Shown here: positions 1 through 64,000 of the stretch, piece after piece
Layout of the letters: each line of letters begins with the position of its first letter
Numbering within the stretch: the first letter of the stretch is position 1
From: Golubevia sp. BC0850
Taxonomy: Eukaryota > Basidiomycota > Exobasidiomycetes > Golubeviales > Golubeviaceae
DNA length: 64,000 bases
Direction: 5' to 3'
Assembly: GCA_012976225.1 (NCBI GenBank)
Contig: JAAVVG010000001.1
Coordinates: 1,302,001-1,366,000, forward strand
Program-made: the position numbers and the translations under genes
Notes under the pieces: generated by a model
Databases searched by the model: none
What the model was told of the DNA's origin: nothing
What the model saw: only the letters and a program-made list of their open reading frames with translations

Positions 1-74
1 GAGGGGTTAATCGCTCTGCGCCCCTACCAAATCCCCCCACTGACGCTCTCCTCATTTGTTTCCGCTCCTCTCAG

Positions 75-124
75 ATCTTACCTACCTCTTCGCTGAGGGA
101 ACCGCCAACCCAGCCCTCAAGTAA
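75..124 (+). CDS. 3' terminal exon of an unidentified gene (partial)
   Basis: A polypyrimidine stretch ending in CTCTCAG (to position 74) is followed by an open frame that ends at TAA and reads LTYLFAEGTANPALK. It looks like the last coding exon of a gene whose body lies left of the window. The stretch before it (1-74) looks like intron. Fifteen residues are too few to name a family. It could also be chance, since any acceptor-like site followed by a short open frame would look the same. Confidence 0.35.
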
Positions 125-597
125 ACTTCTTTTTGGACTTTCTAGCTTGAGAAATGAGTTCCAACGCTTGCTCTCGAGGTTCCAGATTTTGGTGAATTTC
201 CTAATCTGAGCTTCGAAATCCATTTCCCATGCACTATGTTTTTTAGTTCCCTGTATTCTTCATATATGCTTTGGAAAAATTCTTCAAACCATAAACAAGC
301 CTCGTTCTGAAACGGAACGATGGTGTGAGATGTGACACTTGATAGAAGATTGGGTAGTGGGATGACGATGACAATGACGAACTGCGACGACCTTATTGTA
401 ACTATCGCAAGCTACTAGCTTATCAAGGAGGATCGTCTTTGGTACATAGCTGTTTCTAAAGACCCGTGGGTAGATAAAGAATGAGGAAAATGTTCAGAGC
501 CTCCTGATAAGGAAAGAGTGTAGAAGCGATAAGACTTGTTGAAGAAGACTTTCGTTCTCTTTCTTCCTTTCTATCATATCGTACATCATCATTCGAA
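125..597. other. Intergenic region between an unknown gene and DUR3
   Basis: About 470 bases without a convincing reading frame. It should hold the 3' UTR of the upstream gene and the DUR3 promoter and 5' UTR. I looked for GATA-type nitrogen-control sites, expected for a urea transporter, and saw only scattered GATA/TATC words (for example GATAAG near 530), which is no more than weak support. Confidence 0.5.
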
Positions 598-3410
598 ATG
601 TCGAATGGTAATCCAGCTCAGATTCTGGCCCCAAGGTGAGTTAGAGAGGAAGAAAAGTAGAGACTTGCTTTTCTGCGTATCGCTAATACCTAATTCTTCA
701 CTTCTAAACCAAGTGTTGGTTGGGCGATAGTCGTTTCTCTTGGTATTGGATTCGCTTTTCTAATGGTAGGCATCTCTTTCATCACAAATCGATGGACAGA
801 CATTTCAATCAAGAGCAACGAAGAATTTTCGAATGCTTCGCGAACGATCAAGACAGGGTTATTGAGTTCTGGGATCGTATCAGCTTGGACTTGGTAAGTG
901 GGAAAGGTACGGTTTACGGCAAATTGAATATCCCGAAAAGCAGCTCGACAAGGAGACCCCACCGTTGGCCTTCCATCTTCAAGAAGCCTCCCTGACAGAC
1001 CAGACCAGACCAAAAAAAAAAAAAAAAAAAAAAAAAAATTAAAATCTGCTCACTTCTCTTTCCTCTATCTCGATTTTCGTCTGCAGGTCTGCTACTCTCC
1101 TCACCTCTTCAACTGTTGCCTACAATGTTGGAGTCTCTGGAGGTTATTGGTACGGAGCGTGAGTAGAAACCTGAGATCAGAAAGGAGGTTTCAAAACTCA
1201 ACTCTCACCAATGCTCTCTTATCTTTTCCTGGAAACAGAGGAGGAACCCTTCAGGTCCTATTCTTCGCTATTCTTGCCACTCAAACCAAGATCATAGCTC
1301 CACACGCCAGTACCTACCTTTCCATCGTCAGAGCAAGATACGGAACCTTCGCTCATTTCTTCTACATGTTCTTCGCTCTCTCGACCAACGTCCTCGTTTC
1401 TTCCATGCTGGTAGTTGGAGGAGCTGATACCGTCACCAGCCTCACTGGAATGCCGACCATCGCAGCTATCTTCTTGACTCCCATCTCTGTCACAATCTAC
1501 GTGTTGACAGGTGGGATGAGAGCGAGTTTGGTGTCTGATTATCTTCATACTACAGTTCTACTAGCTATGTTGATGTTCTTTACCTTTGTCGTCTATGCGA
1601 CTTCAGATGAGAGTGAGTATCACTCGACATTTAGCTATCCGAACCCCTTGTTTGCGCTCTCTCGCCTTTCTCTCTCTCCTCCTTCTCTCATCTCTCTCCT
1701 TTATCCTTGGTTGTTCTCACCATCTTTTTCTCCCACTCTTCTTCTCTCACGTTCAGTCGGAAGTCCTTCAAGAATGGTGGAACTTCTAGAGAAAGCTGCT
1801 GCGTTGAATCCCGTCAAAGGCAATGGCGGAGGTGGATCTTACCTCACGATGAGAAGCCACGAAGGTTTGATGTTCTTCATCATCACTCTCATCGCCGGAT
1901 CTAGTACCACGACGATGGACCAAGCTTATCACAACAGAGGAGTGGCTTCTCGTGCTGAATCGATCTCAAAATCCTTTCTGTTGGGAGGACTCTCTTGGAC
2001 CTTCATTCCGCTCGTTATTGCCACCTCCCTGGGATTGGCTGCTCGGGCTCTGGAACTCAATCTGACTCTTTCGCAAGTTTCAGGCGGATTGGCAGCTCCT
2101 GCTGCTGCTGCTCATCTCTTAGGAAAGCCTGGCGCAATCGCAATCCTCATTCTTCTTTTCCTAGCAGTCACATCAGCAGCTTCAGCACAGCTCGTCGCCG
2201 TGAGCTGTATCTTCACCTACGACATCTATCAAGTTTACATGAATCCCAAAGCGAGCGAACGTCAGGTCTTCTGGGGTGAGTTGAGTAGGACGAGATCGCT
2301 TTGAGAACTCTTGTTGACTTCATCTCTGGAGTTTGTTGATCCCTCTGCAACGTACACCATCTAACGCTTCCTTCTCGTCCGTCTCTCTTCTAGCCTCCCA
2401 CTTGTCTTTAGGAGCTTGGGGTCTGCTGATGGGAATTTTTGGTCTGGCTTTCTTCGAGGGCGGAATTGATCTCGGATGGCTTTGTGAGTTGATTTTCATC
2501 TGCTTGTGCCCTTCCATCTCTAACCCTCTCTCCATCACTTCCTCACAGACACCTTCTTAGGAATGGTCTTAGGAGGAGCCGTGTTTCCAATCGTCTGCTG
2601 CATCTGCTGGAAAAAGGCTTCTAGAAATGGTTCAATTTTCTCAACCTCCGCATCGCTTTGTTCTGGAATTATCACCTGGCTGGTCTCCGCCAAAAAGCTC
2701 TCTGGCGAAATCTCAATCGCTTCCCTTGGGACCTATGAATCTTCTCTGGCTGGATCTACAGTCGCTTTCTTCCTTCCTATGTTGATTCTTACTCCTTGGT
2801 CTCTCATCTGGCCGGACAACTTCGATTGGGAGATCACTCGAAAGATCAATTCACCTCACATCAGAGGGAGTCAGGACTCTTTCAGTCAAGAGCCAATGGA
2901 TACGAAAGCGACGTCTTCTGTGGAGAGCTTGGAGCCGGAAGAAAAGCCAACGGTGATGGAAGGAGGGGAGAAGCAAGTCATACAGGTAACGGGATACGAA
3001 TCATCCTCGTCACCTGCCAACGGAACTTATGGACTCCCTCTGAACGAAGTCGAAGATCTAGAAAAGAGCTTAAGGTCAGCTACCTGGACTGTTCTGATCC
3101 TTTCTTTCGTTCTTATCTTCTTCATTCCCTGCATCGCAAGTGAGTAACAAAGATTCTCGAGATAGATCGAGCCTGCTCCCTTCGATGTAGCTTTAACCTC
3201 ACCAGACTGACTCTTTCCCTTTGTATTTGATTGACAGTCATTCCCGAAATCTGGAACGAGACCGGTTTAGCGGCTTGGGTCGGAATTGGAGTTGGAATGC
3301 TATTCTTTTCTTCCTTCATTTGCGTTATTCTGCCGGTCTGGGAAAGCAGGGAAAGTCTCAGATTGATTGGTCAAGGGATGTGGAAAGATATCAGAGGGAA
3401 GAGAGGTTGA
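598..3410 (+). CDS. DUR3: Urea active transporter, sodium:solute symporter family
   Basis: Eight exons fit one frame: 598-635, 714-893, 1087-1158, 1239-1612, 1757-2275, 2394-2483, 2549-3139 and 3238-3410, giving 678 residues. That is close to the usual size of fungal DUR3. The product is a many-spanning membrane protein. Recognisable DUR3/SSF stretches are VGWAIVVSLGIGFAFLMVGI, the SAWTWSATLLTSSTVAYNVG segment, YGAGGTLQVLFFAILA and SVTIYVLTGGMRASLVSDY. DUR3 proteins import urea, and in yeast also polyamines, across the plasma membrane with a coupled ion, feeding urea to urease or urea amidolyase. The first coding exon is only 38 nt and the first M is at its start. Intron 2 carries a 27-base A run. 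Substrate is inferred from family similarity; another SSF substrate cannot be excluded. Confidence 0.9.
1012..1038 (+). repeat. Poly(A) tract inside DUR3 intron 2
   Basis: Twenty-seven consecutive A residues lie within the intron spanning 894-1086. It resembles a homopolymer microsatellite. There is no target-site duplication or element body beside it, so it is not good evidence for a retroposed copy. It is likely length-variable between strains. Confidence 0.85.
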
Positions 3411-3729
3411 GATTGAGGTTGTGTAGCTGGTGTAGATTCCAAATCGTATAGAAGATGAATGAAACGACTGAACCAAGTTTTTCCTGAAAAGTAAACAGCG
3501 TACGGAAGCCCCATTTCCGTGTTTCCATTCAAAGTGGTGTGCACAACGATTCTGGAGAATTCTGGAGAATTGTTTCCAGGGCACGGAGAAAGAGCAGCTG
3601 GAGATAAGCACAGACCGGTTATAGAATCGGTTGATTTCACCGATTTTTTTAGTTTTCTTCTTTTCACTCTTTAACACAAACCTACCAACTCTTTTGATCT
3701 TCTAACATTGATCTACACCTCAAGCTTCT
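3411..3729. other. DUR3 to MFS intergenic region
   Basis: About 320 bases. The only structure noticed is a tandem duplication of GATTCTGGAGAATTCTGGAGAATTG type around 3550-3570. Reverse-strand open frames here have no recognisable protein features. It should contain the DUR3 3' UTR and the promoter of the next gene. Confidence 0.5.
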
Positions 3730-5909
3730 ATGGCAGAATCAGATGTAGAGAAGCGTGCTCCATCTTCTGCTCCCGCCTCGATATCCGGGGAGGTTGAATT
3801 GGAAGATCCTCGGAAATGGTCTTGGGCAAAGAAGGCTTTCATCACTTTCGGTGAGTTTTGATGGGTACACACTCGTTAGACTTGACATCTTGACAGTTTT
3901 CTAGCCATTTAGAGATTGCCTGCCAGAAGCTGACTCGCCGTTCTTTCATCCAGTTCTCGACGCTTCGGTTCTTTGCTTAACCTTCTCATCAAGCGCGTAC
4001 GTGAGTGCAGGAGTCGGTCCTATAGCTATTCTAACATTTGAAAACTGATTACCGATTACGCGACACCTTCTACCCTCTGCAGTCCTCTTCAATCTCTCAA
4101 ATCAGAGCCGAGCTTGGCATCTCTCAAGAAGTCGCTTTGTTAGGTGTTACTCTGTTTGTCTCCGGCTTTGGACTAGGTAGGTGACTCGAAGCTTCAAATC
4201 TCCAACCTCCATGAGAAAGAAAAGGAGGATAGCGACTCACGTCAGAAACTGCGAGACTGACCTCTTCGTTCTCATCTCCCCCACTTCAATCGCTTCACTC
4301 TGGACTGTGCAGGTGGGATGGTCTGGGGACCTCTTGCACTAGTCATCGGACATAGATATACGTATATCTTGAGTTATGCACTCTTCACTGCCTTCTCATT
4401 TGGGGCCGCTGAGGCAAACAATGGAGCAGCCCTGCTGATCTTGAGATTCTTAGCGGGTTTCTGTGGAAGCTCGACCTTCAACAATGCCATTGCCACTATA
4501 GCAGATGTGAGTTTCCAAATCTTGGTCATCAAGCAGAGGAAAGGCACCTTTTCCTGACTCTGAGCTTTCTTTACAACAATCAACAGTTCACAACCCCAGA
4601 AGCCTTCAATCGCTTCGGCATTTTCTTTGCCATATCTGCTTTCGGAGGGCGTGAGTAGGGTACTTAAAGAGCTGAAGACCGATCAGTCCTCTGGAAAGCC
4701 TCTGAAAGAGTTGTCTCTGATCATCTTGTCTTTCACTTGACTGGCTCCTTTCCCGTCCTCAGCTGGAATCGGTCCAGTCATCGCAAGCTTCGTTACTGAA
4801 AGAGCTGGTTGGAGGTGGAACTTGAGAGTTCAAGCTATTTTCGTCGCTCTTTCTTTCATCGGAATTGTCCTCGTCGTCCCAGAGACAAACAAGGCCATTC
4901 TGGAGCAAAGAAGAGGTGGCAAAGCGGAAGGTGGCAAAAGTCTTGGAAAACTCTTTATAGAAAGGAGTATCGGCTCTTGCAAGCATCTCTTAGATCCAGT
5001 AGTCTTTTTCATCTGCGTGTATCTTTCGATGCTTTATGGGGTGAGTGGATACGAAAGGAATTTCCTTAAAAGTGTGTCACTGTCGACACCCTCCATCTCG
5101 TAACGCATCTCACACTCCTGTCTCCTGTCTCCTGACTCCAGGTTCTCTATGGATTCTTTGGAATCATACCTTACGTTTTTTCAAATCTTCGAGGCTTTGG
5201 GCCAGAAGAGACTGGAGTTACCTTTTTCTCTCTAGTAATCGGATTCTTCTTAGCTGGATGCGTCATCTTTTTCCCTCAAGAATGGTACTATAGGAGAATG
5301 ATCGCCAAACATAATGGCATCTCAAATGTTGAGCCGGAAGCTAGAGTTCAGCAGGCTCTATGGGCTGCTCTCTTAGCCCCCATCGGACTGTTCATCTTCG
5401 CTTGGACGGCGCCTTTCGACGTTCACTGGGTCGCACCTCTAATTGGAGTCACTGTCTTCTGTGTTGGAACTGGCGTAATATTCACTAGCTTCATTCCTTA
5501 TTTAGCTGTCTATGCTGGACCAGAAGCTCCTCTTGCTATGGCTATTTCGACCGTTACGCGAAGTGGTGAGTGACAGTCTGGACGTAGACTAGAACTCAAA
5601 TTGGATTTCCTCTGACCCCTTTCTTCGCTCTAATCCTACAGTCATCGGGTCAATCTTTCCTCTCTTCATCGTTCAAATGAACCAGAGGATGACCGTTCAA
5701 GGTGCTAACTCTCTTCTAGCGGGAATGGCTTTGCTGTTAGCCCCCCTTCCTTGGATCGTGAGTTACAGCTTCGGATTTTGCAGCTCGTACTCTGAAACTG
5801 ACAAATAACCTTTTCTTGATCTAATTTTCTGTAGTTCAAACTGAAAGGGGCAGCGCTTAGACGTAGAAATGCCGCCAAAGTTCAAGCAAAATTGGAAGGC
5901 TCCTCCTGA
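3730..5909 (+). CDS. Major facilitator superfamily transporter, DHA1-like
   Basis: Nine exons (3730-3850, 3954-4000, 4083-4176, 4313-4506, 4587-4650, 4763-5040, 5142-5565, 5642-5757, 5835-5909) give 470 residues, normal for a 12-TM MFS protein. The layout matches fungal DHA1 carriers (multidrug/polyamine group): a charged N-terminus with the typical EDPRKWSWAKK, a TM1 with SSAYSSSISQI, a GMVWGPLALVIGHRY loop in the place of the GPLSEVYGR motif, RFLAGFCGSSTFNNAIATIAD, and GIGPVIASFVTERAGWRWN before the central loop. Such proteins export drugs, polyamines or small metabolites across the plasma membrane with protons; the substrate cannot be read from sequence. Motif A in the 2-3 loop is divergent (IGHRYTY rather than GRR). 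Confidence 0.82.
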
Positions 5910-6567
5910 TCTTGTTCCATTTAGATGTTCGTTTTTCTGGTCTGGTTCCTCAGAATGTTTCCAATGTTCTCATCTCGCATACTCATGGTCCTTTCTCTGA
6001 TCTTTTCCTGTACTAATAGCAATGCATTTCTCTCAAAATCAACAATGTCCAAGTCATCCTCGCACTTTGTGATGTTCGATAGCTTCTTGCGCTCTGCTCC
6101 CTCTGAGTCTCTTACCTGGCCATCGCCAATGCAATAAGGCTCATTTCAGATTACAAAGACCTTCGAAAGCCAAGTAGAAGATATTGAGTGAATGCATGTA
6201 GAGATCCCAAAACCCTTTGATTCCGCAGTAGAGACTAGAGAGTCACTCAACCATCGACGACGTGTCTTTGAAACTCAGTTTCGGGGCTCGACAAGTCGAC
6301 AAGAATAGAAGGCCATTCAGGGAGAGCAAATCTCGAGACCAAGGGCTTAATTCTGTACATAGGGGTCCTAAAATGTGATGATGTCATGGAAGAAGTCGGC
6401 CGGTTGGTCTTAATAAAGGTCTCGAAGTCTCAAGATTCCTTCTTTCCTCTCTCCATCCCTTCAAGCAACTTTTCTCTTCAAGATCTCCTATCTCCAACCT
6501 CAAGTAACTTCAAGCACACCAAATCCGTTCCTTCGCAAGCAGGACCTCATCAAGCGAACAACAAGTC
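5910..6567. other. Intergenic region before the secreted-protein locus
   Basis: About 660 bases without a supported gene. A short frame at 5925-6137 has no ATG-led recognisable product. The right part (6390-6560) is C/T-rich, like the 5' leaders of other genes in this window, and should be the promoter and leader of the locus at 6568. Confidence 0.5.
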
Positions 6568-7271
6568 ATGAGATCCTTCTTCGGCCTACTCTCTCTGAGT
6601 CTCACCTTCTTTGCTCAAACCTCTGCCTCTCCAATCTCTACCAACGACCTTGAGCCTAACTCGAGAGTTTCAAAAGTCGACTGTACTCTTCTACACACTG
6701 GTCCAATAATAGCCAGTACCGGGTATGGTAATTCTGAAGCAGAGAGACATTCGTTGGGCTATCTTCCGATAAAGAGATGGATTCCACCAAGATTGCCTCT
6801 AGAGCTCTGACCATCAAGGATGGAAATGGAAAGTCTTTTGGCGAAGATGACAGAGAATTCGGGTTTTACTCCTGTCAGAGTGATTTTATGAATTGGAAGA
6901 CTGAGTGACTGACGACTCTCGTAACACCCTTTTCGAACGTCGATTCACCAGCCTACTACGGCCATCTAGCTCCAGTAGTCAACGCTACCAAAGCCAAACA
7001 TTGTTTGACTTTGAATTCAGGATCGGTCAATCCAACTGACTCTCTAATGACCGATTCATACTGCAACGAAACGGATGATCAGTCGCAACTCTTAAACACT
7101 TTCTCATACGTCAATGGCTACTACAATGCTCTGGGTTTCCTGGGATCAAGAAACGAAACTGGATCCAACTGTAGAGATTCCTACATCACTATTTCGAAGA
7201 CTGGTAGATTGCACTTCAAGAAAGGCAAGGCTCCAGAGGGGGTTAAGACTTTCTTCTTGAGCTTCAATTGA
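6568..7271 (+). pseudogene. Small secreted protein gene, apparently broken
   Basis: An ATG at 6568 opens a frame whose first 20 or so residues (MRSFFGLLSLSLTFFAQTSA) form a clear signal peptide with an Ala-rich cleavage site. The rest of the protein lies in another frame: from about 6740 the frame reads SRALTIKDGNG, FYSCQSDFMNW, YYGHLAPVVNATKAKHC and, near the end, GYYNALGFLGSRN and TISKTGRLHFKKG before the TAA at 7271. This second frame holds an in-frame TGA near 6906. Splitting by a normal intron does not restore one continuous frame, so the locus has at least one shift and one stop, or a local sequence error. I do not recognise the family. Cys spacing and repeated Asn-Xaa-Ser/Thr sites suit an extracellular fungal protein. 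Confidence 0.55.
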
Positions 7272-7502
7272 GAGAGTTCGTCTTGGATGTGTAATTGAGA
7301 CTCATGATGTACTTGTTTCTAATTTGAGTGCCTTTTCTTTCCTGTAAAGCTAAATACAAGTCACGCTGAATTGGATTGAAGTTCGTTGAGGAGGTTTGAG
7401 AACGTGGCTCTCTGCGATGACCGTCAGCTTGCACTTGTGACTCTGAGAAGTGGAAGAGGCTCTCGCGATAGAGAAGAAGAAACGAAATGAATTGGTTCAA
7501 AG

Positions 7503-7505
7503 GGA

Positions 7506-7545
<40 letters not shown>

Positions 7546-7590
7546 AAAGAAAGAAAGAAAAGAAAGAAAGAAGAAGGAGAAGAAGGAGAA
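7503..7590 (+). repeat. GAAA/GAAG polypurine microsatellite
   Basis: About 88 bases made almost entirely of GAAA units that degrade into GAAAA and GAAG. It lies in the 640-base gap between the broken secreted-protein locus and the kinase gene. The remaining gap (7272-7913) has no gene; its right half is C/T-rich and should be the kinase promoter and leader. Confidence 0.9.
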
Positions 7591-7913
7591 ACGAAGAGAG
7601 CGACGGAGCTTGAAATTATTCTTTAATCATACTGCTGCTGCTTCTTCGTTCTCCCATACAACCTTGACTTGCTACATCAAATTCAAACGTGGCAACCCCT
7701 TCAAGAAAGGTAGGGAACCTCTTACATCATCTACTTCTACAGTCCTTGATCCTAAAGCAAGCATATCTGACTCTGTCGGTCTCCCCCCTCTCTCTCCTCT
7801 CTCCTCCTCAAGCTAGTTAGCTCATCTCCTCACTCTCTACAACCTCCCATTCTTAGTCTCAATCTGCTGACTGAGGAGAACTTTCGGCTGTTCTCGATAC
7901 AGCTTTTAAGAGG

Positions 7914-10900
7914 ATGAGTTATAGTGGAAATGATGGAAGGTCATCAGGAGGAGGGGACGATGCGAACCAGCTCAACAGCAACACTTCCACTTCGATTCAC
8001 AATTCCTCCTCAAATCAGACGCACTCTCGTTTGGGTGACTCTCTGATGGCATCAAGGAAAGCTGGTGGAATTTCAACTGGTGGAATGAGAAGTGCAAGCG
8101 GTTCAGGAGCTTCAACTTCTAATCAGCCTACCACTACTACCACTTCATCCTCATCTCCTTCATCTGCTCTCCCTTTCCCAACCTCTTCTAATAATCTTGA
8201 CTTCAACTTAAATAGGTCCTCAATGACCCCATCAACTTCAAATTCAAGTCTCAATTCATTCTTGAATCAATCACCATCTCCTAATCCAATAGCCTCTTCC
8301 TCAACTACCGCCAACCCTCTTCTACCTAGAATGTCGACTATGGGTCCTCCAAGTAGCAAGGGAAAGTCATCTTCTGGTTCAAATTCAAGTGCTCATAGCT
8401 ATGGCAATCCTCAAGTTCAACAGAGTAGCTCAATCGGAGAAGGCACCACCACCACCACCACCTCCTCCTTCTCAGCTCTACCAGACTCTGATTCCTACCA
8501 ATCAGAATCATCAACCAATGAACCAAAGAGATCAAGACCAGTCATGCACATCTCTCTTTCTTCTCTCGTCAATCCAACTTTAACGACTTCGAACTCAATG
8601 GAATCTCCTTCCCTTGGGGTCAACAATCCGAATTTAAACTCAAGATTCTCAGCCTTCTCCTCTCCTGGTCAACTCACTCCCAATCTGAGTACTGGTAGTG
8701 ACAATGGGGGAAACAGTTCAAGAGGGTCAAGGGAAATGTTGGAAGGAATGAATGGTCCACCGTATTCTAGGAAATCGTCAGTAGATGCTGGAGCTGCTTC
8801 AGGAGGAGGAATAGGTTCAAGCCCTTTGGCTCAGTTCTCTTCCTCTGCGGATCAGATCAAAGGTTCTAGGTCAGAAGAAAATAATCAGATGGAAGAACCA
8901 TCAAAGACAGGAGAGACTGGTTCAAGCATGTCTGGACTTGGGATCGGGTTCCCATCTTCTAGAAACGAGCAGGATTCAAATTCAAGATCGTTCTCAACCG
9001 AAAAGGAGGGTAGCTTCTCTACTTTCAATCAAGGTCTTAGAGGTGGAGTTGGGATCGGGAAATCTGCTTCCATGTCTACTTTCCTCAGCTCTTCGGGCAT
9101 ACTCAACAATCCACCTCCTCAAACTCCAGACCGCCGGTTTCTCGACTCCCAGAATCAAGAATTTGGCTCTGGATCTCAAATCTCTACCCCTGCTGGTCCC
9201 ACTAGTCCCATGGATTCTTACGCCTACGATCGAGCAGGGCAGATTGGAATCGGAGAATTATCGACACCCAGGTGGAACTTTCCAGCCTCCTCTGTCGGGG
9301 CAGGCTGGTCTCAGAAGGACAATGGAGGACCCAATTCTAAACCCAAGCAGTATGGTGGAAGTAGCTATTCAAGTAGCGTGGATCCTCTGGCCAGCGGAAC
9401 GCCTACGGCCAGCTCCAAAAGGCCGAAAGAGACAGAAACGGACGAGAAAAAGGAGAGAATCGCTGTAGCAAAGAGACACTCTCGAGCCATCTCTTACTCT
9501 GCTGCTCCAGTGGATTCTAGGTCCATTAATTCTAACAGAGGAGCTTCAGCCGACTCTCCTGTTCGAGACAGCCTCGACCGTTCAACTTCTACCAGTGGAG
9601 GATCCAAGATGTTCACCTCTCCTTCCGTGCCAGCCAACTCTCTAGGTGGAGTCTCTTCACTCTCTTCTCTAGCAAGGGGCTTCGAATCATCTTCCTCCGA
9701 ATTCATCGCGGAACTGAGCGAATTCACCAGCGGAGTCAAGGATCGACACCGATTCGTAGGAGAGGGGCCAATGGTAGGCGGACCTGGAGGAGGAACTTCT
9801 TCTCTTGGGGATGGTCTTGCTAGAGGAGACAGTCCAACCTACTCGATCTCTGCAAGAAGCGAATCGGTTTTGAGTGGAGATGAGACTGGATTCGGCGATG
9901 AAGATGAAGATGAGAATGAGAGGGGACTTGGGAAAATTCCAATCTCAAAGACTCTGATCGACACGCTGAAGATCTCTCAAGGCAGCCAGAACAGATCTGC
10001 TGGTGGGAAATCACCAAGGATCGGAGATTCTGCTTGGTCCAACGAAGAGACTGGACCATTTGGAGGAGGAGGTGGTGGATTTGGAGACTCCTCTGGGTTT
10101 GGAATGGAAAGCTCTGCCAGAGACACGGATCAAGAAACGTATGCTTCAGAGAGAGGAAGTTATGATTTAAGCTCTGCTATCAATGATTTGCTGAAGGAAG
10201 ACCTCGCCAAGAGGAAGGGAAGGCAATCTGGTTCTGGGAAAGCAGTTCTCAGCGAGACGGACGATTCGAGGAGAAGCTCGATGGAAGAGACTCTTGCCTC
10301 CAACGCTCTCAATCAACCTCAAGACTACTCTTTCAATTCCGGTCAGATCGGAACCTCAGGAGCGTCAAGAGAGCTGCCCTTGTCGAAGAGAGCCCCACTC
10401 ACAGCTCAAGCCCGAGCTCATGAAGATGATAGGAGGAACAGGTCTGGATCTCTCTCGAATGCAACCAGGAGATCAACCGAAACAGGGAGGTCGAGTGCGA
10501 CTACGCTCAAGGATGCATCTTCTTCAAACGCTTCGGAGAGAGACAGCAGAAGGAGAAGCAGACATGCCAGCTCCCCCGGTCAACCTTCCACCGCCACATC
10601 CACTTCTTCTTCTTCCATGGCTTCGCCTGCCAGGTCTTCCAGAGTTACTTCAGCTGTCTATCAAAGTCCGACCTCCTCCAAAGAGCATTTCTCCGCCACC
10701 AAAGGGAAGAGAGCCAGCTCAACCAGCATAGCTCATTCTCTCTTACGCGGATCGATGCCACTCGGAGCTGCGGACGAGTTCGAAGGGATCTTGGAACAGA
10801 AGTTTGGAGCCCCAGTCAGTAGAGATGGAAGGGAAGACGATACAGCTGAAGCCTTGAGGAAGTTGGACGGCTTGAGCAACACCCCTAGGTCAAGCAGGGA

Positions 10901-13900
10901 CGGAAAGGAAACCTCTAGTAGCAAGAGTCCAAGGACCAGCAGACAGTATGCTAGACCTGGAAGCGCTGGAAGACGAACTCCAGGGTCTGCCAGCCGAGGG
11001 TCGAGTCCAGCAAGACCCTCGAAAGACTCTCCCGCGGTGGGACCCACGACCAACTCATCAGGCGGTGGTCCGACACCAGGAAGAAGCGAACGTAGATCGG
11101 AGGACAGGAAAAGTCTCAGAGCCAGCTCTCGAAACAGAAATGCCACAGACGATTCCTCAATCACAACTCCTATCTCGACAACAGATAGCCCCAGAGCTTC
11201 TACTGCTTCCTTCTCGAGTCCAAGGGCCAGGAAATCTCAGCTCCCTCCGATGCCGACAGTGAACACCAGCAATGCGACTTTCGCTTCTGCTAATTTCGCT
11301 GGGGCTCTTTCTTCGCCAACGATGTCGACGCACCCAGCTAGTAAGAGAGCTTCTGCAGCTTCCTTCAATTCAACTTCCACCAACGCTGACAGAAGTGAGC
11401 ATCGTAGGCCTTCTTCTTCCAATGGTCAGGGAGCCTCGACCTCAACTACTTCTTTCACTAGGACTTCTTCCAAATCAAAGAGAGCTAGTGACGCATCGAG
11501 CATTCAGAGTCAAGACTTTCAGAGAAATGACGGAGGCTCTGCCCCTCTGTCTCCAGAAATCGACGAGTCTTCCTCTCAAGCTGCCAGCAACAATGGAGGA
11601 GGAAACGGGAGCGGAATCTTCATTCCTCCTGTGCCTCCCCTCCCCAAAGCTTGGGAATCCTCGAGGACTGCCAGCATCATGTCTCCGGGCTCTTCTAACC
11701 CTACTGGAACTCCAAGTCCTGCTCAACCAAGTCCATCTAGCTTCAATCAGGGTACAACTAGCTCTCCGTCTGCAGCGAATGTGTCCTTCGATAAGAACAC
11801 CACTCCCTCCAGTCCAGCTCTGAGCTCTTCAACCGTCAACTCTCAGCCTGCTCCAAGTCGCAAGTGGTCCATGTCAAACATTGCCAATGCCATCACCAGA
11901 AGTCCTTCGACTAGGAAATTGGACGATTCGTTCAGCGGTCGCAACCCTAGCAACTCATCGGCTACTGCTAAATCCAGGCAAGCTGCTGCTCAAGTCTCTC
12001 AATATCCTTCTTCTTCCGAGACCTCTCTTTCAATCGATCCAAATCCTTCCAGAGGTCAAGTGATCAGCGGTCCAGCAAGTCCAGCCTCCACTTCAGCTGA
12101 CAACTCGAATGCGAATGCGACTCCGAAACGTCGTCAGCCCAGTGGAACCGAGAGACTGTCCTCCTCTCCTCATTCTTATCCTCAAAGTCCATCGCTATCT
12201 CAATCTCAAAGCTTCTCTCAGAGTCAGAGTCAAACTCCAACTTCTCCAAAAGTTCGAAGAACTCCTTCTTTCTTCCACAAATCTTCTCCTGCGAGTAAGA
12301 ATTCGGTCGACTCCTCGAGTGGACCTCGTTCTTCTGGAGAGAAAGACAAGGGCAGTAATAGCAATAGCAGCGAAAAGGACTCGGAGAAGAGAGACGTCAC
12401 TACTACTCCCAATGGAAGGTCTTCTAGGAAGTCTATTCTTGGTTTGGGAGGTCTTTTGAGAAGTTCGAGTAGGAAGGCTTCAAATTCAAGCTCTACGAAT
12501 AGTGGTGGTAATTCCATCAAGATGCCTTCTTCTAAAAGTCAAGACGTTGGATTGTTGTCTCCCGAGGTGCCCGAGAATCAAGGAATCTCCCCGAAAGTTG
12601 GTAGTAGAAGGTCTAGCTTCATGGGTCGTAAACGAGGAAAGGTGAGTGATCTCTGTTCTGTCTTTTGAGCTAGGTTCAAGTTGATAGAGAAAGTCCGACT
12701 CTGACTGATGCGTCTCTGTTCCTGCTTTCCCTTCTCTGCCACGCAGACTCTTCCCTCTTCGAACGAGCCTCCGCAAGTGCAAGCTGCCATTCTCCCTCCA
12801 ATGCAAGTGGCTCCTCTTCCACCAGCTTCTCCAGCTACCACCAATGTGAACAAGCGCCTCTCAACTTCAGGCTCTACTTCTTACGACACTCCCTCTCACC
12901 GACGCCTCAACAACTCGAACTCGGCTCAAGATTTGAGCGCTGCTCACCAACGAGACAGGGTTACCTCTAATGCGGCCTCTTCAAGTGGAGGGAACCTTCA
13001 ACGTACCAGCAAGCAACTTCTTCCAACCATCAACGCCTCTCCTTCCACCGCTCTGTACTCTCCTACGAGCTCCAACGATCACGCCACGGAAAGATCCATC
13101 TCCAAAACCGACTCTGCTGCCTCTGCGACTCAACAGCAGCCGCTCGTCAGTAGGATCCCAAGAGCAACTCCAGCCAAGCCTGCTTCCACGACCGCCACTC
13201 CTTCCAGAGTTCCTACTTCTTCTACTCGTTTGGCTCAGTCTACTAGGCTGACGGGATCCAGAAGACTCAGTGGGACTGGGCCTCCTTCATCCCTCGGGGC
13301 AAGCAAAGGTTCCTCGAACTCTTCGCTCGCCGCCAATTTTGGCATCTATGGAGGCTCGGATGAAGAGAGATCGAACACTGGATCGGATGGGGTCAATGGA
13401 GCCTCTCGCAGACTCTCCATGGTCGGAATGCTTCCACCTTCTCCTTCGGGTGGTGGAATGCGTGCCTCTGCTAACTCTTCGACTCTGGTTCCGATTCTTA
13501 GCGCTTACGCAGCTGCGAAGACTCCTGCTGAAGTCGATGCGGTGCTTCGTAGAGCTAGAGTAGCTTCTTATTCTGGTTCTCTATCCAAGAGCGAGAAGGA
13601 GGTTCTCAGTGGCCTCACTACCAGGCATGAAAGGAGAAAGGCTGATAGCATTCAGAACCAGAGTGGCGGCATGAGCTCAAGTTCGAGTACCGCTACTCTC
13701 TCCAACAGCAACCTTCCATCCTCTGTTCATTCGACTCCAAGATCCAACGTCGATCATACTCCAGTCCGAGCAAGTCGAACTTTGGCCTCTTCGGTTTCTT
13801 CAGCTCCAGGTCAATCTCTGTCAGAACTCTCAAGCTCAGCTTCAATGACTAACAGCCTTCCTCGCAAGACCAGAGCCTCGATCACCACTACTTCTTCCAC

Positions 13901-15751
13901 TGCTAAGGCTGCTAGAGATATCGCTTTGCTCTCAAACCCTCGTCAAGCCAGGTTGTCTACCAGTGGATTCCCTTCGAGAAGTCCAGCTCACACTCCAGCT
14001 CTGACCGACTCAGCTGGTTCTAGTCCAAGCGTCACTCCTTCGATCGACGAGGAGGAGAGACTGGGAGACGAAGAGATGGAGGCTTACATTCAGAGGCAGC
14101 AACAGAAGAGACTCGCCAATGGTGCCAAGATGGAGGAGCTGGAGAAGATGCTCAACTTCCCTGATCCGGTGGCTCCAAGCCGACCTCTTTCTCCTAGACG
14201 TAAGTATCGACTGCTACTGAGATCATTTCGAGTGATGCAGACGCTGACTTTCCATCCTTCTCTCTCCCCCTTCTTTTCACTAACAGAGGCCGAAGTCATG
14301 TACGGAGACAAGCTAGCGCCTTACGAACTCAAGGAGATCTACGACTACGACCAGATCTACTTCTGCGGTAATCCTTCCTTCAAGAAGACTTACACAGTGG
14401 ACAAGCCAGCCAACAACTTCGGTTTCGACGATGAACGGGGTGATTACCTCGTCAACAACAACGATCATCTTGCTTACAGATACGAGATCATGGACATGCT
14501 AGGAAAAGGTTCTTTCGGTCAAGTCCTCCAATGCAAAGACCACAGGACCGGGAAGTCAGTCGCGGTCAAGTTGATTAGGAACAAGAAGAGATTCCATCAT
14601 CAAGCTTTGGTCGAGGTCAAGATTCTGGAAAGCTTGACCAAGTGGGATCCCGACGAGCAGTTCAACGTCATCAAGATGACCGAATCTTTCTACTTCAGAA
14701 ATCATCTCTGCATCGCTATGGAACTCCTTTCGATCAATCTCTACGAGCTCATCAAGGCTAACAGCTTCGCTGGCTTCACTACCAAGCTGATCAGGAGGTT
14801 CACAACTCAGGCTTTGGCTTCCCTTTCTCTGATGAGACGCCATCAGATTGTTCATTGTGATCTGAAACCAGAGAACATTTTGTTGATGCATCCTAGGAAG
14901 AGTGGGATCAAAGTGATCGACTTTGGTTCGAGTTGTTTTGAGAACGAGAAAGGTAAGTGAAAGAGACGAGACGTGACGTGAAGGAGACCAAATGTTCTGA
15001 CAAGCCTCTTTCTCCTCCTCCCTAACAGTCTACACCTACATTCAGAGTCGTTTCTACAGATCACCAGAGGTCATTCTTGGTTTGCCTTACAGTACTGGTA
15101 AGTCTCTTCCTTCCCATCGTTGCTTCTCGGGTCTGAGTCTGACAGTTCCCTTTGCCCCTCTTCCCATTTGCTTCTTCAGCCATCGACACCTGGAGTCTGG
15201 GATGCATCATCGCCGAGTTGTACACAGGAGCGCCTCTATTCCCAGGAGAGAACGAGCAAGAGCAGCTTGCCTGCATCATGGAAGTCTTTGGACTACCCGA
15301 CAAGTACTTGGTGGAAAGGAGTTCGCGTCGCAAACTCTTCTTCGATTCTACCGGAACTCCTAGGCCCATGGTCAACTCGAAAGGAAAACGTCGTAGACCT
15401 GGAACCAAGACTCTGGCACAAGCCCTCAAGTGCAATGACGAGCTCTTCGTGGACTTCATAGCCAAATGCCTTCTCTGGGATCCGGAGAGACGACTCAAGC
15501 CAGACCCGGCAATGAGACACCCTTGGATCTTGGCTGGAAGAAGACATCTCACCTCAGCAAGCACCACCACCTCCGTTCACTCTCAAGGAAGCATCAGACG
15601 AGTCACCAGTGGCTCTGCTCCAAGCGAAAGCTTCTCCTCCTCAATCCGCAAGCCCACGACTGGATCTTCCGCCACCAATGGCTCAACGTCGAGACGTGTG
15701 TCAACTACCACTACTCCTCTCAGAGCCCCTCGCTCTCAACAAGTGTCGTGA
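7914..15751 (+). CDS. Giant DYRK-family protein kinase, Pom1-like
   Basis: Five exons (7914-12641, 12747-14199, 14287-14952, 15029-15097, 15180-15751) give 2,495 residues. Roughly the first 2,060 are disordered and Ser/Thr/Gly/Pro-rich, including many SP and RxxS sites. A DYRK-specific linker follows (LAPYELKEIYDYDQIYF, then NNFGFDDERGDY), then a kinase domain at about 2125-2422: Gly loop GKGSFGQV, VAVK lysine, catalytic HCDLKPEN, DFGSSCF and the activation loop YTYIQSRFYRSPEV. The second Tyr of YTY is the site DYRKs autophosphorylate. The linker places it in the class II branch with Pom1 and DYRK2. Pom1 controls cell polarity and size at the cortex in fission yeast; the same job here is inference. 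Family members are usually 600 to 1,100 residues, so the N-terminus is exceptionally long. Confidence 0.88.
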
Positions 15752-17299
15752 TCGAGCTGCCAACTCTCTTCTTCTCTTTCGCGAACATTCTTTCCCCTCC
15801 ACTTACCTTTTTCTCACAATACCCAGTCTTCTCCTTACTTTTCTAAGTGTTCCGTCAATTTTTCTTTTGCCTTCTAATCCTTTTTATGATGAACTCACCT
15901 TCTTACCATAGTTTCGTTAGCCACCTTTTTAGTTCCTACTTCTTTCTCCCACTTTTCCTTTTCGTCTCACACAAATCATTCGTTCAAAAGGCCAAAGCTA
16001 AGCTCAACGTTCATCACTATTATCCTCACAATTCACATTTATTCAATTCAATTTTCGTCAGCCAGATCCATTCAGCTGTGTGAACGTGGGGGAGAGAGAG
16101 TGAGATAGCGAGGAGAAGGAAGACATCAAAAACCATCTTTTCATGTACAGTAGAAGACATTGATTACTTAGGAGAGCGCCAGGGCGAAGATAAGCTGTCT
16201 TATGGTTTTCTTATCGAATTATCGAGTTCAGGGAGGGAGTTGAGATGTTGAGAGTGAAGAAAGGAGCGTCTCCAATCCTTAATCCTCTCGGGAAGAACCG
16301 CCTTCGCTCTCCCTCGATCCGCGATCCAAGGCAGTGGTTCAGCGGCAAAGAGACAATCCATTCGAACCCTTCTCACCACAGCGGGTCAGTGGCGGAGTTG
16401 TCTCTAGCGCGTTTGGCATGTGACAACGTGGTTCTATCCAAGAGCTTAATTCAGAAGTGCCCAGCACTTCTTTGTTCCATTGATGGACGTTGGACAACCC
16501 ACAATGGTGAAAATCGTCCTCCTCTACGCGAAGTCGCGAACGCCTTTTTGACTTGCATTCTTGGGGCTTTTAATCTCCTTTCAGATTTTGCTCGCTTTGC
16601 GTGTCCCTGCGCGCAACTGAAGGACCTAAGATCAAGCTGTCAAACGTCTTGCCACATTCAGGCACCTTGTGCAGATTTCTTTCTTTCTTCTTCTTTTTCC
16701 CACTTCTTTCCTTCCACCTTCTCCTTCCTCATTCTTTCTCTTCAATTCAGTCACTTTCTTCAAGCTTCAAGTTGCATCATTCCTTTCCTTCAACGCTCTT
16801 TTACTTCAAAATCCTTTTCTTCTCACTTTAGGGGCATCCTCAAACTTCCTTACCCTTTTTCTCAACAATCGGACCACTCCGACGAGGTCTCTCCTCTCCC
16901 GTTCTTCGTGCGCAACTGCCAATCCATCTCGATTTCTCGGACTGTCATCACCCGATACGAACGCAGGGGCTACTTCAGGCTTCAGAGCTCGAGATCTCTT
17001 GGTGAATCTCTGAAGAACCTCCACGCCTTGTAGGCTCCGCTCCATCTGGAGACTGTTCCATAGTTCCCAACTACCCGGACGCAATCGAGATTTTTGATTC
17101 TATTCATCAGCACATTCACACACCAAGGGAGAGCTTTCCATCATCTGAAGAGAGGTGAGGGTTGAATCTGGAGGTTATAAATACTCAAAATACTCAGTCT
17201 CTGAGTGCAAACACATTTTCGACTCAGGAACAAGATCTGACCAACCTTTTTCTTTCTCTTCCTGTTTTTTCTTTTTGTCTTTCTCAGAAAAGCAGCTAA
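15752..17299. other. Intergenic region and pyrimidine-rich leader before the Erf2-like gene
   Basis: About 1.5 kb. The left part is T-rich 3' flank of the kinase gene. From 16660 to 16860 one strand is almost pure C/T. Open frames here (for example 16245-17033) are largely products of that bias and show no domain, so I do not call them genes. Part of a 5' exon of the Erf2-like gene may be hidden in 16860-17160; a donor-like site GAGAG|GTGAGG lies at about 17154. Confidence 0.45.
17176..17183 (+). promoter_or_regulatory. TATA-box-like site upstream of the Erf2-like gene
   Basis: TATAAATA lies about 120 bases before the point (near 17300) from which the downstream frame stays open, and about 630 bases before the first in-frame ATG. 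If used, it would place transcription start near 17210. It may instead be chance in an AT-richer stretch. Confidence 0.3.
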
Positions 17300-17806
17300 T
17301 CTGCTCTCCCTCGCACTCTTCCAACGATAGGTTCTCGACTCTCTTCACGCTCCCTTCGATATCGGAGGACTCCCTCTTGGTCTGACTCAGGATCTATCAG
17401 GAGGCCAGATTCGGTCGCTTCCTCTCAGGACTCATACTACTCTCGTCGCTCTGGATCTAGAGGAGCCTCTCTCACATCGACTCCGGTCCTTCCTGAGGAA
17501 GAGAGAGAGGCAGGACTGCCGGAGCAGGAGGAAGGCTACGCATCTGAGCCGCAGAACCAAACCTTCTCACAACTTCTGCGCTGGAATGCAGGGTGGCTTC
17601 GAAATGAGCACAGTTCTGGAGGCGGGACAGGCGCGAGACAGGATCAAGATCAAGCTCTTCCAGCCAGCAGCAGCGCTCCGGAATGCAACGTCCAACGAAT
17701 TCATCCTTCTCCCCCCTCAACTTCCGCTTCGGACTCAGTTCATCAGAGAATAACTGCTAGACCTACGAGGAAGAGAGAAGCCAGCCTGCAGATAGAGCCT
17801 CCTCGA

Positions 17807-20522
17807 ATGGCTCTCGAGGGTCTTCGAGCTGTGCAAGGAGGCGAGGAGGATGGCGACAGAACTCTTCACAATCCTTCATCGGAGAGTCAACCCCAATCTC
17901 CAGGACCTCAAGCTTCTGGACTGCCTCTTGCGCAGACTTTCATTCTTCCTGCCATTCCCGAACCGAACTCAGAGGGTGCTCAATTCGAATATCTCAGAGA
18001 TCCGGACGAGACAGGATCCGATCTCAGGAGTGAAGCCCCAATTTCGGTGTCAGTGGCTCCTAGTAGCGAGCTTGAAGTAGCTGGAGTGTCTGATAGGCGT
18101 CGTTGGGAGGAGGGAGTGGGAGAGAAGGGCAGGGAACTCGAACGAGGGGGGTCGAGTCGTCTCTCCTATGGATCTGGATCCTCACATCGACGACGGAACT
18201 CAAGTCAGCCAAGGTCTTCACCTTTGTCGATCAAGGCAGTAGGCGACGGTTCTCCCAGTGGACTGAAGAAGAAGCGCTCGTCTGAGCCAATCGTCATGGA
18301 CCCTCGAAGGATTCTAATGGAAGTCTTTGACCGAGAAGAGCTCAGGAAGAAATCTAGGAGTAACACTATTGCAAGCTCTGGAAGAGAGCTCAACCTACTT
18401 CACACCAGATCCAATCAACTGATCAGAGGTGCGCTTCAAGATCAAGCTGACGTGCCAGAAGAAGCTAGGTCACAGAGATACTCTGATCCGAGCATGCCAT
18501 CCACCCCTCTCAAGCCAGTCCAATCTAGAAGCGAGCAGAGTGATCAGAGCTCTCCTAGAGCAACAGATGGAGACGATGGATCTTCCATTTTTGGCCTAGG
18601 AATCAAGTTAGCGGCAACGAGAGCGTTACCTTACGCTCTCTCAAGACCACCTCTGCCTCAAGCTCGTCCTTCCAGCTCCAAGGATTCTTCCCCTGCCTCC
18701 CATCCTCCTCTTCGAGCAAACTCTAGCTTTTCGGATTCAATTCACTCTAATTCAAGGAGCTCCATTGGAGGCAGGCTCAGAGGATTGACCCCGCCGTTCA
18801 ACGCTTCTGGAAGTCCACCAAGCCAACCAAATTCTGAAAATCGGATCTCTGTCCCTCGAATCAGTCTCAGTGGAAGCAGTTCTGCCAGGAGAAGTGGGGG
18901 ATCAACTAGATTCGTTCAGATGGGTGACGAAGAAGATCAAGATCTACCTAGGATTCGGACTATGGAAAAGGGCAAGAAACCTGTTCGAGGGGAAGAGCTG
19001 GACGGGAAAGGGCAGCTCCAAATTGGTCCTTCAACTTCGGAAGGTTTCACTTATGCTGTTGGGTCATCAGATCCTAGGTCCGGAAGCTCTGCACCTCCTC
19101 CCTCAGTTCAATCGAAGGAGCCTACAAACTCACGACGGAGGAAATGGTATCGAGGCTTCATCCTATTCTGCTTCGTCTCAAGTCAAGTCCTCTACGCCGC
19201 TCTCTTCTTCGTCTTCGTAGCGCCGTTCTTGTGGATTCAGTTTCATCCAGCCATAGTCGCGGGCGCTGCCTACCTCTACCTGATAACGGCTTTCAGTTAT
19301 CTGGTCGCTCAGCTCAGAGAGCCAGGTTCGATGCCACGAGGAATCCACACCGATCCTCCAATCTCTGCTCAAAGATTCTCTCTAGAAAATGGACTGAGAG
19401 CAGCCCTTCAGGACTCTCCGATCGAGAAGGGAGTGGGCAAGGGTATCATGAAGCGAGCCGTTCCAGCCGTTTTGAGATTTGGTAGCGACCCAAGAGGGGG
19501 GCAATCAGAGCTTCAAAGAGCTTTAGATGCCAGTGCTGCAGAGACCCCTCTAAAGGGAGAAACCAGGACCGTTCAGGTTGAGAGGGGCGGCAAGAAGACT
19601 TCGCTGGTCATAAATGAAGGCAAGAGTCTCAATCGTTCACCTAGCAGGGGCAGAAGACTTCAAAACGCCAGTAAATCGCAATCTCAAACTCCTAGAAGAT
19701 CCAGCGCAAGCAACATTCTGATTGATCCAGAGCTCAAACCTCGTCCTCGAGACTACCAAGTGCGCGGCCAAGACGTCATCAGAACACGTTGGTGCGAAAG
19801 CTGCCAACTCTATCCTCCTCCTCGATGTTATCACTGCAAAATATGTGATCACTGCGTCTCCGAGTATCAATACCACTCGACCTGGTTGGGAAAAGATGTC
19901 GGAGCTAGGAATTTGGTGCCCTACACTGCTTTCCTGCTCTTCTCCATTCTCTCTGTCATTTACACCGCCATTTTCTGCGCCTTCCACCTTTCGGTTCTTT
20001 CCTATGCAAGCTCTGAAGCTCGATTTCCGGGAATTCATCTCGTGGACCCTCCAGGTGGCTCCTTCAAGACAGCTTTAACTTCATCTCCTTTCTCAGCTGT
20101 CCTCTGCCTGGTCAGTTTCGGATCGATATCCTTTCTTTTTTTGCCAAGGCTTTACGTGCACATACAGTGCGGTCTAGCCGGAGAGACTGTGGCTCTGAGA
20201 GTGAGTATATTGAAGGTGCAAATCCGACAACTTGTCGTCATCTTTCTGACCACCTTTGACTTCGTTCCGCCCTTCTCCCCCCTTTCAGTACCTACGTGCG
20301 TCTGTTGCTCGCAGATGGGAAATCTCGCTACCTCCTAATCCCTGGAATTATGAGAGCCCTCAAAGGAATCTGCGGCGGGCTCTCTGTCTGCCTCTCTATC
20401 ATCTGGACCTGCAAGACGAGACTACCAACTCACCGCCTCGAGCCGAAACGCAAGCTCCTCAAATGGTAGAAATCCAGCCTGGTAGTACTCTTGTGCCGCG
20501 AACTTCTTCTACAAATCTGTGA
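17807..20522 (+). CDS. Erf2-like DHHC-family palmitoyltransferase with degenerate QYHS active site
   Basis: Exons 17807-20200 and 20289-20522 give 875 residues from the first in-frame ATG. The frame is open back to about 17300 and looks coding (Ser/Arg/Pro-rich), so a 5' exon is probably missing. Order of parts: about 440 disordered residues, two TM segments (WYRGFILFCFVSSQVLYAAL and the segment after it), EPG in place of the DPG motif, the Cys-rich domain, two more TM segments, and a tail NPWNYESPQRNLRRALCLP that matches the Erf2 NPF...NF...LC-P block. Erf2 S-acylates Ras at the ER/Golgi. Here the Cys-rich block begins normally (WCESCQLYPPPRCYHCKICD) but DHHC is QYHS and the following NC is KD, so the acyl-accepting Cys is Ser (residue 691) and a zinc ligand is lost. 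It is probably not an active transferase. Confidence 0.85.
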
Positions 20523-20883
20523 AATCTTCTGGTCGGTCATCTCTCTGTCGTTTTCTTCTTCAACCCCCTTTCTTAAGTCCACTGTCTTTACCTGTCATCC
20601 ATCGGCTCTCTGGTTCCTCTTGTCATCTTATCATTGTTTGTGTTCTGTCCACTCTCAGCTCTCTTTCTTTTCGCTTTCTTTTTCTCTGTTCCAGCTTCCA
20701 GTCGCCACGCTCTTTTGCACAGTCCTTTACACTATCTTTCTCGCCCTACTGCTTGACTTTCTATTGATCTTGTTTGATTTATACCCGGACGGAACTCACA
20801 CCATCACAACCGAAGATCGAGAGCTTAAGTGAAATAAAATCTTTGAAGGTTCTTTTTGACGTTTTACAGAGATTTCTTTCTTT
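20523..20883. other. Convergent 3' flank
   Basis: About 360 T/C-rich bases between two genes that converge. I see no gene in it. It should carry both 3' UTRs. Confidence 0.5.
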
Positions 20884-22707
20884 TCACTCCGACACCCTAG
20901 CAGAGCTAGCTGAAACCAGAATTACTTTTTTCCCAACAGCCACCACCAGGATATCTTCATTTCTCAAGAGAGGATCACTTGAAGAAGAAGTATCAAGCCA
21001 ATCCACGTCCTTCACATTCCCCCCTTTGACTTCTGAATGCGAAGAATTGGCACCTAAATCCAACAGAGAGGTTCTTGAGATCTGTCGAGGGGCGGTTGGG
21101 AAAGAAGAGTCAAGAATTGAAATTGGATGACTGAAAGAGAGTGAAGTTGAAAGGGATTGAGAGGAATTTGAGAATGAGGATTGGACGAAGATGGCTATTA
21201 ATCGAGGGTCGGTTGGAGACCATCTGAGAGTTGATGAGCGGTCAGAGAACAAAGTTCGAATGTCAGTAAAGAAGAAAGAATCTCAAAAGGAAGCGGAAGG
21301 GAAAGATCTCGAAAACTCACCTGAGCCCCCCCATAGTATTCTTCTCGTATATCCTTCCAGTAGAACAAGGTTCACCCCCATTCAACCTTCTCAAATCCCA
21401 AACTTTCCAACTTCCATCTTCAAACTTTGCGAAGAGGTTCGCATCTTGCCTTTTCCAAGCCGTCAGGCTCTTTGTGGATTTTGCCTTTGTGAGATTTGCA
21501 GCTTTTGCAGATGGATCTGATAAGGTGATTAAAGAGGATATGGTTCCAAGTTCAATTGATTCATGGAAATCAATCAATTGAGTGACTCCAGTGGAGTCGG
21601 AAACCAGAAGCAGAGATGCCATAGAAGGATGAAAAGAAACCGAAGTAAGAGGTGATGAAAACGAGATCACTGTCATTTCTGATGGAAGGAGGCCTTCTTC
21701 GAAATCGGCTTGAGGGGAAAGAAGTTTCCAGATATAGAGGCATCGATCGTCTGAAAAGAAAGGAAGTCAGATGAGGGCAGTAATTCGTCGAGCCTTTCTC
21801 TCCTCTTTCAGACTCACCTCCTGCAGCTGCGATGAAATTTTCGTATCCCTCGGCTTCTGACCAAGATACATCGTTGCATTTTGATTCTGTACTTCCCAAG
21901 GTCATCATTTCTTCAGATCCAGTCGAAGATAGAATTCGAATAGTGTTGTCGCTTGTAGAGACTACCAATTCGATTTTGAAATGCCATTGATTGGTTTCAG
22001 GATGAAGAGATGGAGAGAAAGAACTTCGACTGAACGACATTGAGGTTGTTGAGCTTCCGAGAGAGAATCGAGCCAGAGTTTGGAATTCGGTGAAACCCTC
22101 CTGTGGGAGAAGAAGAGAATGGGATGAGCAACAAAGCAGGGACTCGGTGGCCACAGCAGTATTCCAGCTCCATAATTCCAAGTGGCTTGAGCGTGGCTAT
22201 GCTAGAAAAGAGACTTACTGTGGTCAAGATGTGGAAGACTTCTAATTTCTCAGGACCAGCTACAGGAGAAGAAGGAGTCCTGTCGTCAGCTGCTCTGAGT
22301 CTCCAAACTCTCTCGGAAAATCTAAGATGTATGAGCAAGCTCTAGTAAAAGGTGCTACCTCATACCATCTGGCTATCCCAAGCAAGGAGAAGCAGGCAGT
22401 TGCCTTGCCTCTTTGCTGCACCTCCAGCTACACTCTACTGTACCTCTCTAGTCTCAGACGTCTGGCTGTCTTTCCTTCTGAATTCTATCTGGAAAACATA
22501 CCCTAACCTCGATTCTCTCCTTTCACCTGCTAAACGAGACGGTTACTCACCTACTGCCACCATCTCGTTATAAGCCTTGATCCTATGAACCTCCTCTGTC
22601 CAACACATCTTTGCAAGCGATGACTGTGACTGTGACTGACCATGACCCTGATCGTCTTGATGATATCCCTGATTGAAGAAGTCTTGGATTTCAATTTCGT
22701 TGTTCAT
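20884..22707 (-). CDS. WD40 nucleoporin, NUP37-like
   Basis: Reverse-strand exons: 22555-22707, 22366-22434, about 22219-22341, 21818-22100, 21321-21750 and 20884-21223, about 465 residues. Diagnostic pieces run in NUP37 order: LLLLAWDSQM, IELVVSTSDNTIRILSSTG, DDRCLYIWKL, SSPLTSVSFHPSMASLLLVS, FAKFEDGSWKVWDLRR, LRWSPTDPRLIAIF and finally VDWLD with ILVVAVGKKVILVSAS. These resemble the seven-blade propeller of human NUP37, a part of the Y-shaped Nup107-160 scaffold of the nuclear pore that binds Nup120/160. Another WD40 protein of that complex is the main alternative. The start is the ATG at 22707. The junction between exons 2 and 3 is unresolved: keeping frame needs a 24-base intron, too short to be credible, so that part may be wrong. 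Confidence 0.6.
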
Positions 22708-22775
22708 TGTCGAACTGTTGTTTGTGGTACTTGACACGACGCGGGACGCATCTTCTTCCCATCATCATCAACAAA
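22708..22775. promoter_or_regulatory. Compact bidirectional promoter, NUP37-like / NSE1
   Basis: Only 68 bases separate the two divergent start codons. The interval contains GACACGACGCGGGACGC, with an ACGCG core (22739-22743) like the MCB site bound by MBF in G1/S of other fungi. The MCB reading is inference from five bases. A C/T-rich leader TCTTCTTCCCATCATCATC precedes the NSE1 ATG. Confidence 0.5.
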
Positions 22776-24509
22776 ATGGTAGAAACAGTTTCGACTCTAG
22801 CTAAACTGACGTGGATTCAAGGAATGATGTCTCAAAGATGCATCACTCAAGCTCAGTCCAGTGCTCTTTACAAGAGAGCTTGCGAAGCTGTAAAAGGTCA
22901 GTACTTCTCACTTCTCAGTTGCAGGTGTCGTGAGATTCGATTCTTTAGGGCTGCCATACATTCCAACTAACCAACCCTTTCTTCGATTCTGTTAACGCAG
23001 TTCCATACAATGTCAATACTTATAGTGATATGATAGAAGAAGTCAAGAGTTCCCTTTCAACTTCTGGTTTGGAAATTAGAGGGTTGGTAGATGAAGAGAG
23101 TGGAAGTAATCTCATCGCTTTGGTGAGTAAGGACACGTCTGATCTCTCTTTCAAATTGTTCATGATGGATTCTGAATTGGTAATTTCATTCTACTGGTTG
23201 AACAGGTCAACGCAAAGAGTGATACTCTAGCTCAAACTGCTACTGCTTATAGCTCTCAAGAGATCATCTATATCAAACGTCTAGTGCGTAACCTTCTCGC
23301 TCTGGATTTCCCTAATGTTAATCCAGAATCTGATTGGTGATCTGCTCTCTTTGCTTGGACTTTGTTCCAGATCAAGGCCATCTTCACAGCTCCAGACGAA
23401 GCTTACTGCGTCAAATCAATGAAAGCTCTTTCTGAAAGTACAAAGGTGAAACCTCATATGACTAAAAGGGCTTGTGAGGAATTGTTGGCTAGTTTGGTTA
23501 GGCACGATTGGATTCATAAATCTAGGTGAGTGTTTCGAGAAGATTCAACGAGGGCAGAGCGTGTCAGGGAGTTGGGCAGAAGCAGTCTTCGGGGAATAGG
23601 ATGTATGCCACGTCATTATCTTCCTCTTTAGATGGGAGAAATGGAACATCTAATCCAGGATAGTATGGGAACCTGCCTGTGCAGGCCAGTAGCGGAAGAG
23701 CTTGGAAAGCTGAAACTTCTTATCCCTCCCAACCTTCTCTAGAACCGGACATTTCTCTCTTACGACTCGAACTATTCTAGAACTTCAAGGATATCTAAAG
23801 AATGAATACCCAGATTACGTTCTTGAATGTACTCAATGTATGGATATTGTGACGAAGGTGAGCTTTCTTTCTTTTGAATTCAAGTTTTTTCATTCGTTTG
23901 TCTGATCTCTGACCTTTTCTTTCCTTCAATCAAACAGGGATTCGCTTGTAGCTCTAGAGATTGCGAAGCACGTTTTCACATTCACTGTAACAAAGCAGCA
24001 GGATCATCTCCAAGTCGAGTATGTCCTAAATGTAAAGAAAGTTGGGATCCAGTTGATATTGGAGAGGGTAGTGAAGGAAGGTGAGTAGTGGAACAATCTG
24101 AAAAAGACTTGGGGATGTTTTGTTCAAAGTTGAAATAATATTCAACCTTGTTCTTTCTCCCTCTCATAGTGGACGTAAACCAAACCCAGTTGAAGAGTCC
24201 GACGAAGATATCGAACCTGAAACAGCTACTCAGAAAAAGAAAGCAGGGAATCGAAAATCTACAGTTTCAGGATCCAAGGCTTCTGGATCTCGTCGTCAAA
24301 GTAAAGGTAGAAGGAATGCCGATTCGGATGAAGAAGAAGAGGAGGAGGATCAGGAAGATTCAGATGAGGAGATGGCAGAGGCTTCAACTTCTAGAAAGAA
24401 ACCTGCTGCTAAGAGAACATCCGCAAGGATCTCTAGTGGTATTAGAGTTGCTGGAGGTTATAATCAACATCCAGCTGGAAGTGAGAGTGATGATGATGAT
24501 GAGGATTAG
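22776..24509 (+). CDS. NSE1: SMC5/6 complex RING-like subunit Nse1
   Basis: Seven exons (22776-22896, 23001-23122, 23206-23283, 23371-23525, 23743-23857, 23938-24080, 24170-24509) give 357 residues. The order is that of Nse1: an N-terminal winged-helix part (LTWIQGMMSQRCITQAQ; ALYKRACEAVK), a middle part ending GHFSLTTRTILELQGYLKNE, then a variant RING: ECTQCMDIV, FACSSRDC, FHIHC and VCPKC. Nse1 pairs with the MAGE-like Nse3 and Nse4 in the SMC5/6 complex, which acts in recombinational DNA repair and replication-fork handling in the nucleus; its RING gives ubiquitin-ligase activity. The tail of about 110 residues is acidic and low-complexity (EEEEEEDQED, then ESDDDDED), longer than in yeast. 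It diverges from the NUP37-like gene over 68 bp. Confidence 0.87.
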
Positions 24510-24781
24510 TAGAGAAAGATCGGAGGGGAAGAGGGAAGGGATTGCTGTTTCTTTTTTTTGTGTACAATACCCCCTTTGGTTTCTTGCTGTTTATATAATT
24601 TCGCTTTGGACACTGTGTAAAATCCGATGTGAAAAACTCTTTTGATTCCATTTTCCAGGGTGCACGGACCAGCGCAGCCGAGTGGAGCAACAGAATCTCG
24701 AAATGGATCTCGAAAATAGAGTCTCTTGGAACCTTCCTTCCCTTCCAATCATCCAACCATCTCACCGAAGGATTGTCGATT

Positions 24782-27145
24782 ATGGCTGTTCATCATTTAG
24801 ACGTAAGTAATGTACAAACTCACTTCAAGACTATATAGTTCTTCCTCCCCGTTCTGATCCTATCTCTATCTCTATCCCTTTCCGTACTTATGACTAATGA
24901 TCCTCCCTTCTCCTCCCACTCAGCCGTTCAACCTAGTCTCACTAATCTACCAATACCTTCAATACGTGATCTCTTTCCTTTTCTCGCCTCTACCACCTTC
25001 AAGTCGTAAATCGTATCGACCTTTAGCTCATGTTGCAGTCATTGGAGCAGGTGTCAGTGGTATCTCAACAGCAGCTCACCTAGTCGGTCATGGATTTCAA
25101 GTCACTATCTTTGATGAAGCTGAAAAAGTTGGCGGGATTTGGTCAAGAGTTAATAGAACAAGTGGTTTACAAATTAGCTCTCTAATGTACAGGTTCTTCC
25201 CTTCAGTCCTTTACACTAGAGGATATCCAAAGAGAGATGAAATCGTTGATAACATTGAGAGTATTTGGAAGAGATATGGCTTGGAGGAGAGGACTAGACT
25301 TGGGGTGAGTAAGAGTAGAGTAGAGAAGAGAGTAGTGTGGAGGCCTGGAGTGGTTGGGAACGGAACGTGGATGGAGATCTTGATCTCGATGGCAAGGCCA
25401 AGTGGTTCTGGAAGAATGAGACATCGAAATTGGATCTTTCGAATCACTTCCGCTTGATTTCAATGAGCTTGCATCTAGAAAAAGAGAGCTCCCTCTGATT
25501 TATCCCTCCCTCGCTCATCTTCTCAGTTCAAAGTCGAATCAGTCACTCGTCACTCCAGCTCCACGGATCCTAAGAAAGGTGGCCACGGTCGTTGGATCAT
25601 CAACAATGACGACTCTCAAGTCTACGACGCTGTTGTAGCAACGGTTGGAACCTGTGGAAAGCCAAAGAAAATGGAGTTACCCTCTGAATCCTCTTTCAAA
25701 GGAAAGATTCATCACTCCTCCGAATTGGATGATTTAGATCTCAAAGGAAAGAAAATTCTCATCGTTGGAGGTGGTGCATCAGGGATCGAAGCTTTAGAAT
25801 TAGCAGTTGAAAAAGGTGCAGATTGTCCGACAATTATAGCTAGATCTGATAAATGGATCATCCCACGTTTTACTTTAGTCGATATTCTGCTGAGTCTTCA
25901 ACCTTTTGGAAGGGAAACTTATTTGTCATTCATTCCTGAATTTTTGATCAGGAAACTTCATTACAAAGATCTGGAAGACAAGATGAGTCCAACTCAAGGG
26001 TTTTATCAAGGAACTCCAATTGTTAATTCTAGTGCTTTGGATCACATTAGAAAGGGGAAAGCAGATTATAGAAGAGGTGACTTAACTGATTTGACTGAGA
26101 ATGGAATCATGTTCTCTGATAGAAAGAAAGGTCAAGAGAAAGGCAAAGGTAGTAAACCTGCGGAAATCAAAGCTGACATCATCGTTGTGGCCACTGGTTT
26201 CGAAAGACCTTCTGTTGATTTCCTCCCAAAGGATCTCTTCCCTGGAGAATACGTGAGTTGCGATTTCGGTTTTCGGATCGTTTTCCTAAACGCTAAATTC
26301 GCTCTCTCTCTTCCTACTGTCTCTTTACACTTAAAGGTTCGTCCAAACATGTACCTTCAGAACTTCCCTGTCACTGACTGTTCCGTTCTGTGCACTAACA
26401 GTACCTTCCGTGGTAAGTAAAGGTAAACTAAAAGACTGATGCAACAGATCCTCTCCACTGACTTTTGTGTCTTTGTCTTTTCTCTTTCCCTTCTCTTTTC
26501 CAATTCAGATGCCGTTGGAACAGTAGGATCATGGCACATTGGTATCTATGCTAGAATTCTCATGGTATTCCTACTGGATCCAGCAACTCGTCCAACTCCT
26601 AAGCGTCAAAGACTATGGGTTGATGTCCTAGGTTTCCTGAAAGAAGGAGCTCCAGGTGGCGCTCTAGAGTTTTTCACTTACATGGAACTCTGTGTCTGGC
26701 TAGTCACTTTCTGTTTCTTCAAGTTTGCAAGAATGAAGTATTTCTTCTTTGTTTTGTTAGGTTGGGGTTATTGGACTAGGGAAGCTCCTGTCAAGGAAGG
26801 TGGGAAGAAGAATGCTAGAGGTAGAGCTCCTGAAGCTGATCTTCCTGCTAGCTTTCATTTGAGTACCTCTAAAGGTGAGTTTGTTTCCATTGGGAAAGAG
26901 AAGTGAGGTTCTGAAGGCAGAGATGTCTGGAGATGTTCTTTCTGCCTTTGAAAGTGTTGCGGGTCACTGGCCCAACAGTTCGCTCCAATTCTGACTCATC
27001 TTTTTTTTTCACTCTTTCAGTTCTACCTCACTACCGTAGGAAGACTAGCAAAAAGTCTCACAACGAGGAGAAGATTGGTGGAACTGCTCCAGCAAGGGAA
27101 GTCGAGAGACCTTCAAAACAACACTCTTCTCGTCAAGAAGCTTAA
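24782..27145 (+). CDS. Flavin-containing monooxygenase (FMO/Baeyer-Villiger type)
   Basis: Six exons (24782-24802, 24924-25304, 25527-26252, 26337-26412, 26509-26874, 27021-27145) give 564 residues. The FAD-binding GxGxxG motif is VAVIGAGVSGISTAAHLVG (Gly at about residue 48), followed by FDEAEKVGGIWSR. An FMO-type signature FKGKIHHSSEL (about 191) precedes the NADPH-binding ILIVGGGASGIEALELA (about 215). A later VATGF motif is present. Such enzymes insert oxygen into amines, sulfides or ketones using FAD, NADPH and O2; the substrate here is unknown. The C-terminal third has two hydrophobic stretches (YMELCVWLVTFCFF and KYFFFVLLGWGYW), so membrane attachment is likely. The first coding exon is only seven codons. 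The His/Asp-type fingerprint was not resolved well enough to choose between FMO and Baeyer-Villiger class. Confidence 0.82.
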
Positions 27146-27621
27146 ATTGACGGGTCTTTTTTTGGTCCTCTCTTTATCTTTCTCTTTATTCCTTCCCTAC
27201 AACCTTCTCCAGTTTTCCTCACTTCTCCCTGATAGACCTTCCATTTCTCGAAGCATTCTCTTTCACTAGGTCTTTCGAAGCGTTCCAAATTCTCTCATTC
27301 ATTTCAAGTTCAAACTCTATAGATCGTTCTTTCTCTCTCCTTTCTCTGTTTTCTTGATCCAAAAACCCATTTTCAGCTCACTTCCTGCGTCGCTTCAGAC
27401 CATCTAAAAATTGTAGATATCTCCCCTACGGAACGAAATATGTGAGAGCCACTCTCAAGCAGATAAGGATAGAGAAAACACCTCTCACCAAGTTTGTTGA
27501 TTTGAATCTGTTCTTTGAGAGGGTTTGTTTGAGAATCATGAGCTTTTCGAGGAAATTCATGGGAACTTCGAGCTGAGAGACGCAACCCCTGCTCTGCTTG
27601 ACCAACCACATCACATCAACC
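27146..27621. other. Intergenic region before the sorting nexin gene
   Basis: About 475 bases. It is C/T-rich between 27170 and 27360. No reading frame is convincing; it should contain a 3' UTR and the promoter and leader of the gene at 27622. Confidence 0.5.
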
Positions 27622-30600
27622 ATGGCCGATTCAAAGCAGGATGGCAGCAAGGATAAGAAAGGAACGGAAACTCCAGTAGAAGAAATTGATCCATTCAAAC
27701 TGGATGACAATCAGATTCAACATCAACCTCAATCTCAACCTCAGCCAACTGAAGCAACAGTGGCTGCAGTAGTTGGTTCCACCTCATCCTCTACTCGTTC
27801 AATCAGCGACAAACCATTAGAAGACGATAATCAAGGCTTCAATCCAAATCAGCAAGATTACTCAAAACCTTCTCCTCAGCAATCTACCCAAGTTGGTAGT
27901 GGGAGTGGGAATGGAAATGGGAGTGAATCACAGTCGCAGTCTCAGTCGCAGCAGGTGCAAGGTGGTGCAAGACCTCATTACAGTCAACACAATGAATTGC
28001 CTCCTTTACCACTTCCTAATGTTGATCTATCCGATATTCAGGTTAGTCCAACAGGAAACTGTTAAAGCAATCTCAGAGAAGGTTGAGGTGGACTTGATAA
28101 TATCTTACTCCCCCCTCATTCGCACTCCACCCCATTTTTCTCTTGATCTCCTTCCTATTCTACAGATCGTGGATGCTATCAAGACCTCAGATGGACCAGG
28201 CTCATCCTCTTACATCGCTTACATAGTTCAATCAGGCGTCAGTATCAAGCTCTCTATCTACTCTCTTCCTCTCCGCTTCTCCCTCCATCTCTTTCCTCTA
28301 AATCTTCCCTTTCCTTTCCTTCACATATCTCAATCAGTCACACCGAGCATCGCATCGTTACTCGACATTCGCCTCCTTGCGTTCAGCTCTAGTATCACTT
28401 CATCCACTTCTAATCATTCCTCCAATTCCAGACAAGCACACTTTAACCGATTACGCAGCCAAGGGAGTCGGAGTCGGTCTTTCCAAATCAAGGGATGATG
28501 CTGAATTGGTCAAAAGAAGGAGAAGGATGTTGGAGAGCTTCTTGAGGAGATGTTCGAAATTGGAGGCCGTCAAGAATGATCCTTGCTTTTTGAGGTTTCT
28601 GGAGGGTAGGATGACTTGGGTGAGTTTGGGTTCATGTGCTCTGTTGATATCTGGAGATGATGGCCAATCAGAAGAGATGTTTCGAGAATGGTTCTTGAAG
28701 GAAACGGAGCTCGTCCTTCTCAAAGGTGGCATACATTGTAACCTTTCGTACTTTGCCCACCCCTCCTCCTCATCCTCACTCCTCACCTACTTCTCTCCCC
28801 AATCAATCAACAGTATGAGATCCAAACTTCTCCTCCTCTCATTCATCTACCAAAGAACCTTCTCCGAACTTCCCTCTCAAACCCAGCCTCCCCAACTCGA
28901 CAACTTTCCTACTCCTCACTTCCACTACCCGCTGGTTCCGAGCTATTCACGATTCCACCCACCTCCTCTTCAATCTCTCTATCATTATCCTCAAATGCTG
29001 CTCTGTCTCAATCTACTCCTCAACCCAAAGTCCCAAATCAAAGATTCCTGGATTCAGAAGCCTTCACCAATCGTTTCGCCTCACATTTGAAGAGTGGTTT
29101 AGAAAAGAACAACAGAAAATTAGTCAAGAGGTGGAATGAGTCAAGTGCCGATTTTGGGGAATTGGGAGCTGTTTTAAATGGATTTGCTCTTTGGTTAAAT
29201 AATGATGGAGGATTGGCTAATGCTGTTGAGATGACTGGGAAGGCGGCTGATGCTATTTTCTTGGCTTCAGGAGAACTGGTGAGTCTTTGTTCTACTGATT
29301 TGAGAAGTGCGGTTCGAAGAATTGGGTAAAGCTTGATCTTCTTACTCATCTCAATCTGTTGGTCTCTGACTCTCGCAGCTTTCGAAATGGGAATCTCAAT
29401 TCACAGAACCGCTTCACGAATATTCTCAATTCTCCATCATTCTCCAAAGGCTACTTCGTTTCAGGCATTTGAAACACTGTCAACTTGAAATGGCCGAAGA
29501 ATCTCTAGCAGCCAAACGAAGTCAATTAGCTGAATTCACAAGAGTTGAAGAAGAAGCTTTAAGACTCGACAGAGCTCTAGAAAGAGGTGGTAGAGGTCTT
29601 GTCAGAACTTCAGGTTCGATAGGCGGAAGTGGAACTTTCGAAAGAAGGAATGCAGAAACTGAAAGGAATGAAACTGCCGATAGGAATTGGCATAGGAAAT
29701 CACTTTATGGTGAAGCTGCTGAAGATGGATTCAATGAATCAGGTGGGAATGCTTGGAATAACACGATGGCTGACTCAAAGGCTACTCAGAACGCTTCAAC
29801 TTCAAGAGATGAAGATGACGATTGGTCTAAAGTCAATTCAAGCTCGAACCCAACTTTGAATTCGGAAATACCTCAAGCTTCTCCTTCTGCTCCTTCTCAG
29901 ATGCCTCAATCGGTTACTGCTAGAACCTTGAACAATTCAAGTTCGATATCTACTTCTTCTGGAAGAACTCACACCCCAAGTTCAAGTTACTCGGGGTTCT
30001 TGGGTGCTATTACTCATACCTTCCAATCTGTTATGGACACTGACCCGGAAGCTACCAGGAGGAATAACATGGGTAGACTGAGGGAACAGATCGTCCTGGT
30101 GAGTGAAGCGGTTGAGAGCAAAGACACTGGGAGAGATCAGAAGTAAGGTCTCAACGTCTCTTTACACTGCTCTTCAACCCTCGCTCGAGTCTTTCAGCTT
30201 TCAAAGTGCGGGTGAACTGACTTGGACTTTTCTTTTCTATTCTCTGAATCTCTTTTGTCGTCACTTCAATCGCAGTTGGAAGAGGCAGTCGAATTGACTC
30301 ATCAAGACTTAGCTCTAGCCACGAGCGCTATCCAAGCGGATCTCGATCGATTCCAACGACAGAAAGTCTCAGACATGAGAGATATGATGCTAGATCTCGT
30401 CAAAGCCCACAGAGATTTCTGTAGAGATGTGAGCATTGCCTTGGATAAAGGAAAAACGCGTTTCCCCTTGTAAAAGAAAGCAATGCTGAAACTATGCTCT
30501 CTCTCTCTCTCTCTCTCTCTCTTTCCTTTTTTAGAACCTCAACTCTTGGGAAGAAGCTAAATCAGAGATCTCCAAGATTAAACCGACGACGAATTCATCA

Positions 30601-30684
30601 TCCAACCAAGCTAATGGAAGTGGGAACGAGAATGGGTCATCAAGTGAGATGCCGAGTTCTAGATTAGGGGCTCCTCAGAGGTGA
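27622..30684 (+). CDS. Sorting nexin with PX and BAR domains, SNX41/ATG20 family
   Basis: Seven exons, all phase 0: 27622-28041, 28166-28237, 28338-28619, 28814-29278, 29379-30098, 30276-30428, 30535-30684, for 753 residues. A disordered Gln/Ser-rich N-terminus (SQSQSQSQQVQ) precedes a PX domain: IVDAIKTSD, SYIAYIVQSG, HRYSTFASLR, LLIIPPIPDKHTLTDYA, DAELVKRRRRMLESFLRRC, then FLRFLEGRMTW joined to YEIQTSPPLIHLPKN. A BAR-type helical region follows (NRFASHLKSGLEKNNRKLVK to LVKAHRDFCRD), broken by a long Ser-rich insert, and the end NLNSWEEAKSEISKIKP is typical. These proteins bind PI3P on endosomes, form a heterodimer with Snx4/Atg24 and act in cargo retrieval and selective autophagy. Yeast has two paralogues (Snx41, Atg20); many fungi have one, so I do not choose. 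Confidence 0.85.
30497..30522 (+). repeat. CT dinucleotide repeat in the sorting nexin's last intron
   Basis: About 13 CT units lie just before the 3' splice site (TTTTTTAG, ending 30534). In the transcript this acts as the polypyrimidine tract, so the microsatellite sits in a functional place. Length change would alter the tract but not the protein. Confidence 0.85.
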
Positions 30685-31171
30685 AGCTGATTTTCATAGC
30701 GAGCAAAGGACGGTCGAGCCTCGTATGCTGCTGCATTATTCCCGTTTGGAGACATCTTGTTCAGACCTCTGTTCTTCTGTTTTGTTCTTCTCCATCTCTT
30801 CAGCAATATGAATTGTGCATATCAGAAGCGAGATTTTGCGACCCTTCGGTGATTTGTTTTGGAAAAAGGAATCGGTCTGAATAAAAAATCAAGAACGAAA
30901 CACCCTGTCTTCGAGGACAGTCCAGGCGACACTCCCCAAATAAGTACGAATCAACAGACGTAAGATGATCAGAACAGTGTTCAAAAGCTAAGAGGAAAGA
31001 AAGGGTAGATCACGAAAGAGGATGGGAAATTCCCAAAGATGTGACTTCAACAGATTCGATTAAAAAAAACTATAAAAAAACTCTTCTGCTTTCAGACTTT
31101 GTCTCCATTGATGCCCGTCTTCATATTTAAGGATCTCTAAGACCAAGCATCCACACAGAGCCAGCCCAAAG

Positions 31172-31285
31172 TCATTCTTTCTTGGCCTTCGAAACCCGCC
31201 GAAGAGGAGAGGCACCAACTTTATCGTTGCTGATCCGAGATCTGATACGTCTACTGATCAGCATGCCGTGTTTCTTGATCGCCAT
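31172..31285 (-). CDS. Short basic open reading frame, unrecognised
   Basis: An ATG at 31285 gives a 37-residue frame, MAIKKHGMLISRRIRSRISN followed by a Lys-rich end SKAKKE. The frame remains open upstream to about 31330 (FTFEFAPQGHKNY), preceded by CTGAAAG, which could be a splice acceptor. So this may be the last exon of a reverse-strand gene, or a remnant of one. I do not recognise it and found no matching upstream exon. Confidence 0.2.
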   Translation of the reverse strand: MAIKKHGMLISRRIRSRISNDKVGASPLRRVSKAKKE

Positions 31286-31406
31286 GTAGTTCTTGTGGCC
31301 TTGGGGAGCAAATTCGAACGTGAAGGGCCCCTTTCAGCGACGGACTGGATCAGGTGAAAATCTCCTTAGATTTTTTTAGATTTTTTATTGAGCTTGGGAT
31401 GATGGA

Positions 31407-31595
31407 ATGCTTTTTACGCACGCGACACCTGATCCGAAGAGCAAAGTGAAGCAAGTGTGGGACTCCGATGCAATTGATACATCTGATCCAGCAGCCACGA
31501 ACCTGCTGGATCCCTACCCACTAGAACCAAAACCCAGTGAAAATAATCAGTACTCTGTTGAAGGGTATGATCTACCTAGAAGGAAGAAGTGGTGA
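31407..31595 (+). CDS. Short acidic/Pro-rich open reading frame, unrecognised
   Basis: About 60 codons are open before TGA at 31595, with coding-like composition (KVKQVWDSDAIDTSDPAATN, then DPYPLEPKPSENNQYS). There is no ATG at the proper place: the frame could only begin with a non-ATG codon or after a splice acceptor. It could be a gene remnant or chance. Confidence 0.15.
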   Translation: MLFTHATPDPKSKVKQVWDSDAIDTSDPAATNLLDPYPLEPKPSENNQYSVEGYDLPRRKKW

Positions 31596-31887
31596 GGAAA
31601 ATTTTTCTAGGTACTCGAAAATTGAAAGAGGAATGGAAGGGAACATTAGATTGAAGTTCCTTTGTCTAGAAGTTGACGCGTAATCTTGAGGTTCTTAAAG
31701 ACAGCGCTGACTCTGAGATTGAAGGCTGAAGTGGTTGGTGGGTATTGAAGTTCTGATCTCGATCCTCTTCTAGATCTTGCCAATCTGACTACTGAGTGCA
31801 CTCAGAAAACTAGAAGTCGGAATTTTTTGATTTTTCGTGGGGAGCTGATAGATACTCAGATTTGAGGAAGAATAGCATCCAAGCAAT

Positions 31888-31991
31888 TTCTTGCTAGTAT
31901 ATCGGTAGAACGCACCCCTGTCATTCTGCCGCCTCACAATGGCTCCCTGATTTCAACGGGTGAGAGCTGGGTTCGATTCCCAGGCAGGAAG
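31888..31991 (+). tRNA. tRNA-Asp(GTC) with a 33-nt intron
   Basis: A complete cloverleaf can be drawn. The acceptor stem TTCTTGC (31888-31894) pairs with GCAGGAA (31984-31990) with one G-T pair. The A box TAGTATATCGG and B box GGTTCGATTCC match pol III promoter consensus. The anticodon stem CACCC (31913-31917) pairs with GGGTG (31958-31962). The loop C-T-GTC-A with the base C after the intron places the anticodon GTC at 31920-31922. The T stem CTGGG/CCCAG is perfect. The intron, 31924-31956, sits after position 37, the normal site for nuclear tRNA introns. The D stem has one A-A mismatch. The discriminator base is G, as in eukaryotic tRNA-Asp. Confidence 0.88.
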
Positions 31992-32638
31992 ATCTTTTGG
32001 ATCCTTTTTGCCTCTGTCAACAGAAGAGGCTCTTGCCCGTTTCAACCCCTTCTTTCTCTATTCCTTGGTCCAGTCGATGCTACCAATACTTTTCTTTCGT
32101 GCTCTGGAGTCACTTGCATATCTTTGGAAAGGAATGGGAGGAGTGAGTGAGGGTAGGAGGACACCGCTCAGACCAAACCCCGTTCAAAGGCGAAATGTGA
32201 CCTGACGAAACGATGAGTTCTGTCATTTGAAGAAAGGTGAAATTGAAAAGTCTAGAGTGAGTGTTGAGATCAGGAGTCACAGACAGAAGGAAGCAACGCA
32301 GCAAGTTCTCCTTTCATTCGCTTCCCTCACACTCTTCCTTCCAACTGTGTCGTCTCCACTTCTAGGATAGTTTTAGTAGCTCTCCTTCGGCTTTGGCTTT
32401 CGGTCCCCTTTCAGCTTTACTCATCAACGCATCAACCTCGCAACATCATCTCTACTACCTCGCGTTCGCTTTCAACATCTCATCAGGACTCAAGTACTCA
32501 AGTCATCAAACCTTTTTTCTTTCTCTTTGTTCTTCGAGTCTAAGAGTCTGTCCTCTCAAACTCCCTCCCCCTCCCCCTCCCAATTGAAAACAAACAACTT
32601 CACTCTCATCATCGGCCAGCCAAATCCAAGTGGCTTTC
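31992..32638. other. tRNA 3' flank and C-rich leader
   Basis: About 650 bases. A TTTTGG/TTTTTG stretch just after the tRNA (about 31995-32009) could end pol III transcription. The rest is C/T-rich. At 32563-32582 there are four C runs (CCC, CCCCC, CCCCC, CCC with single T spacers), able in principle to form an i-motif or, on the other strand, a G-quadruplex. Confidence 0.45.
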
Positions 32639-33028
32639 ATGAACGAAGAACAAGAACTGAAGCAGGCCGAAGAAGTTGCACAGAGCATGACCGGAAACAC
32701 CCACCTAGACATTCGCCTTCAAGCTAACCAGCTCTACTCGTCTACTGTCGAAGATAAAAAATCCTTATCTCAATACCAATTCGAAGACGCAGGAGACGTC
32801 TTGACGCAAATACAGGGTGAGTGAGAGGCTGAGTTCAACCTCGATTTGGATGTGACCCAACACTCTTCCCTTCGGATCTTCCTTTTTGATTCGACTCTCA
32901 CTTTCTCTCACCATTAAGACTCATGAGCCACAAATGCTTCGATTGTCGACTTTGCTTATGAGGGCGGATTTCAAAGGAGACATCTTCTCGACGCCGCGTC
33001 CCACATTCGTCATTTGAAAGTGGAATGA
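32639..33028 (+). CDS. Hypothetical small protein, two exons, possibly a decayed gene
   Basis: Exon 1 (32639-32816) begins MNEEQELKQAEEVAQSMTG and ends at a CAGG|GTGAGT donor. The best in-frame continuation is 32928-33028, reading ATNASIVDFAYEGGFQRRHL and ending HIRHLKVE. That gives 92 residues, mostly helical in appearance. I do not recognise a family. Just past the stop, a neighbouring frame reads on as WNEHLPPLVSAFLSAGDKRI and ends VVVAMIRN at about 33156, and a third frame further on reads DLPTLKKCVTALLSKLKLSP (about 33262-33350). Coding-like pieces in different frames suggest a longer gene that has decayed, or introns I could not place. Confidence 0.35.
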
Positions 33029-34004
33029 ACACCTTCCTCCTTTGGTCTCAGCCTTTCTCTCTGCCGGGGACAAGAGAATTGGAGAAATTTGGAGAATGGC
33101 AGAGATGGCATGTGAAGAAGCGCAAAAAGTCGTCGTTGCTATGATCCGAAATTGATCACTGAGAGGCCAGAAGAAAAAGGAGAAGAGCTCTGAGAACTAG
33201 ATCCTTTCATTGGCTCAACGGAGTACACTATGTCTGAAATATTGGTACTCTCATAAGTCTGATCTTCCAACATTGAAGAAGTGTGTCACTGCTCTTCTCT
33301 CAAAGCTGAAGCTGAGCCCGCTGACGAGTCTACACCTACAAGGACACGAGTGAGATGAATAATTTCGAAGGAAGGACACAGGTTACAGAAAATGACCAGA
33401 GGAAGAAGACATCAACCTGAAACAAGCAAAGCTGGAAATCATGGAAAAGTGAGGTCTTCTTATCTACTCCCCTGATTCCTGCCTTCCCCCTCCTTCGCCT
33501 CGTTTCTTTGACTTCTGATTTTACTTAAAAGATACCCTTGTACCTCTCCAGCAAACCCAGAGAACTAACGCCGTAGAAGTGTCTTCAAAGCTGTTCTCAG
33601 TTCCTTGTGCTCTTTGAGCCTCTCAAGTCTCATTCTCGTCAAGACCGAGCAATCGCTTCTGTGTCTGTTTGAGATCTCTTCAAAGCTGCCGATCTGGTGA
33701 AGGAAGCAAAGAGGATGGAAGAGTTTAGCTATTTCATTCAGGTCGAAGAGAAACGATGCATCGAGCTCTGGAGACGATCAATCTTTTGACTTACCTTCTG
33801 AGAGACCATAAAGTATATTTCAGTTCGTAGAAAATGAAGGCAAGAGAACTAGATGCTGTTGCGAGAAGAAGCATCGATTGAAGGACGTCAGACAGAGTCG
33901 AGAGCCAAACGCGCAAGGATCTAAAGGGAATAAAAGGGATGCTCTAGATTCGGAATAGGAAACAAGGCTGAAGTACGTTCTCACCTTTTGAAATGTAAAG
34001 AACC
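33029..34004. other. Region with scattered coding-like fragments, no intact gene
   Basis: Nearly 1 kb. The left 400 bases hold short open pieces in more than one frame, described with the gene at 32639. From 33480 to 34004 I see only pyrimidine-rich sequence and the 3' flank of the reverse-strand F-box gene. Confidence 0.4.
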
Positions 34005-35114
34005 TCAAATCTCAACCTCCATAAATCCCGAAAGAGTCTCAAGGTCAATTACTTCTTCGACCAGCTCTCTGAGCTTCTCCAAGATGGTGCAGGAACTAAA
34101 TGGAATTTCGATCTTCTTCAAACGTTCCATCCTTATCCCTGCCACCTCTAAACTAGCTGTTACATTACTGTTCCGCTCAATAAGTGCAGAAAGCAAACGT
34201 CCCAGCTCGTAGCTCCCCGTTACTTCTAATCTGATCGATCTCAACAACGGAAGCTTCCTTTCCAAGCTGCCCCAATCATAGACCGTTTTACTCCAAATGT
34301 TAGCCACAGTGGGCAAGTCTTGAAAGTACTGGCTGTTTAATAACCTCAAAGTAGAATTGTAAGGGATAAGCATCCAGGGTGGGAGTTGTGGAAACTGGGC
34401 GCCTGAGCTCCCTAATTCCAGGAGTTCGAGGGAGGGGAATTCCCGAGGAGGACTTTCCGCATCTTCATTGTTGACCTTGACCACCATTAAAAGGTGTTTG
34501 ATTGTTTGAGAAATAGGTTCCAGAACCTCTCTCCAATCACCAGAGGGTCTTGCTTCTTCGATGACGAGAGAGGTCAGATTTGCCTCGAGCCTCGACATGA
34601 ACAAGGCACCCCCTCTCTTGAGCCATACAACCTGAAGCTTTGATGAATTTTGAGATCGGAGTACTTCGTTTCGTCTCACCCCTTCCTTAAACCGAGCGAC
34701 TGAAATGAATGGTTGACTGTCATAGACTCTGAGATCTACCAAGGCTGGGAACTCATTTAGCAGCTTCGCCGTAGAAAGAGAGCCTAGATTAATCTGAACT
34801 TCAAGAATCTTTAGGGTGTGCTTGGATCTCTCCAGATTGTCCATGAAGCTTCGAATGTCTTGCAGTCCGAGGTTTTGAATAGAGACCTGTTCCAGGGTGC
34901 TACCACTGTTGCGATCGAATAAATCGAGGATTTGAGGTTCCCACTTCTGATCTTTGTGTAGGATGAGCTTTCGCCACAGAACTTTATTCCGATTGATGGT
35001 TAAGAGCCAATGTTTGCTGACCCTACGAACCATGACCATATCCTTGGAACTAAGATGCTTGAACTGTTGAAGAAGGACGTCGAGAGGAGGATCATCTTTA
35101 GATAGAGGAGACAT
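34005..35114 (-). CDS. F-box protein with LRR-like repeats
   Basis: One uninterrupted exon of 369 residues starting at the ATG at 35114 (MSPLSKDDPPLDVLLQQF). The first 50 residues form an F-box-like helical unit: LLQQFKHLSSKDMVMVRRVS, then KHWLLTINRNKVLWRKL. The remainder has irregular Leu-rich repeats of the kind seen in fungal F-box/LRR proteins (for example LKILEVQINLGSLSTAKLL and FPSLELLELGSSG). F-box proteins link a substrate to Skp1-Cullin-F-box ubiquitin ligases; the substrate is unknown. It is one of few intronless genes in the window. The frame is open further upstream, but without an ATG. It diverges from PIF1 across 343 bp (35115-35457), which holds only promoter sequence. Confidence 0.7.
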   Translation of the reverse strand: MSPLSKDDPPLDVLLQQFKHLSSKDMVMVRRVSKHWLLTINRNKVLWRKLILHKDQKWEPQILDLFDRNSGSTLEQVSIQNLGLQDIRSFMDNLERSKHTLKILEVQINLGSLSTAKLLNEFPALVDLRVYDSQPFISVARFKEGVRRNEVLRSQNSSKLQVVWLKRGGALFMSRLEANLTSLVIEEARPSGDWREVLEPISQTIKHLLMVVKVNNEDAESPPREFPSLELLELGSSGAQFPQLPPWMLIPYNSTLRLLNSQYFQDLPTVANIWSKTVYDWGSLERKLPLLRSIRLEVTGSYELGRLLSALIERNSNVTASLEVAGIRMERLKKIEIPFSSCTILEKLRELVEEVIDLETLSGFMEVEI

Positions 35115-35457
35115 CGAATAGAAGGAAGGAAGCGCAGGTGGCTGGGAGAGTTGTAAGCCGAGAAGGAAGAGAGGGTGGAAGTTCAGAACGAACAGATGGG
35201 AAGTGAGTAAGACGAGAGAGAAGACTTCCGCCGCTTGGTTGAAATCTCTATAAGAATGAAATGGTAACCTACGGATCTTATTCCTTTGATCAATGGGGAG
35301 ACTTGAAAGATGTGGCTCGTGGCTCACGTGAAGGGGAAGGAGAGGAGAAGAGAAGAGCTTCGCGCTTTTTGGAGACTCCGACACCTTCTTTCGAGCATCG
35401 CAATCAAAACGTCAACTTCTTCAAGAGCCTCACTTTCGCGACAGTTTAGATTATAGA

Positions 35458-37334
35458 ATGGATTTCAAAGATCCAGCCTTGAAGCAAAAGAATGGACCTG
35501 CTCCAAGATCAGGTCTAGGTGGGCTCAAGAGAGAATGGTCAAACCCTGATGCAGATCTCAATGGCAGTGGCAAGTCGACTGCAACTAAAGGAAAGGAGGT
35601 CATAGATCTCAGTGGTGATGACGATGGAATTCCAGGTGAGTTTGATCTACGGCTTGGCGGTTTCAGTGAGAGGTATTCATTCAGGGAGTCGCAGCAAGAG
35701 ATGTGGGATCTCACAAAGGAAAGAAAAGAGAGACAGCCTTCTATTAGTTTCCGCGATGCTATGATCAGAAGCACCGGCTGAATTCCTGATATTGTTCTCC
35801 TCCTTCCAGTCAAAAAGCAGAGAGGCAACGGGTTTACAAACGCCTCTTCACTCCAACGTACCAGCTCCAACTCTAGTCCAGCTCCTTCCTCTTCAGCCGC
35901 CACCTCCCAATCTGGAAAGCGTGGTCTTCCATCTCTATTCACCAAGAATTCGAGTCAAATTAAAGCAGACAAGGGAAAGGAAAAGGCCGCGTCCGGCTCT
36001 GGTCAGAATGCTTTGAACTTCCCAAACAAGAAGGCAAACATCGGTGGAGTCTTTCTCTCTGTGGAACAGAGAAAGATCTTGAATTGTGTTGTTGATGAGG
36101 GAAAAAGTGTGTTTTTCACTGGTTCTGCTGGTTAGTAAACGTCTTGAGTCCAGGGGTGAGAGCTGAGGAGGGTTGAGTGGTGCGAGAGAGGAGGAAGAGA
36201 ATGGAGCCGCTTGTTCCCCTGTCCTTAGATGATTGGATGGAAACGAAAGCCCAGTATGATTTCTGTCCATCAGAATAGTAGAAATTGCGTTGGAAAGACG
36301 CGGTATCGAACGCATACATTCACTTTTCTCGCGAAAAGACTTTCCAACTCACCTCAGCTATCCTCTTCTTCCCCCTCTCTCTGCTCATTCAGGTACTGGA
36401 AAGTCTGTTCTTCTTCGTGAGATCATTACTGGTCTTCGTCGTAAACACGCTGCCAAACCTGATGCGGTAGCAGTGACAGCTTCTACGGGTATTGCAGCCT
36501 GCAACATCGGAGGAGTGACTCTACACTCCTTCTCTGGAATCGGTCTAGGAGTTGAAGACGCTTCCATCTTGATTCAGAAGATTAGAAAGAACAAGAAGGC
36601 TGCTAGTAGATGGCTGAGAACTAGTGTCCTTATCATCGATGAGAGTGAGTTCTTCTCGACCTTTCTGAAAGTTATCTCGACTTGTTCTACTCGTCGCTTA
36701 CCCTCGTTTCTTTCCTATCTAGTCTCTATGGTCGACCCTATATTGTTCGACAAACTTGAACAGATCGCTCGTACCCTACGCAAGAAGCCAGATGTGCCAT
36801 TCGGAGGTCTTCAAGTGAGTAATCCTCTTCTCTGCGTTCGATATCTTCCAACATTCTCGGATCTGATGTTTCCAACTCCCTCTCTGATCTAGGTCATCAT
36901 TACTGGAGATTTCTTCCAACTGCCACCAGTCATCAAAGGTGGAGAGACGAGGTTCGCCTTCCAAGCCAAGACGTGGGACCAAGTTATGAATCACAAGTTC
37001 AACCTTACTCAAGTTTTCCGTCAGCAAGATCCAACCTTCATCAACATGCTGAACGAGATGCGTTACGGAAAGCTCAGTTCAACCACTATCGCTGCTTTCT
37101 CTAAGCTCAAACGTTCTCCTCAGACGGACACTTTCGATCCAACCGAGCTCTACCCTCGTCGCGAGGATGTGGAAAGCGCCAACAAGAGAAGAATGGACTC
37201 TCTCAAAGGTGAAATCTGGTCCCATACAGCTTTTGACCATGGAGATGCAAAAATCTGCGACAACTTCTTGGCCTTGAGAACGTGAGTTCATCCATCTCCT
37301 TCTCAATTAAGCTTTCAACGACCGTATCTGATCA

Positions 37335-37378
<44 letters not shown>

Positions 37379-38531
37379 TCTCACCAGCGTCACTCTTCGT
37401 GTGGGAGCTCAAGTCATGTTAATCAAGAACCTAGATGATACTCTCGTCAATGGTTCGATTGGTACCGTCATGGGTTTCTACACTCAAGCGGAATCCAACG
37501 CCTTGGAGGTGACTCCCTCCGGTATCGCTCCTGGCACTATCTACAAGGAACTCAAAGAACTCGAAGAAGCAGAAGCCGACGTTATACCAGACGTCAAACC
37601 AGACGTCAAGTCCAAAGCTGATAAGAATCGTTACCCTCTAGTCAGATTCTTACAACGAGATGGGGGTTTCAGAACTTATTTGACTACTCCTGAGAGTTGG
37701 AAGAATGAGCTACCGAACGGAGAAATTGTAGCTTCTCGTTCTCAGATTGTGAGTATCAGCAAGGACATCGAGGCACTTCTCCCTTGCCGATCCTCACCTT
37801 TCCTTCTTACCTCGTTCTCCCTCTTTAAATTCGCTCGCAGCCTCTTGTTCTCGCTTGGGCAAGTAAGTATGCTTTGAATGAATACCAATCGTGCGATCGC
37901 CTTTCGCTGATCATGTCCTACTTCCTCTTTTGTTCTACCTCTCGCTCTCAGTGTCGATCCACAAAGCGTGAGTGATCGAGGCAGCTTCTCTCTGTCTCTC
38001 AAAGCTCTTTCTGACCTTCTTCCTCTCTCGTTCCTTCTCTTCTCTTCTTCAGTCAAGGACAAACGCTTCCGTACTGTAGAATCAATCTCTCACGTATCTT
38101 CGAAAAAGGTAAGTTAGCATTCTCCTCAGATAGCGGTGAGGGAAGAAAGACTTAGTGCTGAGACCATCCTTCCTCTCCACTCGTTTCAGGTCAAGCATAC
38201 GTAGCGTTGTCTCGTGCCACCTCTCTCGAAGGTCTTCAAGTGATTGGATTCGATCCTGCCAAGGTGAGTGTTGGACGGAAGGGGATTCTCGCTCGGTCTT
38301 TCCCTGGGCCCACGTATGAACTAGACCATTTCCTCCTTCTTCTTTTGCAGGTTCAAGCTCACCCAACGGTCGTTCAATACTATAATAGCCTAAGTGAGTC
38401 GAATAACCAGAAAGCGGCACCTCCAATGTCGGCTTTCCTCCTGCTGATCTCCTTCCCTTTCCTCCTGCTCTCGTTCCGCAGCCACCATTAGCAACAATGC
38501 CTCTTCTTCTTCTTCCTCTTCTGCTTTTTAG
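35458..38531 (+). CDS. PIF1: PIF1-family DNA helicase
   Basis: Twelve exons: 35458-35635, 35810-36130, 36393-36644, 36723-36814, 36893-37281, 37388-37748, 37841-37862, 37952-37967, 38053-38108, 38190-38263, 38351-38393, 38482-38531, giving 617 residues. The helicase motifs are all present: motif I GSAGTGKS, Ia [45 protein letters not shown], then [31 protein letters not shown], and the C-terminal block PLVLAWAMSIHKAQGQTL with YVALSRA. PIF1 unwinds DNA 5' to 3', removes telomerase, resolves G-quadruplexes and works in mitochondria and nucleus. The block PLVLAWAMSIHKAQGQTL is assembled from exons of 22 and 16 nt plus the start of the next. The N-terminal 110 residues are disordered. It has a mid-size length for the family, shorter than yeast Pif1. 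Confidence 0.92.
37337..37375 (+). repeat. TC dinucleotide repeat in a PIF1 intron
   Basis: About 19 TC units fill most of the 106-nt intron (37282-37387) and run up to the 3' splice site CTCACCAG, where they act as the polypyrimidine tract. Confidence 0.88.
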
Positions 38532-38893
38532 TAAATAACTGGTCTTTCGAATCTGACCATAGATCCCCCTCGTTGACTATCTTTCTCGTTGTACTATGTT
38601 TAAATTGTAGCACCTCTCTCTTTCTCAAGAGCCCGTAACCAAGCATGCCCTCTTTCTAAGATCCCCACAAATTCCTTCTCGACAGCAATCTTGATGTTCT
38701 TGATTCTATTTGACAGAGGTCTCTCTTCTCGTCTGATCTGAAATAGCCTAATCTGCGAGCTGCTTGAGACCTTGAGACTCGCGAAATAAGTGCTGCTGCA
38801 AGCTTCTCTCCCACTCAACCCATCTTTATCCTCAAAGTCGTTGTTACCGATCGAAACAGAGCAACGAGGTTAGCTAGTATCAAATCGTTCAAG
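38532..38893. other. PIF1 to MKT1 intergenic region
   Basis: About 360 bases. It holds the PIF1 3' UTR and MKT1 promoter. No gene is seen; the reverse-strand frame at 38600-38818 has no supporting features. Confidence 0.5.
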
Positions 38894-41800
38894 ATGGTTA
38901 ACGGACTAGATGGTGAGTGAAAGAGTGCAGAATAGACAGAGTTAAAGGAGAGGATGCTGTGATCTATTATCCTCAAGCTAATGATAATCCCTTCTCTCTC
39001 ATCTTGTTCGGTTCAGCCTATCTTCGCGATCATAAGCTGATTCAAAAAGCACCCTTATCTGCTTTGAAGGATACTAGATTAGGAATCGATCTTGAAGTTT
39101 ATCTACGTGGGGTTCTATCCAATCCAGCAACTTCCGAACCAGTGGTGGCAGCTTTAGGTGGTTCTCCTCTAGCTTTAATCTCTCACATAGAGAACGATTT
39201 GAGATCCTTAGAAAGATCTCGTATCAAACCAGTCTTTGTTCTATCAGGTTTACCTCCTTCTCCTTCTCCTTCCTCAAATCCGAATCCAAACCCTTCAAAT
39301 CCTTCTCAAAAGAATCGAAATCAACCTCAGCAACCTCCTCCTACAGTACCAGCCGTAGCTCAAAAGTATTTCGCAGAAGAAGATTGGAGAATTCATGAGA
39401 GGAACAAAGGGTGGGAAAGTTATGATAAGGCGGATCTAGAGAGTATGAATCAAGCTTTCGCCAGAAGTGACAGTTTGGAGATCTTGGACCTCGTTAGGAA
39501 CGTTCTCAGGGCTTTGAGACATAGGAATGTGGAATACTTGGTGGCCCCCTACATGGCAAGTGGTCAGGTGAGTAGAGTCGGTAGAGTGGGGTTGGAGGCG
39601 ATGAGCGCTGCAGTGGAAGGAGGAAAGGAGGAATTGGAATCTCCAAGCTTTTCACGATGGGTTCTCTTCCTATATGATGCATGCAGTCTGATTCATCGAT
39701 TGGGAAGCATACATGCAATCCAACGAAGGCCTTTGTTTAACCAGCGTTCCGATCTATTTCTCCCTTATCTCCCAGCTCGTCTCCCTCGAACGACACCACA
39801 AGGCCTACGTCCACTCCATGTACGGCAGAGACGATCTATTCATGTTCGATAGAGTCGACAAGGTCATCCTCTCGCTAACCCTCTCCCGAGACAACCCAGC
39901 CGAATCCTTCTTCACCTTCGCCTCCAAATCTGCAATCATGAACGAGCTAAGATGCAACGAGGAAGAGTTCCTCGACATGTCTCTTCTAGCTGGATTCGAA
40001 TTCTGTCCTCCTCTACCTGGTCTCCTCGATGGAGCTCTAACAGCTCCAGTTCAAGTTCAGCCAGGAGTCCCACCTCAAGTCGACATCTCCAGGGCGATGG
40101 GTCTGGTCAAGCAGTACAGAAGTGGGTTCACCGTCTGTGTAGCTCTCGAGAACCATCATCCAGCAATGGCTCAATCAGGATACGTGGATCTCTTCTGTAG
40201 GGCTAGGTGTATGATCAAGTACTGCCTAGTCATCTCTGCTGAGGAAGGAAAGGTGATGCCTCTGCCCTTGGCTACACCTCCTCAAGCCGCAGTTCTTGGT
40301 AACTCAGTGGGATTAGGAGCTAACGGACCGACTCCAGGAGGAATTGGATCTAGTGCTGGAACAGGAGGTCCAAACATCCCAACTCCAGCCGACGTACCTG
40401 TGGACCTTCAAGACATCTTCTCCCTCAGACTCCCAGACGAAGTCTTCCTTCATCTCTCCCGAGGTCTAGTCGGTGCAAGCGCTCTTCGATGGCTGACCTC
40501 AGGTGTCATTCTCGAGCCACCTCCATTCGATAATGGAGATACGGAGGAGTATCGTCGATTCGTCAGAGAGAATCTGACTGAGAAACACGAGTCTCCCAGG
40601 TGCGTAGCTATTGCCCTCCTTCGATCTGCCCTTCACACGACTTGGCAGTCTCGAAAGGTCGGAGCTGTCTACTGGTTTGCTCCTACAACCGAGCACACTA
40701 TTCCACACGGATCCAGAACCACTCAGTCTCTCATCGAAAGGACAAACATGTGGAACGTTCCGGTCTCTTTCGTCGAGGAGGAACTCAGGAGGCAACACTC
40801 TTCTACCATCGACATCGCTCTCTGCGTTGGCGCTACCGGAAGTGGAACTCTAGCCTCTCGAACGAAGACTCCCAAGCAGACTCCTCAGTCAATCCCCAAG
40901 GTCGGAAAGGGAGGAGTTCAACCGAACCCTAGCTCATTCGTTCTGGACAAAAAGGACGAAGTGGTGGCTAACGTCATCTGGCGAATGCTAGAACTTCGAG
41001 GTTTCCTGAATCACGATCATCTTCACACCTGTTTCGCAAGAGCTCTTCACTTGGCTCTTAAGGATGCGAGGTTGAACGACAAGCTTCAGGAACCTCTCTT
41101 CTTAGCTTTGGAACTTCTTCGAGCTCAAGTCCTTCACTCAAATTGGTTCAGCAACATCCAATTCAGCGGAGGACCGTCCTTGGGAGAACCCGCCGATCAA
41201 AAGAAATTACTTCTAGTGATGCGCTGCTTCTCTTTGATTCCTATGACCTTCAAGCCAGTGGCATGGGACGTCAATCTAGCTCCTCTCAGTCGAGAACTTC
41301 TAGTCTTCAACTCTTTCTCTAAATCTCTGGGTAGAAGTTTGAGGCATCTGGTGGAGATGATCGCAAGTAACATGCTGCTGAGAGGAGACGCCAGACGAGC
41401 TAGAGATGATTATCTAGATATCGCTCTTTCCTTACCTTTCAGACACGATGCCGATACAGCCTTGGGAATTCTAGTCAAATGCTACATCGAAGGAGTTGCC
41501 AGTCTTAGAGAAGGAGAACCAATCCCTGCGGACATCAAGTGGGATGAGCCTTCTCTTCTAGAAACGAAGCAAGTGGTGGTAGCTGCTTTGGAAGACACCT
41601 TCAGGAATGTCAAGGATGTCAGTGCAGAGTTGAAGAGAGGATTCCGATTCTGGGATGCTGTGAGTACTAATGCATCTGGGGAGGCTGGTAGCAAAGAGGC
41701 GGGGGTGTCAAGAAAGATGAGAGAAAGATTAGAGATCCTTGAAGGACCTAGAAGAGAACGACAGAGACACTCAAGATAAATTACAAGTGCTTTCAAAGGC

Positions 41801-41967
41801 GGTGAAGTCTTACTGACCTTCGTTGCTCTTTCTTTGCCGCTCAAACTCGATTGCTTCAGCTCATGAAAGCAGTAGAAATCCTCAAAAACGAGAACTCTAT
41901 CACCCCAGAGGTAGCTCAACAGTTTGAGGCTTCGAACGCCTGGTTGCGCCCAATGGCTCAATTCTAA
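38894..41967 (+). CDS. MKT1: Mkt1-like post-transcriptional regulator (XPG-fold)
   Basis: Four exons (38894-38912, 39017-39567, 39776-41659, 41860-41967) give 853 residues, near the size of yeast Mkt1 (about 830). The N-terminus MVNGLDAYLRDHKLI and LKDTRLGIDLEVYLRGVLS is the degenerate XPG-N nuclease fold. The XPG-I part reads NVEYLVAPYMASGQ spliced to LVSLERHHKAYVHSMYGRDD and FDRVDKVILSLTLS. The long C-terminal part carries the Mkt1 domains, with KKDEVVANVIWRMLELRGFL and FWDALMKAVEIL. Mkt1 with Pbp1 binds poly(A)-binding protein and influences translation and stability of certain mRNAs, including that of HO and mitochondrial-protein genes in yeast. Most XPG catalytic acids appear lost, as in the family. 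The first coding exon is only 19 nt. An intron frame inside 39568-39775 has no stop in one phase, so automatic annotation may misjoin it. Confidence 0.88.
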
Positions 41968-43307
41968 GGACTTGATGGGTTAGGAGGGCTTGGAAAGGGT
42001 TGGAGTTGGTCGCTTTGTGCATCAGAGCTTTTGTATGAGGGTATTTGAGAAAGGTGAAGGGATCAGAGTGAAATGAAAAGAAAAACTTTCGACTATCTGA
42101 TGGAAGCCTGAAATCGAAGAGTGATCTGAAAGAAACGAAACGAGAAGTCTCTGATCGGCTGTCACATTCTGATTTGAGTAAAGTTTCGTTGCGGAACTTA
42201 TTTATCATAAGACTAAGACAGAAGGGAGAGAGCGAGAGTGTTGAAAACGACGAAAACGAAGACGAAGAAGAGGTGTTTTAAAATGCAATTGGACACCGTG
42301 GAAACAAACAGGGCGATACTCATACAGTGATAGAGGAGGGAAAAGATACGAGAAACAAAAGAAAAAGAAAGGGAGGTGGGTAGAAGTGGTAGACGTTGTC
42401 ATCGTGAAAGCTTTCTATAATTCTTCGTCAAAACTCAGTTTTGAAGAATGGAAGTGGGGTTTGCTTGCGAATTTATTTATGGATCTCTATCTGAAAGGGA
42501 TTTAATGCTTTAATGATTGATAGAGAGACATAAGATTGAAATAATTGAATTGTTGAAAGCCCAAGAAACCGCGATGATGTATTGATGATTAGAGAGAAGT
42601 TCTTTCTTTTGTTTGAAGGGTATCATTTGCATGTGTAGCGTCTTTATGTCTTAAGAGAGACAAATTTTGTTTTGGGTGCTTTGTTGTAAGCCTTTGCATT
42701 TTGAGGTTTTGAGAAGAGAAAGTCTTCGTCGTTTGAATTGTGAAGGGAAGAAGAGGGAAAGTTTGAGACTTCTTTTCTATTTCTATTGTCAAGTCTTTTC
42801 TGATTGAGATTGATCTATGGATTTGGAAGGAGTAGAAAAGAATTAAATGTGAGATAGCTGGAAAAGAGAAAAAGAGTTCGAAGAAGAAATTTGAAGTTTG
42901 AGAAGCATGCTTGGAAGGGAAAAAACCCCAGATGATGAGAAGGCTAAACCGATAGAGATTAAGAAAGATTAAAAGAAATTGCGATGATAACCTCTACGTA
43001 GTGATTGGATTTCGGGTTGCATGCTTGCGTCGACCAGAGAATGAGAGAAAGCCTGTTTCTTTTCCTTCTGACTGATGTAAAGTTATTGCTTCATAGAACG
43101 TTTCCTTTTCTCCTTCTTTAAGGAAAAGTCTCAGTGGCGAAGAAGTTATTGACATTAAGTGGAAGGGAATTTGAGAGTAGATTTGTTGAGGAAGGTTGTT
43201 TCCTAGATTTTGAGGTTCTGGTTTTGAGGTTTTAGGTGCTTTGGAGAGAGGAATGTACAGTTGAGGTTTGGTAGAGAAGGAGTCGATTTGATTGGGGAAG
43301 TACTAGA
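41968..43307. other. Long convergent gap between MKT1 and DED1
   Basis: About 1.3 kb between two converging genes, A/T-richer than its surroundings, with many T runs. Short reverse-strand frames (41900-42208, 42205-42402, 42589-42792) show no domain. An unusually long DED1 3' UTR or an unannotated non-coding RNA would fit, but nothing in the sequence proves it. Confidence 0.45.
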
Positions 43308-45832
<2,525 letters not shown>

Positions 45833-47199
45833 GATAAAAGGAAAGTAGGTAAAAGGGGGGTTGGGGTGATGTTGATTGGTAGGGAGGGGAAAATTTTCGA
45901 AGGAAGCAATTGAAAAATTTTCATAGCCACTCGAAAACGCGACCTTTCCCTAAGAGAAATGAGATCAACTTCTTCCTCTGCTTCTTCCAAGACCATCATC
46001 AAAACGTGAGTTTACTGAGATCGAGAGAGAAAGTTGCAAGTGAAAGTTAAAGGTGGCTAAATAGTCTGAGAGGCATTGCAAAGGAGAAGGCAGCTACCTA
46101 CTGCTCTGGGTCTGGAAGAAGAAGAAAGTTGGGAAGACAAAAAGTTCTACTGCTCAGCCATTACCCGAGATGATCTTCGCACCAAAGGAATCTCGTTAGT
46201 CCTATTCTATACATGAGGATAACGTTGCATTCAAAGTTTCAGCCTTGTCTGAGGTAATTCGAGCCATCCTTTTCATCAACAGCCTCCTAGTCTCCTGCTG
46301 ACCTCTTAGCCATGGGGGGGGGACTTCGGAGACTGGAGAATCGGACCAGATAGATTTCGGAGAACAGAGAACAGGATTGGAGGATGGTCGCTGAGAAGGA
46401 TAGTCGCATTTGCCATCTGGGAAGGAAGAATTGAACTCTGATTTTTCTTTCTCCCTTCTCCCACTCCTACTACCTCTCACCCTCTTTGGTGATCTAGATT
46501 TCTTCACTTCTCATTTCTTTGCCTCTGTCTGCGTATCCTCAAACGTCTCTCTGCTGTGAGCCTTGCCCCTTGTACCCTCTCATATATTTATGTACCCCTT
46601 CAATTCTTAGTTTTCTTCGGTCTGTAGATCTTTCTGTCTCAATTCTACTTAACATGACGCAATGCCGAGCGAGAAGAAGCGTGACCTCGAGTTGATGGTG
46701 TCGAGTTTAATCATCCTGCTACGGCTTACCACCAATCCAATCAAACCAGAATGCCAAAATTAACGACCCGTAAAGGGATGGACTAACAAAGGCAAAGAGA
46801 GCAAATAGAATTGGATTCAATCTACTAACGTTCTGATACAATCTAGAAACCAGGAGGAGGAGGAGGAATTGGAGCATCTCATCTGCTCTTGCCGCAAGTT
46901 TCAATCAACCTCGACGGCTTCGATGGAAGAGCATGAACAAGGTCCTCAGCCTCACTGAACGTTTCTGAATGTATCAGGCTGAAGTATATATAGTTGAATG
47001 GATCACATCGTAAGAAGAATTCTCCTGTTCCTCCAGGTCGATTCAACCGGACATTTCTTTCAGACCACACATCTTCCGCTCTTCTGAACGGAAAGTTAGC
47101 TACCTAGATCAAGTCTCTAATCCCCAAAATATCTTTGAAAGGTTCAAATAACGAATCAACAACAGGTCTAAGGTCCGAGCTACACCTGCTCTCCTAGAC
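45833..47199. other. Gap between DED1 and MFS transporter with one possible short exon
   Basis: About 1.4 kb. At 45959 an ATG opens MRSTSSSASSKTIIKT, followed by an AC|GTGAGT donor; this looks like a first exon, divergent from DED1 over 126 bp. I could not find a convincing second exon. A coding-like phrase GLEEEESWEDKKFYCSAITR lies near 46110-46180 in a phase that does not join the donor. The reverse frame 46202-46507 is Arg/Ser-rich and unsupported. 46690-47190 holds nothing recognisable except TATATATA near 46985, which may serve the next gene. Confidence 0.35.
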
Positions 47200-50079
47200 A
47201 TGTCTTCGAGTCGATCCTCTTCTGCAACCAGAACTTCTGAAGACAATTCATTTCCCCTGAAACCCCTAGAATCAAGATCAAAAATTTCCTTGAATTCAAG
47301 TTCAAACAGTTCAACCTCGACTCCAAAACTAAATCGCAGACCTTCTCTAACCTTTGCATCTCAAGAAAGAACTGAAACGCAGTGTACTCAAACCCTTCGA
47401 TTTGATGACACTTCTGCCTTAGCTACTTTAGCTGCTTATGAGATCTCAGCTGCAAACGATCCGAGCCAAGAAGGTGAAGATGATGGAGATACTTTGTCCA
47501 TAAAAAGGGTTGGAAGTGGGATCAAAATGGATAGGAGATCTACTAAAAGTATAGACGAAGAATTAGATGAAGAAGATCAAAGGAATGACAAAACTTTGAG
47601 ATGGACTATGACTCAAGAAGAAATTCTGGAGGAAGAGAGAATTGAGGAACTGATTAAGAGTAGAAGGAATAGAGATCCTAGACTTGTGATTTTCGATGTG
47701 AGTTTAAGAACATTTCCGTCGAGGATCTTCTTTTTTCGGGGCTTGATTCTGATAAATTCAATGAGAAATTTAATGATCTGTTCAAACCTTATGACCATTG
47801 TGCATCTCCCCTTCCTTGGCATTCGATTCGACAGTACAACGACCCAGAAGACCCCAGGAATTGGTCGAGCTCTTACAAGTGGTATGTGGCTCTTCTTGCT
47901 TTCGCTATTGAGATGTGGGCGAACGTTAGTGAGTATACTCTCCTGATGGCGTCCTAAGAGAAAAAGAGGGGGGAAGGCGTTCCAAAAGAGCTGCCACTTT
48001 CAACCGTTCTCGACTTCGATCTTCAGCATCCTATCCCAAAGGAGCTCTCTTGAAGCACAACTCAATCAGGGAATTCAGAATCACCATCTACTGAAGCCTT
48101 TTAGTCGGATGAGCTTCCTAGCTGACGCATCTTTGCTCTTCCAACTCAACCAGTCTCCTCGATATACTCTCCTGGGGTGAACGCTCTAGCAACTGAGTTC
48201 GGTATCTCTACAGTAGCTGCAAGAGTCCCTCAAGCGGTGTATCTGTATGGTTTCGCTTTCGGACCTGTGCTTCTAGCCGTGAGTCATCTGAGTCGTCTGT
48301 TGGTGATTCGCCACCAGCCGAAGCTCAACTATGACTGCTCTCTCTTCACCCACTTTCTACACCTTCCCTTCTTTCTAGCCGCTCAGCGAGGACTACGGAA
48401 GATACTGGACTCATTCAGTCTCTCTACTTATCCTGGCCATCTGCCAAATCCCATGCGCTCTCTCCCACAATCTAGGTTTACTCGTCCCCTTCAGATTCAT
48501 CGCAGGTTTCTTCGCAGCAGCCAGTTTCAACTCTGTTGGTATCATTTCAGATCTCTGGTCTGTCGAAGAACAGTCTTGGCCCACCAACACTTTCGCCTTG
48601 TCAGCAGAAATTGGAGCAGTCATTGGATCGGTGATAGGATCATACCTCTTCGTCGCTTCTGGAAACAGTTGGCGATGGCTTTTCGGAGTCTCTGGAATCG
48701 GAACGGGATTCTTGCTGGTTCTTTGGTTGTTGACGGTTAAAGAGACCAGATCGGGAGTACTGTTGACTAGGAGAGCCAGAAGGAAACAAAGGGAGACAGG
48801 AGACGAAACTTGGTTCGCTCAACATGAGAAAGATCGAAGTCAACACACTACAAGCGAGCTTCTAAGAGAATTGGTGGTGAGACCTCTTTGGATGTTGGTC
48901 ACCGAACCCATCGTTTCTTCATTCGCTATTTTTGATGGATTGTGAGTAAACAGAATCAAATAGATCAAATGAATCGAATAGATCCAATGAACGTCGAAGC
49001 TCGAAGCTCAAGCCCAGGTCTCTCTCCCCTTCTCTAGCAACTACGCTATCATCTACCTCTTCCTAGAGGCTTTCCCCCTCATCTATGGACCGGGTGGCTA
49101 CAACCTAGGTCCAGATGCTCAATCTCTACCCTTCCTAGGAGTTTTCGTCGGATTCTTCGTCGGATTCTGTCTTTTCCATTTCCAACGACTCTACGAGATT
49201 CACGCAGCTTCTCGAGCTTTAGAGCTAGAACGTTCCGAATTCAACGAGTCTTCCAAGAATGCAAGTAGCAAAAAGATGGAATCAGAAGTACCTCCAGAAG
49301 CAAGACTTTACTGGGCTATGCCTGCTGGAGTCTTGTTCGCCGTTTCGCTGTTCTGGTTTGCTTGGACTTCTATGCCTAGCGTCCATGTCATCGTTTCTGT
49401 TCTTGCTGGAGGAGCCTTTGGAATTTCGAGTCATGCTATCTTTATTGCTGTATCTGCTTACACTATCACTTCATACGGTCCATATGCTACTAGTGGTGAG
49501 TAGCTCGGTTTGAAAAGCAACCTCTCGAATCCCTTTGATTCTGACGTCCCCTCTCTTCTCGCTATCTCCCAACCAGCTGTGGCCGGTCAAAGCTTCGTGA
49601 GAGAGCTTATGAGTGGTAGCATTACTCTAGTCTCTGAGCAGATGTACGTCAATCTGGGAAATCAATGGGTAAGTTGCACTATCGACTCCCTCCTCCTGTG
49701 ATTGAAGCTGAACTTCTCTCTCACTTCTCTCGGCCTCCGAAAGGCATCTTCTCTTCTAGGTTTCATCGCCATCCCGCTAGCTTTTATCCCTTTCGTTCTG
49801 TACGCTTATGGTCCTCAGATTCGTTCCAGATCTCGCTTCGCTGAAGAGATCGCAGAAGCTTTGGAATTGGAGAAGAAGATGGCAGACGAAGATGAAGCTG
49901 ATGCGATCATGCTTGCTAGGAAAGAGGCTTCTCAAAAGAAGCGTGAAGAAAGGAAAGTCTTGAAGGAGAAAGAAAGATTGGAGTGGGAGAAAGCTGAAGG
50001 TTTCAATGTGAATCGGGATGCGGGTAAAGGCTTTGAGAAGGGTTCGGAGAAGGATGAGCAGGAGAAGATGAACGTGTAA
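47200..50079 (+). CDS. Major facilitator superfamily transporter with long acidic N-terminus
   Basis: Seven exons (47200-47697, 47835-47928, 48154-48278, 48379-48941, 49038-49495, 49577-49668, 49744-50079) give 721 residues. About 165 disordered Ser-rich and acidic residues precede the carrier. Family marks: YNDPEDPRNWSSSYKWYVAL before TM1, PLSEDYGRYW in the 2-3 loop (motif A variant), PFRFIAGFFAAASFNSVG, and IGAVIGSVIGSYLFVASGNS followed by WRW. The C-terminus is a 70-residue charged coiled-coil-like tail (EEIAEALELEKKMADEDEAD). This is the DHA1 layout of TPO1-like polyamine/drug exporters at the plasma membrane or vacuole; substrate unknown. The acidic N-terminus and extended tail make it larger than the first MFS protein at 3730, and the two share little beyond the fold. 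Confidence 0.82.
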
Positions 50080-50357
50080 AAATTTACTCGCGCTTTCTTT
50101 TCCATCCATATAAATAGACAACAAAGTTGTACTTTTCTGAATCGGTGTTGTTAGAGCATTTGATCCTGTTCTCCCTGAAAAGTGGCCGGGAGCGAGAGCA
50201 GCAGGGGTAGGGGTTGGCGAGGATAAGCAGGGTCAGAACATGGAAAGAGAACCAAAAGACATGGACATAATGACATTGAAGCTTTATTGTTGATGAACAC
50301 GAGACTTTATACAAATTGAACTAGGCGCGACATATGTACAGATGGCTAAGGTCGCTT

Positions 50358-51648
50358 TCACTCAAGATTGGGCGGTGATTTACGGAAAGATCTGATGGTA
50401 GAGTTGGAAGAATTAGGGGTGTTGGGTCCTGTTGTGAGTGATGCTGATGCGTCCGTCATTTCGAAGCCACTGTCCCTCACTTCCTCTTGATCTTCTGTTT
50501 TACCTCGTCCACCAGGTAGATAGATCGAAGGATGGAACAGAACCAAGAGGAAGACAGCAATTGACACCAGAGACGAATCGAAGGCTAAAAGCGTCCACTG
50601 TGCGGATGAGAAGGTTTGAAGGTTGAGAGGTCAGATTTAAGATCGCTTTGGATGAAGAACGGTGGTCTTCTGACACTGACCTCGGTAGTAGAGATCACTC
50701 CGACCCAGCCGACAGCCAGCTCGGCAGTCCTGAAGATAGAACGGAAGAGGATGAACAGAGCAGAGATAAGAGTGAAGAGAAGTGCAATCTTGGTCTGATG
50801 ATTCCAGGCAGCGTGGTTGGGAGGGCTTTTTCTGGTTCTGATGGCGAATGCAATGGCCAGGACGTTGGCTGCCATGTAAGCTAAAAGCTGAAGAGCGAGA
50901 CCTAAGAGTTAGAATAGAAGTGAGGAAGAGGAACTTATTTAGCCAGAAGTTTGGGAGTTGGGCAAGGAGCTGGGCGGAGAAGTCGACATCGCCTTTCGTT
51001 TGACCTCGAGCCTTCTTCCGATCATTTTCTTCTGCATCCATCTTACCCCTAAGTCCTTTTCTTCATTACTTACCTCCGACAACGATGTTCCCACCTGAAG
51101 TTGTGTCCTTTCCGTCAATCTCAGCGACAGCAGCAATTCCAGATCCAGCTCCCTGAATGATTAACGATATCACGTCGACTGATACAAAGACAGGTACGAT
51201 GTACTTTGGCTTGACCAAAGAGTACTCAGATCCGAACATTGTCAAGACCCTCCCTAGCAGGGTGAAATGAATAGCTGCGAAGAATACTGGGATTACGACT
51301 AGCAGAACCTGGAGAACAAGAGAGCAGTAGCTTAAGTTTCGTTCTGGCTTCAAGGAGTGAATCCTCCAAGGCTTTCAATACAGAACTCACTTGTTGCGCG
51401 ATGTAGGGATCCGTCACTTGCGAATGGAAGTGTCCATAAATTCTAAGTCCATTTCCCACACATTCGCAAAAGGCACCGAAAGCTACTACTAGCATGAAAT
51501 AATGCTTGGAGTGGACAGCTCTAAAGGTGTGAGCTATACTCAAGAGTCCAAAGATGACGGTGAATACGATTGCTCCAGAAAGAAGAGGGATGTAGCCATA
51601 CGGTCCGTATTCGTTGTAGATCTTGTTCAGTAGGTCTTGGTCGGTCAT
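50358..51648 (-). CDS. RTA1-like seven-transmembrane protein
   Basis: Four reverse-strand exons (51391-51648, 51074-51308, 50681-50901, 50358-50597) give 317 residues. The sequence matches the fungal RTA1 family: YGPYGYIPLLSGAIVFTVIF, a conserved CECVGNGLRIYGH, QQVLLVVIPVFFAAIHFTLL, KYIVPVFVSVDVISLIIQGA with GSGIA, GGLALQLLAYMAANVLAIAF, and FRSIFRTAEL with ISTTEWTLLAFDSSL. RTA1/RSB1/PUG1 members are linked to resistance to aminocholesterol, long-chain base release and porphyrin transport. The topology, seven membrane spans and a cytosolic Ser/Thr-rich tail, fits. Substrate is unknown. It is divergent from the ribokinase gene. Confidence 0.87.
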
Positions 51649-52247
51649 GGAGAGAGTTTGAGTTGGTGAAGTTGATTGGAAGAAGGGACGAAAGAAGAAT
51701 TTCTTCGATTCTTTTAAAGAGACCAGAAAGGAAGTGACTTCCGATGTAGAGACCTTATTCGGGCGTCGAAAAAAGAAAAAAGAGGTGTTTGCCCCTTGAC
51801 TTGTCATCCGCCGGTTGGTCAATTCCTCGTACGGGCTATAGCTGTCCTATCAATTTCAAGTCGGGGTCGTGGACTACCTTCAAAATTGCTGTGTTACTCA
51901 GATTTAAAATTCTGAAGGCAGGGGACGACAGCAGAAGAGAGAGGGGGTAAGTGCGAGAGGAGAATCGAGAGGAGAATCGAGAGGAGGAAGATAGGCCTCA
52001 CCGCCTCACCGCCTCGCCACTGAAGCTGAAGGACAAGATGATCTTTGAAATTAATGTGATGAGAATGTACTTGAAGCAAAAAACCGACGAAGTCTCGAGC
52101 AAAAGCGATTGAGAATTGCACTCAACAAAAACCGTTTGTTCCACGGAACTTTGACTCTCCACCTCGAATTTTTCTGTTGTTCTCGTTTTCTCTTCACAGC
52201 TTCAAACTAAGAGAGAACTCAACCTCAATCCAAGTCTAGCCTCAACA
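51649..52247. promoter_or_regulatory. Divergent promoter region, RTA1-like / ribokinase, with short tandem repeats
   Basis: About 600 bases. At 51955-51987 a 12-base unit GAGAGGAGAATC is repeated nearly three times, followed at 51997-52018 by CTCACCGC units. The right end is the A/C-rich ribokinase leader. Both genes would share these repeats. No specific factor site is claimed. Confidence 0.5.
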
Positions 52248-53886
52248 ATGACTTCAAATTCTTCCAATGGTAACGCTACTCTCTGCATGGTCAGATCTTC
52301 GCTCAACATTGATGAGACTTTCTCAGTTCCTCACATTGTCAAGGAAGGTGAAACCATTAGTTCGAGTGGTCTTCAATCTCGTCCAGGTGGGAAAGGTGCA
52401 AATGTTTCAGCAGCATTAGTGAGTAGCAGAGCAGGTGCAATACATCACTTTCAGAAGGAAAGGTCAGCTGGTACAGAGAGAGGGAGAGAGTAGCAGCAAT
52501 CCTTGTCCTTTCCACCAATTCCAGCTTTGGTAGCTTCTGAGCCCAGTCTCTAACCCGCTGCTTTCCTGGTGTGATATAATTTCTGGCTCTTATCATTCCT
52601 CTAGGGACTAGCTGGGGTCCAGGTTTTAATGGTAGGAGCTGTCGGAAAGGACGCTACTTGGCCAATCGATGAGCTCAAGAAGAGAAATGTCAAGGTGGAC
52701 GGAGTTCAGATGTTAGAGGGCACTCCAACTGGCAGAGCTTTTATTCAGGTAAGTCGCTTCAAAGAAGAATGCAAGAAGGAAGAAGAAGTGACAAGGTGAA
52801 GAAGCATGTTCAGTCATCGGACCAGCAAAGGAAATGGAAAGCTCGAAGCGCCATGAGCTGCTTCCATCTCAAATGAACCGAATCCTGATAGTTTTGATCT
52901 CAGTTGAGCTCACACAGAGCTTGTAGAAAGGCAGGGGCGGGGAAGGGCAGATATGTTCACCCACCCTCTTAGCTCTAGTCTTTCCGTCTTTAGAAGAATC
53001 CGTCGAAGAGTGACCTTGACCTTTTTCCTGTTTTTTCTCCAACTATTGATCATTCTATCGTCAGATTGCGGCAGACGGAGAGAACAGCATGTGAGTCTTT
53101 GTCCTACTCCTCCACCTTCAATCTTCCCACCTCCTTTGCACCTTCGATCTGACTTCGACCAACTTTTGCTCTTCCCTCGTCTCATCTCCCAGTGTCCTTC
53201 TAAAAGGGGCCAACTATTCTGAAGACAAAGCACTCTCATCTCCAGAAACCGCCTTCTCATCTTGTTCAACACCTCCAACTCATTTAATCCTTCAAAACGA
53301 AATCCCACTATCTCACACCAAATCATTCCTTTCACATGCAGCTTCTCAAGGGATTTGTACAATCTTCAATCCTTCACCCATGCCAACAGTTTCTGAACTC
53401 AAAGATTTCAACTGGAAAGAAGTTTCAGTCTTAGTAGTAAACGGAGGAGAAGCCCTCGAGTTATTAGAGGCTTTCGGAGAGAAATCTTCTTCAGTGAAAG
53501 ACGGAGATGACGAAAAGATTTTGGAAGCTCTTCAAGAAGTGAAACAGTTACAGGAGATTAATTGGTTGGTCATGACCAGAGGAGCGAGAGGTGTTTTAGC
53601 AAGAGTCAAACTCCAAGATCAGGATCAAAGGAAATTATTCTCAATTCCTCCTGCTAAGCCGAAAAAGGTAGTTGATACTACTGGAGCTGGTGATACTTTT
53701 GCTGGAAATCTGGTAGCTGGTTTGATGAGGGAAGTGGACTCGAAGAAATTCCCAACTGAGGAACAGGTTAAGAAAGCTTTGGGATGGGCAGTTCAAGCTG
53801 CTGCAATGGCGGTTGAGAAAGAAGGGGCTATGGAATCGATCCCTTCTAGGGAAGAAGTGGAAAAGAGGTTGGAAGAATCAAAGTAG
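52248..53886 (+). CDS. RBK1: Ribokinase, PfkB family
   Basis: Four exons (52248-52418, 52605-52748, 53065-53090, 53193-53886) give 344 residues, normal for ribokinase. PfkB signature 1 is GGKGANVSAALGLAGVQVLM; signature 2 is DTTGAGDTFAGNLVAGLM with the catalytic Asp in GAGD. Other family blocks are VGAVGKDATWPIDELKKRNV and NEIPL. It phosphorylates D-ribose with ATP to ribose 5-phosphate in the cytosol, feeding nucleotide synthesis and the pentose phosphate pathway. The third exon is only 26 nt. The N-terminal MVRSSLNIDETFSVPHI replaces the common GSINMD motif with RSSLNID, keeping the substrate-binding Asn and Asp. A related PfkB sugar kinase remains possible but less likely. Confidence 0.88.
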
Positions 53887-54269
53887 ACTCTGGGTGATGG
53901 AACTCATCGACCTTTGTACTCCTATTCAACGCAATTAGACATAGACATACCTCCTTTCTCCAAGAATTTTCGCCATCGTTCTGTTCCTCACAAACTCTGG
54001 TTCAATTGCAGGTGAAGACACTGGTCCAACACCTACGAAATGAGGCATTTAGAAGTGGGAATCAATCCTCGAACCTTCATCCACGATAGCTTCAGGGTGC
54101 AGAGCGTACCTCGAACCTGTCAGGTGTCCAATCCCTTTGCGATGGTATTTGCACAAGACTTGTGCGAGATGAGACTTCAGTTGATTTTTGATTTCATTGC
54201 CTTAGTTCAACAATTCGAGGTAATAATACAGAGACAAGAGAATGCGCATCATTTAGAATCGACAACTGC
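53887..54269. other. Convergent 3' flank
   Basis: About 380 bases between ribokinase and the reverse-strand repeat-protein gene. I see no gene in it. Confidence 0.5.
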
Positions 54270-55600
54270 TCAGTAATTAGAGTTATCATTGTTGTTAGAT
54301 CCATAAGAATCACTGTTGTTGTTTCCAGAGGATCCGTAGTTGTCATTTCCACCTTGGTTGTTTGAGGATCCGTAAGAATCTCCTCCAGAGTTACCTCCTC
54401 TTCTGTTGGAAGAATCATCGTCGTTAGATCCGTAGGAGTTGGATCCAGAGTTTCCGTACGAAGAATCGTTGTTAGAGGATGAATTGTTGTTTCCGTAAGA
54501 AGAATCGTTGTTGGAAGAAGAGTTGTTGTTTCCTCCATAGCTGTTGGAAGAAGAATCGTTGTCATTGGAACCTCCGTATCCTCCAGATTGGTTGCTGGAT
54601 GAGTAAGAGTCTCCTCCACTGTTTCCGCCGAAACCACCGGAAGAAGAGGAGTCCTTCTGAGGCAGTGGAAAGAGGTGAGAAGAGAGAAGATCAGTTGGAT
54701 AGGACGAGAATCGCTTATCGCGGAATAGGATCCCGCTCCTCGCTGGAGAGGTGTTTGTCTTCCATGATGCCAGGTCTCAAGGTGATTCAGTTCAAACAAT
54801 ACTGAACTACTATGAAGAACTTCCCGCTTCTCTAGAAGGGCTTTGAATCAAGGGAATCTGTTGTTCTCATGCCTCTCTGTCCTCACACTCCCTTTCGGCC
54901 TTCCGTTCGCCCTCAATTTCTTCCTCTGTGCACATTTTCCGACCTCCCAATGACTATCTACTCACTCCGTATCCTCCAGAGGAGTTGTTGTTGGAAGAAT
55001 CGTTGTCATTGCTTCCATAAGAGTTGGATCCAGAGTTACCAGAGTTTCCTCCTCCGTAAGAAGAATCGTTGTTGGAAGATGAGTTGTTGTCATTTCCGTA
55101 ACCTCCAGAGGAAGAGTTGGTCTGCCAGAGTGAACGAGGGGGAGGTAAGTACACGTCTTGGAGTTAGCGAGGAAAGGTGCTAGTTGGCCGGATTGAGAGG
55201 CTTCTTCAACTCACGTTGTTGCTGGATCCGTAAGAATCGTTGTTGTTAGATGAGGAGTTGTTGTTGCTGTTAGATCCGTATGAGTCAGATCCAGAGTTAG
55301 AGTTGGAGTTGGAATTAGAGTTCTGGAATGAGAGCGAAGGGGAGGAAGGAAGGAATGAGGATCAGTTAAGCGTTCGAACGAAAGACTCGCAGTCTGATAC
55401 TCACGCCTCCAGCGTACTTGTCAATCATCTCCTTTCCTTGCTCAGATGAGGCGAAGTCTTTGGCTCTGAAAAGAGCGAGGGAGGGAGGGAGGGAGAGAGG
55501 GAGAGGGAGAGAGGGAGAGAGGTTAGCGAGGAGGAAGGAAGTGTTGATCTCCAAGAGAGGGTGGGAAGGTTACTACTCACTTGTTAATGAAAGAGTCCAT
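54270..55600 (-). CDS. DDR48-like Asn/Ser/Gly-rich repeat protein
   Basis: Five reverse-strand exons (55581-55600, 55405-55465, 55215-55322, 54966-55121, 54270-54656) give 243 residues. The first 27 residues, MDSFINKAKDFASSEQGKEM and IDKYAGG, form a conserved small helical head seen in fungal stress proteins. The rest is built from loose units such as SSNNDSSYG and GSNSYGSNDND. This resembles yeast DDR48, a flocculent-specific stress protein induced by DNA damage and heat, whose biochemical role is unclear. There is no signal peptide, so it should be intracellular. Exons 3, 4 and 5 each begin and end at phase 0 and each carries its own run of repeats. Two CCCCT sites, like the stress-response element, lie about 225 bp upstream. 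Confidence 0.7.
55467..55521 (+). repeat. Polypurine GGGA tract (intron 1 polypyrimidine tract of the DDR48-like gene)
   Basis: On the forward strand GGGA and GA units run for about 55 bases, including four closely spaced GGG runs. On the transcribed sense it is the C/T-rich tract just before the 3' splice site TTTTCAG at 55466. The four G runs could form a quadruplex in single-stranded DNA. Confidence 0.75.
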
Positions 55601-55821
55601 GTTGTTGATAGAAGGTTGAGTGGCTTGTGGAAAAGAATTGGAGAGAAAGTATGGGATGGGTGGGAAGGAGGTTGTAGGGAGACCAAAAGTCTCAAGGTTG
55701 GATTAAATACCTGTTCTGAGGTGGAGAGCAACTGCACCTGGCCTGGCCCGTGCACGCAAGATCTATTTCAGAGTCTGGAATCAGTCGGTTCCTTGCAGTT
55801 CCCGTATGCACGGCATCGCAT

Positions 55822-55834
55822 CCCCTGTTCCCCT
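55822..55834. promoter_or_regulatory. Paired CCCCT stress-response-like elements
   Basis: CCCCT occurs at 55822-55826 and 55830-55834, spaced by three bases. The STRE core bound by Msn2/4-type zinc fingers is CCCCT/AGGGG. They lie about 225 bp upstream of the DDR48-like start codon, a sensible distance. Five-base sites occur by chance often, so this is suggestive only. Confidence 0.35.
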
Positions 55835-55933
55835 CTGTCTCCTCTTCTACCTCGGACTCGGACCTTGAAGAAACTGGTTGAAATCGATAGATCAGCGGCT
55901 AGCGAATGATTTTGAGATGGAGGGCTGTGTTGG

Positions 55934-55986
55934 GAGAGAGGGTGGAATGAGGGTGGGAGGTCTTCCACCCTCTCCCACCCTCTCTC
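55934..55986. repeat. Imperfect inverted repeat upstream of the DDR48-like gene
   Basis: GAGAGAGGGTGG at the left end is perfectly complementary to CCACCCTCTCTC at the right end, and the inner parts pair imperfectly, giving a hairpin of about 24 bp with a very short loop. It lies in the 940-base interval 55601-56540 between the divergently placed start of the DDR48-like gene and the 3' end of INO1. The rest of that interval has no supported gene. Confidence 0.7.
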
Positions 55987-56540
55987 GCACAGCTTTACGC
56001 AATCTCGCAGCTTCTTCCATGGTGTTCCAATCTTCCATTCCCTCTTTTCACGTTCTTCCATTCACCTTGTTCGATAGTTTCAATCCCGATCCCATCTCAA
56101 ATCTCAAATGGAGGTGGTGGGCAGACCTTCCCTAGCTCCCCTTGACCGACTCCTCTCCTTCTATCGAAAACCTCTGCTTTGGCCTCATCCTCCAGCAGTG
56201 CCTCAAAAGTGTCACTCCCAAATCCAGTTTGGTTTTTTGTCGAGCCTTACATGGCCTTCTTCACTCCTGAAAGCCCGAGATACTGACCGTTACCAGAGCG
56301 AGGATTGTCTCTCTCTCTCTCGCGACCAACCTCAGCTCGTTCGGTCAAGCCTCGACACATTTGAAAATAGAAACGAATTAAAAAGAGTATCTATGATGGG
56401 CAATCAGAGGATGAGGAGCTCTGAGTAGTAGTTCAGGGGAAGAGAGAGAAGGGCGGCTTTACAGAAAGAAAATTGGAAGCTGAAAGAAACAAACAAGTCA
56501 TAGCCAAAGAAGACAGTTACTTGACTAAACTTTCCTAAAT

Positions 56541-58557
56541 TTACCATAGACGAGTCTCTAATAGAAGGTCACTTTCTGGAGCTAAACCTAAACAAGCGCG
56601 CATGAAGTTGGTGGCAGCAGCACGTTGACGATTTAAAGAGTTAACGACATCAGTTCCAGGTTTAACGACAGGAGCTTTAAGAGAGTAAGAAAGAAGAGAT
56701 AAAACTGAGTACATAGATTGGAATTCTTCATCCTTAGCTTGAGGAGCAGTTACTGAAGTTCCAACATCACTAGCTTGAGGAACAGCGTATTTGATACGAG
56801 TCATGAGTTCAGCCAAGATAGCTAGATCTAGAAGTAAAGGAGAAGCTAATAAAGAATCTTCACATAAGTTTGTGACATAAAGACGGTTACGACCTCCCAT
56901 GCAAAGTTCCGAAGTGTAATCATCCATAGCAACCTTTTGATCTCCAACTGCTGGCATGTACTTGATGACGATACAGTGATCTGGATGTTCACCTTTGTCT
57001 GGTTTTCCTTCTTGAGTCTTCTTTCCTGCTACTGCTGGTTTGTAGAGAAGGTGGTTGGAAGCGGTACAGTCATCTACTACTGAAGACTTGGAGATCTCCT
57101 TTGATTTGAATTGACGAGCAGAAGAAAGATTGTATCCGTCATTGTTTCCTAAGTGATTGTAAGAAGAGATAGATAGAGGTTTAATTCCAGCGTTGACCAA
57201 GAATTCAGCCAAGACTGATTTGACCTTAGTTTGACCAGTTTTTAAATCGTCTCCTCCAATGAAAGCACGATGACGTTCGGCCAATTGAATGGCACCTGGA
57301 ACGAAAGTGTTTTGAGGAGCTCCATTGATGTATGGTGCACCTTCTAGAATACAGGCTACAGCGAAGATAGTAGAAGGAGCTACTTCTTCGTGGGATTCCT
57401 TGATACTCTTCAAGAGGTTATCGGCGGTGTCGTTGACTCCTGGAATGATGTCTGCGTAACGTTCAGTGTTGGCAGTCCAAACTACAACGACAGATTCCAA
57501 GTCATTTTGACGCTTGAAGTCGCGGATATCTTGACGAACCTTCTCGACGTGAGCAGCCTTGTCGTTTCCTGGAATGACGTTGTCGGCACGAGCTTCTTGA
57601 TTGGCGGCGATGAAGTCTGGGTAGTAGACAGATGGTAGAGGTTGCATCTCAGCCATCATTGGTGCGACTTGACGTTGGAGATCGTAGTCGAGAACCTTGG
57701 CACGAGCCATAGCCTTGTCCATTGGAGCTCCAGAGATATCCCAACCTCCTAGAACTAGATCGTTGGGGTGAACCATTGGCAGGACGTTGCTGAAGGGAAC
57801 GTAGACATCCTTTCCGGTAGCTGGATCCATTCCGAGACGAACGGTAGAGGCACGAACCAGAGATCCGTAGTAGTTAGGAGTTTGAACTCCGTCCTTGTTG
57901 TTCCAGTTGATTCCGTGACGGTTGGCTAGGACGGTCGCAGTGATGGTGGTACCATTGTTTCCTCCGAAACCGACCATCATGAGACTGGGGAGGTTCAGAG
58001 AGAAGGGGAAAAGGAGGAGGAAAAGGTCAGCAATTTGTTCCTTCCACCGATGAAAGTAAAAGCATACATTCCAATCTCCTGACACTGTTCTCTCCGAAGA
58101 ACCTTACCCGAGAGCTGAATTGGGTAGATTGAGCCGAGGAGCATCCTGAAACCACAGGTCTAGAACTTTTCCTCCCCATTTCGACACGTTCCCCCAAAGT
58201 TTCCTCCCAACCCATCTCTCTTCCCACGTTGCCTCTCCCAAATCAACCAAACGAATCGAATACTCACCCAGTCTTTGGAACCTTGCGTTCGGTCTTGAAC
58301 TCATAAGTACGGTTGACAGGAGTAGCTACGAATTCAGTAGTTCCATCAGTTTTAGAGTTCTTCTCAACGTGGGTGTTCTGATATTGATAACGAGAGGTGA
58401 TAGTCGCATCAGAGTACTTTACGTTTGGAGAGTTAACCTTGATGGATTCAACTTGTTCATGACGAACTGCAGTTGGATTGGCAGAGAAACCAGAGTTAGA
58501 GGAAGAGTTGTGGGAGGAACCATTGATTCCATTGGTGTTGGATGCAACTGGAGCCAT
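56541..58557 (-). CDS. INO1: Inositol-3-phosphate synthase
   Basis: Two reverse-strand exons (58268-58557, 56541-57984) give 577 residues, slightly longer than yeast Ino1 (533). The NAD-binding motif is [20 protein letters not shown]. Other hallmarks are [67 protein letters not shown] and a C-terminal [15 protein letters not shown]. The enzyme converts glucose 6-phosphate to myo-inositol 3-phosphate with internal NAD redox, the first step of inositol and phosphatidylinositol synthesis in the cytosol. The N-terminal extension of about 25 residues is Asn/Ser-rich. Codons are strongly biased to C-ending forms compared with neighbours, suggesting high expression. I saw no clear CATGTGAAAT inositol-response element upstream. 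Confidence 0.95.
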
Positions 58558-59211
58558 TTTTTGTTTGTGTTTTGTTGTGTTTAAAAAGAGTTGGAGATGA
58601 AAGTTTGCGTGGGAATTTAGTTAATTATTTGGCTGCTATAGGAGCTGGAGTGGAATGGGACTTTCCTCTGTGAGCGTTATCTGAGGAGGGGCAAGATAAG
58701 GGAGGCAAGGGAAGGGTGGGGGAAAGCAGGAAGGAGGCGTCGTCAGTTGGAGTCATGTTTTGAGAGTAAGAGAGAATGAGTAGAATGGAATTGAAGTGGG
58801 AGGATAGGAAAGGAAAGAAGGGGAATGGGGAGAGCAGAATGGGGGCCACAGAAAGGAGAGGGTGAGAACGGGAAAAAGGGAATCTGCTTCTTGTAAAACT
58901 CACGCGAAGAACAAAGTTGATTCGCGAAAATGATGGGCTAGTAGCGGTTCTATACCGTGAGTTTAGTAAAAGTTGACTATGAAAGGTAGAAGAGTTTGAG
59001 TAGATCTTTGAAAGGAAGAGAGATGTTGTGGAAGAGAAATAGAAGGATTTGAATTTTTCTTCTTTTTAAGCCCAGACCAAGATTGGACGCGTTCTCGGAA
59101 GCATGGTCCCTTCCCCATAAAGTCGGGAGACGTGAAAACATCCTAGAAGAATGATTTCAAACGAACGACTCTTGGTAACATCATCTACATTCATTGATTT
59201 TCGATAATACA
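58558..59211. promoter_or_regulatory. INO1 promoter region and CWF19 3' flank
   Basis: About 650 bases. The part next to INO1 is strongly purine-rich on the forward strand (pyrimidine-rich leader on the sense strand). The reverse-strand frame at 58625-58903 (Pro/Ser/Phe/Leu-rich) mirrors that bias and is not called. Confidence 0.5.
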
Positions 59212-62200
59212 CTAAACTCGATCGAAACCAACTGATTGCGAAGATTTGAGCATCTTTGTCCAATCCACCTCTGCCCATCCCCAACCTTTTCTAAACTCAT
59301 TCAACCTCTGACCTTCCGTCTTGGAGTCCATCTTCTTCGGATTCCTCCATCTACGAGGTTCTAGATCCAATTGAGATCCGATCACTTCAGCTGCGAAATA
59401 TCTGTGGAGAATAGGAAGACAGAACGAGAGCGTCATAATTTAACCGCTATTTCGAATCGTCGCCACCTTCTTCCCTCCTTTCTACTCACCCCGGAAAGGC
59501 TTGATTCCCATTCTTCATCTTGTGATCGTCTTCATCTTCTTCTCCCTCTTCTCCCTCGATCACATGCCCATAGCCCTTCTCTCCCTTATAATCCCACTGG
59601 ACCATGAAGTACGGCAGATTGGGGACCATACTTCTTCTAAATGGTTTCGAAGAGAAGTCGATCAGCTTCTGATGTTGAGACCAGTCGGATTCAGATGACA
59701 TGATTGATTCCTGAAAGCAAGCAGAAGGAGGAGATTGAGGGTGAGGCGAAGCCAGCAAGACGACCTCGGTGCAATCCAGGGCTCCCACAGTGAATCTGAT
59801 TCAAACCCTCTTGCTCGAGGTACCGAATTCTAGCATCCTCCATTCACTCACCTTGAAATAAGCTGGAATATCCAAATACAAATCCATAGGTAGATTCACA
59901 GCTTCGATAACAGAATGTTTCTGCCATTTCAAATTAATCACAGTTTCAAAGAAAACCATTCCTTCATTCCTAGAATTAGCGTTCTTCATGAGACATTTCA
60001 TGAAATTCTTGATTTCGTCCCAAACGTCTTCCTCAGCTTCTAACAAACTTAAATGATGGAACATTGGAACTATTAAGCAATGTCCTGAAGTCAAAGGCTC
60101 AGTTGAAGGTAGAGCTAAGTAAGTTTTTAAACCTGAAGAGATTAATGGACACCTTGGTGGTAAAGTTCCTTCTTCTTGCCAACAGTAAGTGCAAGAATCC
60201 AAAGCTTTCTTGGTACGTGAGAAATCTTGGATTGCGAATTGTCGTTTCATTGCATCGGATTTCATCTTCTTTCGAGCTAACCTTTCGACGTTGTCATCTA
60301 GATATTCTAGGCCGTTCTTTTTAAGATTGACAGAGGAAGAAGCAAAGAAAGAAATGTTGAGGAGTGAGCATGGACGTCCTCAGCAAAGTCTTCGGTCGGC
60401 GAGCTTCGATTCGTCTTCTGTTGACTCACCTTGAACTTAGAATCTCCAGCAATTCTACTGGCCATCTCTGCATCCATATCTTTCTGACTTGAGCTCCCTC
60501 CACCGAACTTCTCCTGTCTGACCAATTCAGCCAAGGTCTGCTCGTCGTCGTCTGCGTTTCTTCGAATCATTTCTCCAGTCTTGGAATCATGGGTCTCGAA
60601 CTGATAGGAGTGGAGTGGTGGACGGAAAAACAGAACAGTTAAGGGAGCAAAGTAAGAGCAAAATGTGAGTGTAGGTTCAGCAGAGCACAAGATCGTAAGA
60701 GGTCGAAAGATCCGAACCACTCACCTTGTTCTTCTTAGGTCTCCTATTTCCAGGCAAGATCTTGTCATCATCTTCTCCAGGTTTACCATGACCAACATCA
60801 TACAGCCTACCTCTTCCATCCAAAGTCGGTAACACTTCAAGACCACTGTTCCCATCTTCAGCATCGTTTCCTCCACCCAAAGAATTTCCTCCAGTAGAAA
60901 TGAACCCTTCTCCTTCATCTCCACCTCGATTCTCTTTCCAGTTCTTAGCCTTCTCACTTTCTCTTTGAAACTCCGCTTTCAAAGATTCCACCTTCTTTGC
61001 GTCACCCATCAATTCAGCTTTCATGACTTTCGATTTCAACTTGTTCAGAGCAGAAGCGTCCAAAGGAGGGGATTGATCCTTTTGAGAAGAATGATTCAAG
61101 ATCGTTGGTTGAGATCTAGAGGTAGAGATCGGAGGCGAAGAAGGAATTGAAATATCGGAGTGGACTTGCGATTTGTTCCTTTGTTGATTTGCAGCGTTCG
61201 GATTGAAGACATTTGGAATAGGTGTTCCAGGTTTACTTCCTCCAGCGCTTGCAGGACTTTCCCTTCCTGTTTGATTGAAATTTTTTAATCTTTTGTTGAC
61301 TGGATTTTGAGGTGTATCTGAAGATTGATTTCTGAGACTTGAAGAGTGAACTGGAGTATTGTTTCCCAAAGGTGTCGAAGGATTTGAGCTTTCACCTGGT
61401 TTTCTGAAGGACTGTCTACTACTTGGTCTTGAACCACCTCCAAGAGGAGAATCTGTAAACATGAAGCTTTTCCTACCTCCAGCTGAAACTTCTTCCTTTC
61501 TCCCTCCTGCTGGACTATCTCTTCCACCATTTCGATTCCCGCTTCCACCTCTTTCTAGCTCTTTATTGTCTAGGAACATCCTTTCTTTTCTAGCTTCATT
61601 GAAACTTTCCATAGAATCGTATCTCTCTAAAGCTACTTCTTCGATCGGACGTCTCTCCTCTTCCGCTTGCTCGTAGATTCTTCGAAGTTTCATCATTCTC
61701 CATTGATGACCTGGAGCTCCTGGAGCGATCTGTGTGGGTGCTAAAAGATGGCGAAGTGAAGGAACAGTAAGGATGAGTTTGCCATAAGAGCTGGTGTCGA
61801 AGAATAGAGCAGCAAAAGCGAAAGACAGACGAGTAACTCACCTTCCACCTGATATTCATCAATCTTCTTTCCTTCCTTCAACTGAAGATTCAACTCGTTC
61901 TCACTGATCTTCAACTTTTCAGGATCAGGTTTCATTTCCTCCTTCTCTTTCAATTTCTCTTTCCTTGATTTCCTTTCTGAACCTAGATTCGAAAAGAAGG
62001 ATTCGTTGGTGTCTTGCTCTTCTGCTTCATTTCTGTCTTGCTGTTCAGCTTTGGTTTTTAGAGCTTCGACATCTTCTGAGGAGGAAGTTGTTGGCCTAGC
62101 AAGATTCGAGACTGTCTTGGAGTTGGAGGTCATCATCCAATCGTCTCTTCTGAGACTTGTCTTTGGAACCTCCATGACAGCTTGTGGATCTGGGAGCGAA

Positions 62201-62875
62201 TCCATCGAGGCTTGAAGATCTGATGTTAGGGATAGAGAAGAGGAAGTCGGAATGGTTGAAATCGAGGAAGCGTGATCCTGTAGAATGGAGAAGGGTCGAG
62301 ATCAGATCTTGCTATTCGACCACCCGCCACCTAAGTATTTGCCAAAGAGAGGTATTGAAATATCGATGATCCATCTTGGTCTGTCTGACTCTACTTTCTC
62401 AGTCAAAGAGAACAAGGTCCGACGACTCAGCCATGTCTCCACTTCTACCATGATCATCTTACTTTCCGCCCTGCTCCTCTCTCAACCGTCTAGTAGCAAT
62501 CGACAAGTCTCAAAGTCTTCTTTAATATGTATGATAACTCACCTGATCTGCATCCCTGCCTTTGCCCTTGTCCCTTCTTGAGCTCCTCCCATCCTTCTCT
62601 CCATCTCTCTCTTTCCCTCTCTTTGAGCTACTAGCACTACTCTCTCCTTCCCGATCTCTCTTTCTCTTCTTGTCATCTCTGTCTCTTTCTCTACTACTGT
62701 CTCTATGCCTGTCTTTGTCTCTGCTCCTTTCTTTCTCCTTGCCTTCTCTTCTTGGAGATCTCTCTCTTTCTCGATCTCTTTCAGATCTACTCTCGTGATG
62801 ATGCTTGTGAAATTTCGATCTTGAGGAGCTCTTGCTGGTTCTTGCATCTTCTCTGTGACTTTCTTTCTCTGTCAT
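59212..62875 (-). CDS. CWF19: Spliceosome-associated protein Cwf19 (CwfJ domains)
   Basis: Seven reverse-strand exons (62543-62875, 61842-62277, 60725-61740, 60430-60600, 59852-60316, 59490-59710, 59212-59401) give 943 residues. The N-terminus is an Arg/Ser/Asp/Glu-rich spliceosomal tail (SRSERDRERERSPRR). The middle has GAPGHQWRMMKLRRIYEQAE, a signature of Cwf19. Then NGLEYLDDNVERLARKK leads to the HIT-like CwfJ domain 1: CTYCWQEEG, YLALPSTEPLTSGHCLIVPM and FHHLS. CwfJ domain 2 follows with LPYFMVQWDYKGEKGYGHVI and VIGSQLDLEPRRWRNPKK. Cwf19 and yeast Drn1 act with the debranching enzyme Dbr1 in releasing and degrading intron lariats in the nucleus. The HIT triad is only partly kept. Exon 5 uses an unusual acceptor (TCTTAAAAAG). 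Confidence 0.92.
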
Positions 62876-63182
62876 CTCTTGAAATTTAAGCGGTGTGGAG
62901 AGAGTGCATGGAGAGAGCACTTGGAGCAATTTCTGACTCGCTTGACTTTTTTTACTCGCCAAACCATCGAAGCTCGAACTCCCCGTTGATTCAGAAAAGG
63001 TCTAAAAAGTAAGTTTTGAGTAGCGAACAAGCTCTTTTCAGTATCAAATCGAGTATTCCCTGTTGCAGATAGAGAGAAATGCAAGAGAAGCTGCTATTGA
63101 TTCGTTTCCTTTCATCAGGTTTTAGGCCAGCCATCCTGATCCTATTACTCACTTTTACTCTCTCTAGCAGGACATCAAATCA
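62876..63182. promoter_or_regulatory. Divergent promoter, CWF19 / F-box-WD40 gene
   Basis: About 307 bases separate the two start codons. No repeats or clear motifs. A C/T-rich stretch and a TAG|CAGGACATC just before the forward ATG could be a 5' UTR splice acceptor. Confidence 0.45.
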
Positions 63183-64000
63183 ATGGGTCTCAAAACTACG
63201 GAGAAGGAACAGACAGCAGGGGATGTCAAAATTCCAGCTTCTTTATCCCAACTACCGACAGATCTTCAACTCAACGTCTTATCTCTCTTGACTCCCTCTT
63301 CGATCTTAGAAGTCAGAAAGACCTGCTCCCATCTACATCTGCTAAGCCAAGAGCTATCTCTATGGACTACCATAGCGCGTTCGCTCATCAAGACGGGTTC
63401 GTTGCCTTCCCTTCCCGTTCAAGAACACGAAGAAGCTTCAAATCCACCTTCACAAGAGACCGAACAAGAGGACGCTACCCTTCAATTAGTCAAGGATCTA
63501 GAAAGAGTACTGCTATCAGCTGAAATGTTCAATCAAAGTTGGGACACTCTAGCAGCTGAACCGAAGAAAAGCTTGAAGCTTAAAGCTCATCAAGATCGAA
63601 TCACCTGTATCAAGCTGCTGACTGCAGCACCGATATGGAAAAATGGGAAATTAAAGACCAGAAGGTGGTTAGTTACTGGATCGGTCGACGGTTATGTCAA
63701 AGTTTTCGATCTATCTGAAATGGAGAATCATTTAGAGAAGGAAGTTAGCGCTCATTCTCCTTCCAATCCGAAGACTGGAACTCGAAAGTCAAGCTCAGAT
63801 TCATCTGCTCCCAGAGTTCCATCATTGAAACGAGAAAGTGGCGGTCTTCCTTCCTTAGGTTCCCCTCGGTCTACCTCTGTGCCTCCTTCTCGTCGCAATC
63901 GTCGACCTTCGAGTTTGATAGCTGAACATGATACTGGAGGAGATTTGAACGCTCTAGATGCTGAATTAAGTGAAGACTGTCGATCTATTCGAATAGCAAC
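63183..64000 (+). CDS. F-box/WD40 protein, cut by the window end
   Basis: The frame starting MGLKTTEKEQTAGDVKIPAS is open to the end of the window (272 codons). An F-box follows at about 20-70: LSQLPTDLQLNVLSLLTPSS, ILEVRKTCSHLHLLSQELSL and W. At about 125-180 the first WD40 strands appear: LKLKAHQDRITCIKLL and RRWLVTGSVDGYVKVFDLSE. Between the blade pieces is a Ser/Pro/Arg-rich insert (SSSDSSAPRVPSLKRESGGL). F-box/WD40 proteins are substrate receptors of SCF ubiquitin ligases. No family such as Cdc4 or Met30 can be assigned from this part. The 3' end and most of the propeller lie to the right of the window. Confidence 0.75.
   Translation, partial: MGLKTTEKEQTAGDVKIPASLSQLPTDLQLNVLSLLTPSSILEVRKTCSHLHLLSQELSLWTTIARSLIKTGSLPSLPVQEHEEASNPPSQETEQEDATLQLVKDLERVLLSAEMFNQSWDTLAAEPKKSLKLKAHQDRITCIKLLTAAPIWKNGKLKTRRWLVTGSVDGYVKVFDLSEMENHLEKEVSAHSPSNPKTGTRKSSSDSSAPRVPSLKRESGGLPSLGSPRSTSVPPSRRNRRPSSLIAEHDTGGDLNALDAELSEDCRSIRIA

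What the first reader, a model, noticed from the sequence alone, without database searches (positions are those of the whole stretch)
19790..19920. Erf2-like DHHC protein with a QYHS active site
The Cys-rich domain, membrane layout and NPW/F-type C-terminal block are those of a palmitoyltransferase, yet the catalytic DHHC reads QYHS and the next conserved NC reads KD. Known tolerated variants (DHYC, DQHC) keep the terminal Cys, which carries the acyl group. Here it is Ser, and Asp and the first His are also gone. The open frame is otherwise long and clean, so this is not simple gene decay. A pseudoenzyme that binds Erf4 or substrates without acylating them is a reasonable idea.
Basis: partly seen in the sequence, partly recalled or inferred. 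Interest (0 to 1): 0.75.

Follow-up and report, generated by a model that had tools for sequence, protein, structure and literature searches.

The report
Dead-looking Erf2-type palmitoyltransferase gene
A fungal-looking gene keeps the membrane layout and nearly all the zinc-holding residues of an enzyme that attaches fatty acids to proteins, but its active-site residues are replaced, so it probably works as a non-catalytic relative (a pseudoenzyme).

Summary
At 19793-19897 an Erf2/ZDHHC9-type Cys-rich domain reads C-x2-C-x9-H-C-x2-C-x2-C-x4-QYHS-x4-KD, in a long open frame (17300-20335; about 1.5e-19 by chance). An inferred intron (20201-20288) leads to an exon with the NPW block. Pfam DHHC scores 76.2 bits against a 28.7 cut-off.

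On DHHC20 numbering the catalytic triad is replaced (D153Q, H154Y, C156S). Seven of eight zinc ligands are kept, including the motif's second His; the eighth, C162, is Asp. TTxE reads TVAL and DPG reads EPG. Of 21 CRD columns invariant in six comparison PATs, 8 are changed here; each comparison row, left out in turn, shows 0-2 departures.

Best reading: a fold-preserving pseudo-palmitoyltransferase acting through partner or client binding. Reservations: all eight changes lie in the second half of the CRD, so the pattern may be regional; codon use gives no support within the CRD. No fungal orthologue, second Erf2 or genome was reachable; partner binding is inferred. Degenerate DHHC proteins are on record (Trichomonas), so this is a new variant of a known kind.

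The parts
17807..20200 (+). Exon 1 from the first in-frame ATG (798 codons); the frame is open upstream to 17300, so the true start may lie further 5'
20201..20288 (+). Inferred intron, 88 bases, GTGAGT...TTTCAG, phase 0
   Evidence: Read from sequence; joining gives the YLR...NPW block. No transcript data
20289..20522 (+). Exon 2 with NPW block and stop codon TGA 20520-20522
19157..19213 (+). Hydrophobic peak, TM1 (residues 451-469)
   Evidence: hydropathy
19250..19306 (+). Hydrophobic peak, TM2 (residues 482-500)
   Evidence: hydropathy
19319..19327 (+). EPG in place of DPG
   Evidence: alignment; motif named in PMC8059564
19394..19735 (+). Low-complexity insert between the TM2 region and the Cys-rich domain (limits approximate)
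   Evidence: the two aligned stretches with ZDHHC9 end and resume here
19793..19897 (+). Cys-rich domain C663 to D697; seven of eight zinc-ligand positions kept
19868..19879 (+). QYHS in place of DHHC (residues 688-691)
19892..19897 (+). KD in place of NC (residues 696-697); D697 stands where the last zinc-ligand Cys would be
19928..19984 (+). Hydrophobic peak, TM3 (residues 708-726)
   Evidence: hydropathy
20087..20143 (+). Hydrophobic peak, TM4 (residues 761-779)
   Evidence: hydropathy
20186..20197 (+). TVAL in place of TTxE (residues 794-797)
   Evidence: placed by eye after TM4
20337..20348 (+). NPWN block of the C-terminal domain
   Evidence: spliced frame; position counted

Best explanation
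The gene encodes an Erf2/ZDHHC9-type membrane protein that has lost the acyl-enzyme chemistry and is kept for a non-catalytic job: a pseudo-palmitoyltransferase. Shown by sequence: four hydrophobic peaks, Pfam DHHC homology, seven of eight zinc-ligand positions, loss of the three triad residues, of the second Thr and Glu of TTxE (placed by eye) and of the basic residue before the Pro pair. Inferred: with no Cys nucleophile and no Asp-His pair it cannot form the palmitoyl-enzyme intermediate; the zinc-folded CRD and the membrane bundle still bind something, most likely an Erf4/GOLGA7-like subunit or a lipidated client, and act by holding it at the membrane or by competing with active PATs. The partner step is the weakest.
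For: Pfam DHHC 76.2 bits against 28.7. 3 of 3 triad positions changed; 7 of 8 zinc ligands kept, the eighth Asp. 8 of 21 invariant CRD columns changed against 0-2 in each of six comparison rows left out in turn. Frame open for 1012 codons, about 1.5e-19 by chance. DHHC20 triad is D153-H154-C156; in Erf2, first His to Ala keeps autopalmitoylation but abolishes transfer to Ras2 (PMC8059564 section 2.2). The second TTxE Thr bonds to the active-site Asp (PMC8107437 passage); it is Val here. C-to-S DHHC9 is still stabilised by GCP16 (PMC10076531 passage). Cys-to-Ser inactivates three Fusarium PATs, and the two whose mutants were localised stayed in the ER (PMC9927311 passages). In Trichomonas, conservation of the DHHC, HC and C parts falls together (PMC4109852 passage); here they are uncoupled.
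Against: All 8 changed columns lie in the second half of the CRD (8 of 13 against 0 of 8, P 0.007), and inside that half the joint pattern is not unusual (P 0.15; 3 of 3 catalytic alone 0.20), so it may be regional divergence. The panel is small (six rows) and neighbouring columns are not independent. D697 may weaken the second zinc site; and zinc ligands are not a strict mark of function, since active Akr1 lacks five of the Cys and one His (PMC8227752 passage). Codon use: the reading frame scores best of six in 5 of 7 exon-1 segments, but not in the CRD nor in the first TM segment, and not in exon 2; synonymous-codon z is 2.05 for exon 1, 1.22 for 19133-20200, 0.2 for the CRD, -0.88 for exon 2. 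Partner-contact residues are only partly kept. No orthologue, transcript or usable structure (model pLDDT 46.9).
Confidence: 0.65

Rival explanations
1. Relaxed constraint: a redundant Erf2-type copy in early decay, its active-site loop drifting, with no function left although no stop has yet arisen.
For: Changes cluster in one half of the CRD; codon use in the CRD and exon 2 gives no support for selection; EPG and TVAL also depart; degenerate DHHC copies cluster in Trichomonas (PMC4109852 passages).
Against: At least 8 base changes at six DHHC/NC codons with no stop or indel in a 1012-codon open frame; 7 of 8 zinc ligands, W158, G164 and N167 kept; intron signals and the NPW exon look intact.
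Confidence: 0.19
2. A Cys-independent acyltransferase: the client's own Cys attacks acyl-CoA held in the membrane cavity, or Ser691 serves as acceptor.
For: Yeast Swf1 and Pfa4 lose only part of their activity when the catalytic Cys becomes Arg, and direct attack by the substrate was suggested (PMC8107437 passage; the original paper, PMC4566221, is not held). Arg126 of the CoA patch is kept as R661.
Against: As far as that passage tells, only the Cys was changed there; here Asp and His are gone too. [quoted passage not shown] Of the CoA patch Lys135 is Pro and His140 is Tyr here; TTxE is lost.
Confidence: 0.07
3. Lineage-wide rewiring (a sub-case that overlaps the best explanation): this is the only Erf2 orthologue of the organism, and another PAT has taken over Ras acylation.
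For: One review says Pfa4 is required for Ras acylation in Cryptococcus (PMC10816013 section 4.2.1).
Against: The Cryptococcus palmitoylome paper reports Ras1 labelled independently of Pfa4 and points to Erf2/4 (PMC4430228 passage). The genome could not be searched.
Confidence: 0.25
4. Assembly or base-calling artefact, or a missed alternative exon carrying DHHC.
For: None found in the calls made.
Against: At least eight in-frame base changes; no contiguous DHHC codon string and no second CRD in the window.
Confidence: 0.02

Closest known systems
Erf2 / ZDHHC9-ZDHHC5 palmitoyltransferases (PDB 8hfc, 8hf3, 9oa6)
   Different: DHHC is QYHS, NC is KD, TTxE is TVAL, DPG is EPG, RNYR is RNLV, the R148 equivalent is Pro; very long N-terminus and a long insert before the CRD
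Natural motif variants: yeast Akr1, Akr2 and Pfa5 (DHYC), ZDHHC13 (DQHC), a Giardia DHYC protein
   Same: Departure at one of the two His of the motif (passages)
   Different: These keep Asp and the acyl-bearing Cys; this one keeps only the second His
Degenerate DHHC paralogues of Trichomonas vaginalis
   Same: Poorly conserved DHHC in recognisable DHHC-CRD proteins (PMC4109852 passages)
   Different: There conservation of the zinc parts falls together with DHHC; here 7 of 8 zinc ligands stay. Their sequences were not compared here
Swf1's reported DHHC-independent role in actin and polarised secretion
   Same: Precedent for a non-catalytic task of a PAT (seen only as a title in reference lists; paper not held)
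   Different: Swf1 itself has a DHHC (a DHHA mutant is used's paper)

Membership tests
DHHC protein S-acyltransferases (PATs) | Pfam DHHC domain above the gathering score | tested here: met
   76.2 bits, cut-off 28.7
DHHC protein S-acyltransferases (PATs) | DHHC (or DHYC/DQHC) motif with acyl-accepting Cys | tested here: not met
   QYHS at 19868-19879
DHHC protein S-acyltransferases (PATs) | Two CCHC zinc sites in the CRD | tested here: inconclusive
   7 of 8 ligand positions kept, the eighth is Asp; metal binding not tested; ligand pairing partly recalled
DHHC protein S-acyltransferases (PATs) | Four TM segments with the CRD between TM2 and TM3 | tested here: met
   Hydropathy peaks, (no dedicated topology program)
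DHHC protein S-acyltransferases (PATs) | TTxE after TM4 | tested here: not met
   TVAL at 20186-20197, placed by eye
DHHC protein S-acyltransferases (PATs) | DPG before the CRD | tested here: not met
   EPG at 19319-19327
DHHC protein S-acyltransferases (PATs) | Autoacylation and transfer to a client | not testable with these tools
   Needs an assay
Erf2/ZDHHC9 subfamily | Closest to Erf2/ZDHHC9/ZDHHC5 among PATs | tested here: inconclusive
   Top three PDB matches are ZDHHC5, ZDHHC9 and ERF2, ahead of DHHC20/15; only solved PATs compared, no tree
Erf2/ZDHHC9 subfamily | C-terminal Cys motif CCxxxC needed for GCP16 (human DHHC9 group) | tested here: inconclusive
   By eye NLRRALC in exon 2: the last Cys is present, the first two are Leu and Arg; a PDB search with the C-terminus found no PAT
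Erf2/ZDHHC9 subfamily | Needs an Erf4/GOLGA7 partner | not testable with these tools
   No genome held

The most novel reading that the evidence does not exclude
A palmitoyltransferase-fold protein that works without any DHHC chemistry: either it lets the client's own Cys attack acyl-CoA in the membrane cavity, or it is a conserved, Erf4-competing brake on Ras acylation in its lineage.
Probability: 0.2. Interest if true: 0.8.

Novelty: new variant of a known kind. Interest (0 to 1): 0.5.

Why it matters
If a non-DHHC motif is conserved in relatives, this would be a natural fold-preserving pseudoenzyme of the palmitoyltransferase family and a way to separate scaffolding from acylation in Erf2-type proteins. 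Such proteins can drop out of family censuses: one survey removed domain hits without the DHHC motif (PMC5359973 passage) and another removed sequences lacking conservation in DPG, DHHC-CRD and TTxE from its main data set (PMC4109852 passage). If it is only a decaying copy, it matters little.

Tried and rejected
Own-genome search for a second PAT: no genome is held. Relatives: viral contigs scanned three times (three of the eight allowed) and genome contigs twice (both allowed). Searches gave none; one search gave one, L001, a fragment with DHHC on a contig binned as Verrucomicrobiaceae, which I take for eukaryotic contamination. Structure: AlphaFold2 on a two-row alignment gave pLDDT 46.9 and pTM 0.25, so no fold search was run. 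C-terminal domain against PDB: three matches, none a PAT. Codon-use test: mixed over the gene, no support in the CRD or exon 2. Rfam and tRNA scans of the window: nothing. Pfam was run on the exon-1 frame and 20 other frames, 21 of the 113 stop-to-stop frames of 110 aa or more.

Papers on a DHHC pseudoenzyme: searches gave no paper on the subject. Searches listed one paper, PMC13236570, in which 'pseudoenzyme' stands only in a reference title; one search listed none. The library lacks most subscription journals, so this is no proof of absence.

Rejected: sequencing error, frameshift and hidden DHHC exon. The zinc-ligand pairing in DHHC20 is partly recalled; six Cys plus two His in two CCHC sites is from PMC7586229, and neighbouring His and Cys in different sites from PMC8227752. 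The Glu that contacts GOLGA7 is printed as both Glu163 and Glu165 in PMC12528901.

Papers, what I saw: passages only for PMC5359973, PMC10076531, PMC8107437, PMC8331233 (one reference entry), PMC9927311, PMC3044718, PMC12528901, PMC7586229, PMC8227752, PMC9332573, PMC13236570, PMC4430228 and PMC4109852; passages plus one section for PMC8059564 and PMC10816013; nothing of PMC2555925, PMC4566221 and PMC6317078, which are not held.

Full report
What is there. The plus-strand frame around the finding is open from 17300 to 20335 (1012 codons; chance about 1.5e-19 at the stop rate of the five other frames), with its first ATG at 17807. An inferred intron with GTGAGT and TTTCAG borders (20201-20288) leads into a second exon that continues YLRASVARRWEISLPPNPWNYESPQRNLRRALC... 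to a stop at 20520-20522; the joined product is 875 residues. The first 440 or so residues are Ser-rich low complexity by eye. [quoted passage not shown] The start codon, the intron and expression have no transcript support.

Family. Pfam assigns DHHC palmitoyltransferase at 76.2 bits against a 28.7 cut-off. Against solved structures the joined query gives ZDHHC5 (4.8e-22), ZDHHC9 (1.8e-21) and yeast ERF2 (2e-15), ahead of DHHC20 and DHHC15; the 8 distinct sequences matched at E up to 1 were all PATs. The unspliced piece gives the same three on top, ZDHHC9 first. This fits an Erf2/ZDHHC9-type protein, but only PATs with solved structures were compared and no tree was made.

The motif. Aligned with six comparison rows (ZDHHC9, ZDHHC5, Erf2, DHHC20, DHHC15 and the contaminant fragment L001; the DHHC15 catalytic position masked because the crystal chain carries a Ser), 21 of 48 columns are invariant; the window keeps 13 and changes 8. 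Each comparison row, left out in turn, departs from the others' invariant columns 0 to 2 times. On DHHC20 numbering the changes are D153Q, H154Y, C156S, V159L, N161K, C162D, Y168L and F171Y. Asp153, His154 and Cys156 are the catalytic triad of DHHC20 (PMC8059564 section 2.2). Six Cys and two His make the two zinc sites (PMC7586229 and PMC8227752 passages; the exact positions and pairing are partly recalled); seven of these eight are kept and the last, C162, is Asp, which can hold zinc in other proteins (recalled). Catalytic against zinc positions: 3 of 3 changed against 1 of 8 (Fisher P 0.024); the joint pattern has P 0.0095 if 8 of 21 columns changed at random.

Limits of that pattern. All 8 changes fall in the 13 columns from position 153 on and none in the 8 before (P 0.007); inside the second half alone the joint pattern has P 0.15. 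So I cannot separate 'catalysis selectively lost' from 'the second half of the domain diverged as a block' with this panel. Columns close together are not independent, and six rows are few. Zinc ligands are not a strict mark either: active Akr1 lacks five of the Cys and one His (PMC8227752 passage).

Other active-site parts. The second Thr of TTxE, which bonds to the active-site Asp (PMC8107437; PMC8227752), is Val and the Glu is Leu (TVAL, placed by eye). DPG is EPG. In the CoA-phosphate patch of DHHC20 (Arg126, Lys135, His140; PMC8227752 passage) Arg is kept, Lys is Pro and His is Tyr. The ZDHHC9 residue at the Lys position is R148, counted by hand; R148W is a pathogenic variant with reduced autopalmitoylated enzyme (PMC10076531 passage). 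These features agree with loss of catalysis.

Not an artefact. QYHS plus KD differ from DHHC plus NC by at least 8 bases with no indel; the window holds no contiguous DHHC codon string and no second Cys-rich domain.

Selection. The open frame is the main evidence. Codon use is mixed: with five window frames as training, the true frame scores best of six in 5 of 7 exon-1 segments; in the CRD another frame scores better, in 19100-19500 a minus-strand frame is ahead by a hair, and in exon 2 another frame scores better. Synonymous-codon z-scores are 2.05 for exon 1, 1.22 for 19133-20200, 0.2 for the CRD and -0.88 for exon 2.

How it probably works. A palmitoyl-enzyme intermediate needs the Cys; Cys-to-Ser versions of three Fusarium PATs were inactive, and the two whose location was checked stayed in the ER (PMC9927311 passages). 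In Erf2, loss of the first His alone abolishes transfer to Ras2 (PMC8059564). C-to-S DHHC9 is still stabilised by GCP16 (PMC10076531). A catalytically dead Erf2-type protein can therefore still be a folded, partner-binding membrane protein. Of ZDHHC9 residues reported to contact GOLGA7 (PMC12528901 passages), by eye P150 and R179 are kept, F129 is Tyr, E163 is Ser (with Glu next to it) and Y183 is not kept; of the CCxxxC motif the last Cys, the most critical in DHHC9, is present. Erf4-like binding is thus possible, not shown. I put no acyl-enzyme chemistry at about 0.9, a kept non-catalytic role at about 0.65, and Erf4-type binding at about 0.3; these are judgements.

Known or new. DHYC and DQHC variants keep the Cys. 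Degenerate DHHC copies exist in Trichomonas, where the parts of the domain lose conservation together (PMC4109852). Swf1 and Pfa4 keep part of their activity with Arg for the Cys (PMC8107437). Searches for a DHHC pseudoenzyme found no paper on one in this open-licence library. I rate it a new variant of a known kind.

What could not be done. No genome is held for the window; fungal collections are not among the tools; five scans gave one contaminant. So paralogue status, conservation of QYHS, rates and taxon stay open, and that is what keeps the score at the middle.

Noticed in passing
window 12705-15748 +: Protein kinase gene in pieces upstream (Pfam Pkinase on 12705-14957 and 15143-15748); DYRK-like by eye.
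   Followed up: no
window 22778-24509 +: Downstream gene in several exons that looks like an Nse1-type RING protein by eye (not scanned).
   Followed up: no
window 38917-41776 +: MKT1 gene: Pfam MKT1_N and MKT1_C on 39692-41776, and a just-below-cut-off XPG_N match on the overlapping frame 38917-39849.
   Followed up: no
window 56544-58103 -: Myo-inositol-1-phosphate synthase in one unbroken frame.
   Followed up: no
window 7504-7597: GAAA-type purine repeat array.
   Followed up: no
L001 4956-5258 +: Palmitoyltransferase fragment with DHHC on a contig binned as a Verrucomicrobiaceae MAG, probably eukaryotic contamination.
   Followed up: partly
papers PMC4430228 and PMC10816013: They disagree on whether Pfa4 is needed for Ras acylation in Cryptococcus.
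   Followed up: no
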